Below, in pieces: positions 1-35,460 of a stretch of DNA of 35,460 bases. Below the pieces are notes generated by a model, which saw only the letters and a list, made by a program, of their open reading frames with translations, was not told the origin of the DNA and did no database searches. Every line of letters starts with the position of its first letter. Position 1 is the stretch's first letter. Location of the stretch: the NCBI GenBank assembly GCA_944380935.1, contig CALWJF010000044.1, positions 1 through 35,460 of the forward strand. Direction: 5' to 3'. This DNA comes from an uncultured Clostridia bacterium. Its GTDB lineage: Bacteria; Bacillota; Clostridia; Oscillospirales; QAMX01. A program made the translations under genes and the position numbers.

Positions 1-92
1 TTTTTCATAATATGTCTCTTTTTGTAATTTATGTGGCTGTGTTCACTGGGATTTGTTCTCTTGCTGTTATGGCTGGGCTTCCCGGTCCGCAA
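1..92 (-). CDS. Possible small basic peptide, copy A (runs off window edge)
   Basis: A TTG codon at 92-90 lies 7 nt after a perfect AGGAGG on the minus strand. The frame stays open for 30 codons to the window edge. The predicted peptide begins LRTGKPSHNSKRTNPSEHSH and is rich in Lys, Arg, Asn, Ser and His. Its first 19 codons are identical to copy B because they lie inside the 94-bp duplicated element. A promoter sits at 146-174. I do not recognise the peptide. The same transcript could instead be a structured small RNA: CCGCA (just upstream of the ribosome binding site) can pair with UGCGG at the start codon. Nucleotide identity between the copies cannot separate these options. Confidence 0.3.
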   Translation of the reverse strand, partial: MRTGKPSHNSKRTNPSEHSHINYKKRHIMK

Positions 93-127
93 GAATTCAC
101 CTCCTGGATGCGGCGCATACAGACTTC
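34..127 (-). repeat. 94-bp direct repeat, copy A
   Basis: Bases 34-127 are identical over 94 bp to 264-357 (offset 230), and similarity stops abruptly on both sides. On the minus strand each copy begins 12-13 nt after the predicted transcription start and carries the ribosome binding site, the TTG start and 19 codons. The offset is not a multiple of 3, so the plus-strand reading of the two copies falls in different frames; the long plus-strand ORF across them is therefore unlikely to be real. Confidence 0.95.
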
Positions 128-145
128 TTTCTATTCTGCAATTTC

Positions 146-174
146 ATTATGGCATATACATCTTTTTTTTTCAA
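146..174 (-). promoter_or_regulatory. Sigma-A promoter in front of repeat copy A
   Basis: On the minus strand TTGAAA (174-169) is followed by a 17-nt spacer and CATAAT (151-146). TGC lies immediately before the -10, giving an extended -10. Transcription would start about 12 nt before the 94-bp repeat. Confidence 0.6.
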
Positions 175-216
175 TTTATTTTCTGCATAAATTTCATTAT
201 TTTTATATATTTTTTT

Positions 217-250
217 AACCAAGCTTTATTTTTTAAAATAAAGCTTGGTT
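217..250. repeat. 16-bp perfect inverted repeat after small-ORF copy B
   Basis: Arms 217-232 and 235-250 are perfectly complementary with a 2-nt centre. The copy B ORF stops in the centre of the palindrome (TAA at 235-233). On neither strand is the hairpin followed by a U tract, so it is not a standard intrinsic terminator. It may act as a 3' stabilising stem-loop or a protein-binding palindrome. Confidence 0.85.
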
Positions 251-322
251 TCTCATATTCCTTTGGCTGTGTTCACTGGGATTTGTTCTCTTGCTGTTAT
301 GGCTGGGCTTCCCGGTCCGCAA
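233..322 (-). CDS. Possible small basic peptide, copy B (29 aa)
   Basis: The TTG start at 322-320 lies 7 nt after AGGAGG, and the stop TAA is at 235-233. The first 19 residues match copy A; the last ten differ and end in the palindrome. It has its own promoter at 377-405. It could be a peptide gene or a small RNA; the function is unknown and I recognise no family. Confidence 0.33.
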   Translation of the reverse strand: MRTGKPSHNSKRTNPSEHSQRNMRNQALF

Positions 323-357
323 GAATTCACCTCCTGGATGCGGCGCATACAGACTTC
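264..357 (-). repeat. 94-bp direct repeat, copy B
   Basis: Identical over 94 bp to 34-127. The flanking DNA on both sides is AT-rich and unrelated between the copies, yet both copies keep a promoter at the same distance (the -10 begins 19-20 nt before the element). Confidence 0.95.
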
Positions 358-376
358 CTATCATATTCATATTTTT

Positions 377-405
377 ACTATAGCATATTCATAATTTTTT
401 AACAA
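377..405 (-). promoter_or_regulatory. Sigma-A promoter in front of repeat copy B
   Basis: On the minus strand TTGTTA (405-400) is followed by a 17-nt spacer and TATAGT (382-377), with TGC directly before the -10. The geometry is the same as in front of copy A although the sequence between differs. Confidence 0.6.
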
Positions 406-480
406 TAGAAAAACCGGATAAATTTTATGTTTTTTATATAGATTTTGCACAGCAGTTTTTTTATTGCAATTCAGTCGGCG

Positions 481-516
481 CATAAAATGACCCCCGTACT
501 GCATACAGCACGGGGG
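481..516 (-). terminator. Intrinsic terminator of the lipoprotein gene
   Basis: On the minus strand a stem of CCCCCGT paired with ACGGGGG, extended inward by CTG/CAG, spans 516-491 and is followed by a T-rich run. It begins about 20 nt after the lipoprotein stop codon. Confidence 0.7.
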
Positions 517-534
517 TTGGTAATCCTGTTGAAC

Positions 535-1242
535 TTAACTTTCCAATCGGTCGAGCATCATGGAAATGCCGAGCTGCACCATGACCTCCTGGTCATAACC
601 CTGGTCGGCGGTCAATGCGAAGCTGGACATACCGATTTCCGCGAGTACGCCGCTGTTGAAGAACTGGCAGGCATAATGCCCACCCGCCGTCAAAAAGCTG
701 TCCTTATCCGCAGAACCGTAGGTCTGGTAGGAAGATCCTGTTTCCGCTGCGTCTGTGCTTTCATCGATCGGCTGCGCGCCGGTTTTTTCAATAAAATCAT
801 TCATAAACGCATAAGCGATATCGTAACCCTCGCTCGGCGTTTCGACATTTATATAGACATTGTATGTAACATTGCGAAGCGCATCGTCATAAAACGTGAA
901 CAGCAGGCGGAAGGGAAGATCTTCCCCGAGTTCTGCATAGCAATAGTGCTCCTGCGTAACCATTTGCGTCATTTCGCTTGCACCCTCGACGGGCGAAGTC
1001 TCCGCATCCAATGTATACGTGTTGAGGGCGAGCAGTTCCTCTTCCTCCAGATCGATGATGGCAAGCACATCTTCAACGCTCATGCCGTATGCAAAAAACA
1101 GGCTGTCGGTATATTCTCCATCCAAAATAATTTCTTCATAAATACTCCGCATCCCGGATTCTTCTTCTGCCTCTTCTGAAGTCGTGCAGCCTGCAAGCAA
1201 AAAGACAAAAGCAAGGGTGGCAATTGCGAGTTTTTTCAACAT
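535..1242 (-). CDS. Putative secreted lipoprotein of unknown function
   Basis: The 235-residue product starts MLKKLAIATLAFVFLLAGC, a lipoprotein signal peptide with an LAGC lipobox. Cys19 would be lipidated and the rest anchored outside the membrane. A low-complexity Glu/Ser/Thr linker follows (about 20-30), then a soluble domain of about 200 residues that I do not recognise. The domain is acidic and mixed alpha/beta in appearance. The ATG at 1242 has AAGGAG 7 nt upstream. The gene has its own promoter (1438-1466) with an unusually long leader of about 190 nt and its own terminator, so it is monocistronic. No transporter genes adjoin it, so a substrate-binding role is not supported. Confidence 0.85.
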   Translation of the reverse strand: MLKKLAIATLAFVFLLAGCTTSEEAEEESGMRSIYEEIILDGEYTDSLFFAYGMSVEDVLAIIDLEEEELLALNTYTLDAETSPVEGASEMTQMVTQEHYCYAELGEDLPFRLLFTFYDDALRNVTYNVYINVETPSEGYDIAYAFMNDFIEKTGAQPIDESTDAAETGSSYQTYGSADKDSFLTAGGHYACQFFNSGVLAEIGMSSFALTADQGYDQEVMVQLGISMMLDRLES

Positions 1243-1437
1243 GTTTTTCTCCTTTGATTATATAACACAAAGCGCGAAGCGGGATCCATAGCGCCGGGAG
1301 GAACCGGCCCGTCCTGCGCATCCTTTTGCAACGGGAATCCGGCGCGGCAAAGGCAGGGCACGCGCCCGGAAACCGGTGTTGCTGTGCTGGAACCGCCCAT
1401 GCGCTTCCCGCTGCGGAACCGTTTTCATCTGCCCTTT

Positions 1438-1466
1438 ATCATAGCATATTCCCGCTTCCCTTTCAA
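1438..1466 (-). promoter_or_regulatory. Promoter of the lipoprotein gene
   Basis: On the minus strand TTGAAA (1466-1461), a 17-nt spacer and TATGAT (1443-1438). Transcription would start near 1431, leaving a leader of about 190 nt before the ATG at 1242. I see no recognisable riboswitch in that leader. Confidence 0.6.
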
Positions 1467-1494
1467 CCGGAAAATCGAAGCGTTGCCCGCGCCA

Positions 1495-1535
1495 TACAAA
1501 AAACACCCCTGTCCGCATAATCCGGCGGACAGGGG
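1495..1535 (-). terminator. Intrinsic terminator of the GH51 gene
   Basis: Ten-bp perfect stem CCCCTGTCCG / CGGACAGGGG (1535-1526 and 1515-1506) followed on the minus strand by TGTTTTTTGT. Confidence 0.9.
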
Positions 1536-1573
1536 TATTGAAAATTCAGATCGAACCGGCTGTGTGCACCTGC

Positions 1574-3187
1574 TTACGCTTTCTCGAAACGGAATACGTT
1601 CCAGGACAGCTTCTTCAAATTCGCATGGACCATACCGTCGTCACCGGTCTTGGTTGCGGTATTGATCTTCGGCAGGATGGCGTTGGGGTTTTCAAAGCTG
1701 TTGGAAGCCTTGATATCATCCGAATACAGCTCAATGTGCTCTTTGAACCGATAGCCGGCAAAGCTGGCTGCGTCAATGACTGCGTCGTTGTCCGACTCCC
1801 AGTTGCGGTTGAGGACGAAAATGTTCAGTGCACCGGATTCTTCGTCGAGCGCGGCTGCGGACTCGATGAACGGCAAACCCTCGCGGGAATCGTACATATG
1901 GAACTTATCGCAGCCGTAAGACGGGACGTCGAAGGTATCACAGTCGACGCTGGTGCGCATCGAGGTGCCTACGCCGTAAGCGCGCAGCTGCTGGAACAGA
2001 TGATACAGGCCGCCTTTCCAGACATGGTCGTGGTTGCAGGCTGCATAAGCGCCGAGACCGCCGGTCATACAACCGATTTCTACACGGTCAGCATGACGCA
2101 TGAAGGTCATGACCGTAGATGCGGTCGTTGCGATATCGACAATTTCGCCATAGGGGCGCTGGAAGCGCATCCCGGAACCCATATTATCCGGGTCATGCAG
2201 GATATATTCGCGCGGGGAATGGTTCTGGGCGCCGCGCTGGAAATAACGTTCCTGTGTGATGCCGTATTCATAACCCTTTGGTGCGCGCATGGAGTTGCCG
2301 TATTCGTCAAAGGACAGCTTCATGACATGCTTTGAACGGTTTTTCGTAGCAATGTAGTCGCACAGCGCAATTTCCGTGTTGATATAATCTTCAAAATAGA
2401 CCGAGCTTGCCAGCAGCGTCGGCAGGTCGCCCATCGGTACGGTATGGTAATGGTGCAGGGAAATATAATCCACCGCCTCATAGCACTGCTCCAGCACCTG
2501 ACGGTCCCAATCCGGGTAATGATCCAGATACGGCGACGAGGAGACGCATACGGCCGTCTCGATGGTGCTGTCTACCCACTTCATGGCCTTGGAAACCTCA
2601 TGCGCCTTTACGCCGTAGCCGCGCGGGTCCTTATCCCAGGACGCGATCTGCCAGGGACCGTCGGCTTCGTTGCCCAGGTACCAGATCTTAACGCCGTAGG
2701 GGTCTTCATGGCCGTACTGCCGGCGCAGGTCGGACCAGTAGGTTCCGCCTTTATGGTTGGTGTATTCGGTGATGTAGATGGCGTCATTGATATCGCCGGT
2801 GCCGAGGTTGATGGTGTACATCGGCTCAAAGCCGCACTTTTCCGCCCATTGCAGATATTCGTCGTGACCAACTTCGTTGGTGATATACTGGAACCAGGCA
2901 AGATCAAGATGGGTCTTGCGCTTGTCCTTCGGGCCGATGGAATCCTTCCAGTCCCAGCCGGAGATAAAGTTTCCGCCCGGCAGGCGCACGGAGGGGATTC
3001 CGGCAGCTTTCAGCGCTTCAATCCAGTCGCGGCGGAAGCCCTGCTCGTCTGCGGTCGGATGTTTCGGGTTGAACATATTCCCATTGACCATGGTGCCGAT
3101 GGGTTCGAGGAAGCCGCCGTAAAGACGGGGAGAAAGTTTTCCAATTTTAAAAGAAGGGTGTACTGCGATTTTTGCTTTCTTGGGCAT
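1574..3187 (-). CDS. GH51 alpha-L-arabinofuranosidase, cytoplasmic
   Basis: The 537-residue glycoside hydrolase lacks a signal peptide, so it should release arabinose from short arabino-oligosaccharides after uptake. The family-51 signatures are clear: the acid/base Glu174 lies in GNEADGPWQ and the nucleophile Glu295 in SFDEYGN, at almost the positions known in characterised GH51 enzymes. The N-terminal motifs YGGFLEP and RLPGGNF and the later SLHHYH also fit a (beta/alpha)8 barrel with a C-terminal beta domain. I chose the ATG at 3187 because GGAGG lies 6 nt upstream; an upstream in-frame start at 3202 would be read through that site. The gene is monocistronic with its own promoter and terminator. 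No arabinose catabolism genes are adjacent. Confidence 0.93.
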   Translation of the reverse strand: MPKKAKIAVHPSFKIGKLSPRLYGGFLEPIGTMVNGNMFNPKHPTADEQGFRRDWIEALKAAGIPSVRLPGGNFISGWDWKDSIGPKDKRKTHLDLAWFQYITNEVGHDEYLQWAEKCGFEPMYTINLGTGDINDAIYITEYTNHKGGTYWSDLRRQYGHEDPYGVKIWYLGNEADGPWQIASWDKDPRGYGVKAHEVSKAMKWVDSTIETAVCVSSSPYLDHYPDWDRQVLEQCYEAVDYISLHHYHTVPMGDLPTLLASSVYFEDYINTEIALCDYIATKNRSKHVMKLSFDEYGNSMRAPKGYEYGITQERYFQRGAQNHSPREYILHDPDNMGSGMRFQRPYGEIVDIATTASTVMTFMRHADRVEIGCMTGGLGAYAACNHDHVWKGGLYHLFQQLRAYGVGTSMRTSVDCDTFDVPSYGCDKFHMYDSREGLPFIESAAALDEESGALNIFVLNRNWESDNDAVIDAASFAGYRFKEHIELYSDDIKASNSFENPNAILPKINTATKTGDDGMVHANLKKLSWNVFRFEKA

Positions 3188-3216
3188 ACGATACCTCCAC
3201 ATACCATTTTATCTAT

Positions 3217-3246
3217 AGTATACGGCAAAGGGGGTGTGCCTTTCAA
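3217..3246 (-). promoter_or_regulatory. Promoter of the GH51 gene
   Basis: TTGAAA (3246-3241), an 18-nt spacer and TATACT (3222-3217) on the minus strand. The leader before the ATG at 3187 is short. Confidence 0.7.
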
Positions 3247-3274
3247 GAAATTATGGCAAAATGACGGAATATTC

Positions 3275-3286
3275 AAATTCGAATTT
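3275..3286. promoter_or_regulatory. 12-bp perfect palindrome upstream of GH51 promoter
   Basis: AAATTCGAATTT lies 29 bp upstream of the -35 of the GH51 promoter. Its position suits an activator or upstream repressor site. The regulator is unknown and no regulator gene is adjacent. Confidence 0.3.
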
Positions 3287-3296
3287 AGAAGCAGGA

Positions 3297-3330
3297 ATAA
3301 AAAAAGGCCGGAAAGTATAACTTTCCAGCC
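3297..3330 (-). terminator. Terminator of the rpe-ychF-acyltransferase operon
   Basis: Stem GGCTGGAAAG / CTTTCCGGCC (3330-3306, loop of 5) is followed on the minus strand by TTTTTTTATT. On the plus strand it is followed by TTTTTT, so it could work in both directions. Confidence 0.85.
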
Positions 3331-3375
3331 TTTTTTATCTTTACTTTCAAAAGCATGCGCGGCATTTTTGCCATT

Positions 3376-4116
3376 TCAGCGGAAATACATCTCCCGAATT
3401 ACAAGGATGACAAACAGCGCAACCGGCTGATGGATCAGATATACCCAAAGGCTCCAGCGCCCGACTTTTTCCAAAAACGCGCAGCGCATCTGGTAAAACC
3501 ATGCAGGCAGGCGGTGCTGAAAGATGTACGGCCCGGCCCAGGCGCCCAGCAGATAAACGAAAAACCACGGAAGCAGCGGGTAATAATCCGCAGAAACGAA
3601 CGCCGCGTTTTCAAAACCGAACAGCCAGAACCATCCGGACTCCGGTACGACAGCGGCAGTCAGCCAGGTAAACAGCGCCGTCAATCCTGCCCACAGTACG
3701 GGCGCAAGCGTATGCGGGATACGCGCAAGCGCAGGACGCACCAGCGCATACAGGATAGCGCAGACGGACAGGCAATGCAGGATCCCGAAAACGATAAAAT
3801 TGGAAGGGTTGTTCAAAAACGTAACCAGCGTCACCACAAGCGAAATAGCCGCAAGCTGCAGGCCGCGGCGCAGGTTATTGCGCGATACCGAAGCGCTTGC
3901 CCCGGACAGCAGGACAAACAGATAGGCGCCCAGGTAATGCAGCGCCATACGCACCGGATGCGTCATTGCACCGGGGAATACATGCAGATAAGTCACGCAG
4001 TCATATAAAATATGGTCGCCGATCATGCCCAGGATCAGTATGCCGCGGATCAGGTCCAGCGCGTGGATGCGCTCCTTCGGCGATGGGCCGGTCTGGGGAA
4101 GCGGAATGCGCAGCAT
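3376..4116 (-). CDS. Membrane protein, DUF1624 / HGSNAT-like acyltransferase family
   Basis: The 246-residue multi-spanning protein has about seven hydrophobic segments. The N-terminal RIHALDLIRGILILGMIGDH and the following LSGASASVSRNNLRRG resemble the DUF1624 / heparan-alpha-glucosaminide N-acetyltransferase catalytic family, which moves acyl groups across membranes onto sugars. The C-terminal WSLWVYLIHQPV is also typical. The substrate is unknown. The start codon overlaps the ychF stop by one base (TGATG), so translation is probably coupled; the operon terminator follows. The link to ychF and rpe looks like co-transcription and not a shared pathway. Confidence 0.75.
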   Translation of the reverse strand: MLRIPLPQTGPSPKERIHALDLIRGILILGMIGDHILYDCVTYLHVFPGAMTHPVRMALHYLGAYLFVLLSGASASVSRNNLRRGLQLAAISLVVTLVTFLNNPSNFIVFGILHCLSVCAILYALVRPALARIPHTLAPVLWAGLTALFTWLTAAVVPESGWFWLFGFENAAFVSADYYPLLPWFFVYLLGAWAGPYIFQHRLPAWFYQMRCAFLEKVGRWSLWVYLIHQPVALFVILVIREMYFR

Positions 4117-5210
4117 CAGACGTTAAACCGGAACAGGACGACGTCGCCGTCGCGCATCACATAATCACGGCCTTCGCTGCGCAGCAGCCCTTTTTCCTTC
4201 GCCGCCGCCATACTCCCGCAGGCGACAAGATCGTCGAAACTGACGCATTCGGCACGGATAAAGCCGCGTTCAAAGTCGGAATGGATTTTCCCGGCAGCCT
4301 GCGGCGCCTTGGTGCCGCGCGTGATGGTCCAGGCACGCACCTCCTTCGGCCCTGCCGTGAGGTAGGAAATCAGGCCAAGCTGGGTATAACTCAATTGAAT
4401 CAGGCGCGAAAGCCCGCTTTCACTTTCCCCCAGCTCTTCCATAAACAGGACGCGGTCTTCTTCGTCCAATTCGGATAAATCCTGTTCGATTTTGGCGCAG
4501 ATGGGCAGCACGCATGAGCCTTCGCGCGCGGCAATGGCGCATACGGCCTGGTAATATTCATTTTTTTCACCGCTTCGGAACCCGTCTTCGTCGAGATTTG
4601 CCGCATAGATGACCGGCTTTGCCGTAATCAACCCCGCGCCGGCGAGCCATGCGCGTTCTTCGTCGGACTCGCATACGAAGCTGGACGCACGGTTTTCCGC
4701 CTCCAGATGGGCAAGCAGCTTTCGATAAAACGCCGCTTCCACCGCAAGTTTGCGGTCGCCCTTTGCAAGCTTTTCCGTGCGTTCCGCCCGGCGGGTCAGT
4801 GTTTCCATATCGGAAAGAATCAGTTCAAGATTAATCGTCGCAATATCGTCGGCCGGGTCAAGATCGCCGGATACATGGACGACGTTTTCATCCCGGAAAC
4901 AACGCACGACGTGGACGATCGCGTCCACCTCGCGGATATTGGCCAAAAACTTGTTCCCAAGCCCTTCGCCGCGCGACGCGCCCTTAACCAGGCCCGCGAT
5001 ATCGACAAATTCGATTACAGCGGGGGTATATTTTTCCGGATTGTACATCTTCGCCAATACATCCAGCCGCTTGTCCGGCACCGCAACGACGCCGACATTC
5101 GGGTCGATGGTGCAGAACGGATAGTTTGCCGCTTCGGCGGCAGAATTGGTGATGGCGTTAAACAGGGTGCTTTTGCCGACATTCGGCAGCCCTACGATTC
5201 CCATTTGCAT
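4116..5210 (-). CDS. ychF: Ribosome-binding ATPase/GTPase YchF
   Basis: The 364-residue product belongs to the Obg-like universal P-loop ATPase YchF (OLA1). It starts MQMGIVGLPNVGKSTLFNAI with the Walker A motif GLPNVGKS at 7-14. Other features are a switch/G3 segment DIAGLVKGAS, a coiled-coil region in the middle (LILSDMETLTRRAERTEK), and a C-terminal TGS domain ending in GDVVLFRFNV. Length is normal for the family (about 363-366). The longer in-frame ORF to 5459 is rejected because the Walker A start has a ribosome binding site (GGAGG, 9 nt upstream) and the extension overlaps rpe. One base separates it from the rpe stop. Confidence 0.96.
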   Translation of the reverse strand: MQMGIVGLPNVGKSTLFNAITNSAAEAANYPFCTIDPNVGVVAVPDKRLDVLAKMYNPEKYTPAVIEFVDIAGLVKGASRGEGLGNKFLANIREVDAIVHVVRCFRDENVVHVSGDLDPADDIATINLELILSDMETLTRRAERTEKLAKGDRKLAVEAAFYRKLLAHLEAENRASSFVCESDEERAWLAGAGLITAKPVIYAANLDEDGFRSGEKNEYYQAVCAIAAREGSCVLPICAKIEQDLSELDEEDRVLFMEELGESESGLSRLIQLSYTQLGLISYLTAGPKEVRAWTITRGTKAPQAAGKIHSDFERGFIRAECVSFDDLVACGSMAAAKEKGLLRSEGRDYVMRDGDVVLFRFNV

Positions 5211-5211
5211 C

Positions 5212-5871
5212 TTATAAACCCTCCGTATTGGCGCGCAGCTGCGCGATGGCGGCGCCGATATCCGGCTGCCCAAAGACCGCGCTGCCCGCAACCACAACAT
5301 TAATTCCATATTCGCATACCGCGCGGATATTTTTTGCTCCGATGCCGCCGTCGGCTTCCAGTTCACAGGCATAGCCGCCGGCATCGATGGCATCGCGCAA
5401 CGCGCGGATCTTTGGGATGGTATTTTCGATAAAACCCTGGCCCCCGAAGCCCGGCTCAACGGTCATCACCAGCAGCATCGAAAGTTCCGGAAGCAGGGGC
5501 AGGACCGTTTCTATGGGGGTGCCCGGCTTGATGGATACGCTGGGCCGCGCGCCCAGGGCGCGGATGCGGCGGATCTGTGCAAGCGTATCGCCGTTTGCCT
5601 CGGCATGGACAGTCAGGATATCTGCTCCGGCCCGGATAAAGGCTTCGATATAGTCGTCCGGATCGGTAATCATCAGATGGACGTCCAGCGGCAGGCTGGT
5701 CGCCCGGCGCAGCGATTTGACTACGGGGACCCCGATGGTTATATTGGGAACAAAATGGCCGTCCATTACATCGACATGGATATAATCCGCGCCTGCCAAT
5801 GCAGCTTTTGTGATATCACGCTCCAGATTGGCGAAGTCTGCGGAAAGGATCGATGGAGAAAGTTTGATCAT
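5212..5871 (-). CDS. rpe: Ribulose-phosphate 3-epimerase
   Basis: The 219-residue enzyme interconverts ribulose-5-phosphate and xylulose-5-phosphate in the pentose phosphate pathway. It begins MIKLSPSILSADFANLERDI, with the conserved metal/active-site segments HVDVMDGHFVPNITIG, DVHLMI and MTVEPGFGGQGFIE, and ends with EADGGI and VVAGSAVFG for phosphate binding. It is a full-length TIM barrel. The ATG at 5871 has AGGTGAT upstream. It is the first gene of the operon, behind a near-consensus promoter, with ychF starting one base after its stop. Confidence 0.97.
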   Translation of the reverse strand: MIKLSPSILSADFANLERDITKAALAGADYIHVDVMDGHFVPNITIGVPVVKSLRRATSLPLDVHLMITDPDDYIEAFIRAGADILTVHAEANGDTLAQIRRIRALGARPSVSIKPGTPIETVLPLLPELSMLLVMTVEPGFGGQGFIENTIPKIRALRDAIDAGGYACELEADGGIGAKNIRAVCEYGINVVVAGSAVFGQPDIGAAIAQLRANTEGL

Positions 5872-5960
5872 ATGTCTATCACCTGTGCGGGTTCAATCGA
5901 ATTCCGGCGCGCGGGATAATCCGGCCGGTCGGCAGAGAAAAGCCATACCCACACAATTTT

Positions 5961-5989
5961 ATTCTATCCTCTTTTTCCCTGCCTGTCAA
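5961..5989 (-). promoter_or_regulatory. Near-consensus promoter of rpe-ychF operon
   Basis: TTGACA (5989-5984), a 17-nt spacer and TAGAAT (5966-5961) on the minus strand, about 90 nt before the rpe start. This is one of the best promoters in the window, which fits a housekeeping operon. Confidence 0.8.
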
Positions 5990-6072
5990 CGGCGCGCAGC
6001 CACGTGCCGTTACTTTCTTTTTTCAATTGATCCTGGCAACGCAGCATCCGGATTGCCTGTATTGCCATGCAC

Positions 6073-6122
6073 AAAACCGCCGCGCATCCGAAAAAAAACG
6101 GGGCTGCGCGGCGGTTTTTTTA
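6073..6122. terminator. Bidirectional-looking terminator after the 6172 gene
   Basis: A 14-bp perfect stem, AAAACCGCCGCGCA (6073-6086) with TGCGCGGCGGTTTT (6105-6118), is followed by a T run on the plus strand. On the minus strand TTTTG follows the stem. It closes the minus-strand run 9890-6172. Confidence 0.75.
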
Positions 6123-6171
6123 TTCTGTATCACAACGCGTGCAAAACCGGGCCTTTCCTTTCGTCCGCCCT

Positions 6172-6786
6172 TTATTCAACCACGATCGGCAGTGCACAGT
6201 TCAGGGATGCGCATTGCGCGTAATGCGGATAAAGATCGGAAAGCAATGCATACTGTTGTGCAAACTTGTTTTCGGACAGCATTTCGAACGCAAGCAGTTT
6301 TACAGGCCCATGTATATCCTCAATATATCCCCATGAAAATCCGGTTATATAGGATAACTTATTCTGGTTCATTCTGGATGGCATATCCACAAGGTAGGTA
6401 AAGGATGTCCACGTAAGCTGGTCGCAATCTCCTAAATTTTTGCAGGGCGCATCGAATAAGGAAGCGGGATACCCATAGGAAAAAAACGGGTTGCCGATCT
6501 GCCGAAAATACGCATCTACATCGAGGGAAAGTTTCGTTGTGGTTTCACAGCCGTTTCTTTGTTCCACCCTTTGAACGAATTGAATAAAAGCGCACAGTCT
6601 TTTATATCCGGTTGCCTGCATGGTTTGAAAATATGCATGCAGGGTCGGATAACCAATACAGCATTCTTTCGGAAAAGGGACATCCAAAGCATCAAATCCG
6701 GATTGGGCTGCACTTGTATTTTCGGTATATTCCACGGTTAAAACTTCACGATTTCCGCGTAACAGAATGGGGATCTTTTTATGCAT
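6172..6786 (-). CDS. Hypothetical protein (204 aa)
   Basis: The soluble, aromatic- and Cys-containing protein has no signal peptide or membrane segment, and I recognise no domain. It begins MHKKIPILLRGNREVLTVEY. I chose the ATG at 6786 because GGGAGG lies 9 nt upstream; an earlier start at 6807 would be less well served. It begins 29 nt after the stop of the Sel1-repeat gene and is probably co-transcribed with it. Phrases such as YPTLHAYF and DQLTWTSFTYLVD suggest an ordered globular domain. Confidence 0.75.
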   Translation of the reverse strand: MHKKIPILLRGNREVLTVEYTENTSAAQSGFDALDVPFPKECCIGYPTLHAYFQTMQATGYKRLCAFIQFVQRVEQRNGCETTTKLSLDVDAYFRQIGNPFFSYGYPASLFDAPCKNLGDCDQLTWTSFTYLVDMPSRMNQNKLSYITGFSWGYIEDIHGPVKLLAFEMLSENKFAQQYALLSDLYPHYAQCASLNCALPIVVE

Positions 6787-6815
6787 TCCGGTCTTCCTCC
6801 CAAACATCGTAGGTT

Positions 6816-8108
6816 TTATTCAATTTGGTTTGCTTCCAGCCAGGCGGAAGCCTGCGCGATCCCTGCTTCGGCGGCAATGCGCATATAGTCCTGCGCTTTT
6901 TGCGCGTCGGCCTCGGTTCCAACGCCTTCGGCATAGCACAGCCCTGCGTTGTACGCCGATTCCCCGCTGCCCATCCCGGCGGCGAGTTCAAAATAGTACA
7001 GCGCGATATACGGATTAAACCGCACGCCTGCGCCTTCGTAGTAGCACACGCCCAGCGCATGGACTGCTTCGGCAAGCCCGCCCTGCGCAGCGGTTTCAAA
7101 GGATTGCGCGGCCGCAACGAGATCGCGTGCGGTCCCGCGCCCATGGTAGAGGCAGCGGCCGTAGGTATACGCTGCACGCGCATCGCCAAAATCCGCAGCC
7201 GATTTGGAAAGCGCCGCCGCGCGCGCATCGTCCCGCGCCAGGACCTCCCCTTCATACAGGCATGCGCCGAGGAAAGACTGCGCCTGAATATGCCCTGCCT
7301 GCGCTGCAAGCGCAAACTGGGAAAGCGCCAGTTCCTGATCCTGGATTACACCCAGACCCGACCATAAAAGCAGGCCGTATAAATACTGGCCGCGCGGGTT
7401 TCCCCCATCCGCGGCAATTTTTGCATACCGCGCCGTATTGGCATAATTTTGCGGCAGCCCAAAGCTTCCCGTATAATACCCTTCCGCAAGCTCATAGGCC
7501 GCGCGGGCGCAGCCTTCCTGCGCAAGTTCTGCAAGCGCCGAAATCCCCCGTTCCGCTTCCCCGCCGTACAGCCAGGCAAGCGCCTGGAAGCATGCGTCTT
7601 CCAGCTGTCCGTTTTCGGAAAGCGGTTCGGCATAAAGCAGCACCTGCTTGCGGTCCGCATCATATCCCACGGCGAATCCCATCGCAGCTGCAAGATCCCG
7701 CAGACGGTAAAAATTGTAGCCGCCGATATTATAAACCGTACAACGGACTTGCGTACCGTCCACCAAAAGGCGCCAGCCGCCTTGCACGGCAGTCCGGGTC
7801 CCGCCTTCGACGGGCGCATCCGGCAGGCTTTCTTCCTTTTCAAAACGCACCGCCGTCACACAGCGCGCCGCTTCGTCGGTTTGCAGTGAAAAGCGGTAAA
7901 TGCTGTCTGCGAACAGTGCGGCGAGATCGCGCAGGCGGAAGTAGGTATAGCCGTCGATGTTGTATGCGCCGAGGGAAACGGCGGCGCCGTTATAGGCCAG
8001 CGTCTGCGCGCCGTACACCGCCTGCACCGCTTGTACGCGTGCCGGGAAGACCGCCAGCAAAATTGCGGCGCACAGCAGGCAGGCCGCAGTGATTTTCCAT
8101 TTCTTCAA
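6816..8108 (-). CDS. Secreted stalk-domain / Sel1-repeat protein
   Basis: The 430-residue protein begins with a signal peptide (KKWK followed by a hydrophobic stretch, cleavage likely near ARVQA, residue 27). Residues about 35-155 hold two copies of a copper-amine-oxidase-N-terminal-like (stalk) unit, marked by YNIDGYTYFRLRDLAALF and YNIGGYNFYRLRDLAAAM. Residues about 165-425 hold six or seven Sel1-type (TPR-like) repeats of 36 residues with the A-x-x-x-G/L-x-x-Y-x-x-G pattern. Sel1 repeats usually scaffold protein-protein contacts. The start is TTG at 8108 with GGAG 8 nt upstream; an internal ATG three codons later would lack spacing. It follows the large membrane protein by 45 nt and is probably in one operon with it. 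Confidence 0.85.
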   Translation of the reverse strand: MKKWKITAACLLCAAILLAVFPARVQAVQAVYGAQTLAYNGAAVSLGAYNIDGYTYFRLRDLAALFADSIYRFSLQTDEAARCVTAVRFEKEESLPDAPVEGGTRTAVQGGWRLLVDGTQVRCTVYNIGGYNFYRLRDLAAAMGFAVGYDADRKQVLLYAEPLSENGQLEDACFQALAWLYGGEAERGISALAELAQEGCARAAYELAEGYYTGSFGLPQNYANTARYAKIAADGGNPRGQYLYGLLLWSGLGVIQDQELALSQFALAAQAGHIQAQSFLGACLYEGEVLARDDARAAALSKSAADFGDARAAYTYGRCLYHGRGTARDLVAAAQSFETAAQGGLAEAVHALGVCYYEGAGVRFNPYIALYYFELAAGMGSGESAYNAGLCYAEGVGTEADAQKAQDYMRIAAEAGIAQASAWLEANQIE

Positions 8109-8153
8109 AGTCGTTTCTCCGTATTTTCTTCGATGCGTATCGCTCGCAGCCGC

Positions 8154-9890
8154 TTATTCGTCCTGCGCCAGGTTTGCCGGTACGATCCCGCCGGAACTGT
8201 CTTCCGCCCGATAGTGCAGCGCAATCCGGTCGCCGATGTTCAGGATGACCACGGTGGGGTCATCCGCTGCGGACACAACATAGTAAAGATCATCGTCCAC
8301 AAGGCGGATATAGAAACAGGTGTTGCCCTCGATAACGGCCTGCCGCAAGTCGGCAATGACGCCGGAAACCGTCTGGCCGCCAATCGTACCGGCGTCAAAA
8401 TGGATATCCTCTTCGGAAATGATATCCCGTTCCAGCAGCATGGTTTCATAATTGGCCGCGCATTCGGAAACGGAATACCCGGTTGCGACGATCTGGTATT
8501 GCTGGACGTTGACCATCGCATACATCTTGACCAGGCTCGACGCATCCTTCAGCGCCATAAAATAGGTCGGCTGTCCGGAAATATTCAAAAGCAGCGGGAA
8601 CGTTGCCTGATAGTCGTACTGCTGGACCGCGCCCTGTGCGGAACTCATCGCGGAATATTCCTCGGCGCCGGCGCAGGAGTAATACCGCGCCTCCTTGGTA
8701 CGCTGGTTGACCAGAATAAAGCCGACGTTCCCGCGGTCGGCGGATACGGATGTAATGCCCGTATACAGCCATACGTCATCGTCCATCGCAATATAATTGT
8801 AGCCATCGGTGGTTTTGGTACAGCCGCGCTGGCCGAAAATGGAATTGAAGAAGCCGTTGTGGTAGCGGCCGTAATAATCATACTGCTCAATCAGCAGCGA
8901 TGCCGTATACGCACGGTCCACCCACGTGGGAACTTCTTCGATCGGATAATAACCGTGCTCGCCGGTTACGGCATTGACCATGACGATGCCGGCGACATCC
9001 GTGCCCCCGAACAGCCCGATGGTCTTTTTGACGACGGTTGCAATCCAGTACGGTATTCCTTCATCGTTGATTTCAAAATTGACGTCTTCAAACATCTTTG
9101 TTGGATAATGGAAGCGCAAATAGCGGTTGATATCGCGGAAAAAATACTCCGACGGCGAGTAACGGATCCCGCCTTCCACCCGTTGGACGGTGACTTCCTG
9201 CGTAACCATGTCGATGATCATATAGGCGGGAATGCCGGAATTGCGGTTGTTCCACCATTTGATGATATCGCCGTAATCGAGGTAGGAGACGCGCACCGGC
9301 CGGTCGAGGTAATTGATCTGCGCGGAAGCGTCGTTGACCGTAAACTGGGAAACGAGATCTTCCAATTCGCCCAGTTTGCGGTCGGCCAGTTTCCCGGCGG
9401 AGAAGGAATCCAGCATCGGGATCTGGTCGAAGGAGATTTCTGCAACCTCTTCAGCGAAATCGCCGGTTTCCAGCGGAAGCAGCGCTGCATAATCCTGTGC
9501 CCGCAGCACGACCCAGCCGCTGATGCTGCCCACAAGCATCACGGCGATCAGCGCAAGCGCAAGATAAAACGGTACGGCAGCATGTTTGCGCACTGTGCGC
9601 AGATATCCGCCGATCTGCGCGGAGGTTTGTGCGCCGCCGGCGGTCAACACTGTCAGCACCGTAAAGACGATGCATAAAAACAGCAGGAAGGCATAGAATT
9701 CAACCGCCTGTAAGTTGAGGGCAGGAAGCTTGAAATAAAAGACAACGGCGCCCACCGCCAGGGTAATGAGCAGGTTAATGAGCGTGCGGAGTATGGGGCT
9801 GCGGGTATGCTTTGCGCGTGCGGGTTTGCCCCGCATGCCCTGGAAGGTATAGGTACCGTCGGGGTTTTGTTTAAAATGGAATGTCATCAT
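8154..9890 (-). CDS. Large membrane protein with extracytoplasmic domain, unknown function
   Basis: The 578-residue protein has a short N-terminal soluble segment (MMTFHFKQNPDGTYTFQGM), three membrane helices within the first 150 residues, and a large C-terminal domain of about 420 residues that is probably outside the membrane. Repeated phrases such as GIVMVNAVTGEHGYYPIEEVP and GFILVNQRTKEARYYSCAGA look like PepSY-type beta units, but I cannot name the family. I chose the ATG at 9890 because AGGAGG lies 6 nt upstream; a second ATG follows immediately. It is first in a three-gene minus-strand run. The architecture suggests a structural or sensory envelope protein, not an enzyme. Confidence 0.8.
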   Translation of the reverse strand: MMTFHFKQNPDGTYTFQGMRGKPARAKHTRSPILRTLINLLITLAVGAVVFYFKLPALNLQAVEFYAFLLFLCIVFTVLTVLTAGGAQTSAQIGGYLRTVRKHAAVPFYLALALIAVMLVGSISGWVVLRAQDYAALLPLETGDFAEEVAEISFDQIPMLDSFSAGKLADRKLGELEDLVSQFTVNDASAQINYLDRPVRVSYLDYGDIIKWWNNRNSGIPAYMIIDMVTQEVTVQRVEGGIRYSPSEYFFRDINRYLRFHYPTKMFEDVNFEINDEGIPYWIATVVKKTIGLFGGTDVAGIVMVNAVTGEHGYYPIEEVPTWVDRAYTASLLIEQYDYYGRYHNGFFNSIFGQRGCTKTTDGYNYIAMDDDVWLYTGITSVSADRGNVGFILVNQRTKEARYYSCAGAEEYSAMSSAQGAVQQYDYQATFPLLLNISGQPTYFMALKDASSLVKMYAMVNVQQYQIVATGYSVSECAANYETMLLERDIISEEDIHFDAGTIGGQTVSGVIADLRQAVIEGNTCFYIRLVDDDLYYVVSAADDPTVVILNIGDRIALHYRAEDSSGGIVPANLAQDE

Positions 9891-9941
9891 TCTGTTCCTC
9901 CTTTTGCAGGCGGAAAACCGCATTGAGTTTTCCATACGACT

Positions 9942-9947
9942 ATTATA
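9942..9947 (-). promoter_or_regulatory. Possible -10 of the 9890-6172 operon
   Basis: TATAAT on the minus strand lies about 50 nt before the ATG at 9890. The hexamer 17 nt further upstream is a poor -35 (TAGCTT), so this is tentative. Confidence 0.35.
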
Positions 9948-10069
9948 CGCGATTGTGCAAAAGAAAGCTATGGATTTTTTGTTTGATTCTGCTGCCGGTT
10001 TTCTTTTTCGGAAGTTGAAAAAGATGTTGCGTGCCGATCATGGTTTCCCTGCCGCCCAAGGGACCGGAC

Positions 10070-10429
10070 TTACGGTTCATCCCCGTCCTTGTGCCTCGGT
10101 CGAAGCACAACGACACGGTGAGCTTTACCGGTTTTTTTACATTGTTCGATCACAAAAGCCGTTCCCCGGCTTTTTCCATCCCAGAAAGCAAGAACAAAGT
10201 CCGCGCGTGCAAGGATTTCCAGATTGCGGCGCAACGGTGCAAAGCGTCCATAGCGCGTATACTGGGGCAGAAGTTCGGTCAGAGGGAGTCCATGTTCCCT
10301 GGCAAACCGCCGGACGCAGGTATCCACACCCTTTGCACCGCCGGAAATCCGTTCACAGGTTTGCGGCGGCAGGTATTCGCAAAGGTTTTGAATTTCAAGG
10401 GTTCGGGAGCCGATTCCAGCGACTTTCAT
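10070..10429 (-). CDS. SLOG-family (YspA/DUF2493-like) nucleotide-binding protein
   Basis: The 119-residue single-domain Rossmann-like protein carries the SLOG signatures GIGSR (5-9), SGGAKGVD (32-39), RNLEIL and a C-terminal DGKSRGT loop. SLOG proteins bind nucleotides or nucleotide-derived ligands; some act as ligand sensors in defence or signalling systems, and others process them. The ATG at 10429 has GAGGTG 6 nt upstream; a GTG three codons earlier overlaps that site. It is divergent from a ribbon-helix-helix regulator across an operator-like, AT-rich 137-bp spacer, which suggests shared control. No effector gene is fused or adjacent. Confidence 0.85.
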   Translation of the reverse strand: MKVAGIGSRTLEIQNLCEYLPPQTCERISGGAKGVDTCVRRFAREHGLPLTELLPQYTRYGRFAPLRRNLEILARADFVLAFWDGKSRGTAFVIEQCKKTGKAHRVVVLRPRHKDGDEP

Positions 10430-10455
10430 CGAAATCACCTCTTGAAAAAATTGTC

Positions 10456-10520
10456 TACTTAAAACAAGTATACTTTCTATAGTATATCATAAAATTATCT
10501 TAAAATATACTTAAAATAAG
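10456..10520. promoter_or_regulatory. Operator-like repeats between SLOG and RHH genes
   Basis: TACTTAAAACAAG (10456-10468) recurs as TACTTAAAATAAG (10508-10520), 52 bp or about five helical turns away. CTTAAAATA also occurs twice, at 10499 and 10510, 11 bp or one turn apart. A palindrome AAGTATACTT lies between. Tandem sites in helical phase suit dimers of a ribbon-helix-helix regulator, so autoregulation is a reasonable inference. Confidence 0.5.
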
Positions 10521-10566
10521 ATTATTCTTGACAGGTATTATCATCAGTTACGGTTTGATGGGTATT

Positions 10567-10773
10567 ATGAGGAACAAGAAAAACAAACATCTTGGGATTG
10601 AAATCGATCCGCAATTACACTATAAATTGCATTATATCGCCAAATATGAAGGCAGATCTGCAAATGGCCAGATCTTATATCTTTTACGGCAGAATATCCG
10701 TGACTTTGAGCAACGGGAAGGTGAAATCCAGCTGCCGGAGGAATTGAAAAAACAGGATGACGCATTGCATTAG
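10567..10773 (+). CDS. Arc-type ribbon-helix-helix DNA-binding protein
   Basis: The 68-residue protein fits the Arc/MetJ fold. A short beta strand (HLGIEIDPQ) is followed by helix 1 (LHYKLHYIAKYEG) and helix 2 (SANGQILYLLRQNIRDFEQ). Such dimers insert the strand in the DNA major groove. The ATG at 10567 puts the strand near the N terminus as usual. The ribosome binding site is weak, and longer in-frame starts (TTG 10528, ATG 10558) remain possible. It is divergent from the SLOG gene and probably represses the shared spacer. No toxin gene follows, so it is not an evident antitoxin. Confidence 0.8.
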   Translation: MRNKKNKHLGIEIDPQLHYKLHYIAKYEGRSANGQILYLLRQNIRDFEQREGEIQLPEELKKQDDALH

Positions 10774-10840
10774 AAGAAGGGTAAATCCTACGCCGTTGTT
10801 CATGTGGCGGATCTGCATAAGCGGGCGGTGCGTAAAAACG

Positions 10841-10880
10841 GCAAAACAAAAAGGAGGGGGACTTTCGTCCTCCTCCTTTT
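10841..10880 (-). terminator. Terminator of the YARHG gene
   Basis: Stem AAAAGGAGGGGGAC (10849-10862) with GTCCTCCTCCTTTT (10867-10880), loop of 4, one G-T pair. On the minus strand TTTTTGTTTTGCC runs out of the stem. Confidence 0.75.
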
Positions 10881-10952
10881 GCAGTTGCGGTCTTGCGTTA
10901 CAGTTGCGGGTTTGCGGCGGCCGGCCGTCGTACCGTCCGCAGGCGATCCGGC

Positions 10953-11999
10953 TTACAGGGTGTCTTCATACTGGCTGATAAACGCTACATTATACCGCTC
11001 GTAATCGTTGAGTACGCTGGAGTCAAAATTCGCCGGCTGGATATAACCGTTATACCAGGACTGCTCATTAAAATATTCCTGAATTTCTGTGGTTGTGAAC
11101 AAGCGGCCATGCCGGGCAAAAATCTCATTGCGCGCCAGCGCCAACTGCTGCTTATCCAAACCTTCCAGGTCTTCCTGCGTCAGATACCGCGTGTTGCTTT
11201 CCGGCAGCAGGTAGGGATCTTCTTCCTCGTCAGGCTGCTGTGCATCCAGCTCGACTACAGAAACGGCGTTATCCGGAATTTCGCTGGTTTGGATGCGGAA
11301 GGCTTTTCCGGACCCGCAGGCAAAGGTGTCCTCGTCGAGCCAGGCAAGCCCCATGGCTGTATCCGCCAGGCCCAGAACATAGCTGTCTTTATCATATTCG
11401 TACTGTGTCGGCCAGGCATAGGAATATGCGTCGCCGACCAGATAAATATCCAGTTTTCCCGCCGAGGAAAAGACCCAGTATGTATTGCGGTAGCCGTCGG
11501 TTTCCGATTCCCAGCGCCAGGCGCCGCGGATATCATAAACCGGTTTCACTTCTTCCGGCTGCGTGACTTCCGGCGTCGGGTCAACGGTTTCATCCGGCTG
11601 GATGGTTTCGTTTCCCGCATCCGGATCCAGCTGGCCATTCCCGGCATCGGATGCATCCGGGACATCGTTTTCGGCATCAGCACGATGGGCGAAGAAGCTG
11701 CACACGCCGAAAACCGCCGTTGCCAGCACCGCCACGCCCAGAATCCAAAATGCTGCGGTTACGGCCGGCGCACGGCGGCGCACCGGCTTGTCAGGCTTAT
11801 CTTCATCGATGCGCCGCACCGGACGTTCCGGGTCAATATCCGCCGCCTTGTATAACGGCTTTTTTTCTGTAGGGGCCGTATTGAACACCTGTGTATCCGA
11901 ATTGATTTTTTTGGGTTCTGCAACTTTGACCGGACTGCCGCAATGCGGACACTGCTGCGCATCATCCGGTATGGTTTTTTTACAAGAAAGACAAATCAT
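10953..11999 (-). CDS. Zinc-ribbon, single-pass membrane protein with YARHG domain
   Basis: The 348-residue protein starts with a zinc ribbon (CLSC at 3-6, CPHC at 17-20). It then has a charged linker, one membrane helix (about 80-105), an acidic Asp/Pro/Glu/Thr-rich spacer, a beta-rich domain (about 155-250) and a C-terminal YARHG domain (about 275-345: LARNEIFARHGRLF, EYFNEQSWYN). YARHG domains are extracytoplasmic and thought to bind the cell wall. Topology would be zinc ribbon inside, YARHG outside. The ATG at 11999 has AGGTG 9 nt upstream. Transcription is monocistronic from an extended -10 promoter, with a 5' leader of about 125 nt. Confidence 0.88.
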   Translation of the reverse strand: MICLSCKKTIPDDAQQCPHCGSPVKVAEPKKINSDTQVFNTAPTEKKPLYKAADIDPERPVRRIDEDKPDKPVRRRAPAVTAAFWILGVAVLATAVFGVCSFFAHRADAENDVPDASDAGNGQLDPDAGNETIQPDETVDPTPEVTQPEEVKPVYDIRGAWRWESETDGYRNTYWVFSSAGKLDIYLVGDAYSYAWPTQYEYDKDSYVLGLADTAMGLAWLDEDTFACGSGKAFRIQTSEIPDNAVSVVELDAQQPDEEEDPYLLPESNTRYLTQEDLEGLDKQQLALARNEIFARHGRLFTTTEIQEYFNEQSWYNGYIQPANFDSSVLNDYERYNVAFISQYEDTL

Positions 12000-12130
12000 A
12001 GCGTTTCACACCTGAACTTGAATTGGATAAATCGATATCCATGCAATTTATCGGTTTGTTTTTCCCTGTTTTTTGTCAGTATAAACAAAACCGTACAATT
12101 TATGAAAAAAACAACCGCATTATAAACTTA

Positions 12131-12159
12131 ATTATACCACAGATTCTTTTAAAATGGAA
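12131..12159 (-). promoter_or_regulatory. Extended -10 promoter of the YARHG gene
   Basis: On the minus strand TGG precedes a perfect TATAAT (12136-12131). The -35 candidate is TTCCAT (12159-12154), 17 nt away. The surrounding 12000-12260 is strongly AT-rich. Confidence 0.6.
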
Positions 12160-12262
12160 TGTTTACATAATGTTTTCGTAAGATTTTACAATTTTTTGCG
12201 GTTTGTTTTCAATTTAGAAGGCAAATATTTGTTAAATCTGTTTAAATCTTTGGAAATATCCT

Positions 12263-12300
12263 TTGTACAACTTGTTGAACTTGTGCAGTTGTGTTATAAT
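12263..12300 (+). promoter_or_regulatory. Orphan promoter with 9-bp iterated repeats, pointing antisense into glucokinase
   Basis: TTGTTG (12272-12277), a 17-nt spacer and a perfect TATAAT (12295-12300) on the plus strand. The -35 and spacer lie in three head-to-tail 9-mers: TTGTACAAC, TTGTTGAAC and TTGTGCAGT (12263-12289). No plausible gene lies downstream on the plus strand, because 12351-13301 is the glucokinase gene on the opposite strand. The rest of the 12000-12350 gap holds only the YARHG promoter and AT-rich DNA. Confidence 0.5.
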
Positions 12301-12350
12301 GGGGCATATAAACCCAAAATGGAGAGCGGCGATTGGACGGATATGCTGTT

Positions 12351-13301
12351 TTAGCGGTATTGCGGCAGCGCGGCAGCGCCGAAAAGTCCGGCGTCGTTGC
12401 CAAGCTGCGCACGGACCAGCCGGGTCCTATGGGGGACCAGGCGGGCATAATCTTCCCGGTCCAGGATTTCGCGTACCGGCGCAAGGAGGGTTTCCCCTTC
12501 ATTGGAGATGCCGCCGCCGACGCACAGGACTTCCGGCTGGAAGATATTGACGATATTGACAAGCCCGCAGGCAAGGTAGCGGATGTAGGCATCCACTACG
12601 GCGCGTCCGGCTTCGTCCCCGGCGCGCATGGCATCGAAAGCGGTCCGGCCGCCGGCGTTTTCCAACGTTGGCGCAAGCGTCCACATCCGGCTTTCCGGTG
12701 CGGCGCACATTGCCTGGCGCGTTTGCTCGATCAGTGCGGTCACGGATGCATAAGCTTCAAAGCAGCCGAGCCGGCCGCAGGTGCAGCGCTTGCCGTCGGC
12801 TGCAATGCTCATGTGGCCCAGCTCCAAAGCGGCGTGATTGAAGCCGGAATAGAGCTTTCCGCCGATGATTGCCCCGCCGCCGATGCCGGTCCCGAGCGTG
12901 ACCGCGACCATATCGCGGCTGCCTGCGCCGGCGCCGGCGACATATTCGCCCAACGCGGCGGCGTTGGCGTCGTTTTCCAGATAAACCGGTTTTCCCAGCC
13001 GGGCTTCGACAAGATCCGCCATGGCTACCCCCGTAAAATCATAACGGCTCCAATATTCAATAATCCCCTGTTCCGGATCGATTACCCCCGGGCTTCCGAT
13101 TCCGATGGATTCGGCGTCGCCGGGTTGGATCGCGCAGTTTTGGCAGCATTCCCGGCATGCGGCGGCAATGCTGTCGGCCACCCCTTCCGGGCTTGGGTCG
13201 CGCCGCGTGGGGACGCTTGCCCGGGCAAGCAGCTGATACCGCTCGTCAAATACGGCGGCCGCAGTGTTGGTGCCGCCCAGATCCACTCCGATTCTATACA
13301 T
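12351..13301 (-). CDS. glk: ROK-family glucokinase
   Basis: The 316-residue kinase should phosphorylate glucose (released by amylolysis) to glucose-6-phosphate with ATP. It has the ROK phosphate loop DLGGTNTAAAVFDE near the N terminus, the catalytic END of VYLENDANAAALGE, the ATP-binding TLGTGIGGGAI, and the ROK zinc motif CTCGRLGCFE preceded by ELGHM. There is no N-terminal helix-turn-helix, so it is a kinase and not a ROK repressor. The ATG at 13301 has AGGAGG nearby. It is divergent from malQ and the glycogen genes, and this context supports glucose as substrate. No clear terminator follows; an opposing promoter lies just past its stop. Confidence 0.93.
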   Translation of the reverse strand: MYRIGVDLGGTNTAAAVFDERYQLLARASVPTRRDPSPEGVADSIAAACRECCQNCAIQPGDAESIGIGSPGVIDPEQGIIEYWSRYDFTGVAMADLVEARLGKPVYLENDANAAALGEYVAGAGAGSRDMVAVTLGTGIGGGAIIGGKLYSGFNHAALELGHMSIAADGKRCTCGRLGCFEAYASVTALIEQTRQAMCAAPESRMWTLAPTLENAGGRTAFDAMRAGDEAGRAVVDAYIRYLACGLVNIVNIFQPEVLCVGGGISNEGETLLAPVREILDREDYARLVPHRTRLVRAQLGNDAGLFGAAALPQYR

Positions 13302-13433
13302 GGTTCCCTCCTGTGCGCCAGATGGCGGATTGTATGCGTTTTATACTGTATTTTAGAAAAACCCGTTTTTTTTAAGGATAGACAGCTTTCGTTTTCGTTT
13401 ATTTTTGTGGTGGTTTTCTGTGAAAATATTCCA

Positions 13434-13467
13434 TATAATATAATATCGGGATTTTGCGAAAACGCAA
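13434..13467 (+). promoter_or_regulatory. Promoter and operator-like inverted repeat of the glycogen operon
   Basis: Two overlapping TATAAT hexamers (13434-13439, 13439-13444) lie about 65 nt before malQ. The -35 is poor (TTCTGT or TGGTTT), which suggests an activated or regulated promoter. An inverted repeat TTGCG-AAAA-CGCAA (13454-13467) sits just after the -10, a classic repressor position. The regulator is not in this window. Confidence 0.5.
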
Positions 13468-13504
13468 GCATCAAATTTAAATTTTAATGGAGCGATTAAA
13501 CAGA

Positions 13505-14977
13505 ATGGAAAGAAAAAGCGGAATTTTACTTGCCCTTTCCTCTTTGCCGGGCCCGTTTGGGATCGGTACGATGGGGAAGGGCGCATATACCTTTATTGAT
13601 CAACTCAAGCAGGCGGGACAAAGCTTTTGGCAGATCCTGCCGTTGTCGCCGACCGGCGCCGGGGATTCGCCTTATCAGAGTGTCAGCGCTTTTGCGGGAA
13701 ATGTGCATCTGATTGACTTTGACTTGCTGGTTGAGGATGGCCTTTTGGAGGCGGAAGAGGCGCAGCGCTACCGTACGCATTTTGTGCAGGATGCGCAGTA
13801 TGCGGATTTTGAAGCGCAGCGCAAATACAAATTGGATTTTCTTTACCCGGCTTATCTGCGTGCCAAAGAAAAATATGCCCGTGCGATGCAGGACTTTGCG
13901 TGGGAGAACAACGACTGGATTCACGACTATGCGCTGTATATGGCTTTGTCCGAACGCTTCGGTTCCTGCGAATTGTCAACATGGCCGCAGGCGCTGCGGC
14001 AGCGGGAAACCGGCGCGCTGATGCAGGCGGCGCGGGAAAACCGTGAGCGCATCGGGTTCCATATTTTCTGCCAGTTTATTTTTTACCGGCAATGGGATGC
14101 GCTCAAACAGTACGCCAATGAAAACGGGATCCGGATCATCGGCGATATGCCCTTTTATGTGGCCGGGGACAGTGCGGACCGTTGGGCAAACGGGCGTTAT
14201 TTTGATCAGGATGGGCTTGTAGCGGGATGCCCGCCGGATTATTTTGCACCGGAAGGGCAGCTGTGGGGAAATCCCATTTATGACTGGGCGCAGATGCGCG
14301 CCGACGGTTACCGCTGGTGGATGGGCCGGATCGCATTCCAGCTTGCGCATTTTGATCTGCTGCGTATCGACCATTTCCGCGGTTTTGAAGCTTATTATGC
14401 CATTCCTGCGGACGCCAAAACGGCTGCGCAGGGGTATTGGGTAGAAGGTCCGGGCGATCCTTTTATGGAAGCGCTGAAGCAGCGGTTTTCCCTGGACCGG
14501 TTTATTGCCGAGGATCTGGGCAGTTTGACCGGCTCTTTCTTCGAGTTTATGAACCGGCATGGTTTGCCGGGATTAAAGGTGCTGCAATTTGCGTTTTCCC
14601 CCGGGGAAGACAGCATCTATCTGCCGCACCGCCATATTCCCAATGCGGTGGTTTATACCGGGACGCATGACAACGATACCAGTTTGGGCTGGTATAAAAA
14701 TGCGCCGGAAGAAGTGCGGGCGTTTGCGCGCGAATATCTGGGCGGCCTGACGGAAAAAACGGCGGCGCGTGCATTGATGCGCGCGGCCTATATGTCTGTG
14801 GCGAATCTCGCAATTGTCCCGATGCAGGATGTGCTGGGGCTGGACAGCGAGGCGCGGATGAATACGCCCTCTACCGTCGGCGGCACGAACTGGGCCTGGC
14901 GGCTGCGGGACGGACAATTTGATGAAAAGACCCGTCAAATGCTTTATAAACTGGCGAAACTGTACGGGCGGGCATAA
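13505..14977 (+). CDS. malQ: 4-alpha-glucanotransferase (GH77, amylomaltase)
   Basis: The 490-residue enzyme transfers alpha-1,4-glucan segments between maltodextrins and releases glucose. Family-77 signatures include SSLPGPFGIGTMG, the nucleophile Asp289 in LRIDHFRGF, the acid/base Glu336 in IAEDLG and the stabiliser Asp389 in GTHDNDT. DMPFYVAGDSADRW is also typical. It is cytoplasmic. I chose the ATG at 13505, which has GGAG 12 nt upstream; the in-frame ATG at 13487 has no ribosome binding site. It is the first gene of the plus-strand glycogen run and would feed glucose to the divergent glucokinase and longer dextrins to GlgP. Confidence 0.95.
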   Translation: MERKSGILLALSSLPGPFGIGTMGKGAYTFIDQLKQAGQSFWQILPLSPTGAGDSPYQSVSAFAGNVHLIDFDLLVEDGLLEAEEAQRYRTHFVQDAQYADFEAQRKYKLDFLYPAYLRAKEKYARAMQDFAWENNDWIHDYALYMALSERFGSCELSTWPQALRQRETGALMQAARENRERIGFHIFCQFIFYRQWDALKQYANENGIRIIGDMPFYVAGDSADRWANGRYFDQDGLVAGCPPDYFAPEGQLWGNPIYDWAQMRADGYRWWMGRIAFQLAHFDLLRIDHFRGFEAYYAIPADAKTAAQGYWVEGPGDPFMEALKQRFSLDRFIAEDLGSLTGSFFEFMNRHGLPGLKVLQFAFSPGEDSIYLPHRHIPNAVVYTGTHDNDTSLGWYKNAPEEVRAFAREYLGGLTEKTAARALMRAAYMSVANLAIVPMQDVLGLDSEARMNTPSTVGGTNWAWRLRDGQFDEKTRQMLYKLAKLYGRA

Positions 14978-15010
14978 AATAGAATTTTCAGAAGAAAAAG
15001 GAATGATCGT

Positions 15011-16411
15011 ATGAAGGGGAATCTGACATTTGATTTCAGCAATATGTGCGCCCAGGCTGTCGGCGCACATGCCATCGATGAAAGCCGCTTTGAACGCGGG
15101 CAGGCTCTTGTTGGGGAAGTCCATAAAGCCATGTGTGAAAAGCGCGGCGCGATGGCCTGGCGAAACCTTCCGTATAATCAGGAAGAAGTTGTGGAAAAAA
15201 TCGAACGGGCGGGAAAAGAAATTCGTAAAAAGTTTGAAAATTTTGTTGTTTTGGGGATCGGCGGTTCTGCGCTGGGTTCCAAAGCGCTGTTTTCTGCATG
15301 CTGCCATCCGTTTTACAACGAGCTTCCGGCAGCCCGCCGGGGCGGCCCGCGGTTTTATGTACTGGATAATGTTGATCCGGATCTTTTGAGCGGGCTGTTT
15401 GACGTGATTGATGTGGAAAAGACTGCTTTCCATGTGATTACAAAATCCGGAAATACGGTCGAGACCATGACGCAGTTCATGCTGATCAGCCGGATGCTTT
15501 CGGATCGCCTTGGCGAAAAATTTAAGGAGAACCTGTATATAACGACCGATAAGGCAACGGGGATTTTGAAAAAAATCGTCGATGCAAACGGCTGGGAGCA
15601 CTTTATTGTGCCGGACGGCGTCGGCGGGCGTTTCAGCGTATTGTGCCCGGTCGGGCTGTTGTCCGCGGCGGTGCTGGGACTGGATGTGCGGGCGCTGCTG
15701 GCCGGTGCGGCGGCGATGGACGAAGTGTGCTGCCGTCCGGGGCTTGAAGAGAATCCCGCCTATCTGTATGCGCTGCTGTATACGCAGGCGATGGAAATGG
15801 GCGCCAACATCAGCGTCGTGATGCCGTATGCCAACGCGCTTGCGCCGACGGCAGAATGGTACTGCCAGCTTTGGGCGGAATCACTGGGCAAACGCACCGA
15901 TAATGCCGGGAATGTCGTCCATGCCGGGCAGACGCCGGTACGGGCGCTGGGGGTAACGGACCAGCATTCCCAGATTCAGCTGTATAATGAAGGGCCGTTT
16001 GATAAAATTATCACATTCATCGAAGTCGGGCAGTTCAAAAATCAGCTGGGGATCCCAAGCGCTCCGTTTGACGTCTACGACAGCAGTTACCTGGCGGGGC
16101 AGAGCTTCAATAAGCTTATTGCATCGGAGGCGGCGGCAACGGTGCGCGCGGTATCCGATGCAGGCAAGATGAACAACCGGATTACAATTGATGAATTGAA
16201 CGAATACAGTTTTGGAAAGCTTCTGTTCTTCTTTGAAATGGCGACCGCGGCGGCGGGCGAATTTTTGAAGATCAATGCGTTCGACCAGCCCGGCGTCGAA
16301 GCCGGAAAGATTGCGACGTATGCCCTGATGGGGCGTGCCGGCTATGAAGAGGAAGCCCGCAGGCTCAGTACTGCCAAACCTGCGCGTGAAGGTTTTGTTT
16401 TCACCGTTTAA
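15011..16411 (+). CDS. pgi: Glucose-6-phosphate isomerase
   Basis: The 466-residue phosphoglucose isomerase has the SIS-fold motifs VLGIGGSALGSKAL, ITKSGNTVETM (sugar-phosphate binding), VGGRFSVLCPVG and the C-terminal QFKNQLGIPSAPFDVYD. Residues HSQIQLYNEGP include the catalytic region. Length is normal for the bacterial short form. The ATG at 15011 has AAAGGA 8 nt upstream. It sits 33 nt after malQ inside the glycogen run, which is unusual. The location links glycogen flux directly to glycolysis: fructose-6-phosphate to glucose-6-phosphate for synthesis, and the reverse on breakdown. Confidence 0.96.
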   Translation: MKGNLTFDFSNMCAQAVGAHAIDESRFERGQALVGEVHKAMCEKRGAMAWRNLPYNQEEVVEKIERAGKEIRKKFENFVVLGIGGSALGSKALFSACCHPFYNELPAARRGGPRFYVLDNVDPDLLSGLFDVIDVEKTAFHVITKSGNTVETMTQFMLISRMLSDRLGEKFKENLYITTDKATGILKKIVDANGWEHFIVPDGVGGRFSVLCPVGLLSAAVLGLDVRALLAGAAAMDEVCCRPGLEENPAYLYALLYTQAMEMGANISVVMPYANALAPTAEWYCQLWAESLGKRTDNAGNVVHAGQTPVRALGVTDQHSQIQLYNEGPFDKIITFIEVGQFKNQLGIPSAPFDVYDSSYLAGQSFNKLIASEAAATVRAVSDAGKMNNRITIDELNEYSFGKLLFFFEMATAAAGEFLKINAFDQPGVEAGKIATYALMGRAGYEEEARRLSTAKPAREGFVFTV

Positions 16412-16455
16412 GCAAATAGCGCGCAGAAAGACGAAAGGATCAATTGGGACGAAGA

Positions 16456-18375
16456 ATGAACAAGAATTTTTTTGAAACCTATGCGGAGTATATCCCGCAG
16501 CAGGATCTATATCTGTTTAACAACGGCGCGGCGCGGCGGGCCCATTATCTTTTGGGCTGCCATTTTATCCCGCAATTGCAGGCGCACCGCTTTGCGGTTT
16601 ATGCGCCGAACGCCAAAAGCGTCAGCGTAGTGGGCGACTTTAACGGCTGGACGCCGGGCGCTGCCCAAATGGAGCGCAGCGAAGGCGGCGTCTGGTTTGC
16701 CTTTGTTGAGGGGCTGGAAAACGGCGCGCTGTATAAATATTATATTGAAGGCTATAACGGGGAATCGTTATATAAATCCGATCCGTTTGCATTTTATGCG
16801 GAAGTCAGTCCGAATACCGCATCGCGCGTTTGGGATCTGGAGGGTTATACCTGGCATGACGAGCGCTTTTTAAAACGCCGCAGCAAAACGGACCCCTATG
16901 GAAGCCCGATGTCCATTTATGAAGTGCATATGGGTTCCTGGCGCGTGGAGGAAGGGGAAACCTTCCCTAGCTATCGTCGGGTTGCCGATGAACTGGCTGC
17001 ATATTGTGTCGATATGGGTTATACCCATATCGAGCTGATGCCGATACTGGAATATCCGTTTGACGGTTCCTGGGGTTATCAGGTAACGGGCTATTACGCG
17101 CCGACGTCGCGCTATGGGACGCCGCAGGATTTCATGTATTTTGTAGATACGCTCCATGCGGCGGGAATCGGCGTGCTGATCGACTGGGTGCCGGCGCATT
17201 TCCCCAAAGACGCGCACGGGCTGGCGCGCTTCGACGGAACGGCAGTGTATGAACATCAAAACCCGCTGCAGGGCGAGCATCCGGAATGGGGTACGCTGAT
17301 TTTCAACTACGGACGCCCTGAGGTGGTCAGCTTCCTGGTCAGCTCCGTACTCTTTTTCTGCGAATATTATCATATCGACGGGATCCGGGCCGATGCGGTC
17401 AGCTCCATGCTCTATCTCGACTATGGACGGCAAAACGGCGCTTACATCCCCAATGCGTATGGCAACAACATAAATCTTGAGGCGGTGGCGTTCCTGCGGA
17501 CATTAAACACTGCTGTTTCGGAAGAATATCCCGGCGTGATCCGCATTGCGGAAGAGTCTACCGCATATGCCGATGTTTCCCATCCGGTTGCAGACGGCGG
17601 GCTGGGGTTTGACTTCAAATGGGACATGGGTTTTATGCACGACACGCTGCATTATATGTCCTTGGACCATCTGTTCCGCAGCAAAAACCATGACAAGCTT
17701 ACCTTCTCCATGCTGTATGCTTATAATGAGCATTATATCCTGCCTTTTTCCCATGATGAAGTGGTGCATGGCAAAAAAAGCATGATTGAGAAGATGTTCG
17801 GCAGCTATGAAGAGAAATTCGCTTCGCTTCGCGCCTTATACGCCTATCAGTTTGCGCACCCGGGTAAAAAGCTGACCTTTATGGGTTCGGAATTTGCACA
17901 GTTTATTGAGTGGGATTATCAAAAGCAGCTGGACTGGCTTTTATTGAAATATCCGGCGCACGATAGTATGCGCGCATTTTCCAAAGCGCTCAATCATCTG
18001 TATACTAAATATCCCGCCCTGTGGCAGAACGATAACGATTGGACCGGGTTCAGCTGGCTGAATGTGGATGACTACAACGAAAGCAGCATTGCGTTTATGC
18101 GCATTCCTACGGATAAAAAGCACGACTGCATCATCTGTGCGCTCAACTTTACGCCCAATGCAGTGGAAGGTTTTACCATCGGCCTGCCCGCTGCCGGACG
18201 GCTTACGCGGCTGCTGTCTTCGGACGAACGCCGTTTTGGCGGAAGCGGCCTGTCTACCCGCCGTTTCGTGGATGCACAGGCTGAGCCGTTTTCCGATTTC
18301 CCTTACAGTGCAAAACTGACACTCGCGCCGCTTTCCGGCGTATTCTTTAAATATAAGCCTTTCGAGAAAGCCTAA
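16456..18375 (+). CDS. glgB: 1,4-alpha-glucan branching enzyme
   Basis: This 639-residue GH13 enzyme forms alpha-1,6 branches. It begins [15 protein letters not shown], followed by a CBM48 domain (about 35-110: [20 protein letters not shown]), then the GH13 barrel: [29 protein letters not shown], the nucleophile Asp313 in IRADAVSSM, the acid/base Glu366 in IAEEST and Asp434 in [12 protein letters not shown]-terminal beta domain follows. Start choice is uncertain: the in-frame TTG at 16444 has AAAGGA 4 nt upstream, while the ATG at 16456 has only a distant site. The choice changes four residues. It precedes glgC by 14 nt. Confidence 0.95.
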
Positions 18376-18389
18376 ACGGAGGTGTTTTT

Positions 18390-19598
18390 GTGTTAGTCAA
18401 TAAGAAAAAATGCGTCGCCATGCTGCTTGCCGGCGGACAGGGCAGCCGACTTGGCGTTTTGACGCGTTTCCGTGCCAAACCTGCCGTACCCTTTGGCGGG
18501 AAATACCGCATCATCGACTTCCCTCTGTCCAATTGCACAAACTCCGGTATCGACACCGTCGGTGTTTTGACCCAATACCAGCCGCTTGAACTCAACTCCT
18601 ATATCGGCACCGGCGTGCCGTGGGATCTCGACCGTTTAAACGGCGGCGCATTCGTCCTTCCGCCGTATCAGAACGGCAGTGAAGTCAGCGAATGGTACAA
18701 GGGGACGGCCAATGCGATTTATCAGAATATGCCGTTTTTGGATATGTATGATCCGGATTACATTCTGGTATTGTCCGGCGACCATATTTATAAAATGGAT
18801 TATACGCAGCTGATCCGCTACCATCAGGAGAAAGAAGCGACTGCAACCATCGCCGTATTGCGCGTACCGATGAGCGAAGCGCACCGGTTCGGGATTTTAA
18901 ATACGGATGAAACCATGCGGGTCGTGGAATTTGATGAAAAACCGGCGCAGCCCAAAAATGATTTGGCTTCGATGGGCATTTATGTATTCACCTGGAAAAA
19001 AGTACGCGAATACCTGGCGGCGGATGAAAACAACCCGGAAAGCTCCAACGATTTCGGCCATGATGTGTTGCCGGCCATGCTGGATAATGGGGAACCGATG
19101 TATGCTTATCCCTTCGCCGGATACTGGAAAGACGTCGGTACGGTTGACAGCCTTTGGGAAGCAAATATGGAGCTTTTGGATGACAGTCCGGCGGTTAAAT
19201 TACGCGATCCGGATTGGAAAATTTACGCCCGGAGCCAGAACCAGCCGCCGCATTATGTGGGAAACCGTGCAGAAGTCCGGCGCAGCATGATCTGCGAAGG
19301 CTGCCATATTTATGGAACGGTGGAACACAGCGTCCTGTCGCCTTCGGTAGAAATCGGGGAAGGCGCAGTTGTGACGGACAGCGTTTTGATGTCGGGAACA
19401 AAAGTCGGCCGGGGCGCCGTTGTCCATCGGGCTATTCTCGATGAAAATGCGGCCGTTGGAGCCGGCGCCATCGTGGGAGGCGACGGCGCGATTACCGTCA
19501 TTGGAAATTCTGCGACGGTCTGTGAAGGCGCAGTACTCCCCGCCGGCGCGCGTGTGAATCCTGAAACTGTCATTGGTAAAAACGGAGGTGCGCTATGA
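18390..19598 (+). CDS. glgC: Glucose-1-phosphate adenylyltransferase, catalytic subunit
   Basis: The 402-residue enzyme makes ADP-glucose from ATP and glucose-1-phosphate, the committed step of glycogen synthesis. It has the nucleotide-binding motif GGQGSRL (15-21) with the downstream [18 protein letters not shown], the [10 protein letters not shown] metal site and FDEKP. A C-terminal left-handed beta helix (about 290-400) carries hexapeptide repeats. The start is GTG at 18390 after CGGAGGTG. Its last four bases overlap the start of glgD (ATGA), so the two subunits are translationally coupled. Confidence 0.97.
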
Positions 19599-20737
19599 AA
19601 ACCGATATTTTCGGATTGATTTACGCAAGTGAAGAAAACTATAACCTGCGCGATCTTGTGCTGCATCGGTCCGTCGCTGCGCTTCCGGTCGGCGGGCGCT
19701 ACCGTGCGATTGATTTCCTGCTTTCCAATATGGTCAATACCGGTATTCGGCGCGTGGGGATCATTACGCAGAAGAACTACAATTCCCTGATGGACCACCT
19801 GGGTTCGGGAAAAGAATGGGATCTTGCGCGGAAAAACGACGGCCTGTACATTCTGCCGCCGTTTGACCTGGTCGCCAATACGGGGACAAGCGGTATTTAT
19901 CGGGACATATGCGATGCGCTCAATTCCAAGCTCGATTACATACGCTCCGCACCCCAGCAGTATTGTCTGCTTTCCGGCTCTTATACGATTTATTCCACCA
20001 CATACGACCGGATGTTTGAAGAACACATTGCCAAAGGTGCGGATGTCACGATGCTGTATTCTACCCGCCCCAATACCAGCCGGCAGGGTGATGAAAGTCA
20101 TTTCAAAGATGTCCGTCTGTATATGGATGACGATGGCCGTGTGCGCGACATCGAATTTGATTCTCAGTTGTCTCAGACGGAAAATCTTGGGATGGATGTA
20201 TATTTGATCCACAAATCGCTGCTGGAACAGTTGATTTCCAGTACGGTTGCGCGCAGGAAGTACAATTTTGTTGCGGATGTGCTGATCCCGAATTTGAAAC
20301 ACTTGAAAGTCTACGGCGTGCCGCATGAAAGCTATGTCGGGCGTTTGACTTCTTTAAATTCCTACTATGATATCAATATGGATATGTTGCGCGAAGATGT
20401 GCGGCATGATTTGTTTACAGCGGAGAACCCGATTTATACGAAGATCAAGGATGAACCGCCGGTACGGTTTATGGACAGTGCAAAAGTGCGTAATTCCGTA
20501 ATGGGTGACGGCTGTGAAATTTACGGCGAGGTGGAAAACTCCATTCTGTTCCGCGGCGTTTCTGTTGCGCCGGGAGCACATGTACGCGGCTGCATTGTTA
20601 TGCAGGACACGGAAATCCAGGAAAACTGCTATCTGGAAAATATGATTATCGATAAATCCTGCACAATCCGGCGCGGTGTGCGCCTGATGGGCGCGCCGGA
20701 ATACCCGATCATTATTAAGAAAGGGGCCATTATCTGA
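19595..20737 (+). CDS. glgD: GlgD, non-catalytic partner of GlgC
   Basis: The 380-residue protein is homologous to GlgC but lacks its intact GGxGxRL nucleotide loop; the N terminus reads [21 protein letters not shown]. It keeps [15 protein letters not shown] and the C-terminal left-handed beta helix. In Bacillota GlgD pairs with GlgC and alters activity and allosteric response. The start overlaps glgC by 4 bases and the stop overlaps glgA by 1. A split GlgC/GlgD pair is a Bacillota trait. Confidence 0.95.
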
Positions 20738-22167
20738 TGAGAAAGATCCTTATTGCGGCGGCGGAGTGCGTGCCTTTTGCCAAAACCGGCGGTTTGGCCG
20801 ACGTCGCGGGAGCGCTTGCCAAGCATCTCCCGGCATTGGGCTACGACGCACGCCTGATTATGCCCTGCCACAGGGTCATCAAACAGCGCTGGGGCGCGCA
20901 GCTGGAGCATCTGTTCAGCTTTTCCGTCCAACTGGGCTGGCGTTCCCAATATGTCGGGATTGAGCGCTATTGCGCTGACGGCGCAACCTATTATTTCATC
21001 GATAACGAATTTTACTTCGGCGATATGATCTACCGGGGCGGACGCGGAGAAGTGGAACAGTATGCGTTTTTCTGCCGGGCGGTCCTGGAAGCGCTGCCGA
21101 TGCTGGATTTTATTCCGGACGTCCTGCATTGCAACGACTGGCACACGGCGATTCTGCCGATGCTGATCAAGACCCAATATGGTTTTACAGCGCTCGGTGG
21201 TATCAAAACGCTGCTGACGATACATAATATAGCATATCAGGGAAAATATGACTTTGCGTTCATCCGCGATCTGCTCGGGATTGAGGAACGTTATAATACC
21301 CCTGAATTTATGGAAAGCTTCGGCAGCGCGAATTTCCTGAAAGCCGGATGCGTTTTTGCCGACCGGATTAATACGGTAAGTCCAAGTTATGCAGATGAAA
21401 TCTGCCGGCCGGAGTATTCGGAAGGGCTTGACGGGATTTTAAATGCCCGCCGTCATCAGCTTTCAGGAATTCTGAATGGGATTGACGATGCGGTTTTTAA
21501 TCCGGAATCCGATCCGGCGATCCCGCACCCGTTTTCACGGGAAGATTTGACCGGCAAGGGGCAGTGCAAGAAAGCGCTTTGCGGTGAGTTGGGGCTGGTT
21601 TATGATCCCGACCGTCCCATTATTGCTTCTATCAGCCGTCTGACAGAGCAGAAGGGGATTGATCTGATTAACGCCGCGCTGCCCGGCATGGTCGATCTTG
21701 GGGCAAATGTGATTATTCTCGGTTCCGGCGCCCGCGAATACGAAGACGCCATGCGCTATGCTGAGGCGCATCACCGCGGCCGTGTATGCGCATATATCGG
21801 CTACAATGAGGAACTGGCGCACCGCATTTATGCAGGTTCCGATTTCCTGGTGATGGCGTCGCGCTTCGAGCCCTGCGGCTTATCGCAGATGATCGCCATG
21901 CGCTATGGTACGCTGCCGATTGTGCGGGAAACCGGCGGGCTGCGCGACAGCGTAATCCCATATAACCGGTATACCGGAGAGGGCACCGGGTTTTCTTTCT
22001 CCCGGTACGACGCATCGGACCTGTATTTTGCCGTGGAACGTGCGGTAACCGTTTATCGCGACAAGCTGGCAATGGCGCAGCTGGTGGACGCGGCAATGGC
22101 GGCGGATTTCAGTTTCCCGCGCTGCGCACAGCAGTATGGGCAGCTGTATGAAACGCTGCTTTCCTGA
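20737..22167 (+). CDS. glgA: Glycogen synthase (ADP-glucose, GT5)
   Basis: The 476-residue GT-B enzyme extends alpha-1,4 glucan from ADP-glucose. It begins [20 protein letters not shown]; the KTGGLADV motif (16-23) binds ADP-glucose. Later motifs are CNDWHTA, the hinge region ISRLTEQKGIDLI and the C-terminal SRFEPCGLSQMIAM and RETGGLRD. Its ATG overlaps the glgD stop (TGATGA). The last 38 bases of the gene plus three beyond are tandemly duplicated directly downstream (22130-22210), but the gene itself is complete. Confidence 0.97.
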   Translation: MRKILIAAAECVPFAKTGGLADVAGALAKHLPALGYDARLIMPCHRVIKQRWGAQLEHLFSFSVQLGWRSQYVGIERYCADGATYYFIDNEFYFGDMIYRGGRGEVEQYAFFCRAVLEALPMLDFIPDVLHCNDWHTAILPMLIKTQYGFTALGGIKTLLTIHNIAYQGKYDFAFIRDLLGIEERYNTPEFMESFGSANFLKAGCVFADRINTVSPSYADEICRPEYSEGLDGILNARRHQLSGILNGIDDAVFNPESDPAIPHPFSREDLTGKGQCKKALCGELGLVYDPDRPIIASISRLTEQKGIDLINAALPGMVDLGANVIILGSGAREYEDAMRYAEAHHRGRVCAYIGYNEELAHRIYAGSDFLVMASRFEPCGLSQMIAMRYGTLPIVRETGGLRDSVIPYNRYTGEGTGFSFSRYDASDLYFAVERAVTVYRDKLAMAQLVDAAMAADFSFPRCAQQYGQLYETLLS

Positions 22168-22210
22168 AAAAGCAGTATGGGCAGCTGTTGAAACGCTGCT
22201 TTTCTGAAAA
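22130..22210 (+). repeat. 41-bp tandem duplication at the 3' end of glgA
   Basis: Bases 22130-22170 (end of glgA with its TGA) are repeated as 22171-22210 with one base deleted (TGTATG becomes TGTTG) and one substitution (C to T). The first copy preserves the glgA stop. The duplicate is non-coding and looks like a recent slippage or unequal-crossover product. Confidence 0.93.
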
Positions 22211-22218
22211 AGAGGACC

Positions 22219-22246
22219 ATACCGGGCGCCTGCGGGCGCCCGGTAT
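22219..22246 (+). other. 12-bp GC-rich hairpin between glgA and glgP
   Basis: ATACCGGGCGCC (22219-22230) pairs perfectly with GGCGCCCGGTAT (22235-22246) around a TGCG loop. No U tract follows, so simple intrinsic termination is unlikely. It may attenuate transcription or protect the upstream mRNA 3' end. The remaining 100 bases to glgP hold only a weak promoter. Confidence 0.75.
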
Positions 22247-22305
22247 TCCGGACTGGCGGGAATGCGGAGGCAGTTTCCTCCGTCAGTATGAATGGAAGCC
22301 GAGCT

Positions 22306-22334
22306 TTTTCAAAAAGCCGGCGCCGATGTATAAA
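22306..22334 (+). promoter_or_regulatory. Possible internal promoter for glgP
   Basis: TTTTCA (22306-22311), a 17-nt spacer and TATAAA (22329-22334), 24 nt before the glgP ATG. It would let breakdown genes be expressed apart from synthesis genes. Confidence 0.4.
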
Positions 22335-22358
22335 ATCCAAACAAGATAGGACAAAAAC

Positions 22359-24809
22359 ATGGCTAAATCAAATGTAACTACGGTAAAGAACAACATTCTT
22401 GCAGCATTGAAGCATGATTTCGGAAGCACGATCGAAAATGCCACGCCGGATCAGGTCTATAAGGCCGTCGGGTTGTGCATTCGTGACGAAATCATGGAAA
22501 AATGGACCGAGGGCAATGCCCGGATTGAGCGGGAACAGAAGAAAAAACTGTATTATCTGTCCGCAGAATTTTTAATGGGCCGGGCGCTTGTCAACAACAT
22601 GATCAGCCTCGGTGAATTCGACATCTATCAGCAGGCGCTGCGTGAGCTGGGCTATGATCTGAACGAGATTGAAGAACAGGAGTCGGACGCCGGGCTTGGC
22701 AACGGCGGTCTGGGCCGTCTTGCCGCATGTTTCCTCGACTCTCTTGCAACGCTCGAACTGCCGGCAATCGGCTGCGGAATCCGTTATGAATACGGCTTGT
22801 TCCGGCAGCGCATTCTCGACGGCGAACAGGTGGAAGTGCCGGACAACTGGACGGAGAAAGGTTATGTCTGGGAAGTGCCGCGCACCGACGAACGCTATGA
22901 AGTGCGTTTTGACGGAGAAATCGAAGAAATCTGGACAAATGAAGGCTTAAAAATCGTCCATAAGAATTACCATACGGTATATGCGGTACCCTATGATATG
23001 CCCATCATCGGTTACCAGTCGTCGCTGCCGTCAACGCTGCGGCTGTGGAGCGCGCGTGCTGCCAATCGGCTGGATCTGAAATATTTCAACCGCGGGGACT
23101 ATATCCACGCCATGGCGGAACGGGAGCTGGCAGAAGTTATCTCCAAGGTCCTGTATCCGGAAAACAACCATGAACAGGGCAAGCAGCTGCGGCTGAAACA
23201 GTTCTATTTCCTGGCTTCGGCAACCATACAGTCCATTGTGCGCCAGCATAAGGCGCAGTATGGGGATCTGCGCACTTTGCCGGATAAAATTACCATCCAG
23301 CTTAATGATACGCATCCGACGATGGCGATTCCGGAACTGATCCGCATCCTGTTGGATGAAGAAGGATTCGGATGGGATGAAGCCTATGATATTGCTACGC
23401 GCGTATTCAATTATACCAACCATACCATTATGGTCGAGGCGCTGGAATGCTGGTCCGAACCCATGTTCAAGCAGCTTCTGCCGCGCATTTATAAAATTAT
23501 AGAAACCATTAACGAGCGTTTCTGCAACAAATTGTGGGAAGTCTATCCGGGAGACTGGGATAAGATTTCGCAGATGTCAATCATCGCATATGGCGAAATC
23601 CGGATGACCAATTTGCTGATCTGCGTATGCGGAAAAGTCAACGGCGTATCCCAGCTGCATGGTGAAATTTTGAAAACCAAAGCGTTCCGCGATTTTTATG
23701 TTGCGATGCCGGATAAATTTTTGGGTATTACCAACGGCGTTACGCAGCGGCGTTGGCTTGCGGCGGCGAACCCCGGCCTGACAAAGCTGATTACACAGGC
23801 CATCGGGCCGGATTTCCTGGCAGACTGGCGCGAGTTTGATAAACTTCTGCCGTTTGCCGACGACGCTGCATTCTGCGAAGAATTTGATGCTGTAAAGCGG
23901 GAAAACAAAGAACGCTTCTGTTCGTTCATCAAACGGTCCCAAAACGTCGAGTTGGACCCGGACTGGATTTTTGACGTTCAGGCCAAGCGTCTGCACGAAT
24001 ACAAGCGCCAGCTGTTGAAAGTCCTGCATATTCTGCATTTATACAATCGCATCATCGCGGGCGAGCCGTTTACCACCCGGCCCTGCGCATTCCTGTTTGC
24101 CGCAAAGGCCGCGCCCGGTTATGCCAAGGCAAAGAACATTATCCGCCTCATTAACGCCGTCGCTGACCTTGTCAATAACGATCCGCGTACCAAAGATAAA
24201 ATTCGTGTCGTCTTTTTGGAAAATTACAGTGTGTCCTCTGCGGAACTGCTGATCCCGGCAGCCAATATTTCGGAGCAGATTTCCACGGCGGGCCGCGAAG
24301 CTTCGGGAACCGGGAATATGAAATTTATGCTCAACGGCGCGGTTACCATCGGAACGATGGATGGCGCCAATGTCGAGATGTTCGAGCGGCTGGGTCCGGA
24401 AAATATCTTCATTTTCGGCGCGCGGGTAGAAGATATCAACTATATGGAGACCTACAATACCTACCACGCCGGGGAGTATTTTGAAAAGAATCCTGCGCTG
24501 CGCGATGCGGTAACGCGCCTGATCGACGGAACGCTTCCGGCGCCGGCAGGACAGTTTTCTGATATTTATCAGTCGCTGTTGTTCGGCGATTTTGACCGTG
24601 CAGATAAGTATTATCTGTTCTATGATTTCCCGTCCTATGGCGAGACGCTTTCTCAGGTGTTCCAGGCATATGAGGACCGTGCGGCCTGGAACCGCATGGC
24701 GGTCATCAATACGGCACGGGCCGGTTATTTCAGTTCGGATCGTACGATTGAAGAATACAACAGCCAGATCTGGCATCTGGACTCTTTGAAAAAACATGGC
24801 AATTCATGA
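22359..24809 (+). CDS. glgP: Glycogen/maltodextrin phosphorylase (GT35)
   Basis: The 816-residue PLP enzyme releases glucose-1-phosphate from alpha-1,4-glucan ends. Family signatures include YYLSAEFLMGRAL, DAGLGNGGLGRLAACFLDS, NDTHPTMAIPEL, VQAKRLHEYKRQLL and the PLP-lysine motif EASGTGNMKFMLNG (Lys655). Length is typical. The ATG at 22359 has TAGGA 7 nt upstream. It follows a hairpin and a possible internal promoter, and overlaps the next gene by 14 nt. Confidence 0.97.
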   Translation: MAKSNVTTVKNNILAALKHDFGSTIENATPDQVYKAVGLCIRDEIMEKWTEGNARIEREQKKKLYYLSAEFLMGRALVNNMISLGEFDIYQQALRELGYDLNEIEEQESDAGLGNGGLGRLAACFLDSLATLELPAIGCGIRYEYGLFRQRILDGEQVEVPDNWTEKGYVWEVPRTDERYEVRFDGEIEEIWTNEGLKIVHKNYHTVYAVPYDMPIIGYQSSLPSTLRLWSARAANRLDLKYFNRGDYIHAMAERELAEVISKVLYPENNHEQGKQLRLKQFYFLASATIQSIVRQHKAQYGDLRTLPDKITIQLNDTHPTMAIPELIRILLDEEGFGWDEAYDIATRVFNYTNHTIMVEALECWSEPMFKQLLPRIYKIIETINERFCNKLWEVYPGDWDKISQMSIIAYGEIRMTNLLICVCGKVNGVSQLHGEILKTKAFRDFYVAMPDKFLGITNGVTQRRWLAAANPGLTKLITQAIGPDFLADWREFDKLLPFADDAAFCEEFDAVKRENKERFCSFIKRSQNVELDPDWIFDVQAKRLHEYKRQLLKVLHILHLYNRIIAGEPFTTRPCAFLFAAKAAPGYAKAKNIIRLINAVADLVNNDPRTKDKIRVVFLENYSVSSAELLIPAANISEQISTAGREASGTGNMKFMLNGAVTIGTMDGANVEMFERLGPENIFIFGARVEDINYMETYNTYHAGEYFEKNPALRDAVTRLIDGTLPAPAGQFSDIYQSLLFGDFDRADKYYLFYDFPSYGETLSQVFQAYEDRAAWNRMAVINTARAGYFSSDRTIEEYNSQIWHLDSLKKHGNS

Positions 24810-26805
24810 TACGCTCAATCAGGTGCTGATTCACGACTGCGCGCTTCCCGGCGACCGCGATCCCATTGGCGCAATCCGCGAAGGCGAGGCGGTAACGCTT
24901 CGCCTTCGCACCCGCGACGAGGGGATTGTTGCGGCGGAAGTGGTGCTTTTCAGCGACTACGGCTCCGATACGGTCAAAATGCGCCGGGACAACGATGCGT
25001 TTTTTGCGCAGGTTGGGCCATTTTCCCGCACAGGCGTCTATTTTTATTATTTTGTCCTGCATCATTACGGCGATACGTTTTATTACGGCGCTACGGCCGA
25101 CCATTCCCGCAGCAGCGGGGAACGCTCCAGTACCGTACCCGCTGCCTTCCAGATTACGGTCTATTGCCGTGATTTTCAAACGCCGGCCTGGCTGCATAAA
25201 AGCGTGATGTATCAGATTTTTCCGGATCGTTATGCGCCGGAAAACTCGGAAGCGGTAAAAGAAGGCGTGGCATATCACCGGGCTTTGGGCAGAAAAATTT
25301 ATTTCCATACCGATCCGAAAGAACCGGTGGAGTATCTGCCGCGTGCGGGCGAACCGTATTATACGCCAAATGACTTTTACGGCGGTACGCTGGACGCAAT
25401 CCGCCGTTCGCTGCCGCGCCTGAAAGCGCTGGGCGTGGATGTGCTGTATTTAAATCCGATTTTTGAATCCGACTCCAATCATCGGTATAACACGTCTGAT
25501 TACCACCGCGTAGACCCCATCTTGGGGAGCAATGACGATTTTCATGCGCTGTGTGCCGACGCTTCGGCCTTGGGCATTCGAATCCTGCTCGATGGTGTGT
25601 TTTCGCATACCGGCTCCGACAGCGTCTATTTTAACCGCGACGGCCGTTATCCCGGTCCGGGCGCCTGGCAGGGGGAACATTCGCCCTATTATGCCTGGTA
25701 TGATTTTAAGAAGTTTCCGGAAGAGTATCGGTGCTGGTGGGGGTTTAAAAGCCTTCCGGAGGTTAATGAGCTTAACCCGTCCTGGCAGGATTTTGTGATT
25801 ACCGGTCATGACAGCGTCGTGCGTACCTGGCTTCGCGCAGGTGCGTCCGGTTACCGGCTGGATGTGGCGGATGAGCTGCCCGATGCTGTGCTGGAAAAAA
25901 TCCGGACGGCTGTGAAAGAAGAAAACCCGGACGGCGTCGTATTGGGAGAAATATGGGAGGACCCGACCACGAAGTTCAGCTATGGGGCAAGACGCAGCTA
26001 TGCGCTGGGTAAATCGCTGGATTCCGTGATGAATTATCCATTGCGCAAGGTTATGCTGGAGTTTGCGCTGGGAAGCAGCAACGCGTATGTGTTGTGTACG
26101 GCGCTGCGCGCACAGCGGCTGAACTATCCGCTGCCGTTGTATTACAGCCTGATGAACCTGCTGTCTTCGCACGATGTGGAGCGGGTACGCAGTGTCCTGG
26201 CTTGCGAGATATACGGCAATGCGCTGACCCGCCAGCAGCAGGCAAGTTTCCGGATTCGGCCTCAGCAGGACCGGAAGGGTGCGCAACGGCAGGCTATGCT
26301 TGCTGCATTGCAGTTTTCCCTGCCCGGCGTACCCTGCATTTACTATGGGGATGAATACGGCATGCCCGGATTCCTTGATCCGTTTAACCGGACTGTTTTA
26401 GACGAGACGGCATCCCGGTATCCGCTTGATGCGCTGTATGCCCGGCTTGGCGCATTGCGGCATGCGCATCCGGTGTTGGCAACAGGCGCTGTTTCCATCG
26501 TTGCGCTTTCGGCAGACGTGCTGTGCGTCGTGCGCGCGAATACGCATTCGCAGGACGGCTTGGGCGATGCGGCGGAGGATGCATGTGTTGTTACGCTGAT
26601 CAACCGGGCGGATACGTATAAATATTTAGTCGTGGATATCCTTCGGGAAGGCGGCGGCTTTGATGCCGGCGTGGTCGGCGCCCTGCGCGCCGCCGGCTAC
26701 AGCCGCGCGAAACCATTGCTCGAGGGGACGGAAACGCGCGTGCTTGACGGACTGTTCACGGTGAATTTGCCGCCTTGCAGCGCACAAATTTATCAAATTC
26801 AATAA
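24796..26805 (+). CDS. GH13 alpha-amylase / neopullulanase-like enzyme, cytoplasmic
   Basis: The 669-residue protein has no signal peptide. An N-terminal beta-sandwich (about 1-120) resembles the neopullulanase/cyclomaltodextrinase N domain. The GH13 barrel starts near LHKSVMYQIFPDRY. Catalytic residues are the nucleophile Asp356 in GYRLDVADEL, acid/base Glu385 in VLGEIWED and Asp460 in SSHDVERVR. A small C-terminal beta domain follows. It should open alpha-1,4 (perhaps also alpha-1,6) links in limit dextrins left by GlgP; no separate GlgX-type debranching enzyme is present. It starts inside glgP with a weak ribosome binding site, implying coupling. It ends the operon at a strong terminator. 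Confidence 0.93.
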   Translation: MAIHDTLNQVLIHDCALPGDRDPIGAIREGEAVTLRLRTRDEGIVAAEVVLFSDYGSDTVKMRRDNDAFFAQVGPFSRTGVYFYYFVLHHYGDTFYYGATADHSRSSGERSSTVPAAFQITVYCRDFQTPAWLHKSVMYQIFPDRYAPENSEAVKEGVAYHRALGRKIYFHTDPKEPVEYLPRAGEPYYTPNDFYGGTLDAIRRSLPRLKALGVDVLYLNPIFESDSNHRYNTSDYHRVDPILGSNDDFHALCADASALGIRILLDGVFSHTGSDSVYFNRDGRYPGPGAWQGEHSPYYAWYDFKKFPEEYRCWWGFKSLPEVNELNPSWQDFVITGHDSVVRTWLRAGASGYRLDVADELPDAVLEKIRTAVKEENPDGVVLGEIWEDPTTKFSYGARRSYALGKSLDSVMNYPLRKVMLEFALGSSNAYVLCTALRAQRLNYPLPLYYSLMNLLSSHDVERVRSVLACEIYGNALTRQQQASFRIRPQQDRKGAQRQAMLAALQFSLPGVPCIYYGDEYGMPGFLDPFNRTVLDETASRYPLDALYARLGALRHAHPVLATGAVSIVALSADVLCVVRANTHSQDGLGDAAEDACVVTLINRADTYKYLVVDILREGGGFDAGVVGALRAAGYSRAKPLLEGTETRVLDGLFTVNLPPCSAQIYQIQ

Positions 26806-26809
26806 CACA

Positions 26810-26850
26810 ACAGGGAAAATCCGGATTTTGTCCGGCTTTTCCCTGTTTTT
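26810..26850 (+). terminator. Terminator of the glycogen operon
   Basis: Stem ACAGGGAAAA-CCGG with CCGG-TTTTCCCTGT (26810-26846, one mismatch), followed by TTTTT. It starts five bases after the GH13 stop. Confidence 0.9.
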
Positions 26851-26902
26851 CCATAATTTCAGCCATGTAAAAAAAGTATACGCTCCGGGCATGGCTTTGG
26901 AC

Positions 26903-26931
26903 TGGTTTTTGCTGTATTTTTATGCTATACT
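26903..26931 (+). promoter_or_regulatory. Extended -10 promoter for the MATE gene
   Basis: TGC directly precedes TATACT (26926-26931), an extended -10. The hexamer at 26903-26908 is a poor -35. A leader of about 125 nt follows before the chosen start. I see no known riboswitch in it. Confidence 0.5.
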
Positions 26932-27063
26932 CTTTTCCTGTGAAAAATTATGGGGAAAGGAGCGGCTGATTCTGCGTTTTTTCGGGATCGTACGTATGAT
27001 TTGCCTTCCGTGTTGGCATTCAGCGCAGGCCGTAGATTCCGATACGCTCTATTGCACAACAGT

Positions 27064-28566
27064 ATGGCGCTTTTCAAATCCAAGGCAAAAAATACAGCGG
27101 TGGATTATACCGATTTGACGGAAGGTTCCATCGCACGGAAACTGATTTCCTATTCCTGGCCGATTATCGCCGGGAATGTAATGCTGCAACTTTATAATGT
27201 TGTCGATTCCATCGTGGTCGGTAATTTCGCGCAAAACCGGACCTATGCTCTGGCGGCGGTATCCGCATGCAGCTCGATTACGATGATTTTCAATTCTCTG
27301 TATACCGGTGTTTCCATGGGCGCGGGAATCATTATTTCCCAATATAAAGGTTCTAAGGACCCCGAACGCCTGGAAAAATCTCTAAATACGACTTTTTTAC
27401 TCTCCGTTTTGATGAGCATCGCCATCACTTTCCTTGGGTTGCTCTTTGCCCGTCCCATGTTGGAACTGATCGGCACGCCGGAAGAGATCATCGGGGATGC
27501 GGCGTTATACCTTGATATCATTTTCATCGGTTCCATCGGTAATATTACCTACAATATCATGCAGGGGCTTGTCCGCGGGCTTGGCGATACGAAATGGCCG
27601 TTTTTTACGCTGTCTCTTGCAAGCGTTGTGAATATTGTGCTGGATTTGCTGTTTGTCTGCGTGTTCCATTGGGATGTTGCAGGTGTTGCCTGGGCAACGA
27701 CGATTTCCCACATTATTTCTGCTGCGCTGACGCTGCTGAAACAGCGTACCGGCGTATATGGAGCCCGTATCACATGGAAAAAACTGCGGCTTGACCGTGA
27801 GCTGACCGGCCTGATTGTGAAACTGGGCATGCCTTCTGCTATTCAAAATGTTGCGGTTTCCGGTGCAGGTGTGATTACGCAGGCATTTTCCAACCAGTTT
27901 GGCGCAGATTTTATCGCGGCAAACTCGGTTGTCAATAAAATCGACGGGTTTGCTCTGCTGCCGATTATGGGTTTCGGTATGGCCGTTTCAGCCTTTGTCG
28001 GGCAGAATATTGGAGCGGGGAAAATCGACCGCGTCAACCATGGCGTACGGTTGTGCGGCTATCTGATTGTCGGCATGGGCGTGGTAATCGGTGTGGTGAT
28101 CTGTGTGTTTGCCGGCCTCTTCATGAAACTGTTCGGAACCGAAGGCGTTGTATATGATATGGGTGTAACCGGTTTGTATATTGTTTCTTTCTTCTATATC
28201 CTGCAGGGCCTTTCCAATATCTATGGCAGTGCGATACGCGGTGCAGGCGCTGCGACCGCTGCAGCTGTCATTTCCATGGGCTCGACCTTTATCCGTATTC
28301 CAGTCTTTTACTTTATGGCGATTCTGCCGCTGAAGAATTTAATTCAGGCAGCTGTTGAGTCCGGCGCTTATGCAAATTATACGTTGGCGTCCGCCGCCGG
28401 GGTCGGCGTTGCCGAAACCTATTCGATGAACTTTTGGGCAATGAGTGTGTCCATTGTCATCGGCTTTATCCTTATGACGGCATATTATGTTTGGGGCAAT
28501 TGGCGCAGCCGCGGGATTACCGCACAGGCCCGTGCCGCTGTGCAGGCGTCGACCCGGAAAGCATAA
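27064..28566 (+). CDS. MATE-family multidrug/toxin efflux transporter
   Basis: The 500-residue protein has about twelve membrane segments in two homologous halves. The N-terminal DLTEGSIARKLISYSWP and LQLYNVVDSIVVGNF are typical, and AGVITQAFSNQFGADFIAANSV starts the second half. Family members export organic cations or drugs with sodium or proton exchange. The ORF is open upstream to 26950, but those 38 residues do not look like MATE sequence, so I start at the ATG at 27064. No good ribosome binding site precedes it; an AAAGGAG lies at 26955-26961 with no suitable start close by. This start is therefore uncertain. The substrate is unknown. Confidence 0.9.
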   Translation: MALFKSKAKNTAVDYTDLTEGSIARKLISYSWPIIAGNVMLQLYNVVDSIVVGNFAQNRTYALAAVSACSSITMIFNSLYTGVSMGAGIIISQYKGSKDPERLEKSLNTTFLLSVLMSIAITFLGLLFARPMLELIGTPEEIIGDAALYLDIIFIGSIGNITYNIMQGLVRGLGDTKWPFFTLSLASVVNIVLDLLFVCVFHWDVAGVAWATTISHIISAALTLLKQRTGVYGARITWKKLRLDRELTGLIVKLGMPSAIQNVAVSGAGVITQAFSNQFGADFIAANSVVNKIDGFALLPIMGFGMAVSAFVGQNIGAGKIDRVNHGVRLCGYLIVGMGVVIGVVICVFAGLFMKLFGTEGVVYDMGVTGLYIVSFFYILQGLSNIYGSAIRGAGAATAAAVISMGSTFIRIPVFYFMAILPLKNLIQAAVESGAYANYTLASAAGVGVAETYSMNFWAMSVSIVIGFILMTAYYVWGNWRSRGITAQARAAVQASTRKA

Positions 28567-28662
28567 AATTCCTTTTGGCTTCGAAGCTTTGTTCCTGCAT
28601 CAAAATTCTTATGAAGATCTTCCAAACCAGAAGCAAGATCTTTTCTGTTCGAATCTATACGA

Positions 28663-28696
28663 AAACAGCCGGGTTTATCCCGGCTGTTTCTGGTTT
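28663..28696 (+). terminator. Terminator of the MATE gene
   Basis: Stem AAACAGCCGGG / CCCGGCTGTTT (28663-28689, loop of 5) followed by CTGGTTTT, about 100 nt after the MATE stop. It separates this gene from the convergent hydrolase gene. Confidence 0.8.
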
Positions 28697-28760
28697 TGAA
28701 GAAGTGCTCGATTTTAAAAATTATACAGCTGAAGCGGCACGCAGGCGCTGACACGCCCGT

Positions 28761-29309
28761 TTACAGCAGCTTTTCGATCGCGGCAACCACCAGGTTCGCC
28801 GCAACTTCTACCCCGGCCTTGGTCAGATGAATATGGTCAGGCCCGATATAAGCGTCTTTGTCTGCGTCAATGGCGGTATAGAGGTCGTTAATGTATGCGC
28901 CGTTTTCCTGTGCGACCCGGCACAGAATCTCATTATAAAGCGGCGTATCCGAAGATTTTCTGTTATGAACCGGCGTTGTCGTTGCCGCAATAATGGGGAG
29001 GTCTGGATTTTTAGCAAGTTGACGCAGAATTTTGAACATACGGCGGCAGGTTTCTTCATAAAGTTCCGGCGGATAAAAATGCCGGCCTTCGTGATAATCG
29101 TCGCCCATATCCCACAGACCGTTGTTCCAGTGGACGATATCCGGCGTGGGAAGCTGCGGAAGCCAGAAACGCAGGGTGTTGAGCGTATATCCGCTCCACC
29201 GTCCATTTTCCGCCGGTCCGTAGACATTGGCGCGGCCCTCCAGTTTCTCCTTTACAACCGGCTGATACGACATGCGGATGGAATCGCCAAGAAAAAGTAT
29301 GTTTTTCAT
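28761..29309 (-). CDS. SGNH/GDSL-family hydrolase
   Basis: The 182-residue esterase-fold protein starts MKNILFLGDSIRMSYQPVVK. GDSIR carries the nucleophile Ser10; NNGLWD is the Asn block; and the C-terminal DHIHLTKAG supplies the Asp-x-x-His of the catalytic triad. No signal peptide is present, so it acts inside the cell. Such enzymes deacetylate or de-esterify sugars or lipids; the substrate is unknown. The ATG at 29309 has GGGAG 4 nt upstream. It is convergent with the MATE gene and divergent from the SOS-controlled phage-type genes. Confidence 0.9.
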   Translation of the reverse strand: MKNILFLGDSIRMSYQPVVKEKLEGRANVYGPAENGRWSGYTLNTLRFWLPQLPTPDIVHWNNGLWDMGDDYHEGRHFYPPELYEETCRRMFKILRQLAKNPDLPIIAATTTPVHNRKSSDTPLYNEILCRVAQENGAYINDLYTAIDADKDAYIGPDHIHLTKAGVEVAANLVVAAIEKLL

Positions 29310-29341
29310 GATGCTCCCTCATTTCATAAGCGTTTGTATAC

Positions 29342-29370
29342 AGTTTACCGCAATGCATTCAAGATTGCAA
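29342..29370 (-). promoter_or_regulatory. Possible promoter of the SGNH hydrolase
   Basis: TTGCAA (29370-29365), a 17-nt spacer and TAAACT (29347-29342) on the minus strand, 33 nt before the start codon. Confidence 0.4.
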
Positions 29371-29395
29371 CTGGAATAGAAATACTATACGCCAC

Positions 29396-29424
29396 TTTAC
29401 ATTATAGAACATTTGTTCTATAAT
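29396..29424 (+). promoter_or_regulatory. LexA/SOS box within a near-consensus promoter
   Basis: TTTACA (29396-29401), a 17-nt spacer and a perfect TATAAT (29419-29424). A perfect palindrome, ATTATAGAACA - TT - TGTTCTATAAT (29401-29424), overlaps the last base of the -35, the spacer and the -10. Its core GAACATTTGTTC fits the Gram-positive LexA (DinR) site GAAC-N4-GTTC. Bound LexA would block RNA polymerase, so DNA damage should switch the promoter on. Confidence 0.85.
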
Positions 29425-29454
29425 AAAGCATATTACGACTTTGGAGGGACATAC

Positions 29455-29871
29455 ATGACCGTTAAGCAATACTTAAGCCAGGCGTTTCTTTTGGACCGCA
29501 TGATCCAGGGGAAAATTGCGTTATCAGATACGCTGAATCAGCAGGCGCTGCAATGTGCCCGGGATGCACCGGGCAAAAGCGAAATTTATGCGCGCATCCG
29601 TGAATTGGAGGCAGACATTAATGCGGATATTGACCGGTTGGTTGATCTGAAGCGGGAACTTTATTTACTGATTGAAAAAGTCCGGGACCCGCGGGAGCGC
29701 ACGATTTTACAGCTTCGGTATCTTTCCTCGGAAAATGGGAAACGCCTGACCTGGGCGCATATTGCGAAAATAATGTGTTATGACGAACGTTGGATTATGC
29801 GTCTGCATGTGCGTGCATTGGAGAGCGCGGAAAAAATTTGGCAAATGACCGAAAAAAGTATGTGCGTTTAA
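29455..29871 (+). CDS. DUF1492 (ArpU/RinA-like) phage late-gene regulator
   Basis: The 138-residue protein matches the DUF1492 family found beside late genes of Bacillota phages. It starts MTVKQYLSQAFLLDRMIQGK, continues with the helical block ELEADINADIDRLVDLKREL, and ends in a sigma-70 region-4-like helix-turn-helix (ILQLRYLSSENGKRLTWAHI, MRLHVRALESAEKIW). Such proteins activate late or lysis promoters. I chose the ATG at 29455 because TTGGAGGG lies just upstream; the longer ORF from 29413 would begin inside the LexA site. Directly under SOS control, it is the first gene of a five-gene lysis-type cassette. Confidence 0.88.
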   Translation: MTVKQYLSQAFLLDRMIQGKIALSDTLNQQALQCARDAPGKSEIYARIRELEADINADIDRLVDLKRELYLLIEKVRDPRERTILQLRYLSSENGKRLTWAHIAKIMCYDERWIMRLHVRALESAEKIWQMTEKSMCV

Positions 29872-29928
29872 AAAACGGCATATGGTATATCCCGCCGGAA
29901 TAAGCCATAGAAATTCACAGATGGATTC

Positions 29929-29937
29929 TGCTATACT
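29929..29937 (+). promoter_or_regulatory. Extended -10, possible DUF1492-dependent promoter
   Basis: TGC-TATACT with no good -35 at the expected distance lies between the regulator and the lysis genes. A -10 without a -35 is what an activator-dependent late promoter would look like. The link to the DUF1492 protein is inference. Confidence 0.4.
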
Positions 29938-29982
29938 GCCATCAAAGGTCAGCAAACCAGTTTGAGGAGGGGCAAGAGCAGA

Positions 29983-30219
29983 TTGAGAAAAAGAAAGCAG
30001 AACATTTGTACGATTTCGGAGATGGCTTTACTTCTCCAAGAAAAGGCCGCCGCTCCGGATCCTGTGACAACGCAGTTTTTTCGGGACTTGTTTGGGGAAG
30101 TATTTGCAGCGTATTGGGAAGAACGCAGGCAGGAAGTCGGGCGGGGTTATGCGGCGATGTTGTGCCGGGTGTTGGAACACGATTGTATCCCGACGATGGC
30201 CGGGAGAAGGCCGGGATGA
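29983..30219 (+). CDS. Small protein of the lysis cassette, unknown
   Basis: About 78 residues from the TTG at 29983, with GAGGAGGGG 12 nt upstream; a TTG at 29962 in the same frame overlaps that site. It begins with a basic stretch (LRKRKQ), then an amphipathic region (ISEMALLLQEKAAAPDP, FFRDLFGEVFAAYWEERRQE). There is no membrane segment. The stop overlaps the next start by 4 bases (ATGA), which supports real translation. I recognise no family. Confidence 0.55.
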   Translation: MRKRKQNICTISEMALLLQEKAAAPDPVTTQFFRDLFGEVFAAYWEERRQEVGRGYAAMLCRVLEHDCIPTMAGRRPG

Positions 30220-30437
30220 GCGAGGTTGTACTTGTGGCGCTGATCGGATTTGCCGGGACGCTTGCCGGAAGTTTTATGGGCGTCATTGCCAGCGCGAAGC
30301 TGACCAGCTACCGCATTGAGCAGCTGGAAAAAAAGGTGGACCGGCATAATCATTTTGCCCAGCGCATACCAGTCATGGAGGAGCAGATCAAGGTAGCAAA
30401 CCATCGAATTGAAGATTTAGAACATAAAAATCTGTAA
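30216..30437 (+). CDS. XhlA/holin-associated phage membrane protein
   Basis: The 73-residue protein has one N-terminal membrane helix (about 4-28, VVLVALIGFAGTLAGSFMGV) and a charged coiled coil (about 32-72: YRIEQLEKKVDRHN, VANHRIEDLEHK). This layout is common just before holin and endolysin genes in Bacillota phages and resembles haemolysin XhlA. It overlaps the preceding ORF by 4 nt and precedes the holin-like gene by 25 nt. It probably helps holin assembly or lysis timing. Confidence 0.75.
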   Translation: MSEVVLVALIGFAGTLAGSFMGVIASAKLTSYRIEQLEKKVDRHNHFAQRIPVMEEQIKVANHRIEDLEHKNL

Positions 30438-30462
30438 GTAGAGCAGTAATGAGGACGAAAAC

Positions 30463-30660
30463 ATGGAAATTAACTGGAAACAAAAACTAACCAGTCGGAA
30501 GTTCTGGGTGGCGGTTGCAAGTCTTATTACCAACATCATTCTTGCTTGCGGTGGTGCGGAAGGAACGGCTGCACAGGTTACGGCGATTATCATGGGCGGT
30601 GCGGCAGTTGTCGCATATATTATAGGGGAGGGCCTTGCAGACGCTTCCCATTCAGAATAA
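30463..30660 (+). CDS. Holin-like phage membrane protein
   Basis: The 65-residue protein starts MEINWKQKLTSRKFWVAVAS, with two hydrophobic segments (about 15-31 and 38-55) joined by a short turn; the C terminus is polar. Small size, two membrane segments, an INWKxKLxSRKFW-type N terminus and a position directly before an endolysin fit a phage holin. It would form membrane lesions that release the endolysin. The ATG has GAGGA 7 nt upstream. Confidence 0.75.
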   Translation: MEINWKQKLTSRKFWVAVASLITNIILACGGAEGTAAQVTAIIMGGAAVVAYIIGEGLADASHSE

Positions 30661-30775
30661 ACCGGCCCGTCTCCCCTGCTGCGAAAGCGCAGGCAGAGAG
30701 TGGGGGCTTTGCCGTGGCAAATCGATTCTGAAGATACGCCCGGAAAAGAAATGCTGTGTTTTTAGGAGGAGGATC

Positions 30776-31429
30776 ATGTCAAGAGACCTGTCATTGTTAC
30801 ACCCGCAGCTGCGCGCCATTGTTCCAGAGATACTTGCCGAATGTGCAGCGCAGGATTTGCCTGTATTGATTACGCAGACCTTTCGGACCCAGGCCGAACA
30901 GGACGCACTCTATGCCAAAGGCCGTACCGAGCCGGGGCAGATTGTAACCAATGTGCGCTACCCGAACAGTGCGCATTGTTGGGGTGTTGCAATGGATTTT
31001 TGCCGGAATGTACCCGGCCGGGAATACGATGATTCCGACGGGTTTTTTGAAAAGGTTGCAGATATAGCCCGGCCGTATGGGCTGACATGGGGCGGGGACT
31101 GGAAAAATTTTGCCGACAAACCGCATCTGGAGCTTAGCAGTTTTATGCCCGGCAGTTCCACGGCCTGGCTGATCCGCTGCTATGGCACACCACAAAATTT
31201 TATCGCAAGCTGGAAGGAAGAGGATATGATACGATATCAAAAAATAGAGGATGTACCGGCGGCTTTTTTGCCGACTGTACGCAAATTGATGGAACGGGGG
31301 ATTTTACTGGGCGATGGGAACGAAAACCTTGCTGCACGGATTATCGATTTGAGTGAAGATATGGTACGCATTCTGGTTTATCTGGACCGTGCCGGTGTAT
31401 TTGACGCGGGACAGGATACGCACAACTGA
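30776..31429 (+). CDS. Phage endolysin, M15-family L-alanyl-D-glutamate-type peptidase
   Basis: The 217-residue protein has no signal peptide and so needs a holin for export. Residues 1-125 form an M15 peptidase of the VanY/Ply500 type: zinc ligands His67 and Asp74 in SAHCWGVAMD, His117 in DKPHLEL, with Asp114 as likely catalytic residue. It should cut peptidoglycan stem peptides. The C-terminal domain (about 155-212, MIRYQKIEDVPAAFLPTVRK, LMERGILLGDG, LSEDMVRILVYLDRAGVFD) is a module seen on clostridial phage lysins. The ATG at 30776 has AGGAGGAGG upstream; the longer ORF upstream is not translated plausibly. Confidence 0.92.
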   Translation: MSRDLSLLHPQLRAIVPEILAECAAQDLPVLITQTFRTQAEQDALYAKGRTEPGQIVTNVRYPNSAHCWGVAMDFCRNVPGREYDDSDGFFEKVADIARPYGLTWGGDWKNFADKPHLELSSFMPGSSTAWLIRCYGTPQNFIASWKEEDMIRYQKIEDVPAAFLPTVRKLMERGILLGDGNENLAARIIDLSEDMVRILVYLDRAGVFDAGQDTHN

Positions 31430-31437
31430 AACATTGT

Positions 31438-31466
31438 GGCCGAGGCAGTTGCCCCGGCCTTTTTTT
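31438..31466 (+). terminator. Terminator of the lysis cassette
   Basis: GGCCG-A-GGC with GCC-C-CGGCC followed by seven Ts, nine nt after the endolysin stop. Confidence 0.85.
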
Positions 31467-31497
31467 AAAACGTTTAGCTAAAAATAAGTGTCAGGTT

Positions 31498-31803
31498 CTA
31501 TGCAGCAGATCCTATATCGGGACAAATTAAAAGCATCAAAATTTCTCGATACTGCCGGATCATCTGCAATTGTAGCGGTTCGTTGCCTTCTAGATCTGGG
31601 CGTAAGTACCGGGTAATGAGACAGTTATCGACCCGTTGATCATCCAGCCTTCGGGCAAGATCCGATCTCGATTGGCAAGCGGCGGAGCGCGCTGCGAAAA
31701 TGTCTTTCGGGTGTAGTCCCCAGACAAGCAAGACTGTTTGCAGACGCGCCTTTCCGTCAAATTTGGCATTTATGTCATCATCGAGGCAGCCCAACGGCGC
31801 CAT
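31498..31803 (-). CDS. Unrecognised ORF in rearranged DNA (101 aa)
   Basis: An uninterrupted 101-codon frame starting MAPLGCLDDDINAKFDGKAR and ending ICPDIGSAA. No ribosome binding site is convincing. No family is recognised, and it may be a fragment of a mobile-element gene or a chance frame. The surrounding 31470-31840 shows no other feature that I can support. Confidence 0.25.
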   Translation of the reverse strand: MAPLGCLDDDINAKFDGKARLQTVLLVWGLHPKDIFAARSAACQSRSDLARRLDDQRVDNCLITRYLRPDLEGNEPLQLQMIRQYREILMLLICPDIGSAA

Positions 31804-31844
31804 GTTTGTAACAGCCTATCTGAGCTGTCGGGCGGGAAAACTTT

Positions 31845-31873
31845 TTGTCTCCTGTCCGACTTTGTGGTACAAT
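31845..31873 (+). promoter_or_regulatory. Promoter of the CorA-like gene
   Basis: TTGTCT (31845-31850), a 17-nt spacer and TACAAT (31868-31873), with TGG before the -10; 29 nt before the start codon. Confidence 0.65.
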
Positions 31874-31902
31874 AGGAAAAAAGAAAAATGGAGGCGGTTG
31901 GT

Positions 31903-32820
31903 ATGTATATCTATAATTTGGGCCAGAGCCTGACGCTGCTGGAAGGGGCACCGTCGCCAGGGACGGCGGCGGTCTATCTGCTCTCTTCCAAGGAACTGGA
32001 TCGAAATCCCCAACTGCCGGGACTGGAAGGGGTGCTCCACCACACCCCCAGCGCCCGGGACGCTCGGGTGTGTAAGGCGGAGGTGCGCCGGGACTGCCTC
32101 AGCGGTACGGTGGTAGTTCCACGCCGGGGACGGGAGGGAGACCGAGTGGCCTTCGGCTATCTGCTCACCAGAGACCGCGCTGTGCTGTGTGATGACACCG
32201 GAACAGCTCACGCTGTCCTTAAGCGTCTGGGAAAGGAGAAACGGTGGCGGGAAAACAGTCCGGGTCGGTTCTTCTGTGAGTTTCTGGAGCAGCTGCTGGT
32301 CCGGGACCTGCACCACCTGGAGGAGTTGGAGGACCAGCTGTCCCAGTTGGAGGATGGCGTGCTGGCGGGAAAACTGGAGGGTTTCAACGCCGCGCTCTCC
32401 CCTTTGCGCAAGCAGGCCTTGGGATGGCTTCGGTATTACACCCAGCTGGACGGAGTGGCCTGTGAACTGGAAGGCAATGAGATTGGCATCTTCTCCCCTG
32501 AGGAGCAGCGAATGTTCCATATGCTGGAGAAGCGATTGGCCCGCCTGCGAGACGAAGCCCAGTTGCTTCGGGAGTACTGCCTGCAGGTGCGAGAACTCTT
32601 TCAGGCCGAGCTGGACATCCGGCAGAACCGCATCATGAAGATCCTTACCATCGTTACCACTGTCTTTCTGCCCCTGTCCCTGGTGGCTGGGTGGTACGGC
32701 ATGAACTTCACCAATATGCCCGAGCTTAGCTGGGACTACGGCTATCCGGTGGTGATTGCGGGCAGTATAGTCATTGTGCTGCTCACCCTCTGGATTATGA
32801 AAAAGAAAAAGTTCTGGTAA
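31903..32820 (+). CDS. CorA-like divalent metal ion transporter
   Basis: The 305-residue protein has a large cytoplasmic N-terminal domain with long helices (about 120-235) and two C-terminal membrane helices. The signature YGMNF follows the first helix (ILTIVTTVFLPLSLVAGWYG), as in CorA channels, which take up Mg2+ or other divalent ions. It lacks an E. coli-like MPEL motif in the loop exactly, but NMPELSW is close. The ATG at 31903 has GGAGG 8 nt upstream. Codon use (strong preference for CTG, CAG, GAG, CGG) differs from the neighbouring genes, and flanks are mobile-element remnants; acquisition from another Clostridia lineage is likely. Confidence 0.9.
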   Translation: MYIYNLGQSLTLLEGAPSPGTAAVYLLSSKELDRNPQLPGLEGVLHHTPSARDARVCKAEVRRDCLSGTVVVPRRGREGDRVAFGYLLTRDRAVLCDDTGTAHAVLKRLGKEKRWRENSPGRFFCEFLEQLLVRDLHHLEELEDQLSQLEDGVLAGKLEGFNAALSPLRKQALGWLRYYTQLDGVACELEGNEIGIFSPEEQRMFHMLEKRLARLRDEAQLLREYCLQVRELFQAELDIRQNRIMKILTIVTTVFLPLSLVAGWYGMNFTNMPELSWDYGYPVVIAGSIVIVLLTLWIMKKKKFW

Positions 32821-32866
32821 AGCAGGTGGAACACAAACTGTGTCCGGGACCCATTTCAGGTTGTCG

Positions 32867-32899
32867 AAAAAGGTCCAGCTTCTCCGGACTTTTTCTTTT
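32867..32899 (+). terminator. Terminator of the CorA-like gene
   Basis: AAAAAGGTCC with GGACTTTTT (one bulge), followed by CTTTTG, about 45 nt after the stop. Confidence 0.65.
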
Positions 32900-32919
32900 G
32901 TATGGAAGCAAATAAAGGG

Positions 32920-33080
32920 ATGAAAATAAATCGTCTGACGCCCGGGGAATAGCTCCTGCGGGAAATAGAAAAAGCAGTCGATTTTAGTCTGCTGTACGAA
33001 ATAATGGAGCGGTGTATTGCGAAGACAATGGCAGACCGAGCACAGGCTTTGTGGCGTTGTTCAAAGCGAAAAATCCTGGA
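32920..33080 (+). pseudogene. IS1182-type transposase remnant (N-terminal part)
   Basis: The frame from ATG 32920 reads MKINRLTPGE, a TAG stop (32950-32952), then LLREIEKAVDFSLLYEIMER. A frame change near 33012 restores YCEDNGRPSTGFVALFK. Together these match the well-known N terminus of IS1182-family transposases (KAVDFSFIY...YSEDNGRPSIDPVVLFK type). Similarity stops near 33080. One stop, one frameshift and a breakpoint mark it as a dead fragment. No terminal inverted repeats were identified. Confidence 0.75.
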
Positions 33081-33464
33081 AAGAATCGTATCGCTGACCC
33101 AATTACTCAGAAGAAGAAAGAACAGGCGAACCCTTACTCAACTGGTTTTGGAGACATCGCGGCATCCTGTTCCCGGCATGAAGGCGGTTTGCCTTTTCTT
33201 AACCAGTTCTGCGAGGGGGATAACAACAAGCCTCAATACCGGGAGCGGATGGTGGAGATGTATGTCAACAAATTCCACTTCTATGGCGACAAAATGCCCA
33301 ATACACAAGGCGGTCATTTTGATGTTGACCTTAAGGATATGCGTTCACTTAAGGGTCAGTTGGCAAATAACCCTAATTGCGATACAAATGACCTTCCCTT
33401 TTGGGTCAGAGGGTTCGCTTTATGCCAGGAGGCTCAGAAGATTAACGAAAAAGATACCTTTTAG
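33012..33464 (+). CDS. Chimeric or decayed ORF with unknown C-terminal region (150 aa)
   Basis: An open frame from GTG 33012. The first 22 or so residues are transposase-derived (see the overlapping remnant). From about residue 25 the sequence (NPYSTGFGDIAASCSRHEGG, VNKFHFYGDKMPNTQGGHFD, LANNPNCDTNDLPFWVRGF) is unrelated and unrecognised. Its C-terminal 19-codon segment reappears in diverged form at 35122-35178. It may be the tail of a gene joined by rearrangement to the transposase fragment. Whether it is translated is unclear. Confidence 0.35.
   Translation: MYCEDNGRPSTGFVALFKAKNPGKNRIADPITQKKKEQANPYSTGFGDIAASCSRHEGGLPFLNQFCEGDNNKPQYRERMVEMYVNKFHFYGDKMPNTQGGHFDVDLKDMRSLKGQLANNPNCDTNDLPFWVRGFALCQEAQKINEKDTF
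33360..33416 (+). repeat. 57-bp diverged coding repeat, copy 1
   Basis: 47 of 57 bases match 35122-35178 without gaps. Here it encodes residues of the 33012 ORF: LANNPNCDTNDLPFWVRGF. Confidence 0.8.
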
Positions 33465-33746
33465 AAATAAGTGCTCTCTATAACACATTTCATTCCTTCT
33501 GTTTCGTTCGTCCCGTCCCATAACGTTGCGAACAAAAAACCATTATTCAAAAATATGGAGAAAAATAGAGTCATCTTGTTGTGAATTTCTGTGTCACCGA
33601 GCTTTGGCAAACCAATAAGCCGTCCTTAAACGGATGAGCAATCTTCCCCTCAATGGGGGTCCGCCATTTGTTATAGTCGTCGCAGGCTATTCTCATCAGA
33701 CAATTTCTATACAGTAGAACGATAGGCGGTCCGGATCTTTGTTATT

Positions 33747-34132
33747 TCAATTTTCCGTATGGTTTATTTTCTTTATGTCGGCAATGGTCAAATCGTCTAT
33801 GGGAACGGTCTTTCTGTGAATGTAAGGTCTATCGTCATATTCCCAATACCCGAACAGCCATACATTCCAAAGCTCTACGCTTTCCGTTTGCCGGAACATG
33901 GTTTTATATAGGCAAGGATCTGTTTCTCCCTTCCATCGGTGTATAGGGGGAGTTCAAATATACCCCATATTTTTTCACAGTATACACTATGAAACGGAAG
34001 AAGAGGAAAACTATCGTCTGCTCCGTCGTCATAGACTGTGTTATTATCCGGGTTAATGTAAAGGGGATCGTGCCGTGACGGCTTTATTTCGGGCAAAGGA
34101 CAATTTGCGGCAATGAAAACACAAACACGCAC
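33747..34132 (-). pseudogene. Frameshifted small gene beside the SUKH gene
   Basis: From GTG 34132 (AGGGA upstream) the frame runs through MRVCVFIAANCPLPE to ILAYIK near 33903, then exits to a short nonsense tail ending at 33875. Shifting frame at the AAAACC stretch (about 33898-33905) gives a coherent continuation, TMFRQTESVELWNVWLFGYW to NHTEN with a stop at 33749-33747. The restored product is about 128 residues, aromatic-rich and soluble. It follows the SMI1/KNR4 gene by 41 nt on the same strand, so it may be a second immunity-type gene. A sequencing error in the A run is an alternative to true inactivation. Confidence 0.65.
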
Positions 34133-34173
34133 AGCAAACTTCCCTGTTGTTTTTAAGGATAATTTTCAAATTG

Positions 34174-34632
34174 TTAAATCTCGCCTTTGTAGTACCTGGT
34201 AATAAATTCCTCCATGCTTCCGGCAACCTTTTTCCAGCATTTCTCTCCAAGAGATTCATGTTCCCAAATGTAAACAGCGGTTTCATCGGGAAGACCATCT
34301 TCATTGACACGGTAGCAATAATAGTCTCCGCAACCGTTGGTCGCGAAGAAAATAAATCTGTCTACCAATTCGATATATTTTTCTTTACTGTAATCTTCTT
34401 CGAAAAGAGGAAGCCAAATTTCCCGGTTCCGTTCGACATTTTCGATTATTTGCTGGATGGATAATAAACAATAATGATCGCCATTTGTTTCCTGAAGTAA
34501 TTCACACAGCTCTTTTGGAAAAGGATAACCTACAACCTGTTGCGCACGCCTGATTTCCTCAGCAGGACATGGAGGCTGTATTTTTACCCAGTTATTTCCC
34601 TTTGATAAATTCAAAATCAGTTCTCGATACAT
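34174..34632 (-). CDS. SMI1/KNR4 (SUKH) family protein, probable immunity protein
   Basis: The 152-residue protein has the SUKH-1 hallmark block CPAEEIRRAQQVVGYPFPKE, LCELLQETNGD near the N terminus, followed by a conserved-looking middle (IFFATNGCGDYYCYRVN) and an aromatic C terminus (EHESLGEKCWKKVAGSMEEF). SUKH proteins commonly neutralise toxins of polymorphic or contact-dependent systems. I chose the ATG at 34632 because GGGGGA lies 7 nt upstream. An extended -10 (TGC-TATAAT) is at 34677-34672. No toxin gene is visible nearby, so it is an orphan here. Confidence 0.88.
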   Translation of the reverse strand: MYRELILNLSKGNNWVKIQPPCPAEEIRRAQQVVGYPFPKELCELLQETNGDHYCLLSIQQIIENVERNREIWLPLFEEDYSKEKYIELVDRFIFFATNGCGDYYCYRVNEDGLPDETAVYIWEHESLGEKCWKKVAGSMEEFITRYYKGEI

Positions 34633-34671
34633 ATTGCTGTCCCCCATAAATACCGCTATGTTTTCGGGGAG

Positions 34672-34680
34672 ATTATAGCA
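34672..34680 (-). promoter_or_regulatory. Extended -10 promoter of the SUKH gene
   Basis: TGC-TATAAT on the minus strand, 40 nt before the start codon at 34632. No good -35 is evident. Confidence 0.5.
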
Positions 34681-35071
34681 CATGTATATAAACAAATCTA
34701 CACTATCCAGCCCATAAGCGGTATCGCCCTCTCCGGCGCTCCATCACGACGCCTTCCGCCGTTCCTCGCTCTATGGGGCGGGCGAAGGTTATGAGAATTG
34801 GCTCTTTGCACTGACAAATGCAGCCCGTTTCCAGGTCTGTGTACGCCGCAGTATGCGCCTGGGTGCAGGAGCGAATGATATTATGGGTGCGGATATGGGA
34901 CAGGCATCAAAGGAAAAACGATAACCGCAGATTAAACGAGAACCCATAAATCAAACATTAGCTGCCGCCCCCGACCCTCATGAGAGCGGAACCAGCGGCG
35001 AACTATCGATCTATCCGCCAATAACCGGCATAATAAAAGCTGGAAATGCGTTGACATCAGGGCTTTCCGGC

Positions 35072-35115
35072 AAAAAAAGCCGCAATTTTGATACAATGCG
35101 TATCAAAATTGCGGC
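35072..35115 (-). terminator. Strong isolated terminator
   Basis: A perfect 15-bp stem GCCGCAATTTTGATA (35079-35093) with TATCAAAATTGCGGC (35101-35115), followed on the minus strand by TTTTTTTG. No credible minus-strand gene ends here, so it may belong to a gene lost by rearrangement. Confidence 0.8.
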
Positions 35116-35121
35116 GCTTCA

Positions 35122-35178
35122 TTGGCAAATGACCCGAATTGTGTTACAAATGAACCTCCCTTTTGCGTTAGGGGCTTC
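35122..35178 (+). repeat. 57-bp diverged coding repeat, copy 2
   Basis: Matches 33360-33416 at 47 of 57 bases. It translates to LANDPNCVTNEPPFCVRGF, then a stop seven codons later (35197-35199). Half the changes are synonymous third-position changes, suggesting coding ancestry. Confidence 0.8.
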
Positions 35179-35194
35179 ATTAATCAAATTGGCG

Positions 35195-35372
35195 GATAAG
35201 GTACAATAAGTTGCACATAACGCATGCCGCGACCTAAGATCGTGCAGGGTAGACATAGTTTGTTTGCTCCTTCCTGAATGGTGTGTCGCAACCTCATTCT
35301 ACCAGAGTCTGCAAGCTATGTCTCTCTTTTTTTATTTTGAATTTGCGCAACTTATTGCTATTGTACCTTATC
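35195..35372. repeat. 178-bp segment bounded by nested inverted repeats
   Basis: The outer arm GATAAGGTACAATAAGTTGC (35195-35214) is complementary to 35347-35372, which carries a 6-nt insertion. An inner pair AGACATAG / CTATGTCT lies about 35 nt and 45 nt inside. The centre holds, on the minus strand, AAGGAG ten nt before an ATG that opens a 45-codon frame. The layout resembles a miniature transposable element or the untranslated end of an insertion sequence. No target-site duplication is evident. Confidence 0.6.
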
Positions 35373-35460
35373 GGCATCTCCACCGACAAAACCGGTGGTT
35401 TCCGTACCCAGCAGTAAAAAAGCGGGACGGTCTCTGCTCAGACCTTATATAGGCACTCAA

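What the first reader, a model, noticed from the sequence alone, without database searches (positions are those of the whole stretch)
34..405. Duplicated small transcription unit: identical 94-nt cores each with its own promoter
Two perfectly identical 94-bp cores (34-127, 264-357) sit in unrelated AT-rich DNA, yet each has a sigma-A promoter with a 17-nt spacer and an extended TGC -10 whose 5' edge is 19-20 nt from the core. Each core holds AGGAGG, 7 nt, then a TTG codon opening a basic peptide frame. A short CCGCA/UGCGG pairing could mask the start codon. Promoter spacing conserved while promoter sequence differs suggests selected units: a small RNA family, or twin small peptides such as a toxin or leader.
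Basis: partly seen in the sequence, partly recalled or inferred. Interest (0 to 1): 0.68.

Follow-up and report, generated by a model that had tools for sequence, protein, structure and literature searches.

The report
Duplicated promoter-leader of secreted-protein operon
Two identical 94-base stretches at the end of this contig are copies of the start of a gene (its promoter plus leader) for a small secreted-protein and lipoprotein operon, probably made by a local duplication and kept alike by recombination, rather than a family of independent small RNAs or toxin peptides.

Summary
In detail: 34-127 and 264-357 are identical (94/94), each behind a sigma-A-type promoter with a 17-nt spacer and TG-extended -10 on the minus strand. 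Two claims fail. The promoter sides are not unrelated: about 88 bp upstream are diverged homologues (62/90 columns identical; no control window comes close), so the repeat is about 182 bp. Copy 1 is not a stand-alone unit either. The window is contig C44 of a fragmented assembly, and its first 127 bases overlap contig C9 exactly. There copy 1 leads into a secreted Cys/His-rich protein gene (reading frame broken here) and a lipoprotein gene with four members in the genome. The same genome holds a second case on C40: a different, 291-bp, 92%-identical promoter-leader pair before two other lipoprotein copies. Relatives' operons have single, unrelated leaders. The core has no unusual fold, no Rfam match and no relative found in 147 genomes, phages, plasmids or 85k species (exact 27-mer). 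Best reading: a partial tandem duplication of promoter, leader and gene start; copy 2 is an orphan upstream copy; the core stays identical by gene conversion or recombination, perhaps with selection. An independent small RNA or peptide from copy 2 is not excluded.

The parts
34..127 (-). Core copy 1: 5' leader of the secreted protein / lipoprotein operon that continues on contig C9
   Evidence: Identical to copy 2; window 1-127 equals C9 1-127 reverse-complemented; followed on C9 by ORF L004:120-455 and lipoprotein L004:579-1253
264..357 (-). Core copy 2: orphan upstream copy of the same leader, no gene of its own behind it
   Evidence: 94/94 identical; about 48 nt further on the homologous promoter region of copy 1 begins
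128..215 (-). Promoter region of copy 1 (TTGAAA 174-169, TGC + CATAAT 151-146, 17-nt spacer)
358..446 (-). Promoter region of copy 2 (TTGTTA 405-400, TGC + TATAGT 382-377, 17-nt spacer), diverged homologue of 128-215 (28 differences in 90 columns)
90..105 (-). Copy 1: AGGAGG (105-100), 7 nt, TTG (92-90); the TTG frame runs without a stop into the signal-peptide ORF on C9
320..335 (-). Copy 2: same AGGAGG / TTG; the frame closes after 29 codons at a TAA inside 217-250
217..250 (.). Perfect 16-bp AT-rich inverted repeat between the units; no T-run that would make it a terminator on the minus strand
1..127 (.). 127-nt exact overlap with contig C9: assembly-graph node; the fork lies exactly at the 5' edge of core 1 (127/128)
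490..517 (-). Terminator-like hairpin that ends the upstream lipoprotein gene's unit
535..1242 (-). Lipoprotein P0003, 38% identical to the lipoprotein downstream of core 1 on C9; own promoter-like site 1466-1438

Best explanation
The repeat is a partial tandem duplication (about 182 bp) of the transcription start of an operon: sigma-A promoter, 5' leader with a strong Shine-Dalgarno sequence, and the first codons of a TTG-started reading frame. Copy 1 drives an operon that continues on contig C9 (small secreted Cys/His-rich protein, frame broken in this assembly, then a lipoprotein). Copy 2 is an orphan copy just upstream that acts at most as a second promoter reading through into copy 1. The promoter halves have drifted by about 31% while the 94-bp core is identical. 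This most likely comes from gene conversion or unequal crossing-over between the two copies, possibly helped by selection on the leader. Shown: duplication, homology of the promoters, sequence continuity into the operon (through the 127-nt contig overlap), a second unrelated leader pair before paralogous genes in the same genome. Inferred: conversion as the cause of identity, read-through, translation from TTG.
For: Repeat spans 34-215 / 264-446, promoter side homologous against shuffled and natural controls. Core 0/94 differences vs 28/90 upstream (Fisher p 1.6e-10), too sharp for uniform drift. C44 and C9 share an exact 127-nt end. Downstream ORF and lipoprotein; four lipoprotein paralogues in the genome. 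Second leader pair on C40, 291 bp at 92%, before lipoproteins that are otherwise far more diverged. Same operon order with single leaders in two related species. No terminator-like site after core 2 on the minus strand. The assembly fork sits exactly at the core's edge, as expected if another DNA context of the core exists in the sampled population.
Against: Gene conversion confined to exactly 94 bp between otherwise 69%-identical flanks is unusual; strong selection could give the same picture. A simple deletion allele should also break the contig at core 2, and it does not. In the C40 pair the leader is not significantly more conserved than its upstream DNA (6/128 vs 15/156, p 0.17). The genome is a draft of 113 contigs, the join to C9 rests on a contig overlap, and no reads or transcripts were available.
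Confidence: 0.62

Rival explanations
1. The core is a functional cis-regulatory leader (attenuator, protein-binding site or leader peptide MRRIQEVNSCGPGSPAITAREQIPVNTA...) held identical by selection; both copies regulate the operon.
For: 94/94 identity against 28/90 changes next to it; leader-first arrangement in all operons seen; overlapping ATG and TTG frames in the core.
Against: Fold no better than shuffles; no Rfam family; leaders of the orthologous operons show no similarity beyond Shine-Dalgarno strings; every one of 94 bases unchanged is more than coding or structure usually demands.
Confidence: 0.2
2. One reading: each unit makes an independent small RNA or a small basic peptide from the TTG codon.
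For: Own promoter for each copy; strong Shine-Dalgarno and TTG in both; copy 2 has no gene behind it.
Against: Copy 1 leads straight into an operon; no terminators; no stable fold; the TTG peptide has no family match; no homologue of the core in relatives.
Confidence: 0.12
3. A mobile repeat (MITE, REP-like or insertion-sequence remnant) inserted twice.
For: Sharp 94-bp identity; perfect inverted repeat at 217-250.
Against: Only these copies in the genome; the repeat includes homologous diverged promoters; the inverted repeat lies beside only one copy; no match in phages, plasmids or viral contigs.
Confidence: 0.03
4. Type I toxin-antitoxin-like pair: hydrophobic plus-strand peptide opposite a minus-strand RNA.
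For: Open plus-strand frames 12-218 and 31-402 exist and are hydrophobic where the DNA is T-rich.
Against: No plus-strand promoter-like site in front of them, no family match, frame not kept between the two copies (230-bp spacing is not a multiple of three).
Confidence: 0.02

Closest known systems
Tandem duplicated promoter/leader regions of paralogous surface-protein genes (general class, from background knowledge)
   Same: Near-identical 5' regions in front of diverged secreted or lipoprotein paralogues; homologous recombination can exchange them
   Different: Only two copies per type here, one copy has lost its gene, and no shuffling of expressed genes was shown
Multicopy small RNAs encoded by repeats (for example Sib/QUAD repeats of E. 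coli, from background knowledge)
   Same: Short, near-identical repeated units each with a promoter, open frames on both strands
   Different: No conserved small-RNA fold or terminator; copy 1 is the start of a longer transcription unit

Membership tests
Multicopy small RNA family | Each copy has its own promoter | tested here: met
   Promoter-like sites at 174-146 and 405-377, minus strand
Multicopy small RNA family | Each copy ends in a terminator or processed 3' end | tested here: not met
   No terminator-like site on the minus strand after either core in the window; on C9 only at 1253-1296, after the lipoprotein. Processing cannot be tested.
Multicopy small RNA family | Conserved secondary structure with covariation | not testable with these tools
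   Only one distinct core sequence known; single-sequence fold z 0.18
Multicopy small RNA family | Match to a described RNA family | tested here: not met
Duplicated promoter-leader of an operon | Homology extends over the promoter | tested here: met
Duplicated promoter-leader of an operon | At least one copy directly precedes a gene on the same strand with no terminator between | tested here: met
Duplicated promoter-leader of an operon | Read-through transcript into the operon | not testable with these tools
   No RNA data
Mobile repeat (MITE/REP) | Dispersed copies with terminal inverted repeats | tested here: not met
   Only the local copies; no inverted repeats bounding the core

The most novel reading that the evidence does not exclude
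The genome keeps recombining leader cassettes: near-identical promoter-leader modules in front of diverged secreted-protein / lipoprotein operons are homogenised or exchanged by recombination, so that operon copies can be switched, duplicated or lost at the leader. The contig fork at the core's edge would then reflect live rearrangement in the population.
Probability: 0.12. Interest if true: 0.5.

Novelty: new member of a known kind. Interest (0 to 1): 0.24.

Why it matters
Mostly as a caution: identical short units at a contig end can be the start of an operon that lies on the next contig. If the recombining-leader reading held, it would show how an uncultured lineage diversifies a family of small secreted Cys/His-rich proteins and lipoproteins that match no Pfam or NCBIfam family.

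Tried and rejected
Relatives of the core by blastn in 147 related genomes, exact 27-mer in 85k species genomes, exact 21-mer in viral contigs, blastn in phages and plasmids: none. 'Third copy' on C9: rejected, it is the same copy seen through a 127-nt contig overlap. Weak core hits on C65 and C88: E 0.15 and 0.5; each lies in a long open frame in one of the six translations, so taken as chance. Common motif between core, C40, G005 and G017 leaders: only Shine-Dalgarno strings and short chance matches, p 0.06-0.47. In-frame TTG extension also seen in G005 but absent in C40 and G017: treated as possible chance. Structure of the lipoprotein P0003: pLDDT 40, unusable. One genome-contig scan with P0003 found no relative. 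Literature searches gave nothing on point.

Full report
What is there. On the minus strand 34-127 and 264-357 are identical over 94 bp. Each follows a sigma-A-type promoter with a 17-nt spacer and a TGC-extended -10. The cores carry AGGAGG, 7 nt, TTG.

The flanks are not unrelated. The 88 bp upstream of the two cores align with 28 differences in 90 columns. Alignment scores exceed all of 1000 dinucleotide shuffles, and all of 4781 natural AT-rich windows from this and related genomes (score 28 against a best of 12). blastn joins core and promoter into one repeat, 34-215 against 264-446. The promoter spacing is therefore conserved because the promoters were duplicated together with the core, not because two unrelated promoters converged.

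The contig ends in the middle of the story. The window is all of contig C44 in a 113-contig, 1.8-Mb, 87%-complete genome. Its first 127 bases equal the first 127 bases of contig C9 in reverse complement, which is the signature of an assembler's k-mer overlap. The apparent third copy, C9:1-94, is therefore most likely copy 1 itself. Read on into C9, the minus-strand sequence of copy 1 meets ORF L004:120-455 (signal peptide) and lipoprotein L004:579-1253, with a terminator-like hairpin at 1253-1296. The TTG frame of core 1 is open and in frame with that ORF.

What the operon is. The lipoprotein has three paralogues, P0003 in the window and two on C40. In C40 and in two species of a related genus (G005, G017) the order is promoter, leader, small secreted protein with a conserved Cys/His pattern (CxxC ... 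C ... TH ... C ... CxxC ... GHxC ... H ... C ... C), lipoprotein. No Pfam or NCBIfam family passes its cut-off. In C9 the second half of the Cys/His pattern (GHYC ... H ... C) lies in another reading frame than the first, so this copy is broken or misassembled. A profile of the secreted protein finds convincing members only in the own genome, G005 and G017 among 295 relatives, and only in the own genome among 391 genomes of the class.

A second pair. On C40 a different promoter-leader (291 bp, 92% identical; leader 6 differences in 128 columns) is repeated: once before a secreted-protein gene and its lipoprotein, once directly before another lipoprotein. The C40 lipoproteins are 25-27% identical to P0002. 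So this genome has two independent cases of near-identical leaders before diverged genes. The leaders of G005 and G017 are single-copy in their genomes and share only Shine-Dalgarno-like strings with the core.

Why identical? The core has 0/94 changes next to 28/90 in the promoter half (Fisher p 1.6e-10). Coding or structural constraint rarely freezes every base, and the fold of the core is not better than shuffles (z 0.18), so homogenisation by gene conversion or unequal crossing-over is the more likely cause; selection cannot be excluded. The contig fork lies exactly at the 5' edge of core 1, which implies that the assembler saw core plus at least 33 bp of downstream DNA preceded by something else. 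Recombination between the copies is the simplest source, but a plain deletion allele should also have broken the contig at core 2, so this is only a hint.

How it works, most likely. P1 transcribes leader 1 and the operon. P2 transcribes leader 2; no terminator-like site is found before P1, so it should read through and add transcripts with a doubled leader. Transcription, read-through and the start codon used are inferences; nothing here measures them.

Verdict. A real repeat, but of an ordinary kind: a partial tandem duplication of an operon's promoter and leader at a contig end, with an interesting hint that leaders are homogenised in this lineage.

Noticed in passing
L020:2589-2878 and 4072-4361 (C40 of the same genome): A second, unrelated near-identical promoter-leader pair (291 bp, 92%) before paralogous genes, with a shared upstream frame MTERRLINHLPGPIRTVVLHFMYITT.
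   Followed up: partly
L020:2871-3287, L041:1070-1465, L042:1082-1480, L004:120-455: Family of small secreted Cys/His-rich proteins next to a lipoprotein in each case seen; no Pfam or NCBIfam match; narrow distribution; the C9 copy has its second half in another frame.
   Followed up: partly
L043:529-2193, L047:532-2211: The lipoprotein profile also matches the C-terminal part of BlaR1-type M56 peptidases; in L047 the gene before it matches the penicillinase repressor family, hinting that the lipoprotein domain may be a sensor domain.
   Followed up: partly
window 217-250: Perfect 16-bp AT-rich inverted repeat with a 2-nt loop between the two units, not a terminator by its tail.
   Followed up: no
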